64,000 bases of DNA from Rikenellaceae bacterium. Its GTDB lineage: Bacteria > Bacteroidota > Bacteroidia > Bacteroidales > Rikenellaceae. The DNA is taken from contig JAFTOX010000013.1 in NCBI GenBank assembly GCA_017463585.1, forward strand, positions 62,001 through 126,000, read 5' to 3'. Below the pieces are notes generated by a model. It worked only from the letters and a program-made list of their open reading frames with translations. It made no database searches and was not told the origin of the DNA. Position 1 is the first letter of the stretch, and every line of letters begins with the position of its first letter. Below, in pieces: positions 1 through 64,000 of the stretch. The translations under genes were made by a program, and so were the position numbers.

Positions 1-537
1 GGCCTCCTCCAAGCGAGCCTCGCGCAGTGCTTCGAGCGCACGCGAACGTGCCGACTCAATGGCCGAAATCAACAGCTCGGGATCGTCGCACGACACCAGA
101 AATTGCTGCTCATACTTGTCGGTGATCATCACCAGATTCGCCCACTCGGTGGCATAGACGTGCACCCAATCGAGCGTTCTGAAATTGAAATAGTAACCGT
201 AGTAGCCGAACAATCCGAAACTCGACACCACAGGCAGCAGCCACTTAATGGATTGACGTTCAATGCGTTCGACCGTAGCCACATCGATCAGTTCTATCTC
301 AGTCATTTCGAGCACGCAATGAATCTCGATCGAGGACTCATCGACCCGAATATAGCGCGGAATCGACAGCACACACAACGCAACCACAGCCACCGTAACG
401 CTCAGAAACCACGCCGAGATGTAGCCTCCGTCGTAGAGCAGATAGAGCGCAACGACCGCCCCGACGATCGCGATCAACATCACAATCGACGTCCAGCGGA
501 TTCGCCTACCGAAGCTATATCTAAATATTTGCTCCAT
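1..537 (-). CDS. PH-domain-like membrane protein (3' part beyond window)
   Basis: The minus-strand frame is open from an ATG at 537 to the window edge, giving the first 179 residues. It starts MEQIFRYSFGRRIRW and has two hydrophobic segments (about residues 16-33 and 38-55). These are followed by a region rich in beta strands resembling bacterial PH-like domains (bPH), with a PRYIRVDESSIEI stretch. No function is recognised. Its start lies 17 bp inside the end of ispD, so the two are probably translationally coupled in an M23 peptidase-ispD-PH operon. The family call is by general pattern only. Confidence 0.6.
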   Translation of the reverse strand, partial: MEQIFRYSFGRRIRWTSIVMLIAIVGAVVALYLLYDGGYISAWFLSVTVAVVALCVLSIPRYIRVDESSIEIHCVLEMTEIELIDVATVERIERQSIKWLLPVVSSFGLFGYYGYYFNFRTLDWVHVYATEWANLVMITDKYEQQFLVSCDDPELLISAIESARSRALEALREARLEEA

Positions 538-1225
538 CGCGCAAGATTATCTCCGCAACACTCAGGTCTGTCGGAGTCGTAAGTTTCAGATTCTGAGGCT
601 CGCCATCGTAGAGAGCAACCTCATAGCCCGCCATTTCGACCACCGACGCATCGTCCGTTGCCTTTGCACGATCCGCCAAGCGTGCACCTACCTCAGCATA
701 AGCATTTTTGAGCAGATCGGCACGGAACACCTGCGGAGTTTGCACCGCACGCAGACGGCTACGATCGACCACGTGCGACCCCTCTGAATCGACCTCGCGA
801 ATCGAATCCACAACCGCAATCACGGGCACCGCCGCCCCACTCTCATGCGCACACTCGACACCCCGACGGATCATATCCACCGAGAGCAGAGGTCGCACAC
901 CATCGTGCACCGCAACGAGCTGACAATCGTCGCTCAGCGCTGCAATACCCGACGCCACCGAGTCGAATCGCGTCGCACCACCCAGTGCCACACGGTGTTC
1001 GACCCGACAATCAGCCTTCGCATAGCACTCGCGCCAAAGCTCAACGTGCGCCTCGGGCAACACCACAACAATCTCAGCCTCAGGCAGTGCCTCGTGCATA
1101 CGCTCGATGGTACGCACCAAAATCGGACGCCCCGCAATCTCCAAAAATTGCTTGGGCAACACAGCACCCATACGGCTACCGCTACCGCCCGCAACAACGA
1201 CTATACCTACACGCTCCGTCATCAC
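521..1225 (-). CDS. ispD: 2-C-methyl-D-erythritol 4-phosphate cytidylyltransferase
   Basis: This 234-residue enzyme of the MEP isoprenoid pathway joins CTP and methylerythritol 4-phosphate to give CDP-methylerythritol in the cytoplasm. The nucleotide-binding loop GGSGSRMG is at residues 13-20, followed by PKQFLEIAGRPI with the expected Arg18 and Lys25. The internal VHDGVRPL and the late ATDDASVVE motif are also typical. Length matches the family. The start overlaps the stop of the M23 peptidase gene by 4 bp, which indicates one operon. Met1 and Met2 are both possible starts. Confidence 0.95.
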   Translation of the reverse strand: MMTERVGIVVVAGGSGSRMGAVLPKQFLEIAGRPILVRTIERMHEALPEAEIVVVLPEAHVELWRECYAKADCRVEHRVALGGATRFDSVASGIAALSDDCQLVAVHDGVRPLLSVDMIRRGVECAHESGAAVPVIAVVDSIREVDSEGSHVVDRSRLRAVQTPQVFRADLLKNAYAEVGARLADRAKATDDASVVEMAGYEVALYDGEPQNLKLTTPTDLSVAEIILRDGANI

Positions 1226-2565
1226 TTTTTCTCCTCTTTTGTGTTCTCGGCAATCGCCTCCTCGGTCGGTACGGTGGGTTGCACAGGCAGCGAATCGAGT
1301 TGGACGATCAGCTCTGCTTCGGGGATAGAATCGCCTCTCAACTCAGCCATAATGCGTTCACGTACATATTCAAACGGCAGAATATTCTCCTTCTTGATCG
1401 GCTCCGAAGGCTCCGAAGGCACCTTCAACGGGTCGATCGGCGTGCCGTTGCGCCACAGACGGAAGTCGAGGTGCGGACCTGTCGATGTTCCCGTTGAACC
1501 AACATATCCAATCACATCGCCCTGACTCACGCGGCTACCCTGCTTGATACCCTTAGCAAATCCGCGCAGGTGCAGATAGCCCGACTGCAAATTACCTGCG
1601 TGTTTGATTTTGAGCGTATTACCGCCACCACCGCCCCAGCCTTTGAAGACCACGACGCCATCAGCCACAGCCATTACGGGTGTGCCCGACGGAGCGGCAT
1701 AATCGACACCCGTATGGGGACGATAGACACGATGTACGGGGTGCAGACGACGATACGAGAAACGCGACGATATGCGCGAATATTTCAGCGGTGCTTTCAG
1801 CAGAGCCTTGCGCAGCGAGTTGCCCTGCTCGTCCCAATATTGAATCTTCTCGCCCTGCTTGAAGGGGATTGCATAGTACGATTTGCCACCCTGAACAAAC
1901 TCGGCACCCCAAACACGACCCAAACCGACATCGACCGTATCGACCATCTGACGGTCATAGACCACCGTAAAACGATCGCCCTTTTGGATCGAAAAGAAGT
2001 CGATCGACCACTGGTAGATATCCTCCATCTCGGCAGCCAACTCGAAGGGCAGTCCCGCCTCCATAATCGCACCCCACAGCGACGAGGTGATCGTTACGGT
2101 ATCGCGCTCGCGGATCGTTGTAACCTCCTTTGCGCCCTCGACAACCGACACCGAGTCGGCCATAAAATTGAATACGACGTAGTCGATAGCATTCTTCTCG
2201 TAGGCCAAATGGCGCAACGTGCGTGTGCCCGTCGTATCCTCCTCCAAAAAAGCGGTATAGAGATTACCCGCACGCACCTTATTGAGCGGGAAAATCTCCT
2301 GCGATGCGGTATTCAGTCGATCGACCATCTGCGCACTCACGCCATAGCCGCCCAGCAGCGCACCCATCGTCTGTCCGTCGGCCACCTCGCCCGTTTCGAG
2401 CGTCAGGCTATCGGCCACAACACCATAGATCACAAGTTTGTGCTCAGGCTCTTCCAAAACCTCCTCGCTCAGCTCACGCGGACGAAGCACAAAGGTTACA
2501 ACAATCAGTACCGCGGCCAACACACCCACGGCCGCCGGTAGATATCTCTTATACTTTTCGAACAT
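1222..2565 (-). CDS. M23 family metallopeptidase, membrane anchored
   Basis: A 447-residue envelope protein with an N-terminal membrane anchor (about residues 8-28) and a C-terminal LytM/M23 peptidase domain, so a probable periplasmic peptidoglycan endopeptidase. The zinc motif HTGVD gives His284 and Asp288, and GYLHL supplies His332. The final motif reads GPHLDF instead of the usual HxH, so the expected second ligand is Asp367 rather than His. About 70 residues rich in Glu and Pro follow the domain. First gene of the operon with ispD. The activator or pseudoenzyme alternative cannot be excluded given the ligand change. Confidence 0.88.
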   Translation of the reverse strand: MFEKYKRYLPAAVGVLAAVLIVVTFVLRPRELSEEVLEEPEHKLVIYGVVADSLTLETGEVADGQTMGALLGGYGVSAQMVDRLNTASQEIFPLNKVRAGNLYTAFLEEDTTGTRTLRHLAYEKNAIDYVVFNFMADSVSVVEGAKEVTTIRERDTVTITSSLWGAIMEAGLPFELAAEMEDIYQWSIDFFSIQKGDRFTVVYDRQMVDTVDVGLGRVWGAEFVQGGKSYYAIPFKQGEKIQYWDEQGNSLRKALLKAPLKYSRISSRFSYRRLHPVHRVYRPHTGVDYAAPSGTPVMAVADGVVVFKGWGGGGGNTLKIKHAGNLQSGYLHLRGFAKGIKQGSRVSQGDVIGYVGSTGTSTGPHLDFRLWRNGTPIDPLKVPSEPSEPIKKENILPFEYVRERIMAELRGDSIPEAELIVQLDSLPVQPTVPTEEAIAENTKEEKK

Positions 2566-2593
2566 ACGCTTTCATTCTATTTTATTTATCCTA

Positions 2594-2601
2594 CAAAGGT
2601 A
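2594..2601 (-). promoter_or_regulatory. Bacteroidota -7 promoter box for M23-ispD operon
   Basis: On the minus strand the sequence reads TACCTTTG, a match to TAnnTTTG. It is placed about 30 nt upstream of the M23 peptidase start. No clear -33 element was seen. Confidence 0.5.
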
Positions 2602-2659
2602 CAAATTCACCTCAACAAAAACGAATCTATCCGCCGAAATATTATACCTATATCTATAA

Positions 2660-2699
2660 AAAAACTACTCGACCCCATCGCAGGGATCGAGTAGTTTTT
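2660..2699 (-). terminator. Rho-independent terminator after AmpG-like permease
   Basis: Perfect 13-bp stem (arms 2660-2672 and 2687-2699) that includes its own A and T runs, with a short loop between. It lies 20 bp after the permease stop and closes the minus-strand peptidoglycan-recycling operon. Confidence 0.85.
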
Positions 2700-2718
2700 C
2701 AACGATCGACTATTCCGA

Positions 2719-4047
2719 CTACTTCTTGCCGTAGTTGGGATCGATCTTGCGATATGCCATAATCGACACGAGCACCGTACCGATGCAGCAAGCCATAACC
2801 ATCCAGAAGAAGTTAACGTAACCGATAGCCTCCTGAATGTAACCTGCAACAGCACCCGGCAACAACATACTCAGCGCCATAAATGCCGTACAGATCGCAT
2901 AGTGCGAAGTCTTGAACTCGCCCTCCGAGAAGTACATCATATAGAGCATATAAGCCGTGAAACCGAAGCCATAGCCGAACTGCTCGATTGCGATTGCAGT
3001 CGAGATAGCCACCAAATTAGTAGGCTGGAACATCGACAGATAGACGAAGGTCAAGCAAGGCAAGGTCATACAAGCTGCCATCACCCACAACGACTTCTTC
3101 AAGCCCAGACGCGACGCAAAAATACCTCCCAAAATACCACCAACGGTCAGGAAGATAACACCGATTGTACCATAAGCCAAACCTACATTTGCGGTCGTCA
3201 TACCGAGACCACCTACCTCGCGCGACGCTACCAAGAAGGGCATACACAACTTCAACAGGAATGCCTCAGGCAGACGGTAGAGCAACATAAATACGATAGC
3301 CAGCACAACACCGGGCTTCATAAAGTAGGTCTTGAACGTACGACCAAACTCCTTGAAGATAGCACCCACGGTTGCCTTCTCGCCTTTGAGCGACGAGGTG
3401 TCGGTCGTCGGACGGGGCACAACAAAGGTGTGATACAATGTTACCAAGCTGAAAATCACAGCCGTAACAAGCATCGTGATTCGCCACGAATTGGGAATAT
3501 TGCCCGTATTGGTCTCGATAACACCTGCCAACCATACCAATACGCCCTGACCGAAGATCGATGCCAGACGGTAGAAGGTCGAACGGATACCTACGAACTG
3601 AGCCTGATCACCCGACGAGAGAGCCAACATATAGAAACCGTCAGCTGCAATGTCGTGCGTTGCCGATGCAAATGCCGTGATCACGAACAGCAACAGCGTG
3701 ATCGTGAACATACTGATCGGGGTCTGACCCGACGCGATCATTTCGGGCTCAGGACGCGGAATGGTCAGCGTCAGCAGAATGAATGCCAACGACATCAGGA
3801 TCTGCATCGAGATAGTCCACCAACGCTTGGTCTTGAAGATATCTACGAAGGGGCTCCAAAACGGTTTGAGCGACCAGGGCAGATAGAGCAACGAGGTGAA
3901 CAGAGCCATCTCGCCATTGGGCACACCCATCTTAGTGAACATCATCACCGAGATATTGTTCACGATGAAGTAAGGGATACCCTGTGCAAAGTACAACGTG
4001 GGGATCCACGTCATCGGGCTACCCCAGAATTTCTTTGTTTCGTTCAT
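2719..4047 (-). CDS. ampG: AmpG-like muropeptide MFS permease
   Basis: A 442-residue major facilitator with about 12 membrane segments. The N-terminus has the AmpG-type YFAQGIPY and LPWSLKPFWSPFVD signatures. AmpG proteins import GlcNAc-anhydroMurNAc muropeptides into the cytoplasm. The neighbours support that role: amidase, SpoIID-like protein, and divergent murK and murQ. It is the last gene of a five-gene minus-strand run and is followed by a terminator. Substrate is inferred; transport of MurNAc itself, as for MurT of Tannerella, is an alternative. Confidence 0.82.
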   Translation of the reverse strand: MNETKKFWGSPMTWIPTLYFAQGIPYFIVNNISVMMFTKMGVPNGEMALFTSLLYLPWSLKPFWSPFVDIFKTKRWWTISMQILMSLAFILLTLTIPRPEPEMIASGQTPISMFTITLLLFVITAFASATHDIAADGFYMLALSSGDQAQFVGIRSTFYRLASIFGQGVLVWLAGVIETNTGNIPNSWRITMLVTAVIFSLVTLYHTFVVPRPTTDTSSLKGEKATVGAIFKEFGRTFKTYFMKPGVVLAIVFMLLYRLPEAFLLKLCMPFLVASREVGGLGMTTANVGLAYGTIGVIFLTVGGILGGIFASRLGLKKSLWVMAACMTLPCLTFVYLSMFQPTNLVAISTAIAIEQFGYGFGFTAYMLYMMYFSEGEFKTSHYAICTAFMALSMLLPGAVAGYIQEAIGYVNFFWMVMACCIGTVLVSIMAYRKIDPNYGKK

Positions 4048-4070
4048 TTCTTATGAAATTAAGTTTACAA

Positions 4071-5375
4071 TTAATACTTCTTCTCGATCTTTGCACCACG
4101 GAAATAGTGCTCCAAAATCTCACGATAGTTGTAGCCCTTAGCACCCATCACTGCGGCACCAATCTGGCACAAACCTACACCGTGGCCCCAGCCTGCACCG
4201 CGCAGAATGAAACCACCGTCCTCACGACGATCAACAACGAATGCCGACGAGTAGAGGTGCGAACGCGAGAAGGCCTTGCGAATGATCAATTCCTTACCGA
4301 TGGTCATCGTACGCTTGGTACCTACAACCTTCAACCTGATCAGTCGGCCCGAAACACCACGCTCAACGGGGATCAGATCGGTTACCGTACCGAAGTCGAT
4401 ACCCAAACGCTCGCGAATCAGATCCGACAGACCCTCCTGCGTGAACTCCTCAGTCCAACGATAGAAGTTCTGAGTCTCCTGATCGTACGTATTGAGCACC
4501 TCCGACAGCACCTTCGCATCGGTCGTGTTGCAGAACGCCTCAGGCGACGTGGTGATCCACTTGCGAGCCTGCTCCTCAACGGTCAGATCCCACGAAGGAT
4601 CCTCAACTGCTGCGTCATAAACCTTTGTCAGATAGGGGTGAACAACCGGCTCCCATACATTCTCAAAACGCTCGGCTACACCGCCGCAGCACTTCGAGAA
4701 ACGTGCGTCGCAGGTCTTGCCGTTGTATGCCACAACCTCACCGCGCGTCTCGGCAATAGCCTGACGTACGACCTCGGTCGAGGCACGGTTGATACCCTGA
4801 TAACGCTGGCAGTGGTCATCAGCGCACACATCGAAATTGGTGTGATCCTCACGGTCGAACCAACGAACATACTCATCGTCGGTGCGGGTCTCGGTCTTAT
4901 AATCGGCCTTAGCCTGCTCCAACTCAGCCGACTTCTCGATCTGTGCGATCAGCCAGCTACGCGAGATCACTGCGTGAGCCTTCAAAAGCTGCAACGACGA
5001 GGTTGCGCTCATCTCCGACGAGATTACGCTGAGCAGATAATCCTCGATATCCAAAACATTGATTGCGGTCAGTTTCTCGTCCTCCTCGATGAAGCGCAAT
5101 GCGCCACGGAACGACTGATTCTCCTTACGCTCCCAATGGAAGTTGATACCGATCACTACGTCCTGCAATTCGAACTCGGCGCTCTCATAATCAACCGGAG
5201 TAAACTCCAACGGCAGCGCAACTTTACGCTCGCCTGCTGCGGTGGTCAGTACTGCGCCACCCTCGGCCAGCTTAACGGTTCCCTGACCCTCGAAGCGCTC
5301 GCCCGCGCACTCAAATGCACCCTTCAAGCAGAAGCTGATGGTGGGCGAAAACATAATACCTACTGAAAGTTTCAT
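4071..5375 (-). CDS. SpoIID/LytB-domain protein without clear signal peptide
   Basis: 434 residues. The central region carries the SpoIID motif SSEMSATSSLQLLKAHAVISRSW with the presumed catalytic Glu, and the C-terminus has the conserved GHGVGLCQIGA. SpoIID enzymes are lytic transglycosylases that cleave peptide-free glycan strands. The N-terminus (MKLSVGIMFSPTISF) is not a convincing signal peptide or anchor, so the protein may be cytoplasmic. It overlaps the DUF4922 gene by 4 bp. Family assignment is strong; location and substrate are inference. Confidence 0.85.
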   Translation of the reverse strand: MKLSVGIMFSPTISFCLKGAFECAGERFEGQGTVKLAEGGAVLTTAAGERKVALPLEFTPVDYESAEFELQDVVIGINFHWERKENQSFRGALRFIEEDEKLTAINVLDIEDYLLSVISSEMSATSSLQLLKAHAVISRSWLIAQIEKSAELEQAKADYKTETRTDDEYVRWFDREDHTNFDVCADDHCQRYQGINRASTEVVRQAIAETRGEVVAYNGKTCDARFSKCCGGVAERFENVWEPVVHPYLTKVYDAAVEDPSWDLTVEEQARKWITTSPEAFCNTTDAKVLSEVLNTYDQETQNFYRWTEEFTQEGLSDLIRERLGIDFGTVTDLIPVERGVSGRLIRLKVVGTKRTMTIGKELIIRKAFSRSHLYSSAFVVDRREDGGFILRGAGWGHGVGLCQIGAAVMGAKGYNYREILEHYFRGAKIEKKY

Positions 5376-6319
5376 AGGCTAAATTTTGCAATTTTATCAG
5401 TTAATTCAGCAAACTGCTCATCGGTGAACGACAACTGACCGAACATATCGGCGATAGTCTCCTTCTCGACTTGCAGACGATCGAAGTCCTCCTTACGCGG
5501 CAGGATCAGAATACCACCAAAATCGACAGCACCGGGGCTGAATACGATCTTTGCGGCCTCGTCCTCCAAGAAGAACTGCGACGGACGGTGCTCACGACGC
5601 GGGAAAACGGCCACGCGCCACTCGTTCTCGTCCCATACCGTAATAATATTGACCATCGGTTCGGGCTCGCGTACAACGACCTCACCTACGGCCTTCATAA
5701 CCTGCTCGACAGCCGCGGTCAGCACGTCGCGCTCCTTACCTTCGAGGATCACAACCTTACGAACGTAGTTGTCGATAGTCTTGACAGTCAGCTTATCCGA
5801 CTTGTAGAGCACCTTATCGGCCTTCTTGATCTCCTCCTCAACGGGCATTACACCGCGATCACCTGCCTGGAAATGGAAGTGGTCGGGAGCCGATGCACCG
5901 CACTTGGGACCATTGTAGAAGATTGCCCAATCCGACAGATCGTGAGCCAGATCCAACATCTCGCCCATACGCTCGGCGTTCATCATCTGGTCGGTATGGC
6001 TGCTATCGGGAATAGTCAGATGGTTCTTGAAGATGGGGAAGGGGTTGATCAGAATCGTATAACGACCATACTCGATACCCTCCTGCTCTGCGGGACGGTT
6101 CTCGCCACACAAGAAACAACGACGCTCGGCAATGGTCTTCTTATCGACCTTAGCCGCCGTCGAACGGATACGACCCGCATTGAACGTAACGGGCATACGG
6201 CAAGCATCAAAACGCACCTCGGCGACCTGAACCGAATTCAGGTCGTCGAAGTTGCGGCGTGCCATAGGCCACTGTTCCAGCTGCGAGGCGAAGAGTTCTT
6301 TTACCTTCTGCTGCAACAT
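5372..6319 (-). CDS. DUF4922 protein, GalT/HIT-like nucleotidyltransferase fold
   Basis: 315 residues. It contains DHFHFQAG, resembling the HxHxQ catalytic triad of GalT/Ap4A-phosphorylase-type nucleotidyl transferases, and two Cys in CFLCGENRP. No signal peptide, so cytoplasmic. It lies between the glycosyltransferase gene (7 bp upstream) and the SpoIID-like gene (4-bp overlap), which implies a joint function. A nucleotide-sugar step in peptidoglycan sugar handling is plausible but not shown. The family name is from recall of similar Bacteroidales proteins. Confidence 0.75.
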   Translation of the reverse strand: MLQQKVKELFASQLEQWPMARRNFDDLNSVQVAEVRFDACRMPVTFNAGRIRSTAAKVDKKTIAERRCFLCGENRPAEQEGIEYGRYTILINPFPIFKNHLTIPDSSHTDQMMNAERMGEMLDLAHDLSDWAIFYNGPKCGASAPDHFHFQAGDRGVMPVEEEIKKADKVLYKSDKLTVKTIDNYVRKVVILEGKERDVLTAAVEQVMKAVGEVVVREPEPMVNIITVWDENEWRVAVFPRREHRPSQFFLEDEAAKIVFSPGAVDFGGILILPRKEDFDRLQVEKETIADMFGQLSFTDEQFAELTDKIAKFSL

Positions 6320-6326
6320 AGTCCCA

Positions 6327-7742
6327 TTAGTTCTTTTTGTTCATACGCTGACGAGCGCGGAACTCGATAGTACGTACGCGATCCTTGAAGAGGTTATTGC
6401 TGTTCTCCTTCTCGATCGACAGGTTACCGTCCGAGTTATCCTCCCAACGACGACACAGGTACAGAGGCTCGTAGATACGGCCAATCTGGTACTTACGCGA
6501 GATCGACAGAACTACTGCATAGTCCTCACCGTAGCTGGTGTTAGGCAACTTGATCGAGCGCAACATCGGAGTGTAGAATGCACGGGGAGCACCGAAACCG
6601 TTGATACGCAGACCATTGTTGCGACCATTGTCGGGAGTCCACTCGCGGTGGTCGATTACGCCCGGGGGCAGCATTTCGAGCTGGAAGTTCACGATCTTGT
6701 ACGAACCGATCACAGCACCACACTTCTGCTCGTAGAACGCATCAACAACCTTCTGCAAGGTATTCTCGTCGATGTAGAGGTCGTCGCTATCGAGCTGCAC
6801 TGCGAACTTACCGCAACGTGCGTCCATAATAGCGCGGTTCCAGCAACCACCGATACCCAGATCCTCACGCTCGGGAATGATGTGTACCAGACGATCGTCC
6901 GTAGCTGCCAACTCCTTCAAGATCTCGGTAGTACCGTCGGTCGAAAGGTTATCAACAACGATCAGGTTGAAGGGGAACGAGGTCTTCTGCATCAATACCG
7001 ACTTAACTGCGTCAGCGATAGTACGAACGCGGTTACGAACGGGGATAATAACCGATGCCTCAACGGGGAAGTCGCACTCGGTGAAGTCGATATCCTCGAA
7101 CTTGGGCTCCAAGTAAGCACCAGCGTCCTTCAAATACTGAGTACAAGCCTTCTCCATCTCGATCTGAACGGCGCGGTTAGCAGGGTTCACATAGTCGAAG
7201 ATCTTGTCGCCCGAGGTGCGGGTATCCATCTCAACCTCAGTGTAGAGGAACTCAGCAAGACGCATAATCTCGCCCTGCAACGACAGCTTCAAACGCAGGT
7301 CGTACATTGCAGCGAACTCGTAATCAACGTCCATAGCCTCGACTGCCTTACGCAGCTTGTCGCTCTTAACTACCAACACCGAACCGAAGTTGAAGTCGTT
7401 ACGCAGCGAACCTGCCTGATAGTCGATAACGGGGTGAGCCGTAGTCTTACCCTCCTTGCACTCGTAGTAGTTCGAGTAGAGCATTGCTGCGTCGGTATCC
7501 TCAGCTACCTCTACGAAACGATCCAGCGAGTAGTAACCCATCTGCAATGCCAACGACTTGGTGTAGAACATCGTGTAAGCGGTCTTAACCTCAGCTGCGA
7601 TCTTGCGCAGAGTCTCGGTCTTGTTCAGATCGCCAGCAACGTTCACCTCAGCAACGATTGCGTTCTCAGCCAACTGGCTCTTGGTCTTTGCCAGTTCAGC
7701 CTCGGGGCCGTTGGCGATAAAGCAGGTAATCAATTTTTCCAT
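6327..7742 (-). CDS. Family 2 (GT-A) glycosyltransferase with duplicated N-terminal half
   Basis: 471 residues, no signal peptide. The second half (from about residue 235) is a typical GT2 domain: [15 protein letters not shown], then [12 protein letters not shown], then the metal-binding QLDSDD (DxD). The first half looks like a diverged glycosyltransferase or nucleotide-binding unit. It is encoded in the same run as DUF4922, SpoIID-like and AmpG-like genes, 81 bp after the amidase gene. Acceptor and donor are unknown; a role with cytoplasmic peptidoglycan sugars is inference. Confidence 0.82.
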
Positions 7743-7765
7743 AGTGTTTTTTGATGGTTTTGATT

Positions 7766-7788
7766 GGGGGCGGGGTTTAATCGCCCCC
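7766..7788 (-). other. Intercistronic GC hairpin
   Basis: Arms GGGGGCG and CGCCCCC (7766-7772 and 7782-7788) surround a 9-nt loop in the gap between the amidase and glycosyltransferase genes. No U-run follows on the minus strand, so it looks like an mRNA-stability or attenuation element rather than a terminator. Confidence 0.45.
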
Positions 7789-7823
7789 GTTGGTTAATAT
7801 TGTTGTTTATTAGTTATTTGCGA

Positions 7824-10661
7824 TTACTTAACAAGGAAATTCATAATGCCGTTCATCACCTGTGCGCGGTTCGACTCACCGATGATCGACTCGAACGGGA
7901 AGCCCAGAACGATGATACGCTGATCACCATCGTAAGCCACGCCAGCGTTCATACTTGTATCCGAGTAACGATACAGACGCATACCCTTCTTGTCGGTGGG
8001 CTCCAAAGCGTCGGGAGCCTCAACACGATACTGCGGCTGACCCTCCTGAGTCATAAACACACACGCAGGCAGTTTGAAGCCATTGCGATCGCCATCGACG
8101 CTCATCACAACGCCCGTCTGGCTCGAATGGTTGTTACGCTGCTGGTAGTGCAGAACCTCCTTCATAAAGTCGATAACCTCCTTATTGTTCTCGATCACTG
8201 CGTCGCTACCTACGTATGCACCCGTAATTAACAGAGGAATGCGCAGATCCTGCAACGAGCGCAGTGCTGCCATCATCTCGGGAGTATAAACCGTGAAGTC
8301 GGCCTTTATCTCCTTATTATAGAGGTGCGAAGTCTTCTGCTCACCCATAATCAGATCGACTGCTGCGTAGGGCGTAGCGTTGAACTTAGGATTCTCGAAT
8401 GCTGCACGGCTTGCCGAAACGAAACCGCGACCTGCGCCAGCCAATGCATTACCGTGAACGGTCGTAAAGTTGAACTTGTTACCCGCAACGACAACATTGA
8501 AGCCCTCCGAGCCACTCGCGCCCCAACCCGGGCAGTCGTCATCGAGCCAATCGTTTGCGCGGTAGTAGTCGTAAGGCTTACCAACCCAATAGGTATTGAT
8601 ATTGTCAGCAACGCCTTCGTCCTCCCACCAAGCAACGCCTGCCATCTCGCCTGCGTCGAAGAACAGAGGAGCAGCAACGCGGGTGAAACCATTGACGATC
8701 AGCACGGGACGCTGATTCTCATACAGACAAGCGGTCATCTCCTCCGAGGGGAAACTCTCGCCACCTTCGTTCACAGCCGACACGCGGAACGAGTACTGAA
8801 CACCCCACTCGGGCAGCTCGAACTCGTACGAAGTACCGTTCACAACAACACCGTTGTCGAAACCTGCGTCGCCACGGCGGGTGTAAACGCGATACGACTT
8901 AGCTACTGCGGTGGGTTCCAGCGGATCGACCTGCTCAGCCCAAGTCAGGCGCACCTTGCGACCGCTAACGGGCGTTACGGCAAACTCAACGGGAGCCAAA
9001 GGCTGGATCACGCAGTCGTTACCCGTGAGGAAACGAACCATACCCTTGTAGATTGCACGACTCACGGTGAAACGGAAACGAGGATCGAGGTGGTAGCGGT
9101 TATCGGCCAAGTTCTGGTGCGACAACAGCTCCAACAACATACAAGGAACATCGGGCTTCCAAGCCTCGTGATAAGCTGCATCACGCAACTCGCGGCGAGG
9201 CCAATTAGGCTCGTGCAGAGCGCGAACGTCGTTGCAGATCTGAGTCTGGACTGCGTCAGCCAGATCGCGGCTGAGCATCTTCGGGCGACCGTCCGTAAAG
9301 TTGCTCATACGGCTCTGCTCCTCGGTGTAGGTGCTATAAATCATCAAAGTACCAACGATGGTCGAGTCCTTGGTCGTACCAGCGTCGGTATGGAATGCGA
9401 ACGACAGGTCGATCGGAATATTCATCTGGTCCTTCATATGGTTAACCCAGAACGAACGCGAACGATAGTCGTCGTTATAATCATTCTTGAATCCCGAAGG
9501 CGAGTAGATGCTATCGGGCAGACCTGCTGCTTGCAGATAGTAACGCGAGCCCTCAGCAAATGCAACTGCGCCGCTGAGCATATTATCCTTACCGCGAGCT
9601 ACACGACCCCAGCCGCCACCAAAGCGAACTGCGTCGGTCGAAACCACTGCATCTGCGGGGCAGTTCTCCGATGCACGAACGGTCACCGAACCCTGCTCAA
9701 CATTCTGACCCGCAGCGAAACGGAACGTACCCAGATAGTACCACGTGCGACCGTCAGCCTTCTGATCAACCTCGAAGCGGGTTACACCGCCCGTGTGGCG
9801 CACCTCATAGATAGCCTTGCCTGCCTTCTCGCCCTCGTTACCCCACGATACATAAACGGGATAGTCGCCAGCCTGACGGAACGCGGGAGTATAGACTGCC
9901 GAATTCTTCGAGCTACGGTTGTCAGCCTTGAAACGCAGATAGGTACCCATACGGAAGGGATTCTCGTCGTTATAGATGATATCCTTGTGCAGATAACCAG
10001 CCTCAACAGCCTCCCACTTACCCTTGCGGCGGAGCAACTTGCTGTTAGCGCGGTCGTTATCGACCACCTCCAACAGACCATACGGATCACGCTCACGAGG
10101 CATATAGACCTCAGCACCTGCATTCTCCAACATCGGAGCGAGGTAAGCGTTGATGTAACCCGTCGAAGAGATATCCTCAACGGTCGAGTGGCAGCGAGCA
10201 CGCTGGAACTCCCAACGATTCAAACTCGGCTCATAGAACCAACCGTGGCTTGCCCACGTTGCGATCGAGCGACCGCTCAGACCCTTGTCATAAGTGGGAC
10301 GATCGAGTTTACGTACGATCTGGTCGTGTGCCTCAACCTTACCACGCGATACGTCGGTAATGAAATCGGCAAGCGGACGATCGAAAACGGTCAGATCCAT
10401 CGGCATTTCAGCATACTCAGCGCCGAGCGAGTCGCGCAATTCAGCCTCGATAGCAGTGATGGTCTCCGCAAAAACGGGTGCCTTCTGGACGTTTTGATTG
10501 AGTTTTACGACCACGCGGCCGTCAACAAGATCAGCATCATCGACACGGAATGTCGAGAACTTAGCGTTCTGCAACAATTTCTCTGTTGCAGGACGATTAG
10601 GTTGAGCGGCAACGAGTTGCATAGCAACTACGGCCGACAACATCAGGAGTGTTTTTCTCAT
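7824..10661 (-). CDS. N-acetylmuramoyl-L-alanine amidase-like protein with golvesin/Xly-type and Fn3 domains
   Basis: 945 residues with a Sec signal peptide (MRKTLLMLSAVVAMQLVAAQ). A golvesin/xanthan-lyase-type carbohydrate-binding region falls near residues 250-350. An Amidase_3-like segment with SFAFHTDAGT and PCMLLELLSHQN is near 400-560, and a fibronectin III-like repeat near 575-660. The last ~280 residues hold an aspartate- and tryptophan-rich domain I do not recognise. It probably strips peptides from exported glycan. It heads the minus arm of the recycling locus, divergent from murK. Confidence 0.78.
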   Translation of the reverse strand: MRKTLLMLSAVVAMQLVAAQPNRPATEKLLQNAKFSTFRVDDADLVDGRVVVKLNQNVQKAPVFAETITAIEAELRDSLGAEYAEMPMDLTVFDRPLADFITDVSRGKVEAHDQIVRKLDRPTYDKGLSGRSIATWASHGWFYEPSLNRWEFQRARCHSTVEDISSTGYINAYLAPMLENAGAEVYMPRERDPYGLLEVVDNDRANSKLLRRKGKWEAVEAGYLHKDIIYNDENPFRMGTYLRFKADNRSSKNSAVYTPAFRQAGDYPVYVSWGNEGEKAGKAIYEVRHTGGVTRFEVDQKADGRTWYYLGTFRFAAGQNVEQGSVTVRASENCPADAVVSTDAVRFGGGWGRVARGKDNMLSGAVAFAEGSRYYLQAAGLPDSIYSPSGFKNDYNDDYRSRSFWVNHMKDQMNIPIDLSFAFHTDAGTTKDSTIVGTLMIYSTYTEEQSRMSNFTDGRPKMLSRDLADAVQTQICNDVRALHEPNWPRRELRDAAYHEAWKPDVPCMLLELLSHQNLADNRYHLDPRFRFTVSRAIYKGMVRFLTGNDCVIQPLAPVEFAVTPVSGRKVRLTWAEQVDPLEPTAVAKSYRVYTRRGDAGFDNGVVVNGTSYEFELPEWGVQYSFRVSAVNEGGESFPSEEMTACLYENQRPVLIVNGFTRVAAPLFFDAGEMAGVAWWEDEGVADNINTYWVGKPYDYYRANDWLDDDCPGWGASGSEGFNVVVAGNKFNFTTVHGNALAGAGRGFVSASRAAFENPKFNATPYAAVDLIMGEQKTSHLYNKEIKADFTVYTPEMMAALRSLQDLRIPLLITGAYVGSDAVIENNKEVIDFMKEVLHYQQRNNHSSQTGVVMSVDGDRNGFKLPACVFMTQEGQPQYRVEAPDALEPTDKKGMRLYRYSDTSMNAGVAYDGDQRIIVLGFPFESIIGESNRAQVMNGIMNFLVK

Positions 10662-10736
10662 TGTGATTATCGGTTTCTATTGGTTATCATTAAGTTAGTT
10701 GCCAAACTGCTCGCACAACGGCACAATTTGACAATT

Positions 10737-10744
10737 CAAATATA
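10737..10744 (-). promoter_or_regulatory. -7 box for amidase/AmpG operon
   Basis: Minus strand reads TATATTTG, an exact TAnnTTTG match, about 75 nt upstream of the amidase start within the AT-rich divergent region. Confidence 0.5.
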
Positions 10745-10826
10745 TAACTTTTTCGCCAAATATCAATGAGTTCTACAAATAAAATAAATAAATATTAAAT
10801 TATTATGAATTTTCGGTAAATTTGTT

Positions 10827-10834
10827 TATATTTG
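10827..10834 (+). promoter_or_regulatory. -7 box for murK-murQ
   Basis: TATATTTG on the plus strand, 66 nt upstream of the murK ATG. With the minus-strand box at 10737 it makes a divergent promoter region of about 240 bp. The only candidate -33 is weak. Confidence 0.55.
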
Positions 10835-10900
10835 TCATTCGAAAGAATTTAAAAAAATTAAAATCAAATATAGTTACTAACAAAAATAACCTTTGCAATT

Positions 10901-11752
10901 ATGTACATTATTGCTGACAGTGGCTCGACCAAAACCCAATGGTGCGTAGTGGACGCACAGGGTGTCGCTACATCTTACTACACCTCTGGTATCAACGCTG
11001 TGATGATGACCAGCGACTCGATCAAAGCAGTCCTCACTGAGGAATACACCGGTCCCAAAGAGGGCATCGAGGCAGTCTATTTCTATGGCGCAGGTTGCGG
11101 CCCGGCTTTCCCCGCTGCTACCGCTACCCTCGCTGAGGTTGTCAACGAATTCTTCGGCTGCGCTAAGCTCGAAGCTACCAGCGACCTCGTTGCTTCGGCT
11201 CGCGCCGTGTGCGGTCACGAGGCTGGTATCGCTTGTATCCTCGGTACGGGTGCCAATTCGTGCTACTACGACGGTAAGGAGATCGTTAAGAACGTTCGTC
11301 CGCTCGGCTTCATCTTGGGCGACGAAGGCAGTGGCGCCGTAATGGGTAAGAAACTGCTCGCTGACGTACTTAAAGGCCTCTTCCCCGAAGACCTGACCAA
11401 GCTCTTCTACGAGGACTACCCCTACGAGTACATCGACTTCATCAACAACGTTTACAACAAGCCCCGCCCTCAGCCTAACCGCTTTATGGCAAGTATGACC
11501 CGCTTCCTCTCGAAGCACATCGATCGCCCCGAGTGCGCTAAGATCGTTGAGCAGTCGTTCACCGAGTTCGTTGAGCGTAACATCTTGCAGTATGAGCAGG
11601 CTAAGGAGTGCCCCATCTCGTTCGTAGGTAGCATCGCTTACTACTTCCGTCCGCAGTTGGAGAAGGTGCTGAACGCTTACGGCTTGAAGATCGGCAACAT
11701 CTCGCAGGTTCCGATGGAGGGTCTGGTTGAGTATCACAAGAATGTAAAATAA
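10901..11752 (+). CDS. murK: N-acetylmuramic acid / amino-sugar kinase (BadF/BadG ATPase family)
   Basis: 283 residues, ASKHA fold. It shows the phosphate-1 loop ADSGSTKTQW at residues 5-14, the phosphate-2 LGTGANSCYY and the GDEGSGAVMG motif typical of the GlcNAc-kinase/MurK group. The likely reaction is ATP-dependent 6-phosphorylation of MurNAc (and perhaps GlcNAc) freed from muropeptides. murQ lies 25 bp downstream, so the product would be passed to MurQ. Annotated elsewhere often only as ATPase; the specific name rests on this pairing. Confidence 0.85.
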   Translation: MYIIADSGSTKTQWCVVDAQGVATSYYTSGINAVMMTSDSIKAVLTEEYTGPKEGIEAVYFYGAGCGPAFPAATATLAEVVNEFFGCAKLEATSDLVASARAVCGHEAGIACILGTGANSCYYDGKEIVKNVRPLGFILGDEGSGAVMGKKLLADVLKGLFPEDLTKLFYEDYPYEYIDFINNVYNKPRPQPNRFMASMTRFLSKHIDRPECAKIVEQSFTEFVERNILQYEQAKECPISFVGSIAYYFRPQLEKVLNAYGLKIGNISQVPMEGLVEYHKNVK

Positions 11753-11777
11753 TCATCAAAAACAATAACAAACTACT

Positions 11778-12599
11778 ATGGCAGAATTTATCAAAGTTAC
11801 CGAGCAGTCGTCGCTCTATGACAACTTGGAGCAGATGAGCGTTACCGAGCTGCTCACCAACCTCAACAACGAGGACCAGAAAGTGGCTATCGCCGTTCGT
11901 GAGTCGATCCCCGTAATGGCCGCTTTGGTCGAGAAGATCGTCGAGCGTATGGAGAAGGGCGGTCGCGTATTCTACATCGGTGCAGGTACCAGCGGTCGTC
12001 TGGGCGTGCTCGATGCATCGGAGCTGCCTCCCACCTATGGTGTTTCGCCCGATCTGGTTATCGGTCTGATCGCTGGTGGCGACAAGGCTCTGCGCAGCGC
12101 TGTTGAGTCGGCTGAGGACGATGCTCACAAGGCTTGGAATGAGTTGAAGGAGTTTGACGTGAATGAGCTCGACACCCTGATCGGTATCGCTGCTTCGGGT
12201 ACCACCCCCTACGTTATCGGCGGTCTGCGCGACGCTCGCGAGAATGGTCTGCTGACCGGCTCGATCACCTGCAACCCCAACTCGCCCGTAGCTGCTGAGG
12301 CTGAGTACGCAATGGAGGCTGTTGTAGGTCCCGAGTTCGTAACCGGTTCGACCCGTATGAAGTCGGGTACGGCTCAGAAGCTGATGCTCAATATGTTGAG
12401 CACCTCGATTATGATCCGTATGGGACGTGTTAAGGGTAATCGTATGGTTAATATGCAGCTCACCAACGCTAAGTTGTGGGATCGCGGTACCCGTATGATT
12501 ATGGGCTCGACCGATCTGTCGTATGACGATGCACACGCATTGCTCGAAAAGTACGGCTCGGTGAAGGAGGCTCTGGCAGCTTACAACGCTGAGAAGTAA
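11778..12599 (+). CDS. murQ: N-acetylmuramic acid 6-phosphate etherase
   Basis: 273 residues with a SIS domain. MurQ removes the lactyl ether from MurNAc-6-phosphate, giving GlcNAc-6-phosphate and D-lactate. The family signatures GAGTSGRLGVLDASELPPT (residues 66-84), IGIAASGTTPYVIGGL and TGSTRMKSGTAQK are all intact. Cytoplasmic. It is the second gene of the murK-murQ operon and is closed by a terminator 20 bp after its stop. Confidence 0.97.
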   Translation: MAEFIKVTEQSSLYDNLEQMSVTELLTNLNNEDQKVAIAVRESIPVMAALVEKIVERMEKGGRVFYIGAGTSGRLGVLDASELPPTYGVSPDLVIGLIAGGDKALRSAVESAEDDAHKAWNELKEFDVNELDTLIGIAASGTTPYVIGGLRDARENGLLTGSITCNPNSPVAAEAEYAMEAVVGPEFVTGSTRMKSGTAQKLMLNMLSTSIMIRMGRVKGNRMVNMQLTNAKLWDRGTRMIMGSTDLSYDDAHALLEKYGSVKEALAAYNAEK

Positions 12600-12618
12600 T
12601 CTTAGGTTCGCCTTACGA

Positions 12619-12656
12619 AAAGACCGCACCTCGAAAACGAAGTGCGGTCTTTTATT
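12619..12656 (+). terminator. Terminator after murQ
   Basis: Stem AGACCGCAC(C)TCG / CGAAGTGCGGTCT with a 4-nt loop, followed by TTTATTTATT. Confidence 0.88.
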
Positions 12657-12800
12657 TATTCAAGATTCACCCGCCATATGGGCGGGTTTTACTTTTTTTG
12701 ACTTTGACACAAATGAGTGGCACCTTCGTGGGCTGGGGCGGTCGCCCAAAGGGCGAGCCCACGAAGGTGTGCGATTTGAGCCAAATCGCCTTTGTACCAA
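12657..12800 (+). repeat. Hairpin repeat element, copy A
   Basis: The element begins with TTCAAGATTC, then a palindrome ACCCGCC-ATAT-GGGCGGGT (12669-12687) and a T-rich TTTGACTTTGA stretch. The core is a perfect 14-bp stem (12721-12734 with 12756-12769). It encloses a G-rich one-sided bulge GGGGCGGT and an inner hairpin CGCCC-AAA-GGGCG (12743-12755). A second hairpin, GCGATTT/AAATCGC, follows at 12771-12789. Architecture is shared with copies at 17905, 19595, 57697 and 62511. It sits between the murQ and HerA terminators. Confidence 0.8.
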
Positions 12801-12802
12801 CA

Positions 12803-12832
12803 AAAAAAGGTCGCCCCACAAGGCGACCTTAA
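12803..12832 (-). terminator. Terminator after HerA-like gene
   Basis: Minus strand reads AAGGTCGCC, a 6-nt loop, GGCGACCTT, then a T-run, 23 bp after the stop of the ATPase gene. Confidence 0.85.
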
Positions 12833-12854
12833 TTACGTAAATCGACAATCGCTC

Positions 12855-14441
12855 TTACTTCAAAATCTTCTTCAAGGTTTGATTGACGATTTGGCGGGTA
12901 GCGGTGGTGGTTGCCGACTGGGCAGCCTTGCCCAAAATCGACTTACCACTCGACTTCGAGCCACCCGTCAGCGACTTTGCCAGCGAGGTGCTCACGCTAC
13001 GAATAAAGCTCGTCGCCGCAGCACCAACCAACGTGCCGAGCAGTCCGCGACCTACGCCGCTACGCTCCTTCTTGGCACGCTCCTTCTCCTCCAAAGCGGC
13101 ACGTTTTGCCTCCTCTTCGGCTGCCGCAGCCTCCGCCGCAGCCTTCTCAGCCTCAGCGTTTTGCTCGGTCAGTACCTCGTAAGCACTCACGCGATCAACC
13201 GCCATATCGTAGGCGCGGATTCCGACAGGTGCCGACGCCATCAGCACACGACGCTCGTCATCGGTAATTGCACCGATCTGACTCAGCGGGAAGAGAATCT
13301 TGGCACGCTCGACCATCGACGGAGCACCCTTTGGATCAAGGAACGAAACCAGAGCCTCGCCCGTGCCCAATTCCATAATTGCCTGCTCGGTCGAGAACGA
13401 CGGATTGGCACGGAAGGTCTGCGCAGCCGAGCGCACTGCCTTCTGATCCTTCGGCGTAAATGCGCGCAGAGCGTGCTGGATACGGTTACCCAACTGACCG
13501 AGAATCTCCTCGGGAATATCGGTCGGCGACTGAGTTACGAAATAGACACCCACACCCTTCGAGCGGATCAGTCGAACGACCTGCTCGATCTTATCGACCA
13601 GCGCTTTCGACGTGCCATCGAACAACATATGCGCCTCGTCGAAGAAGAATACCAACTTAGGCAGTTCGGCATCGCCCACCTCGGGCAGATTCTCATACAG
13701 CTCCGACAGCAACCACAACAAGAAGGTCGAGTAGAGTTTGGGGTTGAGCATCAGTTTATCAGCTGCCAGAACATTCATCACACCACGACCGCCCTCAGTC
13801 TGAATCAGGTCGAAGATATTGAATGCAGGCTCACCGAAGAACTTATCGCCACCCTCGCTCTCGATTGCCAGCAACGAGCGCTGGATCGCACCGATCGATG
13901 CCGACGAGATGTTGCCATACTCGGTGGTATATTGTTTTGCATTCTTAGCCACATAGTCGAGCATCAGTCGCAAGTCCTTCAAGTCGATGAGCAGCAGGCT
14001 GTTATCATCGGCAATGCGGAACACGATATTGAGCACGCCGCTCTGTGTTTCGTTCAGTTGCATCAAGCGCGACAGCAGCTGCGGACCCATCTCACTCACC
14101 GTCGTACGCATTGCGTGGCCACGCTCGCCATAGACGTCGAACACACGCACGGGGCAACCCTCAAACTGCGGATCGGTGATACCGAACTCGGCGCAACGCT
14201 TCTCGATGAAACCACTCATCGCACCCTTCTGGCTGATACCCGAAAGGTCGCCCTTCATATCGGCCATAAAGCAGGGCACGCCCGCCTGCGAGAAGGTCTC
14301 GGCCAGCACCTGCAATGTTACGGTCTTACCCGTACCCGTCGCACCGGCAATCAAGCCGTGGCGATTGGCCATACTACCCTCGATCGAGATCTGTCCCGAC
14401 GGACCGTGAGCAACGTATAATTTTTTATCGGCAGTGTACAT
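12855..14441 (-). CDS. HerA-like DUF853 ATPase
   Basis: 528 residues. Walker A GATGTGKT is at about residues 33-40 and Walker [13 protein letters not shown] near 258, with an arginine-containing [20 protein letters not shown] segment typical of DUF853/HerA-like P-loop proteins. A Glu/Ala/Lys-rich coiled-coil region (about 425-470) precedes a Ser/Thr-rich tail. HerA relatives translocate DNA in end resection or defence. No nuclease partner is adjacent, so the role is unknown. It may be cotranscribed with rpiB (9-bp gap). Confidence 0.85.
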
Positions 14442-14450
14442 CGTGCGGTG

Positions 14451-14894
14451 TTATTTAGCGGGTTGAACGGGAATCTTCTCGACGCGACGCTGGTGGCGAC
14501 CACCCTCGAACTCAGCCTCGAAATAGGCCGTCAGGATTGCCGTAGCCTCGTCGTTGTCGATGAAACGTGCAGGAACAACGCAGATATTTGCGTTGTTATG
14601 CTGCTTAGCCAGAGCCGAGATTTCGGGAGTCCAGCACAGAGCCGCACGAACGCCCTGATGTTTATTGAGGCTCATCGAGATTCCGTTACCCGTGCCGCAC
14701 ATCGCAACACCGCCATCGACCTCACCCGACTCGACAGCCGACGCCAGAGCGTGAGCAAAATCGGGATAGTCGCAGCTCTCCTCGCTCGGACAGCCATAGT
14801 CATACACCTCGTAGCCCTTTGCTCCGAGCCAACCGATCAAATACTCTTTGAGTTGAAAACCTGCGTGATCTGACGCGATACCAATCTTTTTCAT
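14451..14894 (-). CDS. rpiB: Ribose 5-phosphate isomerase B
   Basis: 147 residues. It begins IGIASDHAGFQLKEYL and has GVAMCGTGNGISMSLNKHQGVRAALC, the RpiB/LacAB active-site region with the catalytic Cys and phosphate-binding loop. It interconverts ribose 5-phosphate and ribulose 5-phosphate in the non-oxidative pentose phosphate pathway. Length fits the family. Confidence 0.95.
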   Translation of the reverse strand: MKKIGIASDHAGFQLKEYLIGWLGAKGYEVYDYGCPSEESCDYPDFAHALASAVESGEVDGGVAMCGTGNGISMSLNKHQGVRAALCWTPEISALAKQHNNANICVVPARFIDNDEATAILTAYFEAEFEGGRHQRRVEKIPVQPAK

Positions 14895-14934
14895 AAGTTC
14901 TATATTTTTATGTGTTTACGTTCTTCTCAAAGTA

Positions 14935-14942
14935 CAAAGTTA
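14935..14942 (-). promoter_or_regulatory. -7 box for rpiB
   Basis: Minus strand TAACTTTG (TAnnTTTG) about 40 nt before the rpiB ATG, in the region divergent from the sigma factor gene. Confidence 0.55.
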
Positions 14943-14972
14943 AACTTTTTTGCGAAAAAATCGCGTTACGAT

Positions 14973-15000
14973 GCAACGAAATTACCTATTTTTGCGTCTA
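14973..15000 (+). promoter_or_regulatory. ECF-type promoter of the sigma factor operon
   Basis: GCAAC (14973-14977), 17 nt, then CGTCTA (14995-15000) followed by TATATA. The same arrangement occurs before nigD (GGCAC, 17 nt, CGTCTA, TATA). CGTC-type -10 boxes are usual for ECF sigma factors, so this is a likely autoregulated promoter. A housekeeping -7 box TATTTTTG (14987-14994) directly abuts the CGTCTA, so both forms of polymerase may read it. Confidence 0.65.
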
Positions 15001-15067
15001 TATATAAAAAGGCACGCCAACTGCACGTTGCCCGACCCAAAAACCAAACGAAAGAAGCCCCGAAAGA

Positions 15068-15595
15068 GTGGAACTCGAACAGATAATCGACGGCTGCCGC
15101 AAGGCCGATAACCACGCCCGACGCGAACTCTATGAGCGTTACTCACGCCTCATATTCGGTGTGCTGTGCCGTTATGTGCCCAATCGCGCTGAGGCCGAAG
15201 ATCTGTTGCACGATGCGTTTATCACAATCTTCACGCGCATTGGCGAGTATCGTGGCGAAGGGTCGTTTGAGGGTTGGTGTCGTCGCATTGCCGCCAATAC
15301 CGCTATCGACCACTTGCGACATAACAATCGCTTGGAGATGACCGAGATCGAGAGCAATCTCGAAACGGTCAGCCGTTCGGCCGTCAGCCCCGAAATTCTC
15401 GACCGTTATACGGCAGAAGAGGTGGTGGCATTGATGGAAAAACTTTCGCCCGTGGCTCGTGCAGTGGTCAATCTGAGGGTGGTCGAGGAGCTTGATTATC
15501 ACCATATTGCCGAGATATTAGGAGTGAAGGAGAGCACTGCCCGATCGCAATTCCGACGTGCCCGCGAAACACTATTGGAACTTTTGAGAAAATAA
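15068..15595 (+). CDS. ECF RNA polymerase sigma factor (Das type, partner of Dma)
   Basis: 175 residues. Sigma region 2 spans about residues 20-90 (RYSRLIFGVLCRYV, AEDLLHDAFITIF, FEGWCRRIAANTAIDHLR). Region 4 is near 115-172 (SPVARAVVNLRVVEELDYHHIAEILGVKESTARSQFRRAR). The start is GTG at 15068; no in-frame ATG gives the full region 2. The anti-sigma gene starts 17 bp downstream. In Bacteroides, sigma factors paired with Dma proteins control outer-membrane vesiculation through NigD; the same trio is present here. Confidence 0.93.
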   Translation: MELEQIIDGCRKADNHARRELYERYSRLIFGVLCRYVPNRAEAEDLLHDAFITIFTRIGEYRGEGSFEGWCRRIAANTAIDHLRHNNRLEMTEIESNLETVSRSAVSPEILDRYTAEEVVALMEKLSPVARAVVNLRVVEELDYHHIAEILGVKESTARSQFRRARETLLELLRK

Positions 15596-15612
15596 GAAAA
15601 ACACGATAAGAT

Positions 15613-16983
15613 ATGAACGAACAATACGATAAATTCGAGAAGCGACTCGCCGATCAGCTCGCCAATCACAGCGTCGATGCCCCAGCCGATATGTGGGATC
15701 GCATTGCCGCCTCGATGGCCGAGATTGACGCCGCCGCAAAGCCCGTCACACCGTCCATCACGATCGCTCCGCACCGCCGTCAGCGACTCGGCGTGCGACG
15801 CGCTTGGCAGTATGGCATTGCTGCAATGCTGCTGTTGGGTATTGGATTGTTAGCCAATCGTTTAGTACGCCTTGCACCGCAGCCCGACCAATCGGCGCTG
15901 TTGGCTGAGGCGACCGTGCTTTACGATCCCGCAACCACTCCGAACAAGGAGTCGATCGAGGAGCCGACGACCACCGATCCGATCGAAAAGATTGCGGGTA
16001 CTCCGACGAGATTTGCGACGAAATCCGATCCGAAAACCTCGTCGAAAATTGCGCAAAACGAGGCTTTCACGGTGACTTCGGACATCTGCGAAATTGACTA
16101 CTCGGACGAAACGGTAGCGACTGTCGATCCCGCCGAAAGTACCAATAATCACGTGTCGGTCGAGAGTGCCGCAAGCAACGATAATCATAAGCAGTCGGAC
16201 AAAAACACCGACGGCACTCCGTCCGCACGTGAGCAGTTCCAAAGGCGTCTGCAAGAGGTTATGGCGGAGCAGAACGTGCGTCGTGGCGGTCGCCTGACCA
16301 CATCGCTCTATGCCTCGAATTTGAGCGGCGGCAACAGCACCCGAGCCTCGCAAAAGCGTATGGCTGAGGCGGGTATGATCAAGACCGAGGTACTCAACTC
16401 GTCGCACGGCGAACTTATCGAAAGCATCACCTCGTCGAACCTCTCGATACGCCACCAGCCCGAGACCGAGCTGAATCATCGCATTCCGTTCACGGTGGGC
16501 GTGGGCGTGCAGTACGAGCTGACCGACCGCTGGGCAATCGAGTCGGGCGTGACCTACACCTATCTCCACTCGACCGGCAAGTCGGAGGGTATGTTCGTCT
16601 ACCACACCTCGCAGGAGTTGCACTACGTAGGCGTTCCGCTCTCGGCGAGCTACAAGTTTATCGACGGTGGACGTGTCGAGATGTATGCACGTGCGGGCGG
16701 TGCGGTCGAGCGTGCGGTGTCGGCTCGCAAGGTACAGACCACAAGCACCCCCGACGAGAGCAGCAAAAGCAGTGTAACTCAGAAGATTAACTGCAAAGGC
16801 GTTCAGCTATCGGCTGCCGCAGCCGTTGGTGCCGAGGTGAAACTCTCGCAGCGTGTGGGTCTTTACGCCGAGGTGGGCGCAGGCTACTTCTTCGAGAACA
16901 ACCAGCCCCTCAGCTACCGCACCAGCAACCCTCTTTCGCTCACTCTGCAAGCGGGTGCGAGGATACATTTTGGAACAAAATAA
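15613..16983 (+). CDS. Dma-type dual membrane-spanning anti-sigma factor
   Basis: 456 residues in three parts. A cytoplasmic N-terminus of about 60 residues (MNEQYDKFEKRLADQL, APADMWDRIAASM) resembles anti-sigma domains. One membrane helix lies near 68-86 (YGIAAMLLLGIGLLANRLV). A long low-complexity, probably disordered region (about 90-280) precedes a C-terminal outer-membrane beta-barrel-like domain (about 290-456, PorT-like, alternating strands to the end). This matches the Dma family described in Bacteroides thetaiotaomicron, which crosses both membranes. There is no signal peptide at the N-terminus, as expected for that topology. It sits directly after its presumed sigma partner. Confidence 0.85.
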   Translation: MNEQYDKFEKRLADQLANHSVDAPADMWDRIAASMAEIDAAAKPVTPSITIAPHRRQRLGVRRAWQYGIAAMLLLGIGLLANRLVRLAPQPDQSALLAEATVLYDPATTPNKESIEEPTTTDPIEKIAGTPTRFATKSDPKTSSKIAQNEAFTVTSDICEIDYSDETVATVDPAESTNNHVSVESAASNDNHKQSDKNTDGTPSAREQFQRRLQEVMAEQNVRRGGRLTTSLYASNLSGGNSTRASQKRMAEAGMIKTEVLNSSHGELIESITSSNLSIRHQPETELNHRIPFTVGVGVQYELTDRWAIESGVTYTYLHSTGKSEGMFVYHTSQELHYVGVPLSASYKFIDGGRVEMYARAGGAVERAVSARKVQTTSTPDESSKSSVTQKINCKGVQLSAAAAVGAEVKLSQRVGLYAEVGAGYFFENNQPLSYRTSNPLSLTLQAGARIHFGTK

Positions 16984-17013
16984 CAAAAAAGTGAAAAAAA
17001 TTTGACACCACGT

Positions 17014-17041
17014 GGCACATTTTGGGGTGTTCGTGCGTCTA
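17014..17041 (+). promoter_or_regulatory. ECF-type promoter before nigD
   Basis: GGCAC (17014-17018), exactly 17 nt, CGTCTA (17036-17041), then TATAATA, ending 20 nt before the nigD start. It mirrors the promoter at 14973-15000, so the adjacent ECF sigma factor probably drives nigD. Confidence 0.62.
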
Positions 17042-17060
17042 TATAATAGAAGGATAAAGT

Positions 17061-17756
17061 ATGAAGCGAATTTTGAACATATTGCTGTTGCTCGCGGTGG
17101 CTGTTTCGCTCGGTGCGTGCGAGGCCGATATGGCTGATTTCGATCATAAAGAAGATGAATTTATGATCGACTACGGCACAGTGTTGATTACCAATGGCAA
17201 CGGGTGGGAAAGTTACTACATTATCCGCGATGACGGCATTGCGTTGGGTGTGTTCGGCGAGCGAGGTTATCTGAATGACACAGACAATGGCAGCCGCGTA
17301 ATGATCAACTACAACGTGTTGGGCGACCTCTCGCCACTGCATCTGCCCGAATCGTGCAAGGCAGGTTACGCCATTCAGCTCAACGCCCTGCGTTCGTTGC
17401 CCTGCCAGCAGACCATCATAGGCTCTGAACCTACCGCTAAGTGTTCGCCCGTCTATGTCAGCTCGGCACACGTTGGCAAATCGTATCTCGACCTCTGCTT
17501 TGACTACAAGTCGCTCAACAATCAAAAGCATAAGTTCGAGCTCTATTGTCCTGCGCCCGACGATCCGGTTCTCGATCTCTATCTGATCCACTACGGCGAC
17601 GACGACAAAAACAACGACGGACAGATGATCACTTCGCACCGCATTTCGTTCGACATCGAGGCTCTGCGTGGCGACGAACCGCGCCCCTTCACGCTGCATT
17701 GGGTCGGCTTGGAGGGTGCGGATAAAGAGCGCACAGGCTCGCTCAACGCTCGATAA
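17061..17756 (+). CDS. NigD-like lipoprotein
   Basis: 231 residues. A lipoprotein signal ends LGAC with the lipidated Cys20, followed by the acidic EADMADFD that can act as a surface-export signal in Bacteroidota. The body matches the NigD-like pattern (DYGTVLI, ESYYIIRDDG, GSRVMINYNVL, YLIHYGDDD). In B. thetaiotaomicron a NigD protein acts downstream of Dma1 in vesicle production. The matching promoter here supports the same regulatory relation. Biochemical activity is unknown. Confidence 0.85.
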   Translation: MKRILNILLLLAVAVSLGACEADMADFDHKEDEFMIDYGTVLITNGNGWESYYIIRDDGIALGVFGERGYLNDTDNGSRVMINYNVLGDLSPLHLPESCKAGYAIQLNALRSLPCQQTIIGSEPTAKCSPVYVSSAHVGKSYLDLCFDYKSLNNQKHKFELYCPAPDDPVLDLYLIHYGDDDKNNDGQMITSHRISFDIEALRGDEPRPFTLHWVGLEGADKERTGSLNAR

Positions 17757-17839
17757 ACCGAGGCGGGAAACGAGCACCCGCCACACACTTATTCAGCCAC
17801 TTCCGTGTGGGCACACATAATTATAGGTTTAAGGGAGAG

Positions 17840-17866
17840 AAGGTCGGCCGTGACGGTCGGCCTTTT
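17840..17866 (+). terminator. Terminator after nigD
   Basis: Stem AAGGTCGGCCG / CGGTCGGCCTT with a 3-nt loop, followed by TTTTC, about 85 bp past the nigD stop. Confidence 0.75.
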
Positions 17867-17904
17867 CACGTCATAGGGACGTGTTTTGCTGTTTTATTTT
17901 GATT

Positions 17905-18100
17905 TATAAAATACGCACGCGGTGGCGTGTCATCATTGGCGGGTCGCCCTTTGGGCGAGCCCCCCACCCGCCAATGATGAGTCTAAATTGCATCAAAGTA
18001 AAAAAGCAAAACCCGCCACCATTTTATCAGCCGCAGAGTGTGTGTCAAAATCAGAGATTTTGCCAAATCATTTTGAATCTTGAACTTTAAATTATGAATT
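17905..18100 (-). repeat. Hairpin repeat element, copy B (opposite orientation)
   Basis: The core is a perfect 14-bp stem CATCATTGGCGGGT (17931-17944) with ACCCGCCAATGATG (17966-17979), inner hairpin CGCCC-TTT-GGGCG, and the one-sided bulge C-rich on this strand, so G-rich on the minus strand. A flanking hairpin CACGC-GGTG-GCGTG lies at 17916-17929. The TCAAAGTAAAAAAGCAAAAC stretch and the TTTTGAATCTTGAAC end match copy C. It fills most of the ~395-bp gap between nigD and metK; apart from two terminators I see nothing else there. Confidence 0.78.
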
Positions 18101-18129
18101 AAAAAAGGCCGCACCCTCAGGGCACGGCC
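18101..18129 (-). terminator. Terminator after metK
   Basis: Minus strand GGCCGTGCCC-TGA-GGGTGCGGCC (two G-U pairs) followed by TTTTTT, 22 bp after the metK stop. Confidence 0.8.
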
Positions 18130-18151
18130 ATAAACATTCAGCGCAGACGGC

Positions 18152-19441
18152 TTAGAGTGCGAACTCCTTTTGGAGCATCTCAACTGCGTCGAGCTTCTCC
18201 CAACCAAAGAACTCAACCTCGACCTCAACTTCTTTGCCCTCGCGTACGAGCTTCTCGGTGCGGGTGTAGGGGCGGTTGCCGAAGTGGCCATACGAAGCGG
18301 TAGCCTCGAAGATCGGATTCTTCAAGCCGAAACGACGCACGATAGCCGCAGGACGCAGATCGAACAGACGAGCTACGTGCTCGGCGATCTCGCCATCGCT
18401 CATCGTGAGTTTCGACGTGCCATAGGTATCGACATAGACACTCAACGGCTGTGCGATACCGATTGCATAGCTCAACTGAACCAGCACCTCGTCAGCGATA
18501 CCCGCTGCAACCATATTCTTGGCGATGTGGCGCGCTGCGTATGCTGCCGAGCGGTCAACCTTCGACGAGTCCTTACCCGAGAATGCACCACCACCGTGAG
18601 CACCACGACCACCGTAGGTATCGACGATAATCTTACGACCCGTCAGACCTGTATCACCGTGCGGACCACCAATCACAAACTTACCCGTCGGATTGACGTG
18701 CAGAATGTAATCGTCGCCAATCAACTCAGCCAGAGCGTCATTTGCACGCTCCAAGCGAGCCTTCACGCGGGGAATCAAGATCGTGCGAACGTCCTCGCGG
18801 ATCTTCTCCTGCATAGCGCGCTCGGCCTGCTTCTCGTCCATACCCTCACCTGCGGTGATAAACTCGTCGTGCTGAGTCGAAACAACAATAGTATGCACAC
18901 GCTGAGGCTTGCGGTCATCGCCATACTCAATCGTCACCTGGCTCTTCGAGTCGGGACGCAGGTAGGTCATCACCTCACCCTCGCGGCGAATTACCGCCAG
19001 CTCCTTCAAAATCACGTGCGAGAGGATCAACGTTGCGGGCATCAGCTCGCGGGTCTCGTTGCAAGCGTATCCGAACATAATGCCCTGGTCACCTGCACCT
19101 TGCTCCTCTTCGCTCTGGCGAACAACGCCCTGATTGATATCCGACGACTGCTCGTGGATAGCCGACAGAATGCCGCACGATGCAGCGTCGAACTGATAGT
19201 CGCTCTTGTTGTAACCGATACGGTCGATCACGCGACGTGCAACGCCCTGAACATCAACGTATGCCTCCGAGCGCACCTCGCCCGCTACGACTACCAGACC
19301 CGTGGTGCAAAGCGTTTCGCAAGCCACCTTCGACTGCTCGTCGTGGCGCAGAAATTCGTCGAGAATTGCGTCTGAAATCTGATCTGAAACTTTATCGGGA
19401 TGTCCCTCCGAAACGGACTCCGATGTAAATAAAAAACCCAT
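18152..19441 (-). CDS. metK: S-adenosylmethionine synthetase
   Basis: 429 residues. It makes SAM from methionine and ATP as a cytoplasmic oligomer. Clear motifs are [31 protein letters not shown], the P-loop [18 protein letters not shown], and [16 protein letters not shown]. Its ~135-nt leader contains a SAM-II riboswitch, so expression is probably repressed by its own product. The promoter uses a -33 element lying within the neighbouring repeat. Confidence 0.98.
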
Positions 19442-19506
19442 TGTTATACTGCTTTATTGGTTAAACGTATAAAATGGGAAAAATTGGCTGTTGGAATAAA
19501 AAACGT

Positions 19507-19560
19507 GCTGTTTTAGCGATTTTTTATTGTGGTTGCAATCAGTCCAAATCTTTCCACATT
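19507..19560 (-). ncRNA. SAM-II (SAM_alpha) riboswitch in metK leader
   Basis: On the minus strand TGTGG pairs with CCACA (P1). The enclosed loop is AAAGATTTGGACTGA-TTGCAA. It is followed by an A-rich stretch ending TCGCTAAAACAGC. GATTTGG, TTGCA just before the P1 3' strand, and CGCTAAA are the conserved core I know from alphaproteobacterial SAM-II aptamers. Loop bases CTGA can pair with TCG/CAG in the 3' part as the pseudoknot. It lies 66 nt upstream of the metK ATG. Confidence 0.85.
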
Positions 19561-19575
19561 GTCATTTTCGAGCCG

Positions 19576-19605
19576 CAAAGGTAACGTGTTTTTTGAATAA
19601 TTCAA
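19576..19605 (-). promoter_or_regulatory. metK promoter
   Basis: Minus strand TTG (19603-19605), 19 nt, TACCTTTG (19576-19583). This is the canonical Bacteroidota spacing. The start site would fall just before the riboswitch. The TTG lies inside the heptad end of repeat copy C. Confidence 0.7.
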
Positions 19606-19768
19606 AATTCGAGATTCAAAATTCAAAATTATTTGGCGATTTCTGACAAATCGACACACACTCGCGGGCTCGCCCTTTGGGCGCCCACCACAGCCCACCG
19701 ATAATAAGTCCAAAAGTATCAAAGTAAAAAAGCAGAACCCGCCCATATGGCGGGTGAATCTTGAATTA
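19595..19768 (-). repeat. Hairpin repeat element, copy C
   Basis: On the minus strand it runs from TAATTCAAGATTC (overlapping the tamL stop codon) through ACCCGCCATATGGGCGGGT, GCTTTTTTACTTTGAT, a partly decayed outer stem, inner hairpin CGCCC-AAA-GGGCG and a CGATTT/AAATCG hairpin. It ends in TTTTGAATTTTGAATC heptads. It is the best case for both ends being present as terminal inverted repeats. With the riboswitch it accounts for the ~324-bp gap between tamL and metK. Confidence 0.8.
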
Positions 19769-22141
19769 GAATGGGTAGCCGACACCAAAGTTAAGTGCCG
19801 TATTCTTCCAGCGGAAGTTGTGAATCCAGCGCTCGCCCATCGGTTGGTTGGGGTCGTAGAGGCGGATACCCCAGTCGAAGCGCAGAATCGCAAACGAGAT
19901 ATCCAAGCGAATACCAAGACCCGTATTGAAACCTATATTCTTATAGAAATCGTTGAAACGGAAGACCGATCCTTCGGGATACTCGCGATTCTTCTGACCG
20001 ATCATATAGACATTACCCGCATCGAAGAAGACCGCACCGTTGAACATACTCCAAATCGGGAATCGGAATTCGAGGTTGGCCTCGATCTTCATATTACCCA
20101 CCTGACTCGGATAGATCTTCTGATCCTCGCTGATCGCTACCCCACCCGGACCGAGCGTACGTGCCGCCCAACCACGCATCGAGTTGCTACCACCGGCATA
20201 GAACAGACGGTCGATCGGGATTTCGGTCGAGTTGCCGTAAGCCAAACCCGCACCCGCATAGAGTCGATATGCCAGCGCCGTCTTTGCGCCAAGCACCTCC
20301 TTGCGACTGAACGAGAGGTCAGTACGGAAATATTGCGAGTAGCGAATACCGAAGACATTGTAGTGGTCACGATTGGGCTCGGGCTTTGACAACAGGTGCG
20401 ACAGAGCACCCACCAAGTTACCCGCCGTCTCCCAATTGACACGGATATTGGTTGCATTGCCGTTAATGTTACGTATCTGATTATTAAATACGTACGAGCC
20501 CGAAATACCCGCAATCAACTGCTGCGAGTAACTATTGCGCAGGTAGGGATTCTGCAATCGGTCGAGGAATTCGGGGTCGATATACCCCACCTTAATCAGC
20601 GTCAGATCGATCGGTCGCAGAGCAAAGTTCGAGTAGCGACCATTACCCCACGTGTAGCTCCACGAGGCACTCGACAGCACACGCTGGTAGTAGGGACGAT
20701 CCTGCGAATTGATCGACAGCTCGACCTTCGTACGAGGATTCGAGATCGACGCCGAGCGGCGGATATTGAACGGCACAATGAATCGCGGGAACGACAACGA
20801 GGCCGATCCGCCGATTTCGAATGCACGTTTGCGCTTTGCCTCGGCGCCCTTCATAAACTCATATCCGAGCGAGAACGACACATCGAGCAGCTCCATACCT
20901 CGGAAAATATTGTGATTCTGATAACCGACCGTACCTCGCAGACCGTAGAAACTCGACGTCGTAGAGCCCTCTAACTCAACCTTATAGCTCTGTGGCAGAG
21001 CGGGCGTGCAGAAGATATTGCAATTGAGGTAGCCCTCCTTGGTCGAGATCGAGTGATCGACACCACGACCATTGGCCGCCGAGCCGATAAACGACACCTC
21101 GGTTGCGGTCGTATCCTCCTCGAACTGAATGTTGGCACTACGGAAATAGCCCACACGCATAATCTGATCGTAGGTATCCTGTATTCCCTTCGCGCTGAAC
21201 AGGTGGTTGGGGAAAAGGTCAATCGTCTGGCGCAGCACCTTCGGACGCACCTTCAATTTATCGTCGTAGATGATATTCAGACCACGATATTCGACCGTAT
21301 CCAAGCGGTCGATATAGCTACTGTCGCTACGGGCAACTGTCGGGTCGTAGTTCGAAAAGAGATTGACGTTGCGCAGTCGGTAGACCGTGTTATTGTCCAT
21401 AATCGGCTGACCGCGATCGTTATAACCCGTCAGATTCTGGCGCACCTCAACGGTCACATTGGCACGATAACCACCCACGGTCGTATCAACCTCGTAGAGG
21501 ATATTGTTGATCGTAAAATTGAAGTAGCCGCTATTGCGCAACATCGTACTAATACGCGAGCGCTCCTTGTCCAACACTGTGAAGTCCAACACGTTACCCG
21601 TGCGCAACAACGACGCCGCAGTGTCCTCCAAGATGATCGGAGCGAGGAATCGGTCACGGAAACGATACTTGATTTCGCCGATTCGATACGGACGCCCCTG
21701 CTTGGTGCGATAGGTCACAATGGCACGTCGGCGCGAGGTGGTATCGATCGAGTACGAGGCCTCCGAGTTGAAGTAACCGCGCGAGTCCATATAGATCTTG
21801 ATGTTCGAGGCCGAACGTTCGGTCTGCAACGTGTCGAGATAGACCGGAGCTTCGCCAATGCGACGTTTCAGGTTGTTCCACCAATTCTGCTTGTCGGGAT
21901 TGGCCGAAAAATAGGTCCACAAGTAGAAATTGGTACCCAAAAAGCGCTTGTTGGGCTGCTGACGCACGTAGCGACCAATCTCGTCGGCCGTGATACGCTC
22001 GTCGCGCGGAACGCTCTCGTCGGGTTTGATCTCGTTCTTTTGGAGCAGATATTTGCCCTGCGGAATGCTATGCGTAATACCACACCCCACAGCCATCGCC
22101 GCAATGAGAATCAATCCTATGAATCTACTCCAAAACTTCAT
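19766..22141 (-). CDS. tamL: TamL-like outer-membrane assembly lipoprotein (BamA/TamA superfamily)
   Basis: 791 residues. A lipoprotein signal ends MAVGC (Cys20), unlike proteobacterial TamA. POTRA-like repeats follow (residues ~25-350) and then a 16-strand Omp85 barrel that includes the lid motif GGSNSMRGW and ends in GYPF, with the C-terminal Phe needed for barrel assembly. In Bacteroidota this lipidated form is TamL, working with TamB in envelope assembly. No tamB is adjacent. The stop codon overlaps a repeat end. Confidence 0.88.
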   Translation of the reverse strand: MKFWSRFIGLILIAAMAVGCGITHSIPQGKYLLQKNEIKPDESVPRDERITADEIGRYVRQQPNKRFLGTNFYLWTYFSANPDKQNWWNNLKRRIGEAPVYLDTLQTERSASNIKIYMDSRGYFNSEASYSIDTTSRRRAIVTYRTKQGRPYRIGEIKYRFRDRFLAPIILEDTAASLLRTGNVLDFTVLDKERSRISTMLRNSGYFNFTINNILYEVDTTVGGYRANVTVEVRQNLTGYNDRGQPIMDNNTVYRLRNVNLFSNYDPTVARSDSSYIDRLDTVEYRGLNIIYDDKLKVRPKVLRQTIDLFPNHLFSAKGIQDTYDQIMRVGYFRSANIQFEEDTTATEVSFIGSAANGRGVDHSISTKEGYLNCNIFCTPALPQSYKVELEGSTTSSFYGLRGTVGYQNHNIFRGMELLDVSFSLGYEFMKGAEAKRKRAFEIGGSASLSFPRFIVPFNIRRSASISNPRTKVELSINSQDRPYYQRVLSSASWSYTWGNGRYSNFALRPIDLTLIKVGYIDPEFLDRLQNPYLRNSYSQQLIAGISGSYVFNNQIRNINGNATNIRVNWETAGNLVGALSHLLSKPEPNRDHYNVFGIRYSQYFRTDLSFSRKEVLGAKTALAYRLYAGAGLAYGNSTEIPIDRLFYAGGSNSMRGWAARTLGPGGVAISEDQKIYPSQVGNMKIEANLEFRFPIWSMFNGAVFFDAGNVYMIGQKNREYPEGSVFRFNDFYKNIGFNTGLGIRLDISFAILRFDWGIRLYDPNQPMGERWIHNFRWKNTALNFGVGYPF

Positions 22142-22155
22142 ATCGCATTGATTTG

Positions 22156-22905
22156 CTATTCGTTATCCAAGAATCCCTGCGCACGCAACGTCGCCAGATA
22201 GCGCTCGGCGTACTGCACATTGTCGGCGGCAGGATAGCGGAAATCGGTAAAAATCCGTGCCAAGCTATCCACTCCGTAACGCTCCAAAAGAGCCAAAGTT
22301 TGTTCCGAAGTTTCGCGCTCGGCCCACAACTCGTCAATCTCAGCCGAGGTGAACGGATTGTAACGGTCATAGTGCACCACCGCCTCCATCGGCAGACGGT
22401 CGCTCACGGGAGGCTGCTCGGCGGGGTGCCCGATTGCCAGCACCGCCGTCGGCACTACACCACGCGGCAGTTCCAACAATTCAACCAAATGGTCAGCCGA
22501 ACGCAACACCGTATCGACAAAGCAGATACCCAACCCGTGCGACTCGGCCTGCAAAGCGGCATTTTCGGCTGCACGCAGAGCGTCCGCCGCAGCGTGAGCA
22601 TACCACATAAGGTTGTGATACTCAGGCTTTGTATCACGTTGTGCGCACCACTTCGAGAAGCGATGCACATCGGCACAAAAGACCAACAACACCGCCGCCT
22701 CCTCGGCTGCCGAGCCGTCGTGGCTATCGATTGCCAGCTCACGTCGCACACGACTATCGATCGTCACAATGACGCTATAAAGCTGCATATTGCCGACGGT
22801 CGAGGCGTGCGTTGCGGCTTGGAGAATATCGGTCAGCACCTCGGGCGCGATGTCGCGGCGGAGGAAATGGCGTACCGAACGATGTGTAGCGATCTCTTTG
22901 AGCAT
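22156..22905 (-). CDS. NfsA-type nitroreductase family flavoprotein
   Basis: 249 residues. HRSVRHFLRRDIAPEVL at the N-terminus is the FMN-binding signature of nitroreductases. ESHGLGICFVDTVL and the VVPTAVLAIGHPAEQPPVSDRLPMEAVVH segment are typical of the oxygen-insensitive NADPH-dependent NfsA/FRP group. Cytoplasmic FMN oxidoreductase; the physiological substrate is unknown. tamL starts 14 bp downstream, so the two are probably cotranscribed. Confidence 0.88.
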   Translation of the reverse strand: MLKEIATHRSVRHFLRRDIAPEVLTDILQAATHASTVGNMQLYSVIVTIDSRVRRELAIDSHDGSAAEEAAVLLVFCADVHRFSKWCAQRDTKPEYHNLMWYAHAAADALRAAENAALQAESHGLGICFVDTVLRSADHLVELLELPRGVVPTAVLAIGHPAEQPPVSDRLPMEAVVHYDRYNPFTSAEIDELWAERETSEQTLALLERYGVDSLARIFTDFRYPAADNVQYAERYLATLRAQGFLDNE

Positions 22906-22931
22906 CTTCTGTTGAGATTATATCCGAAATA

Positions 22932-22939
22932 CAAAAGTA
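22932..22939 (-). promoter_or_regulatory. -7 box for nitroreductase-tamL
   Basis: Minus strand TACTTTTG (TAnnTTTG), 27 nt before the nitroreductase start. Confidence 0.5.
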
Positions 22940-23069
22940 ATAAAAACTTTCGAGATTTGAGGTATAAAACTGTTGCTCGGCTCTAATTTTTTCGCCAAGA
23001 ATGTTACAACTTTGCAAAAAAATTGCTAACATTGCACTGAAACTTTTAAGATTACACATTCCGCAACGA

Positions 23070-23267
23070 ATGAAACCAAGCAAAGACTTCCGCTCTTTCG
23101 ACTCGACTGCTGACGGTCGAAAGAGTCCCAAGCTCGCCCCAATTCACAAAAGTGGCAAGGAGCGACATAACCTCTACGATCGATTCGACGACGAAGACGA
23201 CGAGCCGATCGATTACCGTCCGCGAGAGTCGGCACGCGATTACTACGACGACGGCGACGAGGAGTAA
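23070..23267 (+). CDS. Small acidic hypothetical protein
   Basis: 65 residues if started at ATG 23070 (MKPSKDFRSFDSTADG). A longer in-frame ORF begins at 23001 but would add an AT-rich leader-like stretch. Highly charged: basic N-terminal half, then DRFDDEDDEPIDYRPRESARDYYDDGDEE. No domain recognised and no signal peptide. Codon choice in the last half resembles neighbouring genes, which favours it being real. Function unknown. Confidence 0.55.
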   Translation: MKPSKDFRSFDSTADGRKSPKLAPIHKSGKERHNLYDRFDDEDDEPIDYRPRESARDYYDDGDEE

Positions 23268-23299
23268 CCGACAACGAGCCCGTCACCGTAGTTGATTGA

Positions 23300-23468
23300 A
23301 ACATAGCACACTGCACCATTGCGCCGCCCCACCAGAGGCGGCTGCGAATGTTTTGTAAGCGGCGGTGTGAGCAATTTTGGCGGGGCGCAAATAAAGGAAA
23401 ACCCACGAGCGGGTTTAATTGCGAACAGTAATTTTGAATCTTGAATCTTGAATTTTGAATTAAAAAAT
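23300..23468 (+). repeat. Possible degenerate repeat copy D with TTGAATC heptads
   Basis: A GC-rich imperfect hairpin region (TTGCGCC near 23325 facing GGCGCAA near 23395) is followed by an AAACCC/GGGTTT hairpin and then TTTTGAATCTTGAATC heptads. These end at the start codon of the hydrolase. Only the heptad end clearly matches the other elements. The ~200-bp gap holds no gene I can support. Confidence 0.45.
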
Positions 23469-24272
23469 ATGCCAATTACCGAAAAATTCATTATGGCGGG
23501 TGATACCGCTCTGCATATTGCCGACTCGCAGGTGGGCGAGCGTTGCGTTGTGCTGTTGCACGGCTATTTGGAGTCGATGATCATTTGGGAGGAGTTTGCA
23601 TACCAGCTCGCACCCCACGCACGTGTGATTACGCTCGACCTGCCCGGTCACGGAATTTCGATGGTCAAGGGCGAGGTGCACTCGATGGAGATGTTGGCCG
23701 ATACGGTAAGTGCAATGTTGGAAACACTTGGCATTGAGCGTTGTACATTGGTCGGTCACTCGATGGGCGGCTACGTTGCTCTGGCATTTGCCGAGCGCCA
23801 CCCCGAGCAGTTGGAGGGTTTGGTACTGCTGCACGCAACGCCCAACGCCGACACCGAGGAGAAGGCCGCCGACCGTCAGCGCGAGATCGACGCCATCGTA
23901 GCGGGACGCAAGGAGTTGCTGGTGCGCAAGGCCGCCGCACGTCGTTTTGCCGAGCAGAACCGCAAGCGTTTTGCCGACGAAATTGACGATTGTATCGAGA
24001 TCGCTCTGCTGTGCGAGGACGAGGGTATCGTGGCGATTGTGCGTGGTATGGGCGAGCGTCCCGACCGCAATGAAATGCTCACGAAACTCACTGCACGACA
24101 GATGTTCGTCTTCGGTCGCAACGACGACTATATCCCCACGGAGCGTGCCGAAGCGGTCGCAGCCCGACACCCGCAAGCCGAGGTGGTTTGGTTGGAGCAG
24201 TCGGGTCATATGGGTTTCATCGAGGAAGCTGAGGCATGCGCCGAGGCGATCATTAAATTTATCGAACGATGA
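23469..24272 (+). CDS. Alpha/beta hydrolase
   Basis: 267 residues from ATG 23469 ([12 protein letters not shown]). An upstream in-frame ATG at 23448 lies in repeat sequence and is unlikely. Oxyanion motif LLHGYLES, nucleophile elbow GHSMGG, acid in FGRNDDYIP and catalytic His in SGHMGF make a complete Ser-Asp-His triad. Cytoplasmic; substrate unknown. It overlaps the GNAT gene by 4 bp. Confidence 0.9.
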
Positions 24273-24697
24273 CAGGATTAATCATTGACGAATTGCTCTC
24301 TATAACCGACGAGGAGAGCCGACAGATAGCCTCGCTCGTGGCGCAACTTAGCTCGAAAGAGGTCATTCCCTCGTACTTTAACGCCGTGGCGCAGGCACCT
24401 CACACTCAGCTTTTTGCCGCGCGTCTGGACGAGCAGATTGTGGGCGTGCTGGTGCTGGCTCACTACCCCACTCTGACGGGTCGCAAGGCGTGGATCGAGG
24501 ACGTTGTTGTCGATGAATCGAGACGCGGCTGGGGTATCGGTCGTGCGCTGGTTAATCGTGCCATCATCGAGGCAATGGAGCACGAGGCAGCGACCATCGA
24601 CCTCACGTCGAATCCATTGCGCAGGGCGGCCCATAACCTCTATCGCACCTGCGGATTCAGCGAACGTGCCACAACGCCCTTCCGACTGAAATTCTAA
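24269..24697 (+). CDS. GNAT family N-acetyltransferase
   Basis: 142 residues. It has the acetyl-CoA-binding core with [21 protein letters not shown] (motif A, R-x-x-G-x-G/A variant) and the C-terminal [16 protein letters not shown] (motif B). Such enzymes acetylate small molecules or proteins; the substrate is not predictable. It overlaps the upstream hydrolase stop, so the two are translationally coupled. Confidence 0.9.
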
Positions 24698-24737
24698 AAT
24701 TGTAGCGTCAAGGTGCGTGATTCTCATAATAAATATG

Positions 24738-24745
24738 TATATTTG
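24738..24745 (+). promoter_or_regulatory. -7 box for gamma-carbonic anhydrase gene
   Basis: TATATTTG, 27 nt upstream of the ATG at 24773. Confidence 0.55.
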
Positions 24746-24772
24746 TGAATTAATTAAAATTACGATAACACT

Positions 24773-25303
24773 ATGGCAATCATTAAAAAAGTTCGTGGCT
24801 ACGAGCCCGAAATTGGCGAAAATACATTCTTGGCCGAATCAGCAACTATCATCGGTAACTGCAAAATCGGCAAGGGTTGCTCGATCTGGTATGGCGCCGT
24901 GCTGCGTGGCGACGTGAATGCAATCACCATCGGCGACCGCACTAATATTCAGGACGGTGCGGTGATCCACACCCTCTTTGACGGCTCGAAGAACCCCTCG
25001 CAGACACACATCGGTAATGACGTTTCGGTGGGTCACAACGCAACGATTCACGGCGCGATAATCGGCGACAGCTGCCTGATCGGTATGGGCTCGACCATTT
25101 TGGACAACGCCGTAGTGCCCTCGGGTTGCATTATCGCTGCAAATGCGCTGGTGCTCTCGAACTCGAAGCTCGAACCCAACAGCGTCTATGCTGGCGTGCC
25201 CGCAAAGAAGGTCAAGGAGATCACACCCGAACAGCGTAAAGAGATCGTCGAGCGCACCGCACGCGACTATATGCTCTACGCAAGCTGGTACACCGAGGAG
25301 TAA
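24773..25303 (+). CDS. Gamma-class carbonic anhydrase-like hexapeptide protein
   Basis: 176 residues of left-handed beta-helix repeats (AVLRGDVNAITIGDRTNIQDGAVIH). The metal-ligand His pattern is present: VIHTLF, then VGHNATIHG about 26 residues on. It belongs to the PaaY/YrdA/CaiE group of trimeric gamma carbonic anhydrase-like proteins, cytoplasmic. True CO2 hydration activity is uncertain, as many members lack it. Confidence 0.9.
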   Translation: MAIIKKVRGYEPEIGENTFLAESATIIGNCKIGKGCSIWYGAVLRGDVNAITIGDRTNIQDGAVIHTLFDGSKNPSQTHIGNDVSVGHNATIHGAIIGDSCLIGMGSTILDNAVVPSGCIIAANALVLSNSKLEPNSVYAGVPAKKVKEITPEQRKEIVERTARDYMLYASWYTEE

Positions 25304-25312
25304 CAGCACGCT

Positions 25313-25417
25313 ATGCAGGAGAAAAAGCCATCGTTCATCGAGACGTACATCATTACCATTGCCGTAATGATGATGACGCTCTGCACGGTTCTATTGCTTT
25401 ACCACATTTTCAAATAG
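25313..25417 (+). CDS. 34-residue single-pass membrane peptide
   Basis: ATG at 25313, 9 bp after the carbonic anhydrase stop. The encoded peptide (MQEKKPSFIETYIITIAVMM, then TLCTVLLLYHIFK) has a charged N-terminus and one membrane helix, which resembles real small membrane proteins. It lies 35 bp before the histidine kinase, so it may be part of the same transcript. No homologue recalled; function unknown. Confidence 0.5.
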   Translation: MQEKKPSFIETYIITIAVMMMTLCTVLLLYHIFK

Positions 25418-25452
25418 ACAACTGAATACCAACCAAATAAGGCACACTCGCT

Positions 25453-26769
25453 ATGATCAAATACACACCTAAGAATCGCGTTCTGTGGGGCAATATTCTG
25501 ATGTCGATCGCCGTCAGTCTGTTGGTCAATTTCTCGTATCTGCTGGTGCTGTTCGCCTCGCACAATAGCGACAACAAACGCCCCAGCTGGCTCGAAAAAT
25601 ATGACGCTCGAAAGGTCGAACTCGCCGACGAGGGTACACTCCGCGTTATGCCCGACGGATATGGATATTTGATTATGGACGAGGGGTGCCCGATTGACAC
25701 CATCTACGTCGGCTCGAACTCAATCTGGCGACTCGAACTGCACAACGGCGACCGTATGCAGGTCACTGCACTCACCCCCGAGGTCGATGGCGCACATCAT
25801 TCGCTCTTCACGATCACAAAGCTCAATGGCGAGGAGTTCGACTACGCTGCTCGTTTCGACAAGCCCGACACCAACTCTCAAACCGCCTTGCAGATTATCT
25901 GCTATGCGTTGTTGATGTTCGTGGTGCTGACAATCGTTACACGTAGCTCGCGCAAGGGTACGCTGTGGCAGCGATATTTCCTGCCCTATGCGATTAGTCT
26001 GCTGATCGTGGTGGCATTCTTCTTCGCTGCGCCGCTGATCGGAATCAAGGCCGACACACACCGTGGAGCGTTGGATATCGTGCTGATGCTCAAATGTATG
26101 TTCGTCTATGTGGTGGCGGTGCTCTATGCTCGTATCTACGACCTGCTCTACCAGCGTCAGCGTATCGAAATCAAGAACGAACAACTCAAAACCGAAAACC
26201 TATCGACACGTTACAGCGCTCTGGTGAGCCAGATCAGCCCGCACTTCCTGTTCAACTCGCTCAACTCGCTCTCGATGCTGGTGCGCGAGAAGCACAACGA
26301 GAAGGCTCTGACCTACATCGACCGTCTGTCGCACGTGTTCCGCTATGTCATTCAGAATGGGCAGAATACCCTCTCGACCGTGGCCGACGAGTTGCAATTT
26401 ATCGACTCGTATCGCTACCTGTTAGAGGTGCGCTATGCCGACAAACTCTTCTTCGAGATCGACATCGACCCCTCGTATATGGAGCGTCAAATGCCCTCGT
26501 TGGCTCTGCAACCTCTGATCGAGAACGCCGTGAAGCACAACGCCATAACCCGCTCGAAGCCGCTCACAATCTCGATCTACACCAAAGATGGAGCCATTGT
26601 GGTTTCGAACCCCGTGATCCCCAAGATCGAGGCGGAGGTCAGCACGGGCATCGGTCTGCAAAATCTCTCGTCACGTTGGCAGATGATCACCGAGAAGGAT
26701 ATCGAGGTGATTCGCACCGAAAAGACCTTCGAGGTGCGACTGCCGTTGATCAACGAGCCGAAAAAATAA
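25453..26769 (+). CDS. LytS/YehU-type sensor histidine kinase
   Basis: 438 residues. About four membrane helices (near 15-37, 148-168, 178-198, 208-230), with an extracytoplasmic loop of ~110 residues after the first. Then comes a His_kinase domain (PF06580): SQISPHFLFNSLNSLS with the phospho-His, and the ATP-binding PLIENAVKHN and TGIGLQNLSSRW. The LytTR regulator gene follows 29 bp downstream as its partner. The signal is unknown. Confidence 0.93.
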   Translation: MIKYTPKNRVLWGNILMSIAVSLLVNFSYLLVLFASHNSDNKRPSWLEKYDARKVELADEGTLRVMPDGYGYLIMDEGCPIDTIYVGSNSIWRLELHNGDRMQVTALTPEVDGAHHSLFTITKLNGEEFDYAARFDKPDTNSQTALQIICYALLMFVVLTIVTRSSRKGTLWQRYFLPYAISLLIVVAFFFAAPLIGIKADTHRGALDIVLMLKCMFVYVVAVLYARIYDLLYQRQRIEIKNEQLKTENLSTRYSALVSQISPHFLFNSLNSLSMLVREKHNEKALTYIDRLSHVFRYVIQNGQNTLSTVADELQFIDSYRYLLEVRYADKLFFEIDIDPSYMERQMPSLALQPLIENAVKHNAITRSKPLTISIYTKDGAIVVSNPVIPKIEAEVSTGIGLQNLSSRWQMITEKDIEVIRTEKTFEVRLPLINEPKK

Positions 26770-26798
26770 CGTCAAACCCGTAACCTCACACCAAAGAA

Positions 26799-27560
26799 AT
26801 GAAGACTCTGATTATTGAGGACGAAACCGCTGCTGCGGTCAATCTACGTGCACTGCTTGCGGAGGTCGATCCCTCGATTGAGGTGATTGACGTGCTCGAA
26901 TCGGTGGCCGAGAGTGTCGATTATCTGCGCTCGAAGCCCACACCCGATCTTGTATTTATGGATATTCATCTGGCCGATGGCGACTCGTTCAAAATCTTCA
27001 ACCACGTCGAGGTCAACTGCCCGATCGTGTTCACCACGGCATACGATCAATATGCGCTTGAAGCGTTCAAAGTCAATAGCATAGACTACCTTTTGAAGCC
27101 CATTGCGCCCGACGATCTGCGTCGAGCATTGGAGAAGTTGCGCCGTCTGTCGGCTCCCGAGCGCGAGGCCGTAATCGAGCGCACGAATGCAATGGCAACC
27201 GAGCCTCGCCAGCCGCAGCAGAACGTATTTTTGGTACAGGTGCGCGACCGCATTCGCCCGCTCAGCGTCGACGAGGTGGCATTCTTCTATACCTGCGACG
27301 AGCACGTGACGGCACACACATTCTCGGGCGAGGAGCTTGCGATCGACCGCACGCTGGAAGCTCTTTCAGGCGTGCTGGACGAGCATGAGTTCTATCGTGC
27401 CAATCGTCAGTTTATCGTCGCTCGCAAGGCGTTGAAGGATATTTCGGTCTGGTTTGGTAGCCGTTTGGCACTCAATTTGAACGTCGAAACTCCCGAACGC
27501 ATCATCATCTCGAAGGCGCGAGTGCCGAAATTCAAAAAGTGGCTCACCGGAGCCGAATAG
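26799..27560 (+). CDS. LytTR-family response regulator
   Basis: 253 residues. The receiver domain (1-120) has the acidic pair IIEDE, phospho-acceptor Asp in LVFMDIHLADG, and Lys in LLKPI. The LytTR DNA-binding domain lies near 145-250 (VQVRDRIRPLSVDEVAFFYTCDEHV, FYRANRQFIVARKAL). It is the transcriptional output of the adjacent LytS-type kinase. Confidence 0.94.
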   Translation: MKTLIIEDETAAAVNLRALLAEVDPSIEVIDVLESVAESVDYLRSKPTPDLVFMDIHLADGDSFKIFNHVEVNCPIVFTTAYDQYALEAFKVNSIDYLLKPIAPDDLRRALEKLRRLSAPEREAVIERTNAMATEPRQPQQNVFLVQVRDRIRPLSVDEVAFFYTCDEHVTAHTFSGEELAIDRTLEALSGVLDEHEFYRANRQFIVARKALKDISVWFGSRLALNLNVETPERIIISKARVPKFKKWLTGAE

Positions 27561-27627
27561 GGCACACCCCGTCGTAGAGTTGTCGTAGCGTTCGTGAAAG
27601 TTTACTCTTTAAATCATAAACGCTTGT

Positions 27628-28086
27628 ATGACAACTCCTATTCGATTTCTGATGATTGCGGCGACCCTCTTTGCATTGTGTGGCGCCGCAGCTCACAACC
27701 ACAATCCCGAAAAGCGTGCCGACCGCCACGAAATGGCAGCCGAGCGTCGTACCAATGAAATGGCTAAGTCGTTGGCATTGACCGACGTGCAGAAACGTGC
27801 CGTACACGACTTGAATCGTCAGCGTGCGGAGGCATTTCACGCCGTGCGACACGACACCTCGCTCACAGCCGAGCAACGTCAGGCACGTTTCGATGAGGCC
27901 GACGACACCTATCGCTCAAAGCTCAAAACGGTGCTCACACCTCAACAATACGATCAATGGCAAGCCAACTACAATAGTGCCGTGCTGCCGCGAGGTAAGA
28001 GCGCCCGCCACGACAAGCGCTATCGTCGCTCGGCAGAGGCGTGCTGCAAGGGTCAATGCGTAGCGAAAGACTCGACCAAAAAGTAG
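27628..28086 (+). CDS. Spy/CpxP-like small periplasmic protein
   Basis: 152 residues with a signal peptide (about residues 1-22). The mature part is strongly helical and charged: NEMAKSLALTDVQKRAVHDLN, then LTAEQRQARFDEADDTYRSKL and LTPQQYDQW, repeated in Spy/CpxP-like and DUF4890 proteins. These bind unfolded proteins or sense stress in the periplasm. It ends with a basic, two-Cys tail. Placed 67 bp after the LytTR gene, it may be its target. Function inferred only from pattern. Confidence 0.7.
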   Translation: MTTPIRFLMIAATLFALCGAAAHNHNPEKRADRHEMAAERRTNEMAKSLALTDVQKRAVHDLNRQRAEAFHAVRHDTSLTAEQRQARFDEADDTYRSKLKTVLTPQQYDQWQANYNSAVLPRGKSARHDKRYRRSAEACCKGQCVAKDSTKK

Positions 28087-28109
28087 CCCGTCACACTCCT
28101 ACAAACAAC

Positions 28110-28137
28110 AAGGCCGCCCCCGCGAAGGGACGGCCTT
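28110..28137. terminator. Terminator between convergent genes
   Basis: Stem AAGGCCG / CGGCCTT enclosing CCCC-GCGAA-GGGA, flanked by A and T residues on both sides. It serves the Spy-like gene and the transglutaminase gene. Confidence 0.75.
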
Positions 28138-28161
28138 ATTAATTATTATAGGTAGGGTCGA

Positions 28162-29592
28162 TTACTTATACTCCAACACCTTGAAACTATAACTGAAATC
28201 AACACCTACGAACAACATACCACGCTGGGTCTCAGCCTCACCCGTCTGCGAGTCAACTGTATCGCAACGGCCAAACTTACGCTTGGGCGAGAAATCGCGC
28301 GAGTAATCGAGGTTGGCAATCATACGGTACGAATCGATACCGCTATTGAAGAACTTATCGCCAATGCCCGTAACTGCCAACGCCTCGCTCGGACGACCAA
28401 ACGAAGGATCGCAAGGAATCCAACCAACGCCCTCGAAATAGAGCTCGGTCCAATCGTGCAGGTTGCAATCGTTCGGGTGGAACATCAGACCGCTCTGCCA
28501 ACGTGCAGGAACACCTGCGCAACGCGACATCGTGATCATCAACAGACCAACTTGACCGCAGTCACCCTTCGAGTTTGCAACTACATACTCGGGAATATTG
28601 GGAATCAACGAGTAGTTCACAGCCGAAGCCCAAGGATAGGTCTTGGTGATGTAGTCGAAGATCAGGCTCACCTTCTTGCGAGGATCCTGCTCGTCACCTA
28701 CAACCTGAGCAGTCAGCTCCTTAATGCGGTCGGTGAACATCACGTGCGGGAAACGCTCAGCGGTGTACTCCTTATAGACTGCCGACTCGGTATCGTAAGG
28801 CTCGATCTCCAACTTTTCGAGATCGTACCACTGACCATACGACGTGTACTCATATTCGATAAAGAAGGGCTTTGCAGCGTCCTCAGCCGAGGTAATCACA
28901 CGCTCGAAGTAAGCGGTATTGTGCAGTGCTGTCGGGTCGTTGAAATACTCCTCGCTGGTTGCCAACGCAACGAAATCCTTCTGACGAGGAACGTCCATAC
29001 GCGGAATGGGAATCCATACGCGAACGGTATCACCCGGCACGATTGCGCCCGTCTCGTTCAGCGTGATCTCGTGGCGCACCTTCATACGAACCGGTGCTGT
29101 CAGCTCACCGCTACCTGCTGCGGTAATCTCAGGAATCTGAATGATCAGAATGCTATCGAGCGAGCTGATGTCCGAGCTCTCCTGCTTGAACTGCGACGCC
29201 CACTCATCAACGCGGAACACATTGGGACCCGCATTGCGGAAGTAGCACTTCTTGCCATCGATCACCTTATATTCGATCACACCCGAAGCTTCCCACTCAG
29301 CAACCTTCTCGGCTGTCAGCTCGGGGATATACTTCTTGATATAATCAACCACGTATGCGCTATCACGACGGAAATCGCGGCGCACCAGCTTGATCGAGTC
29401 GCGCGTCCAAGTCAGCTGAGCGATCTCGGTCTCATCGGTTGCCGTCGCCAAGTTCTCCTCAATCATCTGCTCAGCGGCGGTCAATTCGCCCGCAGCCAAA
29501 GCCTCTGCCAGCGGGTCGGGAGCCGCCTTAGGTGCACACGATGCCACAACAGCAGCAACGCCCAACAGTGCAAAAATGTTTCTCAATTTCAT
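28162..29592 (-). CDS. Transglutaminase-like lipoprotein
   Basis: 476 residues. Lipoprotein signal ends VASC (Cys19). After ~250 residues of beta-rich sequence comes a transglutaminase-like core with the Cys-His-Asp triad: KGDCGQVGLLMITM, NLHDWTELYF, PCDPSFG. Such proteins in Bacteroidota are envelope peptidases. It is the last gene of the operon with NlpC/P60 and dipeptide epimerase genes, which suggests action on murein peptides. The exact bond cleaved is unknown. Confidence 0.88.
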   Translation of the reverse strand: MKLRNIFALLGVAAVVASCAPKAAPDPLAEALAAGELTAAEQMIEENLATATDETEIAQLTWTRDSIKLVRRDFRRDSAYVVDYIKKYIPELTAEKVAEWEASGVIEYKVIDGKKCYFRNAGPNVFRVDEWASQFKQESSDISSLDSILIIQIPEITAAGSGELTAPVRMKVRHEITLNETGAIVPGDTVRVWIPIPRMDVPRQKDFVALATSEEYFNDPTALHNTAYFERVITSAEDAAKPFFIEYEYTSYGQWYDLEKLEIEPYDTESAVYKEYTAERFPHVMFTDRIKELTAQVVGDEQDPRKKVSLIFDYITKTYPWASAVNYSLIPNIPEYVVANSKGDCGQVGLLMITMSRCAGVPARWQSGLMFHPNDCNLHDWTELYFEGVGWIPCDPSFGRPSEALAVTGIGDKFFNSGIDSYRMIANLDYSRDFSPKRKFGRCDTVDSQTGEAETQRGMLFVGVDFSYSFKVLEYK

Positions 29593-29621
29593 CTCTTACG
29601 TTTTAGTCGATTAGTATTCGA

Positions 29622-30800
29622 TTACAGATCGGTACGCTTTACGATACCAATACCCGGACGGTCGCTGGGGATAACCTTACCATCAACCACCTTCATACCA
29701 TCGTAGGGATCCGACGAGTGAGCAATCAGCACGTTACCGTCCAAGTCAGCCCAATCGCAAGCGCAAGCTACGTGCGACGCAGCCGAAATTGCACACGAAG
29801 TCTCAGTCATACAGCCGATCATAACCTTCATATTGAGCGTACGAGCCAACGAAACCATCTTATTAGCCTCGCGCATACCGGTACACTTCATCAGCTTGAT
29901 GTTGATACCCGAGAATACGCCCTTCAACTTCGGAACGTCGATCAGACGCTGGCACGACTCATCAGCGATGGTGGGCAGCGGCGAGTTCTGAGTGATCCAC
30001 GCCATATCGTCGAGGTTGTACTTGCCGATAGGCTGCTCGATGAAGATAAAGCCGTGCTCCTTGCACCAATGGATCATCTCCAATGCGTGGTGCTTGTCCT
30101 TCCAGCCCTGGTTTGCGTCAACGCACAGAGGCTTGGTAGGCTCAACCGAGCGGATAGCACCAACCAGCTCCTCGTCCTGCGGCGTACCCAACTTAACCTT
30201 AATCAGGTTGTAAGGTGCAGCCTCCTTGGTCTTCTCGCGAACAACCTCGGGAGTATCGATACCGATCGTGAACGAGGTATCGGGAGCTTTCATACGGTCG
30301 TAACCCCAGATGTTGTACCAAGGCTGACCGATCAGCTTACCAACCAGGTCGTGAAGTGCGATATCGACAGCCGCCTTAGCTGCGGTGTTGAACGTGGTCA
30401 GGTTATCGACCTCGAACAGAATATCTTCGAGCAGGAAAGGCGAAGGATACTTATCCAAAATAGGCTGAATACGGCTCAGGAATGCCATTGCCGACTCCGA
30501 CGTCTCGCCCAGATAGGGAGGCATAGCAGCCTCACCATAACCCTCATAACCGCCGTACTCGATCTTGGTCAGCACGATGGGGGTATGGGTACGGGTGTAA
30601 CCCGAAACGGTGAAGGGGTGAGCCAGCGCAGCGTCAGCACGCCAGAACGTCAGTTTCATCTTCTCGTTGCCGATCGACGACTTCTTGCCCTTACCTACCG
30701 ATGCAGCTACCGACGGAAATGCCGACGCAGCCAGCGAGGGAGCTACCGTAGCAACAACGCCTGTTGCCAATGCCTTCTTGATAAAATCTCTTCTTTTCAT
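29622..30800 (-). CDS. Dipeptide epimerase (L-Ala-D/L-Glu type), Tat-exported
   Basis: 392 residues of the enolase superfamily. The first ~35 residues are a Tat signal: MKRRDFIKK then a hydrophobic ATGVVATVAPSLAASAF. Active-site motifs are intact: IKVKLGTPQDEE (KxK), CVDANQGW, IEQPIG, IADESC, GINIKLMKCTGM. It converts L-Ala-D-Glu to L-Ala-L-Glu in murein-peptide breakdown. Most characterised relatives, such as E. coli YcjG, are cytoplasmic, so export is notable. Located between the NlpC/P60 and transglutaminase genes. Confidence 0.9.
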   Translation of the reverse strand: MKRRDFIKKALATGVVATVAPSLAASAFPSVAASVGKGKKSSIGNEKMKLTFWRADAALAHPFTVSGYTRTHTPIVLTKIEYGGYEGYGEAAMPPYLGETSESAMAFLSRIQPILDKYPSPFLLEDILFEVDNLTTFNTAAKAAVDIALHDLVGKLIGQPWYNIWGYDRMKAPDTSFTIGIDTPEVVREKTKEAAPYNLIKVKLGTPQDEELVGAIRSVEPTKPLCVDANQGWKDKHHALEMIHWCKEHGFIFIEQPIGKYNLDDMAWITQNSPLPTIADESCQRLIDVPKLKGVFSGINIKLMKCTGMREANKMVSLARTLNMKVMIGCMTETSCAISAASHVACACDWADLDGNVLIAHSSDPYDGMKVVDGKVIPSDRPGIGIVKRTDL

Positions 30801-30826
30801 TGTTCTGTATGTTTTAAGTTGTTTAT

Positions 30827-31996
30827 TTATTGCTTGTTATAGAGCGGGCAATTCTCAACCGACCAAACGCCCTTGTCGCTATCCTCAGTGCCAATGATTC
30901 GCGTTGCGCGGATCAGCTGGTTGAGCCAATGCTTCGAATACTCCTCGTGCTCGGGATTGAAGCTCGAAATGTGGATCAAACCCGCCTCGTGGATAAACTT
31001 ACCATCGCCCATATAGACGCCCACGTGGGTTACGCGACGGCTACCGAAGAAGACCAGATCGCCCTTCTTCAACTTGGTCCAATCCTTATCCGACACGTCG
31101 ATATTGTCGCCCGTCAGGCACTGCTGCGACGCGTCACGTGCCAGCACCAGACCGTTCAACAGATAGACCGTCTTGGCCATACCGCTGCAATCGAGCATCT
31201 TGGTCGAGGTGCCTGCCCACAGATACGACGTACCGAGCAGATTCTGCGCCTCAGCAATCACTGCGTCAGCGGTCGGGCGGCGCTTCTTCCAAACCTCAAA
31301 ATCCTCAACGTCCGAGCGCAACAGATAGCCCTTGCGGCCCTTCGGCAGCTCAACAGCAATGAACTTACCCTTAGCCTTGCCCTTGTTCAGAACGATCGAA
31401 CCTGCGGTGATGTCGGTTACGTGAGCCGATTTCACATCGGGCTGCTCGTAGATCCAACCCGTCGTGGGCATATAGACAACCTTATCGGCCTCAACCCAAG
31501 CGTTATACTGCTCGCGGGTCATCGTCTTGACGCCACGCTTTGCAACCCAACCCAGGTAGCCTTCGGGAGTCTGCACATAGTACCAGCCATTGTCGTCCAG
31601 CACGCGCACGGGCATACCCATCAACAACTGAGTGAGCTGCTCCGACGAGTAGTTACCCTCACGGCGCACGGTTGCAACGGCGATATCGATCACGCCATAG
31701 ACCTCGCCCTTCATCTTTGCGTCGGGCAGCAGGCGAACATCATTCACGAGTTTCTTGCCCTCGAACTTTGCGTTCAGTCGTTCGATTGTTTCGTCGAGTG
31801 CCTCCTTCGAGGTGGTGCGACCCGTTACAACCGTAACGCTCGGATACTCATCGACTTGAATGTCGTAGAGCACCGTTCGCTTGTCGGGAGCGTGTTTAGC
31901 TTTGATCTCTTTGAGAATGTCGCCCGTAGGCTGAGCCGCGAGCATACCGCAAGCAGCAAAAAGGGTGAAAATCAGCGCAGTAAATTTACGTGTCAT
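30827..31996 (-). CDS. NlpC/P60 (C40) peptidase with SH3-like domains
   Basis: 389 residues with a Sec signal peptide (1-20). SH3b-like modules fall near 135-235 (VRVLDDNGWYYVQTPEGYLGWV). The C-terminal NlpC/P60 domain has catalytic Cys in MLDCSGMAKTVYL and His in VTHVGVYMGDGKFIHEAG. The layout matches gamma-D-glutamyl-L-diamino-acid endopeptidases (YkfC/DPP VI type), which free L-Ala-D-Glu from murein peptides. The epimerase encoded next would act on that product. Confidence 0.9.
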   Translation of the reverse strand: MTRKFTALIFTLFAACGMLAAQPTGDILKEIKAKHAPDKRTVLYDIQVDEYPSVTVVTGRTTSKEALDETIERLNAKFEGKKLVNDVRLLPDAKMKGEVYGVIDIAVATVRREGNYSSEQLTQLLMGMPVRVLDDNGWYYVQTPEGYLGWVAKRGVKTMTREQYNAWVEADKVVYMPTTGWIYEQPDVKSAHVTDITAGSIVLNKGKAKGKFIAVELPKGRKGYLLRSDVEDFEVWKKRRPTADAVIAEAQNLLGTSYLWAGTSTKMLDCSGMAKTVYLLNGLVLARDASQQCLTGDNIDVSDKDWTKLKKGDLVFFGSRRVTHVGVYMGDGKFIHEAGLIHISSFNPEHEEYSKHWLNQLIRATRIIGTEDSDKGVWSVENCPLYNKQ

Positions 31997-32054
31997 AGTT
32001 TTATTGGTTTTAATTTTTTAGTCCATTCACGCGCGCATACGAATATGCGACCTA

Positions 32055-32062
32055 CAAATTTA
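32055..32062 (-). promoter_or_regulatory. -7 box for NlpC/P60 operon
   Basis: Minus strand TAAATTTG (TAnnTTTG), about 60 nt upstream of the NlpC/P60 start. The same TAAATTTG box precedes the lipoprotein gene at 32834. Confidence 0.5.
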
Positions 32063-32117
32063 GAAAATCTTATTGAAACTCGCAACAAAACACGCCACAA
32101 ATACGCCCAATTTTCTC

Positions 32118-32160
32118 CAAAAAATCGTGGCGAAAGGTTCATAACCAAACCCTTCGCCAC
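32118..32160 (-). terminator. Terminator after hypothetical lipoprotein
   Basis: Minus strand GTGGCGAA(G)...TTCGCCAC stem followed by GATTTTTTGG, 26 bp beyond the stop at 32187. Confidence 0.75.
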
Positions 32161-32186
32161 AAATCGGTTACGACAGCACGTCGTCG

Positions 32187-32834
32187 CTATTCGACTGTCA
32201 GCGTGATCGACTTTTCGAACACCTGTCCGTCAGTGGTTATCATCTTGACCGTAACGGGATACTCGCCCGCCTCAGCAGGAGGGGTGGCGAAACAGATTGC
32301 AGCAACTTGATTAACTTTTCCGCCACTACAATGTCCCAGCATTTTCAGGTCGTCAGCCGTCATCTCTGCAAGCGACATCTCATAGACCATCTTCCCATCT
32401 TTTCGGTCGTTGCTGATGAATTTATAAAGCGACACAAATTTCAAAGTAACAATCTCAGCTAACGATTCGCCTGCCGCAAACTGCTCATTCCAATCGCGCG
32501 AGCAGGTTATCTCGATCGATTCATAATCAACGGCATAGCCAAAATGCCACGGTTTTGTTTTGCTTGCGTCATTGAACACTCGTTGCTCATAGTAATCTTG
32601 ATAATGAGTTTGATATTTGGAATAGAGATATTGATCACCATTTCCCAAAATATCACAAAGAAACTCGACACCAATCGGATTAATGCTAATCTGCATTTGA
32701 TCGTCAACGCGCAACTCTATATCGTCATACGAATAATAACCATCAATGTAAGCCTCCCATTTGCCATAGATCACACCCTCGCCACAACCTACGAGTATAA
32801 CCAGACTGAGAAACAGAATAATTACTCTTTTCAT
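32187..32834 (-). CDS. Hypothetical lipoprotein
   Basis: 215 residues. Lipoprotein signal MKRVIILFLSLVILVGC with Cys17 then GEG. The body has no domain I know; a C-terminal Ig-like strand pattern (EYPVTVKMITTDGQVFEKSITL) is possible. Codons are visibly more AT-rich than in neighbours (many AAT, TAT, ATA), which hints at recent acquisition. Own promoter and terminator suggest a single-gene unit. Confidence 0.78.
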   Translation of the reverse strand: MKRVIILFLSLVILVGCGEGVIYGKWEAYIDGYYSYDDIELRVDDQMQISINPIGVEFLCDILGNGDQYLYSKYQTHYQDYYEQRVFNDASKTKPWHFGYAVDYESIEITCSRDWNEQFAAGESLAEIVTLKFVSLYKFISNDRKDGKMVYEMSLAEMTADDLKMLGHCSGGKVNQVAAICFATPPAEAGEYPVTVKMITTDGQVFEKSITLTVE

Positions 32835-32856
32835 AACATTTTAGTTTAGGGTACTA

Positions 32857-32864
32857 CAAATTTA
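32857..32864 (-). promoter_or_regulatory. -7 box for hypothetical lipoprotein
   Basis: Minus strand TAAATTTG about 23 nt before the start at 32834. Confidence 0.5.
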
Positions 32865-32929
32865 GAAAAATTAATCGAAAATATCTAATTTAGGCGTGCG
32901 AAATCACACTACATCAACAGATTTTTTCG

Positions 32930-32937
32930 TACTTTTG
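32930..32937 (+). promoter_or_regulatory. -7 box for glnN
   Basis: TACTTTTG (TAnnTTTG) with the start of glnN 56 nt downstream; divergent from the lipoprotein promoter. Confidence 0.55.
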
Positions 32938-32993
32938 TCGCGTGGTTCGATAGCGTAAGCCACAACCCTCACAAAAACAGACACAACCCTACA

Positions 32994-35168
32994 ATGTCAT
33001 CACTGAGATTCAGAATGGTCGAGGCGGCAATAAACCGTAAGCCCCTCGCAGCCCAGACACCCGAAGGACGTCCCTCGGAATACTTTGGCACGAAGGTTTT
33101 CAACCGTGCCACAATGCGCCGTTATCTCCACAAAACCATCTACGACGCTATGCTCGACACGATGGATAACGGAACGCCCCTCTCGCGCGAGATTGCCGAC
33201 GAGGTAGCCGCAGGTATGAAGCAATGGGCTATGGATCAGGGCGCTACGCACTACACCCACTGGTTCCAACCGCTGACGGGAGGCACAGCCGAGAAGCACG
33301 ACGCATTCCTCGAACACGATGGCAAGGGCGGTATCATCGAGTCGCTTTCGGGCAAGCTACTCATTCAGCAGGAACCCGACGCCTCGTCGTTCCCCAATGG
33401 CGGTATCCGCAACACCTTCGAGGCGCGCGGTTACTCGGCTTGGGACGCAACGTCGCCCGCATTTATCGTCGATACAACACTCTGTATTCCAACCATTTTC
33501 ATTGCATACACGGGCGAGGCTCTCGACTACAAGCTGCCCTTGTTGCGTTCGATTTCGGCCGTAGGCAAGGCTGCCGTGGACGTGTGCCACTACTTCGATC
33601 CCGAAGTCAAGCGCGTAACCGCATTTTTAGGTTGGGAGCAAGAGTATTTTTTGGTCGATGAGGGTCTGTGGGCCGCACGCCCCGACCTCGTGCTGACGGG
33701 TCGCACGCTGATGGGTCACGAGAGCGCCAAGAACCAGCAGTTGGAGGACCACTATTTCGGTGCGATTCCCGACCGCGTAATCGAGTTTATGAAGGACTTA
33801 GAGCGCGAGTCGTTGAAGCTCGGTATTCCCGTCAAGACACGCCACAACGAGGTGGCACCCAACCAGTTCGAGTTGGCTCCGATCTATGAGGAGATGAACC
33901 TCGCCAACGACCATAACCAACTGCTGCTCATTCTGATGGAGAAGGTGGCACGTCGCCACTCGTTCCGCGTTCTGTTGCACGAAAAACCCTTCAAAGGTAT
34001 CAACGGATCGGGCAAGCACAACAACTGGTCGCTCGGCACCGACACGGGTGTCAATCTGCTCTCGCCAGGTAAGACCCCGCAGGCAAATCTCCAATTCGTC
34101 ACATTCATCGCCAACATCATAGCGGCTGTCTATCGCCACAATGGCGCATTGAAGGCCTCGGTTTCGACCGCAACCAATGCCCACCGTCTGGGCGCAAACG
34201 AGGCTCCTCCTGCAATCATCTCGGTCTTCCTCGGCAAGCAGGTTTCGGCTGCCCTCGACAAGATCGCCGAGAGCCAGAGTGAGGACGCAATCGTCTTCGA
34301 CGCAAAGACCGGTTTCAAAATGCAGGGTATCCCCTCGATTCCCGAGCTGCTGATGGACAATACCGACCGCAACCGAACTTCGCCCTTTGCCTTCACAGGT
34401 AACCGTTTCGAGTTCCGTGCGGTGGGTTCGCTGACCAACTGCGCCTCGGCAATGATCACCCTCAACGCCGCCGTAGCCGAGCAGCTCACCATATTCAAAG
34501 GTCGCGTCGATAATCGAATCGCTAATGGCGACTCGGTCGAAAAAGCTATTTTTGAGGAGGTTAAGGCACTGGTAAATGAGTGCCAACCCATTCTTTTCGA
34601 TGGCAACGGCTACTCGGACGAGTGGAAAGAGGAGGCTGCACGTCGCGGTTTGGACTGCGAGACTTCGGTGCCATTGATTCTCGATCGTATGCTCACGAAG
34701 AGCACCAAACAGATGTTTGCGTCGACGGGCGTGCTGAATGGCGTAGAGCTGAAAGCCCGCACCGACGTAAGTTGGGATATGTACACCAAGAAGATTCAGA
34801 TCGAGGCGCGTGTTATGGGCGATTTGGCTCTGAATCAGATTGTTCCGATCGCATCGAAATACGAGGCAATGTTGCTCGACAAGGTCTATAAGATGTCGCA
34901 ACTCAACCTCGACGCGTCGCAGGACATCGCACTGATCAAGGAGATCTCGACCCTCACGACCGACATTCAGCGTATGGTCAATGAGATGATCGAGGCTCGC
35001 AAGGTTGCCAACCGCATCACCGAGGAGCGCGCCAAGGCGATCGCTTATCACGATACGGTGGCCGACTACTTGGAGGATATCCGCAACTGCATCGACCGCC
35101 TCGAAATGGTGATCGACGACCAGATGTGGACTCTGCCCAAGTACCGCGAGCTGCTGTTCCTGAGATAG
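32994..35168 (+). CDS. glnN: Glutamine synthetase type III
   Basis: 724 residues, the length typical of GSIII rather than the ~450 of GSI. It condenses glutamate and ammonia with ATP. Recognisable segments are KVFNRATMRRYL, THYTHWFQPLTG, the glutamate-binding HNEVAPNQFELAPIYEEMNLANDHNQ and HEKPFKGINGSGKHNNWSLGTDTG, and NRTSPFAFTGNRFEFRAVGS. GSIII is the main form in many Bacteroidales. Monocistronic with its own promoter and terminator. Confidence 0.97.
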   Translation: MSSLRFRMVEAAINRKPLAAQTPEGRPSEYFGTKVFNRATMRRYLHKTIYDAMLDTMDNGTPLSREIADEVAAGMKQWAMDQGATHYTHWFQPLTGGTAEKHDAFLEHDGKGGIIESLSGKLLIQQEPDASSFPNGGIRNTFEARGYSAWDATSPAFIVDTTLCIPTIFIAYTGEALDYKLPLLRSISAVGKAAVDVCHYFDPEVKRVTAFLGWEQEYFLVDEGLWAARPDLVLTGRTLMGHESAKNQQLEDHYFGAIPDRVIEFMKDLERESLKLGIPVKTRHNEVAPNQFELAPIYEEMNLANDHNQLLLILMEKVARRHSFRVLLHEKPFKGINGSGKHNNWSLGTDTGVNLLSPGKTPQANLQFVTFIANIIAAVYRHNGALKASVSTATNAHRLGANEAPPAIISVFLGKQVSAALDKIAESQSEDAIVFDAKTGFKMQGIPSIPELLMDNTDRNRTSPFAFTGNRFEFRAVGSLTNCASAMITLNAAVAEQLTIFKGRVDNRIANGDSVEKAIFEEVKALVNECQPILFDGNGYSDEWKEEAARRGLDCETSVPLILDRMLTKSTKQMFASTGVLNGVELKARTDVSWDMYTKKIQIEARVMGDLALNQIVPIASKYEAMLLDKVYKMSQLNLDASQDIALIKEISTLTTDIQRMVNEMIEARKVANRITEERAKAIAYHDTVADYLEDIRNCIDRLEMVIDDQMWTLPKYRELLFLR

Positions 35169-35192
35169 TTACTACAAACAACACATAATAAT

Positions 35193-35233
35193 AAGGCTGG
35201 CTACCCCGAGATGAGTTGTCAGCCTTTATTATC
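35193..35233 (+). terminator. Terminator after glnN
   Basis: AAGGCTG / CAGCCTT stem with a ~20-nt loop and flanking AATAA/TTATT, 24 bp after the glnN stop. Because it covers 35216, the later ATG at 35249 is the better start for the next gene. Confidence 0.7.
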
Positions 35234-35248
35234 CTTAAACCCAACCCT

Positions 35249-35866
35249 ATGAAACACGAAATCACACCCCAAGAGAGCAAGCGAGGGCAGGCGTACTCAC
35301 TTTGGATCAAGTCGCCAATGCCGATGGTAACCCTCACCAAAACGTTCGATATAACCCGTCTGCAAAAGATCGCCAAGCAGCGAAGAGTAAAACTGAATAT
35401 GCTTTTATGCTGGTGCATTGGCAAAGCGGCAACCAAAATCGAGGAGTTCTATACCCTGCCCGAGGGCGACAAACTCTTCCGATACGACCGCATTGCAATC
35501 AACGTCATCGTGAACAACATCAAAGGCGGCATCAACTCGTGCGACGTTCCGTTCGTCGATGACGTAGAGCAATTTAACTCGTCATACGTCACATTTACAA
35601 GCGAAACGAGAAACACGTGCACAAGCATTTTCAACGAGGAGTATATGATCGTCGGCACCTCGGCTATGACCGCCACCGAACTCGACTCCATAGTAAATCA
35701 ATACACCGACAAATTCTGCAACCCAATGGTGATGTGGGGTCGATATCGCAAAGGTTGGTTCAAGACCACGTTGCCAATCTCATTCCAATTCCACCACGTA
35801 CAGATGGACGGTGGACACGCTGCGCAATTCCTCGAAATGTTGCAAAAGACAATCAACGCTTTATAA
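35249..35866 (+). CDS. Chloramphenicol acetyltransferase-like protein
   Basis: 205 residues from ATG 35249 (MKHEITPQESKRGQAY). The fold signature is the C-terminal HHVQMDGGHAAQF, matching the HHxxxDG catalytic motif of CAT trimers, with earlier FNEEYMIVGTSAMTA and PISFQFHH. Members acetylate chloramphenicol or unknown acceptors; many chromosomal homologues do not confer resistance. The strongly diverged central region makes true CAT activity uncertain. Confidence 0.8.
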   Translation: MKHEITPQESKRGQAYSLWIKSPMPMVTLTKTFDITRLQKIAKQRRVKLNMLLCWCIGKAATKIEEFYTLPEGDKLFRYDRIAINVIVNNIKGGINSCDVPFVDDVEQFNSSYVTFTSETRNTCTSIFNEEYMIVGTSAMTATELDSIVNQYTDKFCNPMVMWGRYRKGWFKTTLPISFQFHHVQMDGGHAAQFLEMLQKTINAL

Positions 35867-35880
35867 TCTTGGCGTACAAC

Positions 35881-35912
35881 AAAAAGCCGCACTCCCGAGG
35901 GGGTGCGGCTTT
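35881..35912. terminator. Bidirectional terminator
   Basis: AAAGCCGCAC(T)CCC / GGGGTGCGGCTTT with T-runs on both strands, between the convergent CAT-like and FKBP-like genes. Confidence 0.85.
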
Positions 35913-35943
35913 CTATTTTGCGAAATGCGAATCGTTCAGTCCG

Positions 35944-37263
35944 TTACTCCTCGATGTAGATCTCGAAGTAGAGCGGCGTATAAGACTGAACCTCAGTCGT
36001 TACGGTTGTCGTCTGGACATTCTCGCCCATATTCTCCTGAGCGTTCAACATCTCCTGATACATATAGTAGCTGTAATAGTCGTCGTAGCCACCGATACCG
36101 CCATAACCACCATAACCGCCGTACATACTATTGTAGTAGCTGCTATAATAGTTGTTGTACATATTCATATAGTAGTAATCCGACGAGTTGGTCGTGGTTG
36201 CCGAGCCGTTGCGATACTTACCCGAGCTACCGTAGCAGTAGAACGACGTTGCAACCACACGTGCCCACTGACCCTTCAAAAGGTGAGGAATCGTGTAGTT
36301 CCAAGCATTGATGTAGCCCGAACCCTCGTCGCCACTCTCATCGGTACTCTTACCCGACTCCTTCACGGTGAAATCCAACGCCTCGCCCGTGCTCTGCACC
36401 TCGCCAAAGACACGACGCTTGATCGAGTCGATGTTGGTATCGAACACAAAACCATCGAGGAATTTACCTACATACCAGATCTTTACGGTCGAATCGACCT
36501 TAATCGAGTCGCCCTTATAAGCGGTCTCGCCCTCGGGCAGACGGAACTTCTTATCGACATAGAGGTAATCGAGCGTATCGTTCACGGGCTTCCAATTACC
36601 CGTTGCAGCAACAAATGACTCAACCTCCTTCTCCTCGTCCTTCACGGGGTCCTTGGTCACGTGCACAATCTCGAAATCGATGATCGACGGCACACTACCA
36701 TTGAGCGAATACTGACCGCCATAGCCAGCGTCGTTGCTCGTACCCGTTGCACCGTAAGCCAACGTCGAGGGAATGTAGAGCGTACCCTTCGTACCGGCGT
36801 GCATTTTGAACTTGGTGCCGTCGTAGTTGGTCAGCGTGTTGCGCATAAGGTAGTGGGTACCTTCGAGCAGGTTGGCTGCATACTCACCGCAGAAGATATA
36901 GTCGGGCACATAGTGGGTGTACTTGGTGTAGGTACCCTGCCACTTGGCGATATCCTCATAACGCGAGAAGATGACATTGCCCGTCATATCGCGCATCGTG
37001 AAATTATACTTAACCCAAGTCACCGTGTCGTTTGTAGCCATACTCTTGGTATCGCCATAGTCGCTGATCTCGACCCAGAGGCCGTTCTCCTGACGCACGG
37101 CACGCTTACCGTTGTTATTCACGTGCTTGGCAACCCACGCATCGAGCGACTGCTGCTCCTTCTCCTCCAAGTCGATCTCGACCTTGTCGGCACACGAGAT
37201 CGCACCCGTAGCAACCACCATCGCCATCAGCGCGTAACGCAAAAATTTCATAGTTCGTTTCAT
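35944..37263 (-). CDS. FKBP-type peptidyl-prolyl isomerase-like lipoprotein with Tyr/Gly-rich insert
   Basis: 439 residues. The lipobox ISC gives Cys24 from Met1; a second Met5 is also a usable start. Two FKBP-like units are visible: one near 45-205 (GTKGTLYIPSTLAYGATG, SIIDFEIVHV) and one near 225-439 (VKIWYVGKFLDGFVFDTN, YTPLYFEIYIEE). The second is interrupted by a ~50-residue low-complexity segment of Tyr, Gly, Ser, Asn and Met (about 360-410). Envelope foldase or chaperone role is inferred. It follows the other FKBP lipoprotein gene by 18 bp. Confidence 0.82.
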   Translation of the reverse strand: MKRTMKFLRYALMAMVVATGAISCADKVEIDLEEKEQQSLDAWVAKHVNNNGKRAVRQENGLWVEISDYGDTKSMATNDTVTWVKYNFTMRDMTGNVIFSRYEDIAKWQGTYTKYTHYVPDYIFCGEYAANLLEGTHYLMRNTLTNYDGTKFKMHAGTKGTLYIPSTLAYGATGTSNDAGYGGQYSLNGSVPSIIDFEIVHVTKDPVKDEEKEVESFVAATGNWKPVNDTLDYLYVDKKFRLPEGETAYKGDSIKVDSTVKIWYVGKFLDGFVFDTNIDSIKRRVFGEVQSTGEALDFTVKESGKSTDESGDEGSGYINAWNYTIPHLLKGQWARVVATSFYCYGSSGKYRNGSATTTNSSDYYYMNMYNNYYSSYYNSMYGGYGGYGGIGGYDDYYSYYMYQEMLNAQENMGENVQTTTVTTEVQSYTPLYFEIYIEE

Positions 37264-37281
37264 TATGTCGTTTCGTTTTCG

Positions 37282-37881
37282 TTATTCAACATCATCAATC
37301 ACCGTGACCATCATCACCGCCGAGCGAGCCTCGATCACGCCCATCGCACGATCGCCATAGGCCGTTTCGTAGGGCATAAAGGTATAAACCGTATCGCCCT
37401 TTGCACAATCGGGTAACGTAAGTTCGAGCCCTTTTATTATGGGATCGGTGCCCAAAATTCGCACTGCAGGCGTAAAGTCCCAATAGGTCGTATCCAGATC
37501 GTACTGCTCTGCCAGAATCGCACCCGTTGCGCGGTTGTTGGTCGCAAAGGGGATATTCGCGGGCGACCCCTCGAACAGGTAGGCCTCATAGCGGAACGTA
37601 ATCTTCGACCCCTCGGCAATGCGCTTCGCTGGGCGATCGGCACGGTAGACGTTGGTAATGTGGCGATAAGCGTCGCCGCAACGAGTGTAGTAGGGCAACT
37701 TCTCGCCCGTCATCGACTGCTCGGCCTCCGCCTCACTCACCAGCTTCATACGCGAGGTCATATAGCTCACAAAACGATCCATCTGCGTCTGGAACACGTC
37801 CTCGCCCTTCTCGCACCCAACGGGAACGAGCGCCGTCGCCAAAAGTGCGACCACAGCAATATTTCTAATCAATCGTTTCAT
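37282..37881 (-). CDS. FKBP-type peptidyl-prolyl isomerase lipoprotein
   Basis: 199 residues from ATG 37881 (MKRLIRNIAVVALLA). The longer in-frame ORF start would put non-signal sequence in front of the lipoprotein peptide, which ends PVGC (Cys23). The FKBP-like core runs from about residue 80 with ITFRYEAYLFEG, IIKGLELTLPDCAKGDTVYTFMPYETAYG and a final VTVID strand. Paired with the next FKBP lipoprotein in one operon, as common in Bacteroidota. Confidence 0.85.
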   Translation of the reverse strand: MKRLIRNIAVVALLATALVPVGCEKGEDVFQTQMDRFVSYMTSRMKLVSEAEAEQSMTGEKLPYYTRCGDAYRHITNVYRADRPAKRIAEGSKITFRYEAYLFEGSPANIPFATNNRATGAILAEQYDLDTTYWDFTPAVRILGTDPIIKGLELTLPDCAKGDTVYTFMPYETAYGDRAMGVIEARSAVMMVTVIDDVE

Positions 37882-37914
37882 AAACTCATAAACGCACATA
37901 CTGCGTACAAATTG

Positions 37915-37943
37915 CAAAGATAGCGATAAATTTCGAAATTCAA
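37915..37943 (-). promoter_or_regulatory. Promoter of FKBP lipoprotein pair
   Basis: Minus strand TTG (37941-37943), 18 nt, TATCTTTG (37915-37922), about 35 nt before the revised start at 37881. Confidence 0.65.
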
Positions 37944-38004
37944 TGCCTAACAACCCTTATATTCTATGAATATTTTAATTCGCGCGCGGAAGTAGCGTCA
38001 AAAA

Positions 38005-38035
38005 TTGCTAAGTTTCGGAAAGTTGGTTATCTTTG
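38005..38035 (+). promoter_or_regulatory. Promoter of ychF operon
   Basis: TTG (38005-38007), 20 nt, TATCTTTG (38028-38035), 41 nt before the ychF ATG. Confidence 0.68.
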
Positions 38036-38075
38036 CACGTTAAAACAGTAACGAACAAAAACTAACAAACTCAAT

Positions 38076-39173
38076 ATGGCTTTACAATGCGGAATCGTAG
38101 GTTTGCCCAACGTCGGCAAATCGACTCTGTTCAACTGTCTGTCGAACGCTAAGGCGCAGGCAGCCAACTTCCCCTTCTGTACGATCGAGCCCAACGTGGG
38201 CGTGATCACCGTACCCGACGAGCGACTGATCAAGCTCGCCGAGATCGACAACCCTAAGCGTGTGATTCCCACCACGATCGAGATCGTCGATATCGCAGGT
38301 CTGGTTAAGGGCGCATCGAAGGGCGAAGGTCTGGGTAACAAATTCCTCGCAAATATTCGCAATACCGACGCAATTATCCACGTGTTGCGTTGCTTCGACA
38401 ACGAGAATATCACCCACGTCGATGGTACGATCGACCCCGTGCGCGACAAGAGCATTATCGACACCGAGTTGCAGCTCAAAGACCTCGAAACGGTCGAGAG
38501 CCGCATCGGCAAGGTGCAGAAGCAGGCTACGGCAGGCGATAAGAATGCCAAGCGTGCATTCGAGATTCTGAGTCGTTATAAGGAGGTCTTGGAGCAGGGT
38601 CGCTCGGCTCGCACGGTCGAGTTGGACAAGGAGGACCGCAAGGTGATCCCCGACCTTAACCTGCTGACCGACAAACCTGTATTGTACGTTTGCAACGTCG
38701 ATGAGCGTAGCGCCGCAACGGGCAACGCACACGTCGAGGCTGTTCGTGCAGCGATCGCTGAGGAGAATGCCGAGTTGTTGATCGTGGCAGCTGCAACCGA
38801 GGCCGATATTGCCGAGTTGGAGGATTACGACGAGCGTCAGATGTTCCTCGAAGAGGTGGGTCTGACCGAGTCCGGTGTGAGCCGACTGATCAAATCGGCA
38901 TACAAGTTGCTCGATCTGCAAACCTACTTCACGACGGGTGCCGACGAGAGCCGCGCTTGGACCTTCACACGTGGTATGAAGGCTCCGCAGGCGGCAGGTA
39001 TTATCCACTCGGATTTCGAGCGCGGATTCATTCGTGCCGAGGTGATCAAGTATGATGACTATGTGGCTCTGGGCTCGGAGAAGGCTTGCCGCGATGTGGG
39101 TAAGATCGGCATCGAGGGTAAGGAGTACGTGGTGCAGGACGGCGATATTATGCACTTCCTGTTCAACGTCTAA
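38076..39173 (+). CDS. ychF: Redox-regulated ribosome-associated ATPase YchF/OLA1
   Basis: 365 residues. It has an Obg-like G domain with P-loop GLPNVGKSTLFN, switch DIAGLVKGASKGEGLGNKFL, and NxxE-type NVDE in place of NKxD, which explains its ATP preference. It has a coiled-coil insert and a C-terminal TGS domain (RAEVIKYDDYVALGSEKACRDVG). Full length. First gene of a run with the SIMPL protein and gltX. Confidence 0.97.
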   Translation: MALQCGIVGLPNVGKSTLFNCLSNAKAQAANFPFCTIEPNVGVITVPDERLIKLAEIDNPKRVIPTTIEIVDIAGLVKGASKGEGLGNKFLANIRNTDAIIHVLRCFDNENITHVDGTIDPVRDKSIIDTELQLKDLETVESRIGKVQKQATAGDKNAKRAFEILSRYKEVLEQGRSARTVELDKEDRKVIPDLNLLTDKPVLYVCNVDERSAATGNAHVEAVRAAIAEENAELLIVAAATEADIAELEDYDERQMFLEEVGLTESGVSRLIKSAYKLLDLQTYFTTGADESRAWTFTRGMKAPQAAGIIHSDFERGFIRAEVIKYDDYVALGSEKACRDVGKIGIEGKEYVVQDGDIMHFLFNV

Positions 39174-39206
39174 ACCGTAGACTTAACTTATTGATTACGT
39201 GAGAAT

Positions 39207-39935
39207 ATGAAACGCTTTAACACTATTGCCATTGCACTGAGCATTGTGCTCGCTGCGCTCCTTTTGGGACGTGCCTATACCTACAAGTACCGTGCGCAAG
39301 AGACGGTCGTTGTTACGGGTTTGGCCGAGCGCGAATTTACGTCGGATTTGATCGTTTGGCGCGGTTGGATCACAGCCGAGGCGCAGGAGGCGGCCGAAGG
39401 CTACAAGCAGATCGAACAGAGCAAGGAGAAGGTGCTGCGATTCATCACATCGCACGGCATCGAGGCTGATAGTGTGGTGTTTATGTTCGTCAATGTCAAT
39501 AAGGAGTATGAGGGTATCTACTCGTCGAACGGCAACTATATGGGTCAGCAGTTCAAGGGCTACTCGTTGCGTCAGTCGTTCACGGTCGAATCGACCAATG
39601 TCGATGCTGTCGAGGCCATTTCGCGCGAGATCTCGTCGCTCATTGCGCAGGGTGTTTCGCTCGAATCGTGGCAACCCGAATACTATTACACCCGCTTGGA
39701 CGATGTCAAGCACGACCTGATTGAGCGCGCTACGGCCGATGCTCGCGGACGTGCCGAGAAGATCGCCGCAGCGTCGGGCGCACGCCTTGGCAAGGTGAGC
39801 GAGGCCCGTATGGGTGTGTTCCAGATTACGGGTGCAAATACCAACGATGAATTTACGGCAGGAGGTTCGTTCAACACTTCGAGCCGCCACAAGAAAGCGC
39901 GTATTACGATGAAACTCGAATACCGAGTTAAATAA
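39207..39935 (+). CDS. SIMPL (DUF541) domain protein
   Basis: 242 residues with an N-terminal signal or anchor (residues 7-23). VVTGLAEREFTSDLIVWRG begins the SIMPL/DUF541 domain, which ends with the characteristic ARGRAEKIAAASGARLGKV segment. Proteins of this family are periplasmic or membrane-linked and of unknown biochemical role. It lies 33 bp after ychF and 33 bp before gltX, likely one transcript. Confidence 0.88.
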   Translation: MKRFNTIAIALSIVLAALLLGRAYTYKYRAQETVVVTGLAEREFTSDLIVWRGWITAEAQEAAEGYKQIEQSKEKVLRFITSHGIEADSVVFMFVNVNKEYEGIYSSNGNYMGQQFKGYSLRQSFTVESTNVDAVEAISREISSLIAQGVSLESWQPEYYYTRLDDVKHDLIERATADARGRAEKIAAASGARLGKVSEARMGVFQITGANTNDEFTAGGSFNTSSRHKKARITMKLEYRVK

Positions 39936-39968
39936 TTTACTAAGCAACAAAAAAACAGACATAAATAG

Positions 39969-41507
39969 ATGAATACCAGACAAACACGTGTACGTTTTGC
40001 ACCGAGCCCGACGGGTCCGTTGCATATTGGCGGTCTGCGCACCGCGCTCTATAACTATCTTTTTGCGCGTCAGCGCGGCGGCAAGATGATTCTGCGTATC
40101 GAGGATACCGATTCGCAGCGTTTCGTTGAGGGCGCCGAGGAGTATATCAACGAGGCTTTGGCTTGGTGCGGCATCGAGATTGACGAGGGTGTGCGCGAAG
40201 GTGGCGAGTATGGTCCTTACCGCCAGAGCGAACGCCGCGAGATCTACCTGAAATATGCCGAGCAGCTGGTTGAGAACGGCAATGCTTACTACGCATTCGA
40301 TACTCCCGAGGAGTTGGACGCAATCCGTAAGGAGTACGAGGAGAAGGGCGAAACCTTCGCTTACAACTATGCCGTTCGTGAGCGTTTGGCAACGTCGTTG
40401 CGCCTTTCGGCTGATGAGGTGCGTGAGCGTATTGAGCGTGGTGATCAGTGGGTTATCCGCTTCCGTATGCCCGAGAACGAGGACGTAGAGATGCACGATT
40501 TGATTCGTGGCGATGTGAAGATGAACACCTCGACGCTCGACGATAAGGTGCTTTACAAATCGGCTGACCGACTGCCGACCTACCACTTGGCAAACATTGT
40601 CGATGACCACCTGATGGAGATCTCGCACGTGATTCGTGGCGAGGAGTGGTTGCCTTCGTTGCCGTTGCACTATCTGCTCTACCGCGCGTTTGGTTGGACC
40701 GATACACAGCCCGAATTTGCACATCTGCCTCTGCTGCTGAAACCTACGGGTCAAGGCAAACTCTCGAAGCGTGATGGCGACAAGATGGGCTTCCCCGTAT
40801 TCCCGCTGTTCTGGACGTCGCCCACGGGCGAAACTGCTCGCGGCTACCGCGAGGACGGTTACTTCCCTGAGGCTGTGGTTAATCTGTTGGCACTGCTGGG
40901 CTGGAACCCCGGTACCGAGCAGGAGATCTTCTCGATGGAGGAGCTGATCGCTGCCTTCTCGCTCGATCGCGTGAGCAAGTCGGGCGCACGTTTCCAGCCC
41001 GATAAGGCTCGCTGGTTCAACTCGCAGTATATGCACGAGCGCGACAATGCCGAGCTGGCTGAAGCATTCCTGCCCCTGCTCGCCGAGAAGGGCGTAGTGG
41101 CTGATCGTGAGCGCGTTGAGTATATCGTTGGCTTGGTTAAGGATCGTGCAACATTCGTGAGCGATTTCTGCGAATTGACCTCTTGTTTCTTCGCTGCTCC
41201 GACCGAGTATGACGCAAAATCGGTGCGCAAGTATTGGAAGGGCGAGGTGCCTGCACGTTTGGCTGAGCTGCGCGATGAGTTGGCTCAGTTGGAGGATTTC
41301 TCGGTTGAGGGTACCGATAAGTTTGTGCACGAGTGGAACGAGCGCAAAGGGTATGTCATCGGTCAGACGATGAACTCACTGCGTTTGGCAGTCGTGGGCG
41401 CTTGCAAGGGTCCGTCGATGTTCGAGATTCTCTACGTGGTTGGTCGTGAGGAGGTTGTGCGTCGTATCGACGCTGCTCTTGCCGCAATCCCCACGCCTGA
41501 GGAGTAA
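39969..41507 (+). CDS. gltX: Glutamyl-tRNA synthetase
   Basis: 512 residues. Class I synthetase with HIGH-type [18 protein letters not shown] at residues 10-27 and KMSKS-type [10 protein letters not shown] near 262. The anticodon-binding alpha-helical region fills the C-terminus. It charges tRNA-Glu and, in organisms lacking GlnRS, tRNA-Gln; which applies here cannot be told. The gene is followed by a heptad tract and a terminator. Confidence 0.97.
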
Positions 41508-41516
41508 CGGGAAATT

Positions 41517-41578
41517 CAAGATTCAAGATTCAAAATTCAAAATTCAAAATTGAGAATTGAGGATTGAGGATACAAAAT
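41517..41578 (+). repeat. ATTCAAR heptad tract after gltX
   Basis: Tandem 7-bp units (ATTCAAG, ATTCAAA) then decayed ATTGAGG units, starting 9 bp after the gltX stop and before its terminator. The units are in the same orientation relative to the upstream gene as in the other tracts. Confidence 0.8.
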
Positions 41579-41579
41579 T

Positions 41580-41610
41580 AAGCCGCACCCCGAAAGGTGC
41601 GGCTTTTTTT
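41580..41610 (+). terminator. Terminator after gltX
   Basis: AAGCCGCACC(CC)-GAAA-GGTGCGGCTT followed by TTTTTT. Confidence 0.9.
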
Positions 41611-41626
41611 GTCCGTGGTCGAGCGT

Positions 41627-42298
41627 TTATCTTATCGAGTTCATTCGAATGCTCGCCTTGACCAGCGCCAACGCACGGATACGCTCGATGGGGATCTCCT
41701 TGTCGGCGTGGTGGGGATTTTGGCTCACCAACTTCACATAGCCCTCACGCTCAGACTTTTGGATATACTTCACCGTGATATACTCCTCGCCCTCCAAATC
41801 GAGCGACAGCAGATACATATCACCCCAAAAGATATTGGTCGGGTCGCTCAACTGCTTGTAGAGCACAATGTCGCCACTCTTCAAAAGCGGATACATACTA
41901 TCGCCCGCAACATAGATCGCACCATCGCACTTGGGCAGATTGGGAATATGGATATAGTTGATCGGCTTGTTCGAGGCGTTGTCGGCAAACAGAGGCACCA
42001 AACCCGCCGTACCCTCTATACTATATAAAGGTACGCTTTGCAGGGGTACGGTGTTGTCCGTGCGGCGCATAAACGCCGTAAAGTCGGGCTGCGCATTGAA
42101 CATTTCGCCACGCCCCGTATCGAGCCAATCGGGATTTACGTTCAATTCTTGAACCAAAATATTCTTATTTCGCTCCGACAAGGCGGCCTTGCCCGTCTCG
42201 ATCATCGAGAGTGCACTCTTACCAACGCCCATCTTTTGCGCCAGCACCTCCTGTGTCAGTCCTAACTCCTTACGGATCAATTTCAAACGCGACGCCAT
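41627..42298 (-). CDS. XRE-S24 phage-type repressor
   Basis: 223 residues from ATG 42298 (MASRLKLIRKELGLTQ); an upstream Met in the ORF would add a leader without domain features. An XRE helix-turn-helix covers residues 3-60 (TQEVLAQKMGVGKSALSMIETG). The S24/LexA-like peptidase domain near 105-215 has the Ser in VAGDSMYPLLKSGD and Lys in ITVKYIQ, so self-cleavage is possible. Repeated TTGAA/TTCAA half-sites upstream may be its operator. Part of a prophage remnant. Confidence 0.88.
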   Translation of the reverse strand: MASRLKLIRKELGLTQEVLAQKMGVGKSALSMIETGKAALSERNKNILVQELNVNPDWLDTGRGEMFNAQPDFTAFMRRTDNTVPLQSVPLYSIEGTAGLVPLFADNASNKPINYIHIPNLPKCDGAIYVAGDSMYPLLKSGDIVLYKQLSDPTNIFWGDMYLLSLDLEGEEYITVKYIQKSEREGYVKLVSQNPHHADKEIPIERIRALALVKASIRMNSIR

Positions 42299-42340
42299 AA
42301 CCAATCTATAATATTTTCTTATGAATTTTTCGCTCAAAAT

Positions 42341-42386
42341 TTGAACAAAATTCAATTTTTGAACTTATCTTTGTACTGCAAAGTTA
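42341..42386. promoter_or_regulatory. Divergent promoters with candidate repressor operator
   Basis: Plus-strand TATCTTTG (42366-42373) and minus-strand TAACTTTG (42379-42386) lie almost back to back. Half-sites TTGAA/TTCAA/TTGAA occupy 42341-42362 (TTGAACAAAATTCAA and TTCAATTTTTGAA). This fits binding of the S24 repressor at a lysis/lysogeny-like switch. Confidence 0.55.
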
Positions 42387-42500
42387 AACAAATGAATCGA
42401 AACTGCAAACAAAAATCGTGAAAATATTTCATACGGAGCGATTTGCGGGCGCACAAAGCTCGATTCAATTAATGAACCTAATTTAATTTTATTTACAACT

Positions 42501-42788
42501 ATGTTGAACATCACATCTGAAATCTACCGAACGGTGGCCAATCGTCTGCGTGAGGCAGTGGGAGAGGCCGAATTTTTCTCCGGTACGATTGCGGTGGCTG
42601 CCGACGTCGACTACACTCTGCGTGCGACGCTGCTGATCTATCGACGCACCGTGAGCGACGAGAGTGGCTCGTGGCGCGCGATCGACCACGTGGTACCCGT
42701 GTGGTGGGAGTTCCACTCGGTGACCGACGAGGGCGAAGTGCTGAACGATTTCGACTTTGCCGAGTTTGAGCGCGAGCTGATCGACTAA
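42501..42788 (+). CDS. Small phage-associated hypothetical protein
   Basis: 95 residues, acidic, no signal peptide (MLNITSEIYRTVANRLREAV). No domain recognised. It lies between the repressor and terminase genes, downstream of the plus-strand divergent promoter, so it is probably of phage origin. A 212-bp stretch after it contains no feature I can support. Confidence 0.7.
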   Translation: MLNITSEIYRTVANRLREAVGEAEFFSGTIAVAADVDYTLRATLLIYRRTVSDESGSWRAIDHVVPVWWEFHSVTDEGEVLNDFDFAEFERELID

Positions 42789-43000
42789 CGCACTCCCCCA
42801 CCGCGACTTCGAGCACAACCAATTTCCCACCTACGGAGGACGCTCCGCCCGAAGTCAAAAACATTCACATCTCGTAGCAACCGTCCTCACCCACCGAAGG
42901 ACGCTTCACTCACCCGATTACATATCTTTCCAAACCAAGCTTTTCAAACGAGGGCGGTCGCTACTTTTTTTGCCAAAACCTTAAAACCCAAATAGCAACT

Positions 43001-44413
43001 ATGATCTCATTCGAAGAGTATGCCAAGGCGGTCTATCCGTTTCTGGACGTGACCCCATTTCATCAAACCTATTACCGTGTGCTTCAAATGTTTGCCGAGG
43101 GGCGCATACGCCGCCTGATCGTCACAATGCCACCACAGCACGGCAAATCGGTTGGTTCGACCACGCTACTGCCCGCCTATCTGCTCGGGCTCGACCCCGA
43201 CCTGCGTGTGGCGATTGCCTCCTACTCGGCCTCGCTCGCCAATAAATTCAACCGACGTGTGCAACGTATTATCGAATCAAAGGAGTACAACGAAATCTTC
43301 CCGCTGACGACAATCAAGCAGGGCGGCAAGCCCGCAAACTATATCCGCACGGCCGACGAGGTCGAGATCATCGGTCGGCGAGGCGAGCTGTTGTCCGTAG
43401 GTCGTGAGGGCGCGCTGACGGGCAACCGTGTCGATGTCTTTATCCTCGACGACCTCTACAAAGACGCGATGGAGGCCAACTCGCCCGTCACGCGCGAGAA
43501 CTGCTGGGAGTGGTACACCTCGGTGGTGCGTACGCGTATGCACAACCTCTCGCGCGAGTTGATTGTATTCACGCGCTGGCACGAGGAGGACCTCATCGGA
43601 CGCATAACCCAACGCGAACGAGTATTCGAGTTGAACGATTGGGCGCAGGTGGAGTCGATCGACCGCAACGAATGGTTGCACCTCAATTTCGAGGCGTTGA
43701 AAGAGTCGCTGCCCACGGCGCTCGATCCCCGTTTGGAGGGCGAGGCGCTCTGGCCCGAGCAACAAGATGCTGAGCTGCTGATGGCCAAGCGTAGGCTCGA
43801 CACCACCCGATTTGAGTGTATGTATCAAGGTCGTCCCGCACCACAGGGAGGATTGCTCTATGGCGATGGATTTGCACGCTACGACACCCTGCCGCGCGAA
43901 GTGGTACGCTGGGGCAACTACACCGACACGGCCGATATGGGCGACGATTACCTCTGCTCGATATGCTATGCGGTCGATGTCGATGGGGTGATCTATGTGA
44001 CCGATGTGGTCTATTCGCGCGAGCCGATGGAGGTGACCGAGGGTCTTGTGGCCGAGATGTTGCGACGCACACAGACTCGCCAAGCCGCCATCGAGAGCAA
44101 CAACGGCGGTCGAGGATTTGCCCGTGCCGTGCAACGCCTTGCACCCGAGGTGAAGGTCGAGTGGTTTCACCAAAGCGGCAACAAGGAGGCACGAATACTA
44201 TCGAACTCGGCTACGGTGTTGCACGCACTGCGTATGCCCGAGAATTGGGCTGCGCTGTGGCCCGAGCTCTACCAGCACCTGACCACCTATCGACGAATGT
44301 TCTCGGCCAATCGCTGGCACGACGCCGCCGACGTGGTGACGGGAATTGTCGAACGTGAGGTTATTGACCGCCACGATCGACGCGTGCGGCATATTTCGTT
44401 TGTGGGAAGGTAA
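43001..44413 (+). CDS. Phage terminase large subunit
   Basis: 470 residues, apparently complete. The N-terminal ATPase has Walker A MPPQHGKSVGS near residue 44 and Walker B VFILDDLY near 147. The C-terminal RNase H-like nuclease (Terminase_6C type) has YTDTADMGDDYLCS, ITDVVYSREP-like strands and AAIESNNGGRGFAR. The enzyme packages phage DNA. No portal, capsid or small terminase gene follows, so it is a remnant or has been kept for another reason. Confidence 0.9.
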   Translation: MISFEEYAKAVYPFLDVTPFHQTYYRVLQMFAEGRIRRLIVTMPPQHGKSVGSTTLLPAYLLGLDPDLRVAIASYSASLANKFNRRVQRIIESKEYNEIFPLTTIKQGGKPANYIRTADEVEIIGRRGELLSVGREGALTGNRVDVFILDDLYKDAMEANSPVTRENCWEWYTSVVRTRMHNLSRELIVFTRWHEEDLIGRITQRERVFELNDWAQVESIDRNEWLHLNFEALKESLPTALDPRLEGEALWPEQQDAELLMAKRRLDTTRFECMYQGRPAPQGGLLYGDGFARYDTLPREVVRWGNYTDTADMGDDYLCSICYAVDVDGVIYVTDVVYSREPMEVTEGLVAEMLRRTQTRQAAIESNNGGRGFARAVQRLAPEVKVEWFHQSGNKEARILSNSATVLHALRMPENWAALWPELYQHLTTYRRMFSANRWHDAADVVTGIVEREVIDRHDRRVRHISFVGR

Positions 44414-44415
44414 GT

Positions 44416-44458
44416 GAGATTCACAATTCACAATTCACAATTCAAGATACAAGATTGG
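44416..44458 (+). repeat. Heptad tract after terminase gene
   Basis: ATTCACA units repeated three times then ATTCAAG, beginning 3 bp after the terminase stop. Variant of the ATTCAAR heptad seen elsewhere, same orientation. Confidence 0.7.
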
Positions 44459-44513
44459 CATTCGAGGCGGCAGAATTCTATACAAATAACTAACTACCCA
44501 CCCGCCGAAAACA

Positions 44514-44545
44514 AAAAGACCGCACTTCAAAAGTGCGGTCTTCTT
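44514..44545 (-). terminator. Terminator after tRNA-Gln
   Basis: Minus strand AAGACCGCACTT-TTG-AAGTGCGGTCTT then TTTTG. Perfect stem, immediately 3' of the tRNA. It may also stop plus-strand readthrough from the terminase gene. Confidence 0.85.
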
Positions 44546-44547
44546 AG

Positions 44548-44618
44548 TTGAGCTACCAGGATTCGAACCTGGAATAACAGGACCAGAATCTGTTGTGTTA
44601 CCATTACACCATAGCTCA
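44548..44618 (-). tRNA. tRNA-Gln (anticodon CTG)
   Basis: Minus strand has acceptor TGAGCTA paired with TAGCTCA, D arm GTGT..ACAC, anticodon arm ACAGA-TTCTGGT-CCTGT and T arm CCAGG-TTCGAAT-CCTGG. The seven-base loop puts CTG at positions 34-36 (reads CAG). The bottom pair of the anticodon stem is A-C, a mismatch. CCA is not encoded. The flanking prophage remnant makes it a candidate integration site. Confidence 0.93.
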
Positions 44619-44636
44619 ATTCCTGTTTTGCGAGTG

Positions 44637-44644
44637 CAAAAATA
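44637..44644 (-). promoter_or_regulatory. -7 box for tRNA-Gln
   Basis: Minus strand TATTTTTG (TAnnTTTG) 19 nt before the tRNA 5' end. Confidence 0.6.
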
Positions 44645-44687
44645 AGCCAAGATTTTCTTTCGTGCAAGTTTTTCGACGAAAAAATAT

Positions 44688-44695
44688 TATATTTG
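44688..44695 (+). promoter_or_regulatory. -7 box for nucleoside permease
   Basis: TATATTTG, 62 nt upstream of the ATG at 44758; the leader is AT-rich with no structure I recognise. Confidence 0.55.
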
Positions 44696-44757
44696 TTCAA
44701 ACTTTTTGACGCACAAAACGGCCAAAAACAATACAAACAATTAAAATACAAACACTT

Positions 44758-46026
44758 ATGAACACTAAATTACGTCTTATCGTAATGAATTTCCTGCAAT
44801 TCGCAGTATGGGGTGCCTACCTGACTTCGATGGGCACCTATCTGTTCAATGCAGGTCTGGCATCGAAAATCGGTCTTTTCTACGCTTGTCAGGGTATCGT
44901 TTCGATGTTTATGCCCGCAATCATCGGTATCATCGCTGACCGCTATGTGCAGGCTCAGAAGATGTTGGGTATCTGCCACACGTTAGCTGCGGCATTTATG
45001 CTCGGCGCAGGTTACTACGGTCTGCAAGCAGGCACTTCGCCCGATTTCGGCACATTATTTACGCTCTATGCACTCAGCGTAGCGTTCTATATGCCGACTC
45101 TCGCGCTGTCGAACTCGGTGGCTTACACCGTGTTGCGCAAGGCTGGTGAGGATACCGTCAAGGCATTCCCGCCTATTCGTGTATTTGGCACCGTTGGTTT
45201 CATCTGCTCGATGTTGGCAGTCGATTTCCTCGGCTTCCAGAGCACCGCAATGCAGTATGTTGCAAGTGGTGTGATCGGTTTGTTGCTGGGAGTATATGCT
45301 TTCACACTGCCCTCGTGCCCCACTGCTGCCGGTGGCGAGAAGAAATCGCTGGTTGATGCTCTCGGTTTGAAGGCATTTGCGCTGTTCAAGCAGAAGAAGA
45401 TGGCCATTTTCTTCATCTTCTCGATGTTGCTCGGTGTGTCGTTGCAGATCACAAACGGCTTTGCAAACCCCTTCATCAACAGCTTTAAGGCTATCCCTGA
45501 GTTCGCTGATTCGTTCGGTGCCAACCACGCAAATGCACTGATCTCGCTCTCGCAGGTGTCGGAGACGCTGTGTATTCTGCTGATCCCCTTCTGCTTGAAG
45601 CGTTTCGGTATCAAGCGCGTGATGTTGATCGCAATGTTTGCTTGGGTGCTGCGCTTCGGTCTGTTCGGTGCAGGTAACCCCGGTGGCGGCGTATGGATGC
45701 TGATCCTCTCGATGATCGTCTATGGCGTTGCTTTCGACTTCTTCAATATCTCGGGCTCGCTGTTCGTTGATACCGAGACCGATTCGTCGATCCGCTCGTC
45801 GGCTCAGGGTCTGTTTATGATTATGACCAACGGTATCGGTGCTACGATCGGTACGCTCGGCGCGCAGGCTATCGTTGATCGTTTCGTATTCTCGCAGCCC
45901 GAGGGTCTGGCTCAGGTGGCCGGTTGGAGCACAGCGTGGTACGTATTTGCAGCATACGCGCTGGTTGTTGCTGTGCTGTTCGCAATCGTGTTCAAGTATA
46001 AGCACGACCCCGCGAAGATGCAGTAA
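44758..46026 (+). CDS. Nucleoside permease, NupG/XapB-like MFS
   Basis: 422 residues with about 12 membrane helices. MNFLQFAVWGAYLTSMGTYLF at the N-terminus and the DRYVQAQKMLGICH loop are typical of nucleoside:H+ symporters. GVAFDFFNISGSLFVDTETDSSIRSSAQGLFMIMTNGIGA is also a family signature. It imports purine or pyrimidine nucleosides across the inner membrane. Single gene with its own promoter and terminator. Confidence 0.9.
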   Translation: MNTKLRLIVMNFLQFAVWGAYLTSMGTYLFNAGLASKIGLFYACQGIVSMFMPAIIGIIADRYVQAQKMLGICHTLAAAFMLGAGYYGLQAGTSPDFGTLFTLYALSVAFYMPTLALSNSVAYTVLRKAGEDTVKAFPPIRVFGTVGFICSMLAVDFLGFQSTAMQYVASGVIGLLLGVYAFTLPSCPTAAGGEKKSLVDALGLKAFALFKQKKMAIFFIFSMLLGVSLQITNGFANPFINSFKAIPEFADSFGANHANALISLSQVSETLCILLIPFCLKRFGIKRVMLIAMFAWVLRFGLFGAGNPGGGVWMLILSMIVYGVAFDFFNISGSLFVDTETDSSIRSSAQGLFMIMTNGIGATIGTLGAQAIVDRFVFSQPEGLAQVAGWSTAWYVFAAYALVVAVLFAIVFKYKHDPAKMQ

Positions 46027-46046
46027 CGAGATACACATATATAATA

Positions 46047-46082
46047 ATAGCCCCCGAGTCAGCGAAGAATCGGGGGCTATTT
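46047..46082. terminator. Terminator between convergent genes
   Basis: ATAGCCCCCGA / TCGGGGGCTAT stem with a 12-nt loop, T-rich on the plus side. It lies between the nucleoside permease and chromate transporter genes. Confidence 0.8.
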
Positions 46083-46096
46083 GTTTTGTATGACTT

Positions 46097-46633
46097 TTAG
46101 GCGTAAATCGCAATACCCGCAATAGCCGAAAGAACAATCAGCAGAATGGGATTGACTTTGCGAGCCGAGGCGACGAGCGTTGCGGCAAAGAGCACCCAGC
46201 TCCACGCATCGATAAAGTTCGGATCGTCGCTCTGGTGCGGGAAGATCAGCAGCAGAGCTGCCGCACCGATCATACCGATCACCACGGGACGCATTGCCGA
46301 CATCGCACCCGCAACGTAGCGATTCGAGCGCAGACGGAGATAGAAACGTGTGATGAGGATCATCAACGTCATTGCGGGCAGGCTCACAGCCAGCGTCGCC
46401 ACAACCGAGCCCCAAAAGCCCGCAACGGTATAGCCGATGTAGGTTGCCGAGTTGATAGCAATCGGACCGGGGGTCATCTGCGAGATTGCGATGATATCCG
46501 AGAATTGGCTCGCGGTGATCCACCCTCGTTCGGTAACAACCTCGTGCTGAATGAGCGACAGCATTGCGTAGCCACCACCAAACCCGAAGAACCCGATCTT
46601 CAAATAGCTCAAAAACAGTTGCAGGTAGATCAT
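46097..46633 (-). CDS. Chromate transporter half-protein (CHR family), second
   Basis: 178 residues, about five to six membrane helices. The CHR signature FFGFGGGYAMLSLIQHEVV and SQMTPGPIAINSATYIGY are intact. Short-chain CHR proteins work as pairs of one-domain subunits. The start overlaps the other subunit's stop by 4 bp. Actual substrate may be another anion; chromate efflux is the named activity of characterised members. Confidence 0.9.
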   Translation of the reverse strand: MIYLQLFLSYLKIGFFGFGGGYAMLSLIQHEVVTERGWITASQFSDIIAISQMTPGPIAINSATYIGYTVAGFWGSVVATLAVSLPAMTLMILITRFYLRLRSNRYVAGAMSAMRPVVIGMIGAAALLLIFPHQSDDPNFIDAWSWVLFAATLVASARKVNPILLIVLSAIAGIAIYA

Positions 46634-47175
46634 CGCTCGACGTGTTTTCGACTGTTATACAATTCGATAGCGACACCCACTCCCGCCGCAACGATTATCA
46701 ACCAGATGGGCGACACTCCACTCCACCATACAAACAGCGCAACGGCTGCCGCCAAAGCATATTTCCACGCCCCCATACCGCGCGAGAGCGACACGATGGG
46801 CGACACAATGAGTGCTACCACAGCAGGTCGCATACCCTTGAAGGCGGCATTGACATAGACATTTTCGCGGAACTGCGCGAAGTAGATCGCCACTATCAGT
46901 ATCACCGTAAATGCAGGCACCACGACCCCCAGCAGAGCCGCTAACGCACCTGCATAACCGCGCATTTTGTAGCCCACAAAGACCGACGTATTGAGCGCAA
47001 TCGGACCTGGTGCCGACTGAGCCAGCGTCAGCAGTTCGATGAACTCATCACGATCGACCCACCCACGACGGTCGATAACCTCGCGCTGGATAATGGGCAC
47101 CATCGCGTAGCCACCGCCAAAGGTGAATAGTCCGATCTTGAAGAACGAACCGAACATCGTGAGCAACTCTCTCAT
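46630..47175 (-). CDS. Chromate transporter half-protein (CHR family), first
   Basis: 181 residues. Signature LFTFGGGYAMVPIIQREVID and AQSAPGPIALNTSVFVGY. It forms the presumed heterodimer with the next gene. It begins only 6 bp after the NuoB/ferredoxin-like gene stop, so it is in the same transcription unit as the Ehr complex genes, an association I do not know from elsewhere. Confidence 0.9.
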   Translation of the reverse strand: MRELLTMFGSFFKIGLFTFGGGYAMVPIIQREVIDRRGWVDRDEFIELLTLAQSAPGPIALNTSVFVGYKMRGYAGALAALLGVVVPAFTVILIVAIYFAQFRENVYVNAAFKGMRPAVVALIVSPIVSLSRGMGAWKYALAAAVALFVWWSGVSPIWLIIVAAGVGVAIELYNSRKHVER

Positions 47176-47181
47176 CGTGTG

Positions 47182-47958
47182 CTATTTTTGAGTGTGATCC
47201 TCGCGTCGATCGCGCCCAATCAGATTCATCACCGCCTCGATGAAGATCATCGGGTGGGTCGGCGCACCGGGCAACCACAGATCGGGCGTGTGGCTCTCAT
47301 AGAACGAGCGATCGACCTCCGTACTCTCGGCATACAGACCTCCCGACACAGCCTCACTACCCGCCACAATCAGCACCTTCGGATCGGGCACAGCGTCGTA
47401 GCAAACTTGCAGAGCTTCGGCCATATTACGGCTCACAGGACCCGTAACCACCACTCCATCGGCGTGGCGTGGCGAGGCCACAAACTCAACACCATAGCGA
47501 CCGAAGTCGAAATTGACATTGCCCGTTGCGTTCAACTCCATCTCGACCGACGCATCGCCACCTGCCGACACCTGACGCAGTTTCAGCGCGTGGGCAAACA
47601 TCGCAGGAATCTCCTTGCGCACAGCCTCGCGCGTGAATGGAATCGAGCGGGTCGAGGTCGTAACGACCAAATCCTCGCGTCGTGTCGCACCAATGCGATA
47701 GTCGTTGGTGAAACGCACCGCCTGCGGAGCACGTCGTACGCACTCGCCACAGAACAGACAACGACCCATATCGAGCGTGAATGGAGCCGCCGTAATTGCT
47801 CCCGTCGGGCACATCGAGACCAACTCCTCGGCCGTCTGCGCATCGCACTCCGAGAGCTCGGGACGACCACGGAAGATCGCAGGCAGCTCGACCGCCTTCA
47901 AATCGGGAATATATTGTGAGCCGTGGCTCTTGAATACCTTTAACTTATTGAACAGCAT
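47182..47958 (-). CDS. Ferredoxin/NuoB-like fusion subunit of Ehr complex
   Basis: 258 residues. A ferredoxin-like N-terminus has Cys67, Cys70, Cys73 (CLFCGEC) plus Cys50 (MCPTG), enough for one [4Fe-4S] cluster. The fourth Cys of the second motif is Ala77. The C-terminal half (from ~110) aligns with NuoB/HyfI, but the cluster ligands are gone: LRQVSAGGDASVEMEL replaces the CxxC region, IVAGSEAVSGG lacks Cys, and LPGAPTHP replaces GCPP. It would link electron flow to the NuoCD-like subunit, yet seems unable to hold the N2-type cluster. Confidence 0.82.
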   Translation of the reverse strand: MLFNKLKVFKSHGSQYIPDLKAVELPAIFRGRPELSECDAQTAEELVSMCPTGAITAAPFTLDMGRCLFCGECVRRAPQAVRFTNDYRIGATRREDLVVTTSTRSIPFTREAVRKEIPAMFAHALKLRQVSAGGDASVEMELNATGNVNFDFGRYGVEFVASPRHADGVVVTGPVSRNMAEALQVCYDAVPDPKVLIVAGSEAVSGGLYAESTEVDRSFYESHTPDLWLPGAPTHPMIFIEAVMNLIGRDRREDHTQK

Positions 47959-47980
47959 AACTTTTTGCCAATTTTATTCG

Positions 47981-49501
47981 TTACAAATCGTGGCCGCAAT
48001 ACGACAGATTGAAGCTCTTGTTGCAGATCGGGAAATCGCTGATGCCCTCACTACGCACCGCAATCGCCAGCGCCAGCCAATTGTGCATCGAGGGATCCTT
48101 CACGCGGTAGCAAGCCACACGACCCTCGCCATCGGTTATGGCTACGTGGCAACACTCGCCACGCCAACCCTCGACCAGCGCCGTACTCAACTGATAAGGC
48201 GGCAACTTAACCTCCCACTGCGGAGCGGGCGAGCCCACCGAGCAATCGAGGTCCGTAAGCAGCGAGGTGATCGTATCGGCCGCCTGCAACACCTCACGAC
48301 AGCGCATCATCAGTCGTGCCATCACGTCGCCCTGCTCCTTGATAATGCTCTGATGTGCAATGCGATCGGTGAAGACACCCCACGGGTGCGAAACACGCAG
48401 ATCGCGCGCCACACCACTCGCACGTGCCGCTTGACCTACACCACCAATGCGCTGCATTTGCTGAGCATTGACAATTCCGCACTGCTCCATTCGCGACAGC
48501 AGCGACGGCGTGGTTTTGATATCGTGGCGCACCTCGTTATAGCGACGGCGAATCTCCTCGACATTCTTCAAGATCGTCGCACGCAGCTCATCGGTCAGCG
48601 GGAAATTCGTTCCGAACGGACGAATCAAACCTTTGCCAAAACGGTTGCCGCACCACAGCTGAGTAGTATTGATTGTCATCGTGCGCAGAGCCTCGCAAGC
48701 CACCTGACCCAACTGATAACCGACGTCCATACACAGCGCGCCCGTATCGGCAATGTGCATCGCCATACGCTCCAACTCCAACGCTACGGCACGCTCCACA
48801 TCGAGGTTGCCCGCCTTCGACGAATCGAACGAAGCCAACTTCTCGATCGTGCGCACCAATGCCGTGGTATGCGTTACGGCACTATCACCCGCGATACCCT
48901 CGGCCAGCAGCACCTGACGCAACAAGTTCTTCGAGGTTTCGATCTGTCGCTCGGCTCCGCGATGTTGGTATCCGAGCGAGATTTCGAGGTGCAAGACCTC
49001 CTCGCCATTACAGATAAAGCGGAACGCTCCCGGCTCGATGATACCCGCGTGAATCGGGCCCACATTGACCTCGTGCAACGAGGCACTCTCCATCTTATAG
49101 AAGGGATACTCATCCACCGTACCTGCGCGACGCGCACTACGCGAAGGCGCACGCAGAGGTTTATCCCACGGCATACCGTCGTAGCGGATTCCCCATCGTT
49201 CGGTCATATCGCGCTCGAAGGGGTGCATAGCCGCAAACTCCTTGGTCAGCGACGGAAGTTCCTCGTCGTAGTAATCGACATCGTAAGAGGCTACCTCGAT
49301 GGTATGCTCCTCGTCGTTCAAAATCATACACCACACGCGCAGACGAGTCTCCTCGACCGGCACTCCGAAGTAGTGCGCCACGTGGCACGCAGGGTTGCTC
49401 AATCGCTCGCGCACAGCCTCGAAAAATTCGGCATACGAGAGCGACGGAATCTGTCGCAGGTCGATGGCCGAGCCATTGTTATATGTTGTAAACCATTTCA
49501 T
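47981..49501 (-). CDS. NuoC-NuoD-like fused large subunit of Ehr complex
   Basis: 506 residues: NuoC-like part (1-150, HPFERDMTERWGIRYDG) and NuoD/hydrogenase large-subunit-like part (150-506, GPIHAGIIEPGAFRF, EVLHLEISLGYQHRGAE). The NiFe-binding RxCGxC motif is replaced by EGIAGD at 201-206. The C-terminus ends FPICNKSFNLSYCGHDL with Cys493 and Cys502 but no DPCxxC. It is therefore not a hydrogenase. This pattern defines energy-converting-hydrogenase-related complexes, whose substrate is unknown. Confidence 0.88.
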   Translation of the reverse strand: MKWFTTYNNGSAIDLRQIPSLSYAEFFEAVRERLSNPACHVAHYFGVPVEETRLRVWCMILNDEEHTIEVASYDVDYYDEELPSLTKEFAAMHPFERDMTERWGIRYDGMPWDKPLRAPSRSARRAGTVDEYPFYKMESASLHEVNVGPIHAGIIEPGAFRFICNGEEVLHLEISLGYQHRGAERQIETSKNLLRQVLLAEGIAGDSAVTHTTALVRTIEKLASFDSSKAGNLDVERAVALELERMAMHIADTGALCMDVGYQLGQVACEALRTMTINTTQLWCGNRFGKGLIRPFGTNFPLTDELRATILKNVEEIRRRYNEVRHDIKTTPSLLSRMEQCGIVNAQQMQRIGGVGQAARASGVARDLRVSHPWGVFTDRIAHQSIIKEQGDVMARLMMRCREVLQAADTITSLLTDLDCSVGSPAPQWEVKLPPYQLSTALVEGWRGECCHVAITDGEGRVACYRVKDPSMHNWLALAIAVRSEGISDFPICNKSFNLSYCGHDL

Positions 49502-49515
49502 AACCTATCGGAAAG

Positions 49516-50925
49516 CTAAAAATTAACGATTTGCTCGATCCACACCTTCAACCACTCGGGCATAGTCAAGCCCACCACAAACGCCACTGCCAGCAACGAG
49601 AATGCCGACCACGACAGCCACGTTGCGTGCTCCGACTTGCGCGTAGGACTCTGGTTGGGTTGGTAGCAGAGTTTGATCACACGCGAGAAGATCGAGTAGA
49701 TCACAATGCAGAGTAGCAGGAAGATCACCGCAACCAGCCACCACTGACCCTCGCCCATCGTCTGGCGCAGAATCATCAACTCCGACACGAACAGCGGCGA
49801 GGGCGGGAATGCCAACAGCGCCAACGCTCCCAACATCAGACCTGCCGCACCCACGCGGTTCAACTGCATATAGTCGCCCAAGCGGTTGATACGGTAGCCG
49901 TCGTAGATACTGCGCACCACGCCAATCTGCAAGAACATACTGCTCTTGATGAGTGTATGAGCCGCCACGTGCAGCACCGCAGCCCACGCTGCTACGCCAC
50001 CGATACCCAAACCGATCGCCGCGATACCCATATTTTCAACGGTCGAATACGAGAGGAATCGTTTGTAGTTATTCGTTCGTCGCAGGAACAGCGCACCGAT
50101 CACCAGCGACACCACACCCGCCAATACCAGCACACTCTGTACCCACTCGAACACCACACTTGCCGCCATCAATCGATAGACACGCAGAATAGCCACGAAA
50201 CCGGCATTGACCAACACCGTCGAGATCAGGCTTGCCGCAGGCGCAGGGGCCGCAAAGTTGGCATCGACACCGATCGTATAGAGCGGGAAGATCTCCATTT
50301 TACAGCTATAACCCGCCAGCACAAGCAGAAAGGCGATCTTCAAATAGAGCGGATTGCAGTGCGCAACCGCCTCACGCAGCGATTCGTACGACAGCGAGCC
50401 TTCGTGCGCCGCACTACTCAGAATGAGCACACCGAGGTATGCCATTGCGATACCCGTCGAGCAGACGAAGATATATTTCCACGTTGCCTCCAACGTCTCG
50501 GGCGAGCGACGGTGATAGATGATACCTGCCGCACAGATGGTCGTAGCCTCCAAGAAGATCCACGTAACAGCAATATTATTAGCGAAATAGACCGCCGAAA
50601 CTGCCGTGCATAGGAGCACCATCAGCATATTGTACAGACGAAATTCGGGCAGATTGTTGTCGCGCAGATAGTCAAACGAATGGACGAACGCAAATGGCGA
50701 CACGATGGCCATCAGCACCATAAAGAGCGTGCCCGTTGCATCGAACGTAAAGAATTGAGCCGACTCCACGCCTGCGCCCGCCGTTGCCGCCCACGCAGCA
50801 AACACGGCCTGCATTACGAAGAATACCGACGCAAAGCTGACCACCAATCGTCGTGAGCGCGCCAGTCCCGTCATTGCGGCCAACGCGATGGCCGCCACGA
50901 TATAATAGAACATTGTCATATCCAT
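49516..50925 (-). CDS. HyfF/NuoN-like antiporter subunit of Ehr complex
   Basis: 469 residues, about 13-14 membrane helices, proton-channel family related to NuoL/M/N and Mrp. Conserved features are the Glu in IFLEATTICAAGIIYH, Lys in SLVIGALFLRRTNNYKRFLSYSTVENMG, and HVAAHTLIKSSMFLQIG. It probably pumps protons or sodium. It lies 14 bp upstream of the large subunit and 4 bp downstream of the HyfE-like gene. Confidence 0.9.
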   Translation of the reverse strand: MDMTMFYYIVAAIALAAMTGLARSRRLVVSFASVFFVMQAVFAAWAATAGAGVESAQFFTFDATGTLFMVLMAIVSPFAFVHSFDYLRDNNLPEFRLYNMLMVLLCTAVSAVYFANNIAVTWIFLEATTICAAGIIYHRRSPETLEATWKYIFVCSTGIAMAYLGVLILSSAAHEGSLSYESLREAVAHCNPLYLKIAFLLVLAGYSCKMEIFPLYTIGVDANFAAPAPAASLISTVLVNAGFVAILRVYRLMAASVVFEWVQSVLVLAGVVSLVIGALFLRRTNNYKRFLSYSTVENMGIAAIGLGIGGVAAWAAVLHVAAHTLIKSSMFLQIGVVRSIYDGYRINRLGDYMQLNRVGAAGLMLGALALLAFPPSPLFVSELMILRQTMGEGQWWLVAVIFLLLCIVIYSIFSRVIKLCYQPNQSPTRKSEHATWLSWSAFSLLAVAFVVGLTMPEWLKVWIEQIVNF

Positions 50926-50929
50926 AGCA

Positions 50930-51559
50930 TCAATCCTTTACAGAGGTTAGTGAATCGGTATCATCGACCTTGATTCGATCGCCAATCTTGGTGAGGAACA
51001 TTCCGAGCAGCAGAATACTCATCACGATATCGAGCAGGATTGCCGTATTGATCAGTATCGGCATCTCGACACCCATCGCCATCGAGAAGAGGAACACACC
51101 GTTCTCGATCGTCAGGAAACCAACCAAATGAGCAAACAATCTTCGGCGCATTACGATCAGAATCAAACCGCTCAACAGCGCATACAACGACACGCAGAAG
51201 AATGCCTGATTGATCGAATCATCTGCCACCAAATAGGTGATGCAGGCACTTGCCACAAGAGCCACGATCGACATCACCAAACTGCCAAATTGCGAACGAC
51301 CTGCCGGCTGTACGCGGTTGATTTTGTTGTGTTTGATGATTCGTCGCAACATCATCGGCACCACGATTGCCTTGAAAATCAGCGTCTCGGTTACGACAAA
51401 CAGCAGATCGAGCCAATGTATCGAATGCAGTCGGAGCAGCGCGATCAGCAACAGCAGCCAACCCTGATAGGTCATCAGCGTAGCATAGTGGCGGAATCGC
51501 TCGGTTATCGACAGATAGACCAGCGTTACCACATAGAGTATAATGAGTGAAAGTATCAT
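50930..51559 (-). CDS. HyfE-like membrane subunit of Ehr complex
   Basis: 209 residues with about six membrane helices. It has the HyfE/NuoK-like pattern LVGFLTIENGVFLFSMAMGVEMPILINTAILLDIVMSILLLGMF, and FVVTETLIFKAIVVPMMLRRI, both typical of hydrogenase-4 component E. It is a small membrane-arm subunit next to the antiporter subunits. Confidence 0.88.
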   Translation of the reverse strand: MILSLIILYVVTLVYLSITERFRHYATLMTYQGWLLLLIALLRLHSIHWLDLLFVVTETLIFKAIVVPMMLRRIIKHNKINRVQPAGRSQFGSLVMSIVALVASACITYLVADDSINQAFFCVSLYALLSGLILIVMRRRLFAHLVGFLTIENGVFLFSMAMGVEMPILINTAILLDIVMSILLLGMFLTKIGDRIKVDDTDSLTSVKD

Positions 51560-51570
51560 ATCGTCTGAGT

Positions 51571-52485
51571 TTAGCTGATTTGAATGTTAAGCGTCAGCAG
51601 GTAGGCAACAAACAGCAGCAGAGCCGCCAATGCCGACACGGTTAGAATATAGGTTGTGTTGCGCACCAGCTTGCCGCGCGCCTGCGACGACTCGACAACG
51701 CCCACAATCACCGCCACCAAGAGCGACAACGGAGCCACCGTCCACCACTTGAAACACAGGGGCAACATCACTGCATTGGCAGCCAAAACCGCTAGCGCCG
51801 CACCCTTGAACCAATTTGCGCAGTGGATCATTGCCATATCAATGCCCGAATAGTCGAGCACCATAACCTCGTGGATCATCGTCAATTCGAGGTGAGTGCG
51901 CGGGTCATCGACGGGCACACGTCCCTGCTCGACCGTATAGACCTTAACGAGTACGTATGCCAGCAGCACCATCACGATAGTCATCTGCATATCCAGATCG
52001 CGCGCCACCGAGAAGATATCGGCAAACGACGTATAGCCACAAACCATTGCCAACGTAGCCACTACGGCAAACAGTGCAGGCTCAACCAGCGCACCATACA
52101 GAGCCTCGCGGCTTGCACCCATACCCTCGAAACTGCTACCCGTATCCATTGCTGCCAGCACCAGCGACAGACGTCCCAAACCGAGCAGATAGGCAAACAC
52201 AACCACATCGCCACGGAACGAGAGCAGCGGATCGAGGTTGCCGATCGGAATAAACAGCAGAGCCAGCAACGCCGAGCCCATATAGACTGCCGGAGCCACA
52301 CGGAACAGAATACTTGTCGTCGGGCTATAAACGCTGCCCTTGCGAGCCAGCAGAGCCACATTATGCAGGTGCTGCACGATCGAGGGACCGCGACGGCCAC
52401 TCAACACCGAGCGCACACGTGTTATCACACCACCAAGCAACAGCGCGATGGCGATCATAAGTATCGTATTGAATAACTCTTTCAT
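51571..52485 (-). CDS. NuoH/HyfC-like membrane subunit of Ehr complex
   Basis: 304 residues, about eight helices. It has RVRSVLSGRRGPSIVQHLHNVALLARKGSV near the N-terminus, the NuoH cytoplasmic loop with Arg and Pro, and RVPVDDPRTHLELTMIHEVMVLDYSG, the conserved Glu-rich loop. NuoH links the peripheral arm to the membrane arm in complex I and group 4 hydrogenases. Position in the operon is between HyfE-like and HyfB-like genes. Confidence 0.92.
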   Translation of the reverse strand: MKELFNTILMIAIALLLGGVITRVRSVLSGRRGPSIVQHLHNVALLARKGSVYSPTTSILFRVAPAVYMGSALLALLFIPIGNLDPLLSFRGDVVVFAYLLGLGRLSLVLAAMDTGSSFEGMGASREALYGALVEPALFAVVATLAMVCGYTSFADIFSVARDLDMQMTIVMVLLAYVLVKVYTVEQGRVPVDDPRTHLELTMIHEVMVLDYSGIDMAMIHCANWFKGAALAVLAANAVMLPLCFKWWTVAPLSLLVAVIVGVVESSQARGKLVRNTTYILTVSALAALLLFVAYLLTLNIQIS

Positions 52486-52492
52486 AGCCGCA

Positions 52493-54502
52493 TTAGATCA
52501 GATTAAGGATTGACAAAACAGCCACTATCAACATAAACAGCAGCGCATACGACACATAGCGCGAGATATTTCCCGTGCGCAGACGCATCACACGACGGTT
52601 GATCTGCGCCAGCAGAGCCGTCCACCACTCGTTCATCAGTCGTGACACCTTATCGCGGTGCTTGACCTCGAATTCGTGTACCGAGGGGAAGATCTCGTTC
52701 TTATCCACAGCCTCGCCCTTGCCCGTATCTTTGGTCAGCGACGACGCGATGCTCTGCAAACCCTCCGAGAACGACTCGCCCGTATATTGCATTCGCGGTG
52801 TGGGCTGCGTGAAACCACAACCCCACGTTGCACCCATTCGTACCGAACGATCGCGTTGAGCACGACGTTTGAGCAGATACAACGCAACCACAATCGCCAC
52901 GAGCAACCACGCTGTGAGCATTACGCCCTGCATTGCCTCGCTCATCGAGTGCGCATTGAACCACTCCAAACCTCGCTCCGACATCGGCACAAACGGTGCA
53001 GCCACCTTTGCCACCAAGCGGAAGACCGGCACGGGACACAGACCCACCACAAGGATTCCTGCCGCAGGGATTGCGCAAGCACCCAAACTGAACGTATCGG
53101 CCTCGCTCGCCTCGACCACCTCGTGGGTGCGCGGAGCTCCCAAAAAGACCGTTCCGAACAACTTGCTGAAAGTCAGCACTGCCAGACCACCAATCAGAGC
53201 CAAGCCGATCAGTCCGCACGCCGACGAAAGCACCTCGCTTCCGCCGCTAATACCGTCCAGCAATCCGAAATAGATCGTAAATTCCGACACAAAACCATTC
53301 AGAGGAGGCAGAGCACAGATTGCCACCGTCGCCAGCAGGAACAGAATTGCCGTTACGGGCATACTCTTGGCCAAGCCGCCGAACGTATCGCACGACGTCG
53401 AGTGGGTCTGAGCATAGATATTACCCGCACCGAAGAACAACATCGACTTGAAGAACGAGTGGTTGATCGTATGCAGCAGCGCACCCGCCATTCCGCACAG
53501 TGCGAGGGTGTCGTTGCCGTTGCTCTTGCCGATCAACGCTGCACCCACACCGATCAGAATGATACCGATGTTCTCCATACTCGAATATGCCAGCAGACGT
53601 TTGATATCGTTCTGCAACGCTGCGAGGATAATGCCCCACAGACCCGTTACGATACCCAGCGCCAGCACAATCGCACCCGCAGGCATCATCACTGCCGAGC
53701 CTGCGAACTCGACGGGCAGCGCAAACGCCACTCGGATAATACCGTAGATACCCGTTTTGATCATCACACCCGACATTATCGACGATACGTGCGACGGTGC
53801 TGCGGGGTGAGCCTCAGGCAACCACGAGTGCATCGGGAACATACCCGCCTTCATACCGAAACCCACCACAAACAGTGCGAACAACGGCAGCGGTGCGTAT
53901 GCAGACATATAGCCACTCAGTGCCGCAAATGTAGCCTCACCCGTACGGGCATAGAGCAGTGCAAAACCTGCCAGCAGAGCCGCAAAACCGATGTGCATCA
54001 TCACCAGATAGGACAACGCTGCACGCACCGTTTTGCGCTTATCGGCATCGAAAATAATCAGCAGGAACGAGGCGATGGTCATCATCTCCCAACAGAACAG
54101 GAAACAGAAACCACCCACCGCCGTAACCACTCCGATCATCGACACGTAGAGCACAACGAGTGAGGTGTAGTGCAACGAGAAGTGTGTTGCAGGTTTCTTG
54201 TCGAGATAGTGCGCCAGATAGCCACGCGAGTAGATCGTCGTAGCCACTGCCGCCAGCGAAATGATGATCGAGAAGAGTGCCGACAGACGATCCATCGTAA
54301 TCGCCTCCACTCCAAACGCCACCGACGCTCCCTGCCACAGAGTGAGCGGTGTGCCCTCGACAAGCACCCCAATAGCCGCCACGCAGACCGCTACGGCCAC
54401 CGCCCCCACAATACCGACTGCCGTCCAGACCTTGGCACGCAACGGAGCGGCAAAGATCAGCACAGCGGGCAGGATCAACAGAATCAAATAGATAATGGGC
54501 AT
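52493..54502 (-). CDS. HyfB/NuoL-like antiporter subunit of Ehr complex
   Basis: 669 residues, about 15-16 helices. It shows FCWEMMTIASFLLIIFDADKRKTVRAALSYLVMMHIG with the conserved Glu, FGMKAGMFPMHSWLPEAHPAAPSHVSSIMSGVMIKTGIYGI, and LLAYSSMENIGIILIG. All are signatures of proton-translocating NuoL/M-type subunits. First Ehr gene in transcription order, 27 bp after rsmE. With two antiporter-type subunits in the operon, ion pumping is likely. Confidence 0.92.
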   Translation of the reverse strand: MPIIYLILLILPAVLIFAAPLRAKVWTAVGIVGAVAVAVCVAAIGVLVEGTPLTLWQGASVAFGVEAITMDRLSALFSIIISLAAVATTIYSRGYLAHYLDKKPATHFSLHYTSLVVLYVSMIGVVTAVGGFCFLFCWEMMTIASFLLIIFDADKRKTVRAALSYLVMMHIGFAALLAGFALLYARTGEATFAALSGYMSAYAPLPLFALFVVGFGMKAGMFPMHSWLPEAHPAAPSHVSSIMSGVMIKTGIYGIIRVAFALPVEFAGSAVMMPAGAIVLALGIVTGLWGIILAALQNDIKRLLAYSSMENIGIILIGVGAALIGKSNGNDTLALCGMAGALLHTINHSFFKSMLFFGAGNIYAQTHSTSCDTFGGLAKSMPVTAILFLLATVAICALPPLNGFVSEFTIYFGLLDGISGGSEVLSSACGLIGLALIGGLAVLTFSKLFGTVFLGAPRTHEVVEASEADTFSLGACAIPAAGILVVGLCPVPVFRLVAKVAAPFVPMSERGLEWFNAHSMSEAMQGVMLTAWLLVAIVVALYLLKRRAQRDRSVRMGATWGCGFTQPTPRMQYTGESFSEGLQSIASSLTKDTGKGEAVDKNEIFPSVHEFEVKHRDKVSRLMNEWWTALLAQINRRVMRLRTGNISRYVSYALLFMLIVAVLSILNLI

Positions 54503-54529
54503 ATAGTTTTTTTGTTTTGTATTTTTTCG

Positions 54530-55234
54530 TTACATCTGATTTACGGTTGCAACCATCACCGTCGCCACCACCGCAGCCGTTTCGGTGCGCAGACGCGCGT
54601 CGCCAAGCGTAATCGGGCGGAAACCGTGTGCCTCGGCAAAGGCAATCTCCTCGGGCGAGAAATCACCCTCGGGTCCGATCAGTATGATCACATCGTCGCC
54701 CTTATTGACGGCTTTGGGCAGGAACACGCGCTCGCTCGGCTCGCAATGAGCGATGAGTTTGACACTCGCCGTAGCCTCTTCGACCACACGACGGAAGGGT
54801 GTCATCGGTGCCAACTCGGGGTGATAGGCTTTGAGCGACTGCTTCATTGCCGAGGTGATCACCTTGTTTTCGCGTTCGGGTTTGATCTCACGACGCTCCG
54901 AGTGCTCGCTCACCACGGGAATGAATCGCGTAACACCCACCTCGGTCGCCTTCTCCAAAAACCACTCGAAACGTTCGATATTCTTGGTCGGAGCCACAGC
55001 CATCGTCAGTTCGTAGGGCAGACGCTCGTACTCCTCGTGCGTCGTAACCACCTCAACCGTACAACGTTTCGGGGCTGCATCGACCACCCGACACTCATAC
55101 ATCGTACCGCGTCCATCGGTCAGGTGCAGACGGTCGCCAACGACCATACGCAGCACTCTGACGCAGTGCTTGCTCTCCTCTTCGGAGAGCGTATAGAGCG
55201 GCGGAGTGAAATCGGGAGCGTAAAAAAGTTGCAT
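54530..55234 (-). CDS. rsmE: 16S rRNA (uracil-1498-N3)-methyltransferase
   Basis: 234 residues, SPOUT family. N-terminal PUA-like HCVRVLRMVVGDRLHLTDGRG, then TKNIERFEWFLEKATEVGVTRFIPV, and the C-terminal knot IILIGPEGDFSPEEIAFA with ITLGDARLRTETAAV. It methylates U1498 of 16S rRNA using SAM. It is the first gene after the minus-strand promoter at 55285 and may share a transcript with the Ehr genes. Confidence 0.95.
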   Translation of the reverse strand: MQLFYAPDFTPPLYTLSEEESKHCVRVLRMVVGDRLHLTDGRGTMYECRVVDAAPKRCTVEVVTTHEEYERLPYELTMAVAPTKNIERFEWFLEKATEVGVTRFIPVVSEHSERREIKPERENKVITSAMKQSLKAYHPELAPMTPFRRVVEEATASVKLIAHCEPSERVFLPKAVNKGDDVIILIGPEGDFSPEEIAFAEAHGFRPITLGDARLRTETAAVVATVMVATVNQM

Positions 55235-55259
55235 ATTTAACGGGTAAATTTTATCTTTG
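55229..55259 (+). promoter_or_regulatory. Promoter of M3 peptidase gene
   Basis: TTG (55229-55231), 20 nt, TATCTTTG (55252-55259), 58 nt before the first ATG at 55318. It overlaps the 5' end of rsmE by a few bases. Confidence 0.65.
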
Positions 55260-55284
55260 CTATATATTTATAAGTATTAAACTG

Positions 55285-55292
55285 CAAAAGTA
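55285..55292 (-). promoter_or_regulatory. -7 box for rsmE-Ehr operon
   Basis: Minus strand TACTTTTG (TAnnTTTG), 51 nt before the rsmE start. It probably serves the whole minus-strand run to the chromate transporter genes. Confidence 0.5.
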
Positions 55293-55317
55293 GCAATTTT
55301 AACTCAATTTTGTACAT

Positions 55318-57624
55318 ATGAAGTTCATTATTCTTACACTACTTGCCGCATCAGCAATCATTGCGGCGGTATATTTTGGTCGCTGGTTGGGTCGCTCGAT
55401 CGCTGCTAAACGCAATGGCGAGAAGATGCCCATCGTGCGTACCGTATTGTTAGGCATCGTTTTCGTTGCTCTGGCCGTGGCGATGTTCTTTATGCAGAGT
55501 TGTACCCCTAAAACCGAACAGACTATGGAAAATCCTCTGCTCTCGGAGTGGAACGACCGCTTCGGTGTTCCCCCATTTGACCGTATCAAGGCCGAGCACT
55601 TCGCCCCCGCATTGGAGCAGGCGATGTCGGTGCACAACGCCGAGATCGACGCCATCGTTACCAATAACGACGAACCGACGTTCGAAAATACGGTTCTCGC
55701 CTACGACAATTCGGGCAAGTTGCTCGAACGTGTCGAGCTGTGTTTCAGTCTGTTGTGCGCTGCCGAGACCAATGCCGAGATGCAGGCCATCGAGCAGGAG
55801 ATGTCGCCCAAGCTGACCGCACATAGCGGTGCAATTATGATGAACAACGGTCTGTTCGAGCGTGTTAAGAGCGTCTATGAGCGTCGAGGCGCGCTGGGTC
55901 TTGATTCGTTGCAGCTGCGACTAACCGAGAAACTCTATCGCCGTTTCGTGCGTGGCGGTGCGCTGCTCTCGGCCGAGGATAAGGAGCAGCTGCGCAAGGT
56001 CGATGAGAAGCTCTCGTCGGCACGTGTGAAGTATGCGGCAAATCTGCTGGCTGCCAATTCGGGTTTCGAGATGGTTATCAGCAATCAAGACGATCTGGAC
56101 GGTCTACCCTCGTCGACACGTGACGCTGCGGCAAGCGAGGCTTCGGCACGCGGATTGAAGGGCAAGTGGGTCTTCACAACCAAGAAACCGAGTATGTTGC
56201 CCTTCCTGACCTACTCGTCGAAGCGTGAGCTGCGCGAGAAACTCTACCGCGGCTATCTGGATCGTTGCAACTACAACGACAGCATTGATAACAAGCAGGT
56301 AATCAACGACATCGTTCGTCTGCGTACCGAGCGTGCACACCTACTTGGCTACCCCACTCACGCCCACTATGTATTGGACGTACAAATGGCTCGCACACCC
56401 GAAAATGTCTACTCGATGATGGACGAGTTGTGGACACCCGCATTGGAGCGCGCTAAGGCCGAGATGGAGGCTATGCGCGAGATGATGAAGAGCGAAACGG
56501 GTCTTGACGACTTTGCGTCGTGGGATTGGTGGTACTATGCCGAGAAGGTGCGCAAACGCGACTACTCGCTCGACGAATCGTCGTTGCGTCCCTACTTCTC
56601 GTTGGAGAACGTTCGTTCGGGTATCTTCGAGTTGAGCAACCGCCTCTATGGTCTGACCTTCCGCCCCGTGCAGATTCCCGTATATCACGAGGAGTGTGAG
56701 ACTTACGAGGTTTTGGACGAGAAGAACGAGCACCTCGGCGTGCTCTACCTCGACTATCACCCGCGTGATGGCAAGAGCGGCGGCGCTTGGTGTGGCGAGT
56801 ATCGTACCCAGAGCTTCGACGCCGAGGGCAACCGCATTTCGCCCATCGTGAGCATCGTCTGCAACTTCTCGCGCCCGTCGGGTGGCGATCCCGCACTGCT
56901 CTCGATCGACGAGACGCAGACCTTCTTCCACGAGTTCGGACACGCACTGCACGCTCTCTTCTCGCAGGTGAAGTATAGCGGTCTGGGTGGCGTTGAGCGC
57001 GACTTTGTGGAGTTGCCTTCGCAGATTATGGAGAATTGGGCATTGGAGCCTGAGATGTTGCGCCGCTATGCGCTGCACCATCGCACCAACGATCCCATTC
57101 CCAACCATATGATCGAAAAGTTGCAGCGTAGCCGCCACTTCAATCAGGGTTTCAACACCGTTGAGTTGCTGGCTGCGTCGCTGACCGATATGGATATTCA
57201 CACCATCGAGAACTACTCGCCCATCGACGTCAATGAGTTCGAGCGCAAAATGCTCAACGAGCGTCGTGGACTGATGGAGCAGATCGCACCTCGCTATCGC
57301 TATCCCTATTTCAGCCACATCTTCGATGGCGGTTATTCGTCGGGTTATTACAGTTATCTGTGGGCAGAAGTGCTTGACAAAGACGCATATCAGGCATTTG
57401 TCGAGAGCGGCGACATCTTCAACAAGCGCATCGCAACCGACTTCCGCAACAAACTTCTTGCACGTGGTGGCGAGGCCGACGGTATGGATCTCTATCGTGC
57501 CTTCCGTGGTGCCGATCCCGATCGCAAGCCGTTGCTGCTCGGTCGTGGTCTGATCGAGGAGGAGGTTGTCGAAGAGCAGACCGACAAACCGACACTCACA
57601 ATCAGCGACGTCGAAGAGATGTAA
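55318..57624 (+). CDS. dcp: M3 family oligopeptidase / dipeptidyl carboxypeptidase-like
   Basis: 768 residues. M3 metallopeptidase with HEFGHALHALF as the zinc site (about residues 541-551) and a downstream Glu in the FVELPSQIMENW helix. It resembles Dcp, which removes C-terminal dipeptides. Unlike cytoplasmic relatives it has N-terminal hydrophobic segments. Starting at Met1 gives two helices; starting at ATG 55426 (MPIVRTVLLGIVF) gives a clean lipoprotein signal ending MQSC. The second start would make it a lipoprotein in the envelope. Confidence 0.9.
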   Translation: MKFIILTLLAASAIIAAVYFGRWLGRSIAAKRNGEKMPIVRTVLLGIVFVALAVAMFFMQSCTPKTEQTMENPLLSEWNDRFGVPPFDRIKAEHFAPALEQAMSVHNAEIDAIVTNNDEPTFENTVLAYDNSGKLLERVELCFSLLCAAETNAEMQAIEQEMSPKLTAHSGAIMMNNGLFERVKSVYERRGALGLDSLQLRLTEKLYRRFVRGGALLSAEDKEQLRKVDEKLSSARVKYAANLLAANSGFEMVISNQDDLDGLPSSTRDAAASEASARGLKGKWVFTTKKPSMLPFLTYSSKRELREKLYRGYLDRCNYNDSIDNKQVINDIVRLRTERAHLLGYPTHAHYVLDVQMARTPENVYSMMDELWTPALERAKAEMEAMREMMKSETGLDDFASWDWWYYAEKVRKRDYSLDESSLRPYFSLENVRSGIFELSNRLYGLTFRPVQIPVYHEECETYEVLDEKNEHLGVLYLDYHPRDGKSGGAWCGEYRTQSFDAEGNRISPIVSIVCNFSRPSGGDPALLSIDETQTFFHEFGHALHALFSQVKYSGLGGVERDFVELPSQIMENWALEPEMLRRYALHHRTNDPIPNHMIEKLQRSRHFNQGFNTVELLAASLTDMDIHTIENYSPIDVNEFERKMLNERRGLMEQIAPRYRYPYFSHIFDGGYSSGYYSYLWAEVLDKDAYQAFVESGDIFNKRIATDFRNKLLARGGEADGMDLYRAFRGADPDRKPLLLGRGLIEEEVVEEQTDKPTLTISDVEEM

Positions 57625-57629
57625 ACAGT

Positions 57630-57656
57630 TCGAATTCAAAATTCAGGATTCAAAAT
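57630..57656 (+). repeat. Heptad tract after M3 peptidase gene
   Basis: ATTCAAAATTCAGGATTCAAAATT, three to four heptads, 10 bp after the stop codon and just before the terminator; same orientation as the tract after gltX. Confidence 0.75.
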
Positions 57657-57657
57657 T

Positions 57658-57690
57658 AGACCGCACCTTTTGAGGGTGCGGTCTTTCTTT
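57658..57690 (+). terminator. Terminator after M3 peptidase
   Basis: AGACCGCACC(T)TTTGA(G)GGTGCGGTCT stem followed by TTCTTT. Confidence 0.87.
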
Positions 57691-57696
57691 GCTGTA

Positions 57697-57868
57697 TTTA
57701 ATCTCATCATTGGCGGGTGGGGGGGGCTCGGCCGAAGGCCGACCCGCCAATGATGACACGCTTTGAAAAAGCGTGCTTTTATCATCAGATTTTAATATCC
57801 AAAAAAATAGCCTACCCTTCGCAGAGCACGGCTAATTTTGAATCTTGAATTTTGAATCTTGAATCTCA
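57697..57868 (+). repeat. Hairpin repeat element, copy E
   Basis: Perfect 14-bp outer stem (57705-57718 with 57742-57755, same arms as copy B). One-sided G-run bulge of about nine G, and inner hairpin CGGCC-GAA-GGCCG (57729-57741), where copies A, B and C have CGCCC/GGGCG. A flanking hairpin CACGCTTT-GAA-AAAGCGTG lies at 57757-57775. It ends in TTGAATCTTGAATTTTGAAT heptads that reach the LuxR-gene stop codon. It fills the convergent gap. Confidence 0.8.
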
Positions 57869-57869
57869 T

Positions 57870-58529
57870 TTAAATCTCAACCAAGTTATGCTTAATGGCG
57901 TAGACCACCAGATTGGCGGTATTTGGGCAACCCGTTTTGGCTAAGATATTGGCGCGGTGCTTATCGACCGTGCGCTTCGAGATGAAGAGTTTGTCGGCTA
58001 TCTGCTGATTCGACAGACCTTTGCAAATCTCCAACAGCACCTCCAACTCGCGCTCCGAGAGCGACTCCTCGTCCTCGGGTGCCACCTCGGGTTGGGGCGT
58101 AGTGCGCAGGCTGCTCACCAGCGACGAAAGCAACTCCTGCGAGAAATAGCTACCACCCTCGGCAACCGTTTCGATAGCCTCGACCACCTCGTCGATATCG
58201 GAACTTTTGAGCAGAAAGCCCTTTGCACCAACCGAAACCATACGGAAATAGTAATCCTCGTCGCCGAACATCGAGAGGGTGATCACCTTCAAGTCGGGGC
58301 GCATTTCGAGGGCACGCGCAGTAGCCACGTCGCCCGAGATTCCCGTCATCGCAATATCCATAAAGACTACGTCGATATCGCATTCGGGCAACTTTTCGAG
58401 GAACTCCTCGCCACTCGACGCCTCGCCTACAACCTCGCAATCCTCGCGCGAATTGAGCAATCCGCGCAGACCATTGCGGAACAGCGTGTGGTCGTCGACC
58501 AAAAATATCTTATAGGGTTGAGTACTCAT
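57870..58529 (-). CDS. NarL/LuxR-family response regulator
   Basis: 219 residues. Receiver domain with FLVDDH acidic pair, phospho-Asp in VVFMDIAMTGISG and Lys in FLLKSSD. The C-terminal LuxR helix-turn-helix (about 155-215) reads LSERELEVLLEICKGLSNQQIADKLFISKRTVDKHRANIL. It is the output partner of the kinase encoded 6 bp upstream. Targets unknown. Confidence 0.95.
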   Translation of the reverse strand: MSTQPYKIFLVDDHTLFRNGLRGLLNSREDCEVVGEASSGEEFLEKLPECDIDVVFMDIAMTGISGDVATARALEMRPDLKVITLSMFGDEDYYFRMVSVGAKGFLLKSSDIDEVVEAIETVAEGGSYFSQELLSSLVSSLRTTPQPEVAPEDEESLSERELEVLLEICKGLSNQQIADKLFISKRTVDKHRANILAKTGCPNTANLVVYAIKHNLVEI

Positions 58530-58535
58530 ATTTTG

Positions 58536-59525
58536 TTAATGTTTACTATCAGTATTTTCCTCCTCATTAGCAATAGTTTCGCCGATCGTGCTCACCGTGA
58601 TCGAGGCCTGCATACCGTGTCCCTTGCTGCTGGTAATGCTGACCAGACCACCCAACGAATTGATTCGCGAGGTGATGTTCGACATACCCATACCGCAGTC
58701 CACCACCGCCTTGGGATTGAAACCGCAACCGTTGTCAGCGTATTCAAGATTTATACGATCGTTGTTGTATTGCAACGAGAGGTCGATTCGTTTGCAGCCC
58801 GAGTGTTTGAGCGAGTTGTTGAGCAGCTCGCAGATCACACGATAGAGAATCACCTCGATATCTTGATCGAAGCGCTCCTTACGGAGATTGGTCACAAAAT
58901 TGACCTCAATGGCGTGTAGTTGCGGGCTCTTATTGATAAAGTTGCTGACGCCTCTCACCAGACCAAAATCGCTCAACACCTGCGGCGAGAGGTTGTTCGA
59001 AATCTCACGTAACGAACGGATTGCCTCCTCGATAACGGCTGAGGTCGAGGCTATCAGTTCGCGGTTCTCTTCGTCTTCGGCTCGTTTTGCCAGCACCGAC
59101 ATCGACATCTTTGCCGAAGAAAGCAGTGGTCCCATACCGTCGTGCAACTCGCGTGAGTAGCGCGAACGGAACTTCTCCTCGGTACGCAGCACAGCGGTGA
59201 GGATTCGCTTGTTGGTCAGTCTACGCTGGCGATCGAGGTGGCCGATATAGGTGAATAGTTTATGGGCATAGAGCACTCCGACAGCAATGCAGAGCGAAGC
59301 GACGGCATCGAGCCAGATGTATAGTTCGTTGGGGGCTTTGGCGGTCGAATCATCGACAAATGTTTGAACATATTGTCCGTATCGTGTAACCGACATTGCG
59401 GCCATACCGATAATCAGCAGAATCCAAATCGAGTTGTACTTTGTCAGGCGCACCAATCTGATGGCTGCGATAGTAGCCAACGTTTGGAGAATGATCGATA
59501 TGATAATCAGCGCTTTAAGTACCAT
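58536..59525 (-). CDS. NarL-type sensor histidine kinase (HisKA_3)
   Basis: 329 residues. Three membrane helices in the first ~95 residues with little extracytoplasmic loop, so it may sense a membrane or small-molecule signal. The HisKA_3 motif RYSRELHDGMGPLLSSAKM holds the phospho-His. The ATPase region has ICELLNNSLKHSGC, LEYADNGCGF and GMGMSNITSRI. It pairs with the adjacent LuxR-type regulator. Confidence 0.94.
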   Translation of the reverse strand: MVLKALIIISIILQTLATIAAIRLVRLTKYNSIWILLIIGMAAMSVTRYGQYVQTFVDDSTAKAPNELYIWLDAVASLCIAVGVLYAHKLFTYIGHLDRQRRLTNKRILTAVLRTEEKFRSRYSRELHDGMGPLLSSAKMSMSVLAKRAEDEENRELIASTSAVIEEAIRSLREISNNLSPQVLSDFGLVRGVSNFINKSPQLHAIEVNFVTNLRKERFDQDIEVILYRVICELLNNSLKHSGCKRIDLSLQYNNDRINLEYADNGCGFNPKAVVDCGMGMSNITSRINSLGGLVSITSSKGHGMQASITVSTIGETIANEEENTDSKH

Positions 59526-59567
59526 AGTTTAGGCGGAGTGGTTGCATTAAAGCCACAATCCGCAATA

Positions 59568-59575
59568 CAAATATA
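59568..59575 (-). promoter_or_regulatory. -7 box for NarL-type two-component operon
   Basis: Minus strand TATATTTG about 43 nt upstream of the kinase start. A hairpin GCGGA...TCCGC (59533-59563) lies between box and start and could affect translation. Apart from this and the tRNA, the ~400-bp gap to 59929 shows nothing else I can support. Confidence 0.5.
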
Positions 59576-59795
59576 AGAATAATTTTATAGATTACCTACG
59601 TGACACTACGAAATAGTACACCAAAATTAACAAATAGCACACGGGTGTCAAAAAATACAATATTTAGTCAAGGTGAATCGTAAAAGATTGTGCGTAAATG
59701 GCCGAAAATGGCTGAAAAGTTGAATAAGGTATTGCACAATCGAACCGAAAACTGTAATTTTGTGATTGCGAAAATCTCATTTGCGCTACCTATTG

Positions 59796-59867
59796 TAGTC
59801 CCGACGGGAATCGAACCCATATCGTATGAACCGGAATCATATATTCTATCCATTGAACTACGGGACC
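59796..59867 (-). tRNA. tRNA-Arg (anticodon CCG)
   Basis: Minus strand has acceptor GGTCCCG paired with CGGGACT (first pair G-U), D arm with GTTCAATGGATAGAAT, anticodon arm TATGA-TTCCGGT-TCATA and T arm with GGGTTCGATTCCC. The loop places CCG at 34-36 (reads CGG). CCA is not encoded. Confidence 0.93.
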
Positions 59868-59928
59868 AAACGAGTTGCAAAGATGGGAAAAATATTTAGA
59901 ATTTGAAAATCCTAAACCAAATTAAACT

Positions 59929-60606
59929 ATGGAGCAAATTGTTACAACCATCGAGAACACCGAGCCCAAACTCACAGCGTGGCAACGATTAGAAACCATC
60001 GTGAAGATGAGTGGCGTGAGTGTCAATGCATTTGCTCGTTCAATCGGTTTGGCGCGTGGCGAAAATCTATACCAGATCAAGAAGGGCAACAATGGCATCA
60101 GCCGCGATTTGGCCAAACGCATTGTCGATTACTATCCGCAGATCAGCTTCTCGTGGCTGATGACAGGCGAGGGCGCAATGACCATCGACGGCAAGAACCA
60201 AACGGGCATTCCGTTCTACAACTGTTCGTGCCCCGAGGATCTTCAACGCCTCGAAAACGACGTCGAAGATGGTTGCGTGGCGATGCCCGGGTTTGAGGAT
60301 TGTTGTGCGGTCGTTGCTCACAATTGGCGCAGCAAGGACGGCGTGCCCGAGGGTGCATACGTATTCCTCACACGCATCGAGCGTCGCAAGCGATATATCG
60401 CTCTGGGTCAATACTTTGTAGTATCGGAGGGCTATACGGGCTTTTGCAGCGTGCGCACGCTCCGCAAGGTCAACAAACTCAAATTGATGGGCGGCAAGGT
60501 CCCCGTCGATGCGAGGTATCTCGGTCGTGATGATGTGCAAACATTATATATGGTACGCGGTGTGCTGACAATCACCAGCGCAGCGATTGATTTAACAGGT
60601 AAATAA
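59929..60606 (+). CDS. Helix-turn-helix repressor with S24-like C-terminus
   Basis: 225 residues. N-terminal HTH (about 18-75: VKMSGVSVNAFARSIGLARGENLYQIKKGNNGISRDLA), then a region whose strand pattern resembles S24/LexA peptidases. The GDSM catalytic serine motif is missing (GFEDCCAVVAHNWRSKDGVPEGAYVFL instead). It may be a non-cleaving phage-type repressor or a domesticated regulator. It lies 61 bp from tRNA-Arg and 18 bp before lgt. Confidence 0.78.
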   Translation: MEQIVTTIENTEPKLTAWQRLETIVKMSGVSVNAFARSIGLARGENLYQIKKGNNGISRDLAKRIVDYYPQISFSWLMTGEGAMTIDGKNQTGIPFYNCSCPEDLQRLENDVEDGCVAMPGFEDCCAVVAHNWRSKDGVPEGAYVFLTRIERRKRYIALGQYFVVSEGYTGFCSVRTLRKVNKLKLMGGKVPVDARYLGRDDVQTLYMVRGVLTITSAAIDLTGK

Positions 60607-60623
60607 TTCGAAAAAAGAGAGAT

Positions 60624-61535
60624 ATGTTGATGTCTATTTTTTGGGATTTCGATCCCGTATTTTTGCGCTTGGGCAGCTTCGAGATTCGCTACTACGGTCT
60701 GATGTGGGCGTTGGCGATCGGTCTGGCGGCATATATGTTCGACCACTTTGTCAAGCGCGAAGGTCTGCCCGAAAAGGTCTCGGAGTCGATCTTCTACTTC
60801 GGTACGCTGGCAACAATCATCGGCTCGCGCGTGGGCCACTGTCTGTTCTACGAGCCCGACAAGTATCTGGCTGAGCCTCTGCGTATTATTACGGATATTC
60901 GTGACGGCGGTATGGCCAGCCACGGCGCTGCAATCGGTCTGCTGATCGGTCTGTGGCTGTTCTCACGACGCAACAAACTGCCCTACCTTTGGTCGCTCGA
61001 CCGCATTATGATTGCGGTGGCTATCGGTGGTGCGTTTGTGCGCTTTGGCAACCTGTTCAATTCGGAGATTATCGGCGCTCCGACCGACGCTCCGTGGGGC
61101 TTCGTGTTCGCACGTCTGTATCCCGCAGGTACGCCCATCGAGGAGATGGTCGCACGCCACCCCTCGCAGATTTATGAGGCTCTGTGCTACATAGTTACAT
61201 TTGTGATACTGACGTGGCTCTACTACAAACGCGATATGGGACGTCGCCGCCCGGGACTGATGTTCGGAGTGGGTCTGATTGGTATCTTCCTGACTCGTTT
61301 CCTGATCGAATTTGTCAAGGAGAATCAGGAGGCTTTCGAGCAGTCGTGGACGCTCAATATGGGTCAGTGGCTCAGTGTACCGTTTATCATTGCGGCATTC
61401 GTGCTGATTTGGTACGCAATGAGCCGTCCCGCAATCGAGCCTAAGCCCGTGACCAATGCGCCGAAGGAGGCAACGAAGAGCGCTCCCGCAACTGCAACCA
61501 CAAAAACCAAAAAATCGAAGAAAAAGAAGTGGTAA
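60624..61535 (+). CDS. lgt: Prolipoprotein diacylglyceryl transferase
   Basis: 303 residues, about seven membrane helices. Family signatures are YYGLMWALAIG, GGMASHGAAIG, the HGR-type GGAFVRFGNLFNSEI with the key Asn/Glu residues, and YPAGTPIEEMVARHPSQIYEAL. It attaches diacylglycerol to the lipobox Cys, so it serves the many lipoproteins encoded here (NigD, TamL, FKBPs, transglutaminase). The C-terminal ~35 residues form a Lys-rich cytoplasmic tail. Confidence 0.97.
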   Translation: MLMSIFWDFDPVFLRLGSFEIRYYGLMWALAIGLAAYMFDHFVKREGLPEKVSESIFYFGTLATIIGSRVGHCLFYEPDKYLAEPLRIITDIRDGGMASHGAAIGLLIGLWLFSRRNKLPYLWSLDRIMIAVAIGGAFVRFGNLFNSEIIGAPTDAPWGFVFARLYPAGTPIEEMVARHPSQIYEALCYIVTFVILTWLYYKRDMGRRRPGLMFGVGLIGIFLTRFLIEFVKENQEAFEQSWTLNMGQWLSVPFIIAAFVLIWYAMSRPAIEPKPVTNAPKEATKSAPATATTKTKKSKKKKW

Positions 61536-62458
61536 ACGATAGCATAACCCAATTGTTATTCAACGCCTTAGCGCAGCGACAGACGGTGGTTTTGCCCGGT
61601 ATCGGCTCGTTGCGTTTCAAGCGCATTGCGGCCAAACTCGAAGGCTCGACGCTCACTCCGCCACGCAATATGTTCCGCTATTCGAGTCGTGAGGAGGGTC
61701 GCTCGCTGCTCGATATGTTGATCTCGGCGGCGGACTGCTCGCGCGAGGAGGGCGAGGAGGCCTATCGCCGTTGGCTACGCCGTATCAAGCAGGGGCATTC
61801 GATTGTGATTGAGGGCGTTGGACGCATCGAGGAGGATTTCTTCAAGCCCTCGGACGAGCTTGAACAACTGCTTAATCCCGTCGCAAGTGCACCCATCACG
61901 ATCAAACGTCGTCGCTCGTGGCTAGGTGCGTGGATCACATTGGCGGCCGTTGCAGTTATTGGCGTTGCAGGCGCTGCGTGGTGGTACGTGCAAATGCAAC
62001 CCACATCGACTCCCGCAGTCGTTGCCCAAAAAGTAAAAAAGACTAAAACTGAGGTGGTTAAGATCGCCGAAAAGGTTGATAGCGTTGTGGCAGAACAGGT
62101 TGCAACCGAGGTCGCACCCGAAGTCGCACCCGAAGTCGCGCCCGAAGTCGCGCCCGTGCAAAAGGAGAGCGCGCCCGCTTCTGCACCCACTCCCGCTCCC
62201 GTTTCGACCGAGGTGGGAGAGATGACATCGGGAATGAGCTACGTGGTTATGGGCGTTTTCTCGACCGAGGAGAATGCACGTAAATACGTCACTCAGCTGG
62301 CGAAACGTGCGCCCGAGATCGGCTGTCGCATCTACCGTTTCCAAGGAGCAAAATTTATGGTGAGTGGTTTCGAGTCGGCTGACGGCGCTGCGGCAACGAC
62401 CTTTATCCGCGAGCACCGCACGCAGTTCCCCGATCTGTGGGCATACAAACGCAAGTAA
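61529..62458 (+). CDS. HU-like domain and SPOR domain membrane protein
   Basis: 309 residues, starting at GTG 61529, which overlaps the lgt stop by 7 bp. An HU/CCDC81-like domain (about 1-110: ALAQRQTVVLPGIGSLRFKR, IKQGHSIVIEGVGRIEEDFF) faces the cytoplasm. One membrane helix (about 133-152) follows. Then comes a periplasmic linker with EVAP repeats (about 192-207) and a C-terminal SPOR domain (YVVMGVFSTEENARKYVTQL, YRFQGAKFMVSGF). SPOR binds peptide-free glycan at division sites. This architecture is common in Bacteroidota. Confidence 0.88.
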   Translation: MVNDSITQLLFNALAQRQTVVLPGIGSLRFKRIAAKLEGSTLTPPRNMFRYSSREEGRSLLDMLISAADCSREEGEEAYRRWLRRIKQGHSIVIEGVGRIEEDFFKPSDELEQLLNPVASAPITIKRRRSWLGAWITLAAVAVIGVAGAAWWYVQMQPTSTPAVVAQKVKKTKTEVVKIAEKVDSVVAEQVATEVAPEVAPEVAPEVAPVQKESAPASAPTPAPVSTEVGEMTSGMSYVVMGVFSTEENARKYVTQLAKRAPEIGCRIYRFQGAKFMVSGFESADGAAATTFIREHRTQFPDLWAYKRK

Positions 62459-62477
62459 ACTTTTTTCATTTAACGAC

Positions 62478-62509
62478 AAAAATCGCACTCCACGCAGGGG
62501 TGCGATTTT
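62478..62509 (+). terminator. Terminator after HU/SPOR gene
   Basis: AAAATCGCA(C)TCC-ACGCA-GGGGTGCGATTTT stem followed by CGTT; a T-run is within the stem arm. Confidence 0.8.
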
Positions 62510-62510
62510 C

Positions 62511-62704
62511 GTTAATTCAAGATTCAGAATTCAAGATTGAGTTTGACTGCGAAGGCGGGCGCACGCGGTGGCGTGGGGCGGCGCGACTGAAAGTCGCGGG
62601 CGCCACCGCGTGTGTCGATTTCAAAGAAATCGCCAATCTCAATTCGCAATTCATCTTATCACTTTGAAAGCAAAGTAAACAATCTTGAATCTTGAATTTT
62701 GAAT
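62511..62704 (+). repeat. Hairpin repeat element, copy F
   Basis: Bounded by AATTCAAGATTC on the left and TTGAATCTTGAATTTTGAAT on the right, so inverted heptad ends. Outer stem CACGCGGTGGCG (62562-62573) pairs perfectly with CGCCACCGCGTG (62601-62612). The bulge is GGGGCGG, the inner hairpin CGCGACT-GAA-AGTCGCG (62582-62598). A second hairpin CGATTT/AAATCG follows (62616-62632). Its arms share no sequence with copy A or B yet keep the same layout. Its right end abuts the stop codon of the NtrC-like gene. Confidence 0.82.
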
Positions 62705-63859
62705 CTACAACACATTTCCTGCGGCGTAACGCTCGACGTCCGAGGCGGTTATGCGGTCGCCGCTGAGGATTATCAACCGTTCGACAACGTTGCGCAATTC
62801 ACGGATATTTCCACTCCAAGGCATTGCGCAGAGAAGTTCGACCGCCGACGCCTCGATCGGCTTTGGTGCAATCGCATACTCGCCACTGATCTTCTCGATA
62901 AAGTGTTCGACCAGCAGTGGAATATCCTCTCGTCGATCAGCCAACGCAGGTACCGAAATCACAATCACACTCAGTCGATGATAGAGATCCTCGCGGAAAT
63001 TTCCACGGCGAATCTCCTCACGCAGATTTTTGTTCGTCGCCGCCACCACACGCACATTGACATCAATATCGCGGTCGCTACCCACACGGCTGATCCGATT
63101 CTCCTGTAACGCCCGTAGCACCTTCGCCTGCGCCGAGAGGCTCATATCGCCAATCTCGTCCATAAAGAGCGTACCACCTGCTGCCTGCTCGAATTTACCT
63201 TTACGTTGTTTGACCGCCGAGGTGAAGGCTCCCTTCTCGTGCCCGAACAGCTCGCTCTCGATCAACTCCGAAGGTATCGCTGCACAATTAACCTCGACGA
63301 ACGGAGCTGCCGCACGTCGGCTCTTTTCGTGTAACCATCGGGCAACCAACTCCTTACCCGTTCCGTTTGCACCCGTAATCAACACCCGAGCCTCGGACGG
63401 GGCGACCTTGTCGATCAGCTCCCGAACGTGCGTTATCGCCTCCGACTCGCCCACTATCTGCTCAACCTTCGAGGCTCGTCGGCGTACCCGCATCGGCACC
63501 GCCACCTCAGGCTCGGGCTGGGGTGCTTCGCCTGCACTCTGCTCCGACACCTTGCGAATTGCGCCCAGCAGACGATTCATATCTATGGGGCGGGTCAGGA
63601 ACTCAGTTGCGCCCGACCGCACGGCATCGACCGCCGCCTCGACCGACGATTCGGGTGCAAGCACAATGAACGGAACCCCAACACGTGGCACGCTGTGTGC
63701 ATCATCGGTGAGTATAACATCGAAGGGCGAATGCGAACAAGCCTCCGCCGCAACGGCCGACGTGGCGGCACACTCGGTTGCATACCCTTCGTATTCGAGT
63801 CGCTCGCGCAGGGTGTTGCGCATACTTTTGGAGCGATCGACGATCAAAACCTTTGTCAT
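62705..63859 (-). CDS. NtrC-like AAA+ regulator with degenerate receiver and no HTH
   Basis: 384 residues from ATG 63859 (MTKVLIVDRSKSMRN); an upstream in-frame ATG would add sequence overlapping the promoter. The receiver-like domain (1-105) is shortened, has DR in place of the acidic pair and RP for KP. The sigma-54 AAA+ domain (about 145-380) has Walker A GANGTGKE, GAFTSA (usually GAFTGA) and Walker B GGTLFMDEIGD. The protein ends at AAGNVL, without the usual Fis-type DNA-binding domain. Confidence 0.88.
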   Translation of the reverse strand: MTKVLIVDRSKSMRNTLRERLEYEGYATECAATSAVAAEACSHSPFDVILTDDAHSVPRVGVPFIVLAPESSVEAAVDAVRSGATEFLTRPIDMNRLLGAIRKVSEQSAGEAPQPEPEVAVPMRVRRRASKVEQIVGESEAITHVRELIDKVAPSEARVLITGANGTGKELVARWLHEKSRRAAAPFVEVNCAAIPSELIESELFGHEKGAFTSAVKQRKGKFEQAAGGTLFMDEIGDMSLSAQAKVLRALQENRISRVGSDRDIDVNVRVVAATNKNLREEIRRGNFREDLYHRLSVIVISVPALADRREDIPLLVEHFIEKISGEYAIAPKPIEASAVELLCAMPWSGNIRELRNVVERLIILSGDRITASDVERYAAGNVL

Positions 63860-63864
63860 AAGTA

Positions 63865-63894
63865 TTGTAATAGTGAAAATTTTGTGTATTTTTG
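63865..63894 (+). promoter_or_regulatory. Rightward promoter leaving the window
   Basis: TTG (63865-63867), 19 nt, TATTTTTG (63887-63894): near-ideal Bacteroidota promoter on the plus strand. No start codon follows before position 64000, so its gene lies beyond the window. Confidence 0.65.
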
Positions 63895-63897
63895 CAC

Positions 63898-63927
63898 CAA
63901 AGTTAGCCAATCGTCCGTACAATCCAA
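63898..63927 (-). promoter_or_regulatory. Promoter of NtrC-like gene
   Basis: Minus strand TTG (63925-63927), 19 nt, TAACTTTG (63898-63905), 39 nt before the start at 63859. It is back to back with the rightward promoter, so the two may interfere. Confidence 0.62.
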
Positions 63928-64000
63928 ATCTTCGACGGGCGGGTGCTAAGTGCAAAATCGAACAAGCAAAGTAGCTGAAAACGAACTATTTCCGCCAACC

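Follow-up and report, generated by a model that had tools for sequence, protein, structure and literature searches.

The window, as we call the whole 64,000-nucleotide stretch of Rikenellaceae DNA analysed here, encodes on its minus strand (47182-54502) a six-subunit, hyf-type Ehr complex that appears to have been cut off from electron transfer and retained as an ion-translocating machine, a reading to which we assign a probability of about 0.5. Because the NiFe site, the N2-type cluster, and both quinone-headgroup residues are lost, we conclude from the sequences that the peripheral arm would no longer carry electrons to the NuoD/NuoH cavity, in line with a preliminary description of this DNA in which the electron path to the membrane arm was said to appear broken. 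The complex most likely moves ions via a non-redox or redox-gated mechanism.

All six Ehr genes were identified through Pfam and NCBIfam profile matches, with their order kept and all on the minus strand (Table 1). Their co-encoded set of complex-I/group-4 type subunits (NuoB, NuoCD, NuoH, two antiporter-like subunits, and HyfE) is that of an Ehr complex. The preliminary description had placed six genes at 46097-54502; the six Ehr genes are real, but the span holds eight, the operon ending in two Chr-family genes (46097-47175) that went unmentioned.

Table 1. Genes and cofactor-site features of the Ehr operon, in window coordinates
Feature	Position	Strand	Evidence or detail
HyfB-like antiporter-type subunit, 669 aa	52493..54502	-	Pfam Proton_antipo_M 5e-55; NCBIfam hydrogenase 4 subunit B 1e-156
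HyfC/NuoH-like membrane anchor, 304 aa	51571..52485	-	Pfam NADHdh 5e-24; top PDB match FHL subunit 4
HyfE-like subunit, 209 aa	50930..51559	-	NCBIfam hydrogenase 4 membrane subunit 1e-10
HyfF-like antiporter-type subunit, 469 aa	49516..50925	-	Pfam Proton_antipo_M 3e-36; NCBIfam hydrogenase 4 subunit F 4e-68
HyfG/NuoCD-like large subunit lacking NiFe ligands, 506 aa	47981..49501	-	Pfam Complex1_49kDa 2e-27
A204-G205-D206-S207 replacing first NiFe CxxC	48881..48892	-	HMMER alignments to FHL HycE and Nqo4
S500-YCGHD-L506 C-terminus replacing second NiFe CxxC	47984..48004	-	Alignment
Ferredoxin (HyfH-like) and NuoB (HyfI-like) fusion, 258 aa	47182..47958	-	Pfam Oxidored_q6 8e-16, Fer4-type matches
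C50, C67, C70, C73, ligands of the sole remaining [4Fe-4S] cluster	47740..47811	-	Invariant in 119/119 relatives
Former N2-type site	47263..47556	-	D135 47554-47556, V138 47545-47547, E202 47353-47355, A232 47263-47265
Chr-family half-transporter A, 6 bp past fusion gene	46630..47175	-	Pfam Chromate_transp 4e-51
Chr-family half-transporter B, start overlaps half-transporter A stop	46097..46633	-	Pfam Chromate_transp 2e-53

The NuoCD-like large subunit has neither of the CxxC motifs found in the large subunit of [NiFe] group 4 hydrogenases. In the alignments, hydrogenase C1/C2 correspond to A204/S207 (AGDS) and C3/C4 to S500/G503 within the C-terminal SYCGHDL, and the protein ends at L506 without a protease-cleaved tail. 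Residues G205 and D206, together with S500, Y501, G503, D505, and L506, are each at least 97% conserved among relatives. In the HMMER alignment, I155 and G205 stand in place of His38 and Tyr87 (Thermus Nqo4 numbering), which we take to be the quinone-site residues of complex I. We also looked for displaced yet conserved Cys, which the preliminary description had raised as a possible objection, and no such set is present. Many relatives have Ala or Ser instead of Cys502, which is therefore not a displaced ligand, C269 and C284 both vary outside the window's family, and C164, the sole invariant candidate, is a single Cys that cannot hold a cluster. The AF2 model of NuoCD, which is poor at residues 114-178 and 486-506, matched FHL HycE (7z0s_E) with a Z score of 33.9 and an rmsd of 2.7 over 423 aligned residues.

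Comparison of the NuoB domain with MbhJ (HMMER) and with E. coli HyfI, which carries all four NuoB-type Cys, revealed that ligand positions C1-C4 are occupied by D135, V138, E202, and A232. The domain has neither the tandem Cys of the complex I N2 cluster nor the ligands of the proximal [4Fe-4S] cluster of the [NiFe] group 4 hydrogenase small subunit. Also absent is the NuoB-type cluster beside the former active site, which is usual in relatives though it does not formally define Ehr complexes. The D-V-E-A site of the window's lineage thus contains no Cys, unlike most replaced forms, which retain Cys138. The AF2 model of the fusion protein (pLDDT 91.8) matched FHL HycG (7z0t_G) with a Z score of 15.0 and an rmsd of 2.7 over 144 aligned residues. 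In the ferredoxin part, the Cys that are kept make up one full set, the CP of motif 1 and the C-x2-C-x2-C of motif 2, presumably of the N6b type as judged from Thermus Nqo9. As this set is both complete and invariant among the relatives, the second cluster was lost cleanly. Together, these alignments agree with the preliminary description, which had assigned the locus to Ehr from a NuoD part without either NiFe Cys motif and had noted a NuoB-like domain without cluster ligands and ferredoxin Cys for only one cluster.

That description had also asked how often the NuoB Cys are missing, and whether most Ehr complexes might be equally Cys-free. The site is replaced in 108 of 173 full-length relatives and all-Cys in 64, with no mixed forms and one truncated row in neither class. 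Recurrence of the identical pattern at 108 loci excludes chance, frameshift, and assembly or sequencing error, and local decay in the window's genome was rejected because the Cys loss is the fixed state of a large clade. Most Ehr complexes are not Cys-free, as the 64 full-length sister proteins with all four Cys demonstrate; the four Cys are likewise kept in 19/19 inspected Pseudomonadota NuoB-like proteins. Since the Cys are present in E. coli HyfI as well as in sister Ehr complexes, the Cys-free state is derived. It is also more than mere loss, given that the replacing residues are themselves conserved: every replaced form has Asp/Glu135 and Asp/Glu202, with Asn or Ala at 232. The NuoB-ferredoxin tree, built with the motif columns removed, needed one change (branch 96), and the NuoCD tree was compatible with a single origin (AU p 0.77), indicating that the Cys-free state arose once, in the ancestor of one large clade. 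The clade consists of Bacteroidota, plus Spirochaetota that acquired the complex by transfer. None of the replaced forms has the complete ligand set of the outer ferredoxin cluster, which 35 of the 57 classified Cys forms keep.

The substitution rates indicate that strong purifying selection acts on the peripheral arm, with a dN/dS of ~0.05-0.25 for the NuoB-ferredoxin fusion and NuoCD, similar to the membrane subunits. About a quarter of the sampled genomes of the window's order (68/295) carry the complex, gut Alistipes relatives among them. NuoCD was found in all 20 tested genomes that have the fusion protein. In three of these the genes lie apart, and a stand-alone fusion protein was rejected there because NuoCD is encoded elsewhere in the same genomes.

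The residue conservation of the membrane arm is that of a complex-I-type, proton-translocating arm. As in E. coli HyfB, the HyfB-like subunit has E139, K218, K301, E310, H348, K352, and E407 conserved, and the acidic string of HyfC/NuoH consists of E127, E135, E186, D193, D194, E200, E206, and D211. Within the clade, conservation is 95% or higher for the proton-path Lys, Glu, and His residues and for the NuoH acidic string, and these residues match those of E. coli Hyf, a few NuoH positions excepted. HyfF is the membrane subunit with the largest difference between Cys-free and Cys-bearing forms. Because the arm keeps all of its proton-path residues, the ion channel or pump with a non-classical drive put forward in the preliminary description is a likely role, although a plausible rather than an established one.

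Sister Ehr complexes (PMC6349859, PMC7894505, PMC10284858, PMC7304191) are likewise built from complex-I/group-4 subunits with a NuoD-like protein lacking NiFe ligands. They differ in retaining all four NuoB-type Cys and often both ferredoxin clusters, whereas the window's clade has lost the N2-type and outer ferredoxin clusters. Close Ehr relatives occur in Melainabacteria, Spirochaetota, Lentisphaerota, Ignavibacteriota, and Nitrospirota. The gene order hyfB-C-E-F-G-H/I is shared with E. coli hydrogenase 4/formate hydrogenlyase (Hyf, Hyc; PDB 7z0s), which gave the top PDB matches for HyfB, HyfC, and NuoCD and was among the best for NuoB. In contrast to Hyf and Hyc, the window's complex has no NiFe site and no proximal cluster, its HyfH and HyfI are fused, and hyfA, hyfD, hyfJ, and FdhF are missing. 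With respiratory complex I (Nuo) it has the NuoB, NuoCD, NuoH, and antiporter-like folds in common, but not the tandem-Cys N2, the His38/Tyr87 pair (here Ile/Gly), or an NADH or multi-cluster module. We found no description of the NuoB Cys loss in the literature searched; an earlier mention is possible, for example by Marreiros and colleagues (2013), whose work is reportedly the key Ehr survey.

The mechanism we propose builds on a membrane arm that has its full set of proton-path residues and on a peripheral arm of normal fold. The lone [4Fe-4S] cluster would find no redox partner close enough for tunnelling in the NuoD/NuoH cavity, so its role would be structural or that of a redox sensor. 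The NuoB/NuoD/NuoH junction would open and close depending on the protonation of the D/E135-D/E202 acid pair or on a bound ligand, and this motion would drive or gate the movement of H+ (or Na+) through the arm formed by HyfB, HyfF, and HyfC. The complex would thus be a gated, membrane-potential-linked ion translocator rather than a redox pump. The more specific claim, that across Bacteroidota ions are moved or gated by protonation or a ligand without electron transfer through the arm, following a single replacement of the N2-type site by an acid pair, is tentative, and we place it somewhat short of even odds. Against disconnection, a cofactor or unlinked subunit could restore the electron path, the conserved [4Fe-4S] cluster suggests some redox role, and replaced forms with Cys138, unlike the window's, might conceivably hold a D-C-D-N metal site.

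A complex that is still redox-driven is an unlikely alternative. Electrons would pass from reduced ferredoxin to the lone cluster and on to an acceptor in the cavity by way of a cofactor that escaped recognition; candidates are a mononuclear metal bound at an Asp/Cys/Asp/Asn site and, if another subunit supplied it, a flavin or quinone. Such a route accords with the one invariant [4Fe-4S] ligand set and the strong selection on the proteins, and the two acids of the replaced site, with Cys138 and Asn232 in most relatives, could bind a metal; however, the D-V-E-A site of the window's lineage offers no Cys, profile searches and alignments gave no NiFe, quinone-ligand, or flavin motif, and no additional subunit recurs beside the loci. 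Among the neighbours of ~50 loci, we found no recurring oxidoreductase or dehydrogenase partner. The notion that the locus is a decayed, functionless relic of a hydrogenase or Ehr complex is barely credible: several catalytic motifs are indeed lost, but the low dN/dS contradicts decay, as do retention throughout the clade, invariant residues in peripheral and membrane subunits, and the partner kept alongside in 20/20 genomes.

A somewhat fainter prospect than continued redox drive is that the former active-site cavity has taken up a non-redox reaction linked to the membrane potential. Handling of inorganic carbon would be the most plausible such reaction, and the Chr pair would then transport bicarbonate. 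The NDH-1MS and DAB/MpsAB carbon-uptake complexes are a precedent for NuoL-like arms running on non-redox chemistry, but here the peripheral arm is NuoB/NuoCD and no such partner adjoins the operon. The Chr pair follows the operon at 11 of 20 loci of the window's family, SulP genes adjoin it at five loci in two separate lineages, and in autotrophs bicarbonate is carried by a Chr-family and SulP-family transporters (PMC10880623). The conserved new acids at the former cluster site would also suit this idea, as would the family's lack of DabA (Pfam PF10070; 0/101 genomes), which sets it apart from DAB systems, and of beta-CA in 88/101 genomes. On the other hand, Chr and SulP proteins transport other anions as well, the Chr link is limited to one family, carbonic anhydrase presence shows no pattern of complementarity with the Ehr complex, and no carbonic-anhydrase-like zinc site was recognised.

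The genome context also favours an ion translocator disconnected from electron transfer. All 58 near-complete genomes of the window's family encode Rnf/NQR-type subunits, so redox pumping is covered elsewhere. Complex I and the Ehr complex tend to alternate in this family (both in 4 genomes, Ehr only in 24, Nuo only in 16, neither in 15; Fisher p 0.003, uncorrected for phylogeny), and this alternation suggests overlapping roles in ion movement.

For complex I, the central question is how electron transfer at cluster N2 and the quinone site can drive proton channels that lie far away. In the window's clade, evolution appears to have removed the electron path once and cleanly but to have kept the channels and the junction, with selection still strong, and a sister clade retained the path. 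Comparing Cys-free with Cys-bearing forms would separate the needs of the membrane arm from those of redox chemistry and would allow testing whether a complex-I-like machine can run without redox chemistry. For the window's order, these data point to a complex in bioenergetics or transport that has gone unrecognised.

The Ehr operon (Table) has the same gene order as the E. coli hyf operon, except that hyfA and hyfD are absent and hyfH and hyfI are fused. The preliminary description had placed the complex at 46097-54502; this span does cover two Chr-family genes of the chromate/bicarbonate type, which end the operon behind the fusion gene, but the accompanying text omitted them. The host genome is Alistipes-like, the closest named matches to the fusion protein being 61-63% identical. 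It encodes no 49-kDa-type subunit other than the Ehr NuoCD and therefore no complex I; its two PF03116 proteins are the count expected from one Rnf and one NQR pump. The terminase gene lies among ordinary chromosomal genes, toward glutamyl-tRNA synthetase on one side and a nucleoside symporter on the other.

Features in the Ehr region of the window
Feature	Coordinates	Strand	Remark
HyfB, HyfC/NuoH, HyfE, HyfF, NuoCD, ferredoxin-NuoB fusion	54502 to 47182	minus	in that order
Chr-family half-transporter	46630-47175		after fusion gene, gap 6 bp
Chr-family half-transporter	46097-46633		overlaps preceding Chr gene
Phage-type terminase large subunit (Pfam Terminase_6N)	43001-44413		

Alignment placed Ala-204 and Ser-207 of NuoCD at the first NiFe cysteine pair and Ser-500 and Gly-503 at the second. 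Thermus Nqo4 His-38 and Tyr-87, the quinone headgroup ligands, correspond to Ile-155 and Gly-205. In the NuoB domain, the four cluster-ligand positions are occupied by Asp-135, Val-138, Glu-202, and Ala-232, whereas E. coli HyfI has all four cysteines in the same alignment frame. The ferredoxin domain retains one complete ligand set (Cys-50, Cys-67, Cys-70, and Cys-73), found in 119 of 119 relatives, which in Thermus complex I binds N6b, the cluster adjoining N2. Cluster G1 in the small subunit of E. coli formate hydrogenlyase occupies the place of N2, and every relay step in that enzyme is shorter than 14 Å (PMC9474812); therefore, loss of the cluster at this position should interrupt the electron chain.

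Ehr complexes without NiFe ligands are already known (PMC6349859, PMC10284858, PMC7304191). Loss of the NuoB cluster in them is not described in the literature we searched. Sampling covered 20 loci of the family, 80 named loci, and additional draws at order and phylum level, and yielded 173 full-length fusion proteins: 64 keep all four NuoB cysteines, 108 have the replaced form, one is truncated, and none is mixed. In all 108, positions 135 and 202 are acidic and position 232 holds Asn or Ala. Most have Cys at 138, where the window's lineage has Val or Ile. The complex was found in 68 of the 295 genomes sampled from the order, and the best 30 loci there all have the replaced form. Sister complexes that keep the cysteines come from Melainabacteria, Spirochaetota, Lentisphaerota, Ignavibacteriota, Nitrospirota, Pseudomonadota, and some Bacteroidota.

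The fusion-protein tree, built after stripping every motif column, requires a single change of NuoB state (support 96). The NuoCD tree shows two, the second due to one long-branched row (G201), and constraining the replaced forms to one clade raised the likelihood (AU p 0.77). Replaced forms from five Spirochaetota genomes nest within the Bacteroidota clade, and were therefore likely acquired by horizontal transfer. One Spirochaetota genome, G1206 (locus L229), has two fusion-protein genes, at least one of them Cys-free, which may reflect transfer or a binning error. The full outer ferredoxin ligand set is present in 0 replaced forms versus 35 of 57 classified Cys forms; because some Cys forms also lack the outer cluster, it was probably lost before the NuoB cluster.

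Between close pairs of the replaced clade, dN/dS ranged from 0.05 to 0.25 in the fusion protein and from 0.07 to 0.26 in NuoCD, close to the values of the membrane subunits, and NuoCD was found in all 20 tested genomes with the fusion protein, including those with the genes apart; a dead remnant is nearly excluded. The AlphaFold2 model of the fusion protein (pLDDT 91.8) has the HycG fold (Z 15.0, rmsd 2.7, 144 aligned), and that of NuoCD the HycE fold (Z 33.9, rmsd 2.7, 423 aligned), being weak at 114-178 and 486-506. HyfB Glu-139, Lys-218, Lys-301, Glu-310, His-348, Lys-352, and Glu-407, HyfF Glu-126, Lys-209, Lys-288, Glu-297, His-323, Lys-327, and Glu-382, and the NuoH acidic string are at least 95% conserved, with mostly identical residues in E. 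coli Hyf. Across loci L068-L140 and L033-L052, HyfF separates the Cys-free from the Cys-bearing forms at 22 columns with good conservation in one of the groups, far above the 3 to 7 of the other membrane subunits.

An unseen cofactor could still maintain an electron path, which we consider unlikely; no recurring oxidoreductase adjoins the operon in other lineages. Somewhat less likely still is non-redox chemistry such as carbon handling, weakly suggested by the neighbors because bicarbonate transport is known for one Chr-family and several SulP transporters (PMC10880623). The Chr pair adjoins the operon in 11 of 20 family loci, and SulP permeases do so in five loci of two lineages. At locus L041, the pair remains beside the NuoB-ferredoxin gene though NuoCD is on a different contig. 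Upstream of HyfB, eight Cys-bearing loci (L113, L124, L127, L133, L134, L136, L137, and L139) encode a helix-turn-helix/PTS EIIA protein, possibly a regulator, preceded in three of them by a co-oriented SulP permease gene. In raw genome counts, the Ehr complex and complex I tend toward mutual exclusion within the family and alternate inside several genera.

As judged from sequence, the complex lacks the electron path, retains its full proton arm, and is under strong selection. We give a probability of about 0.5 to a complex that moves ions without electron transfer through the arm. The two acids where N2 once sat could replace the charge that reduced N2 supplies, which would make the junction responsive to protonation or a ligand, and the lone [4Fe-4S] cluster might act as a sensor or structural part.
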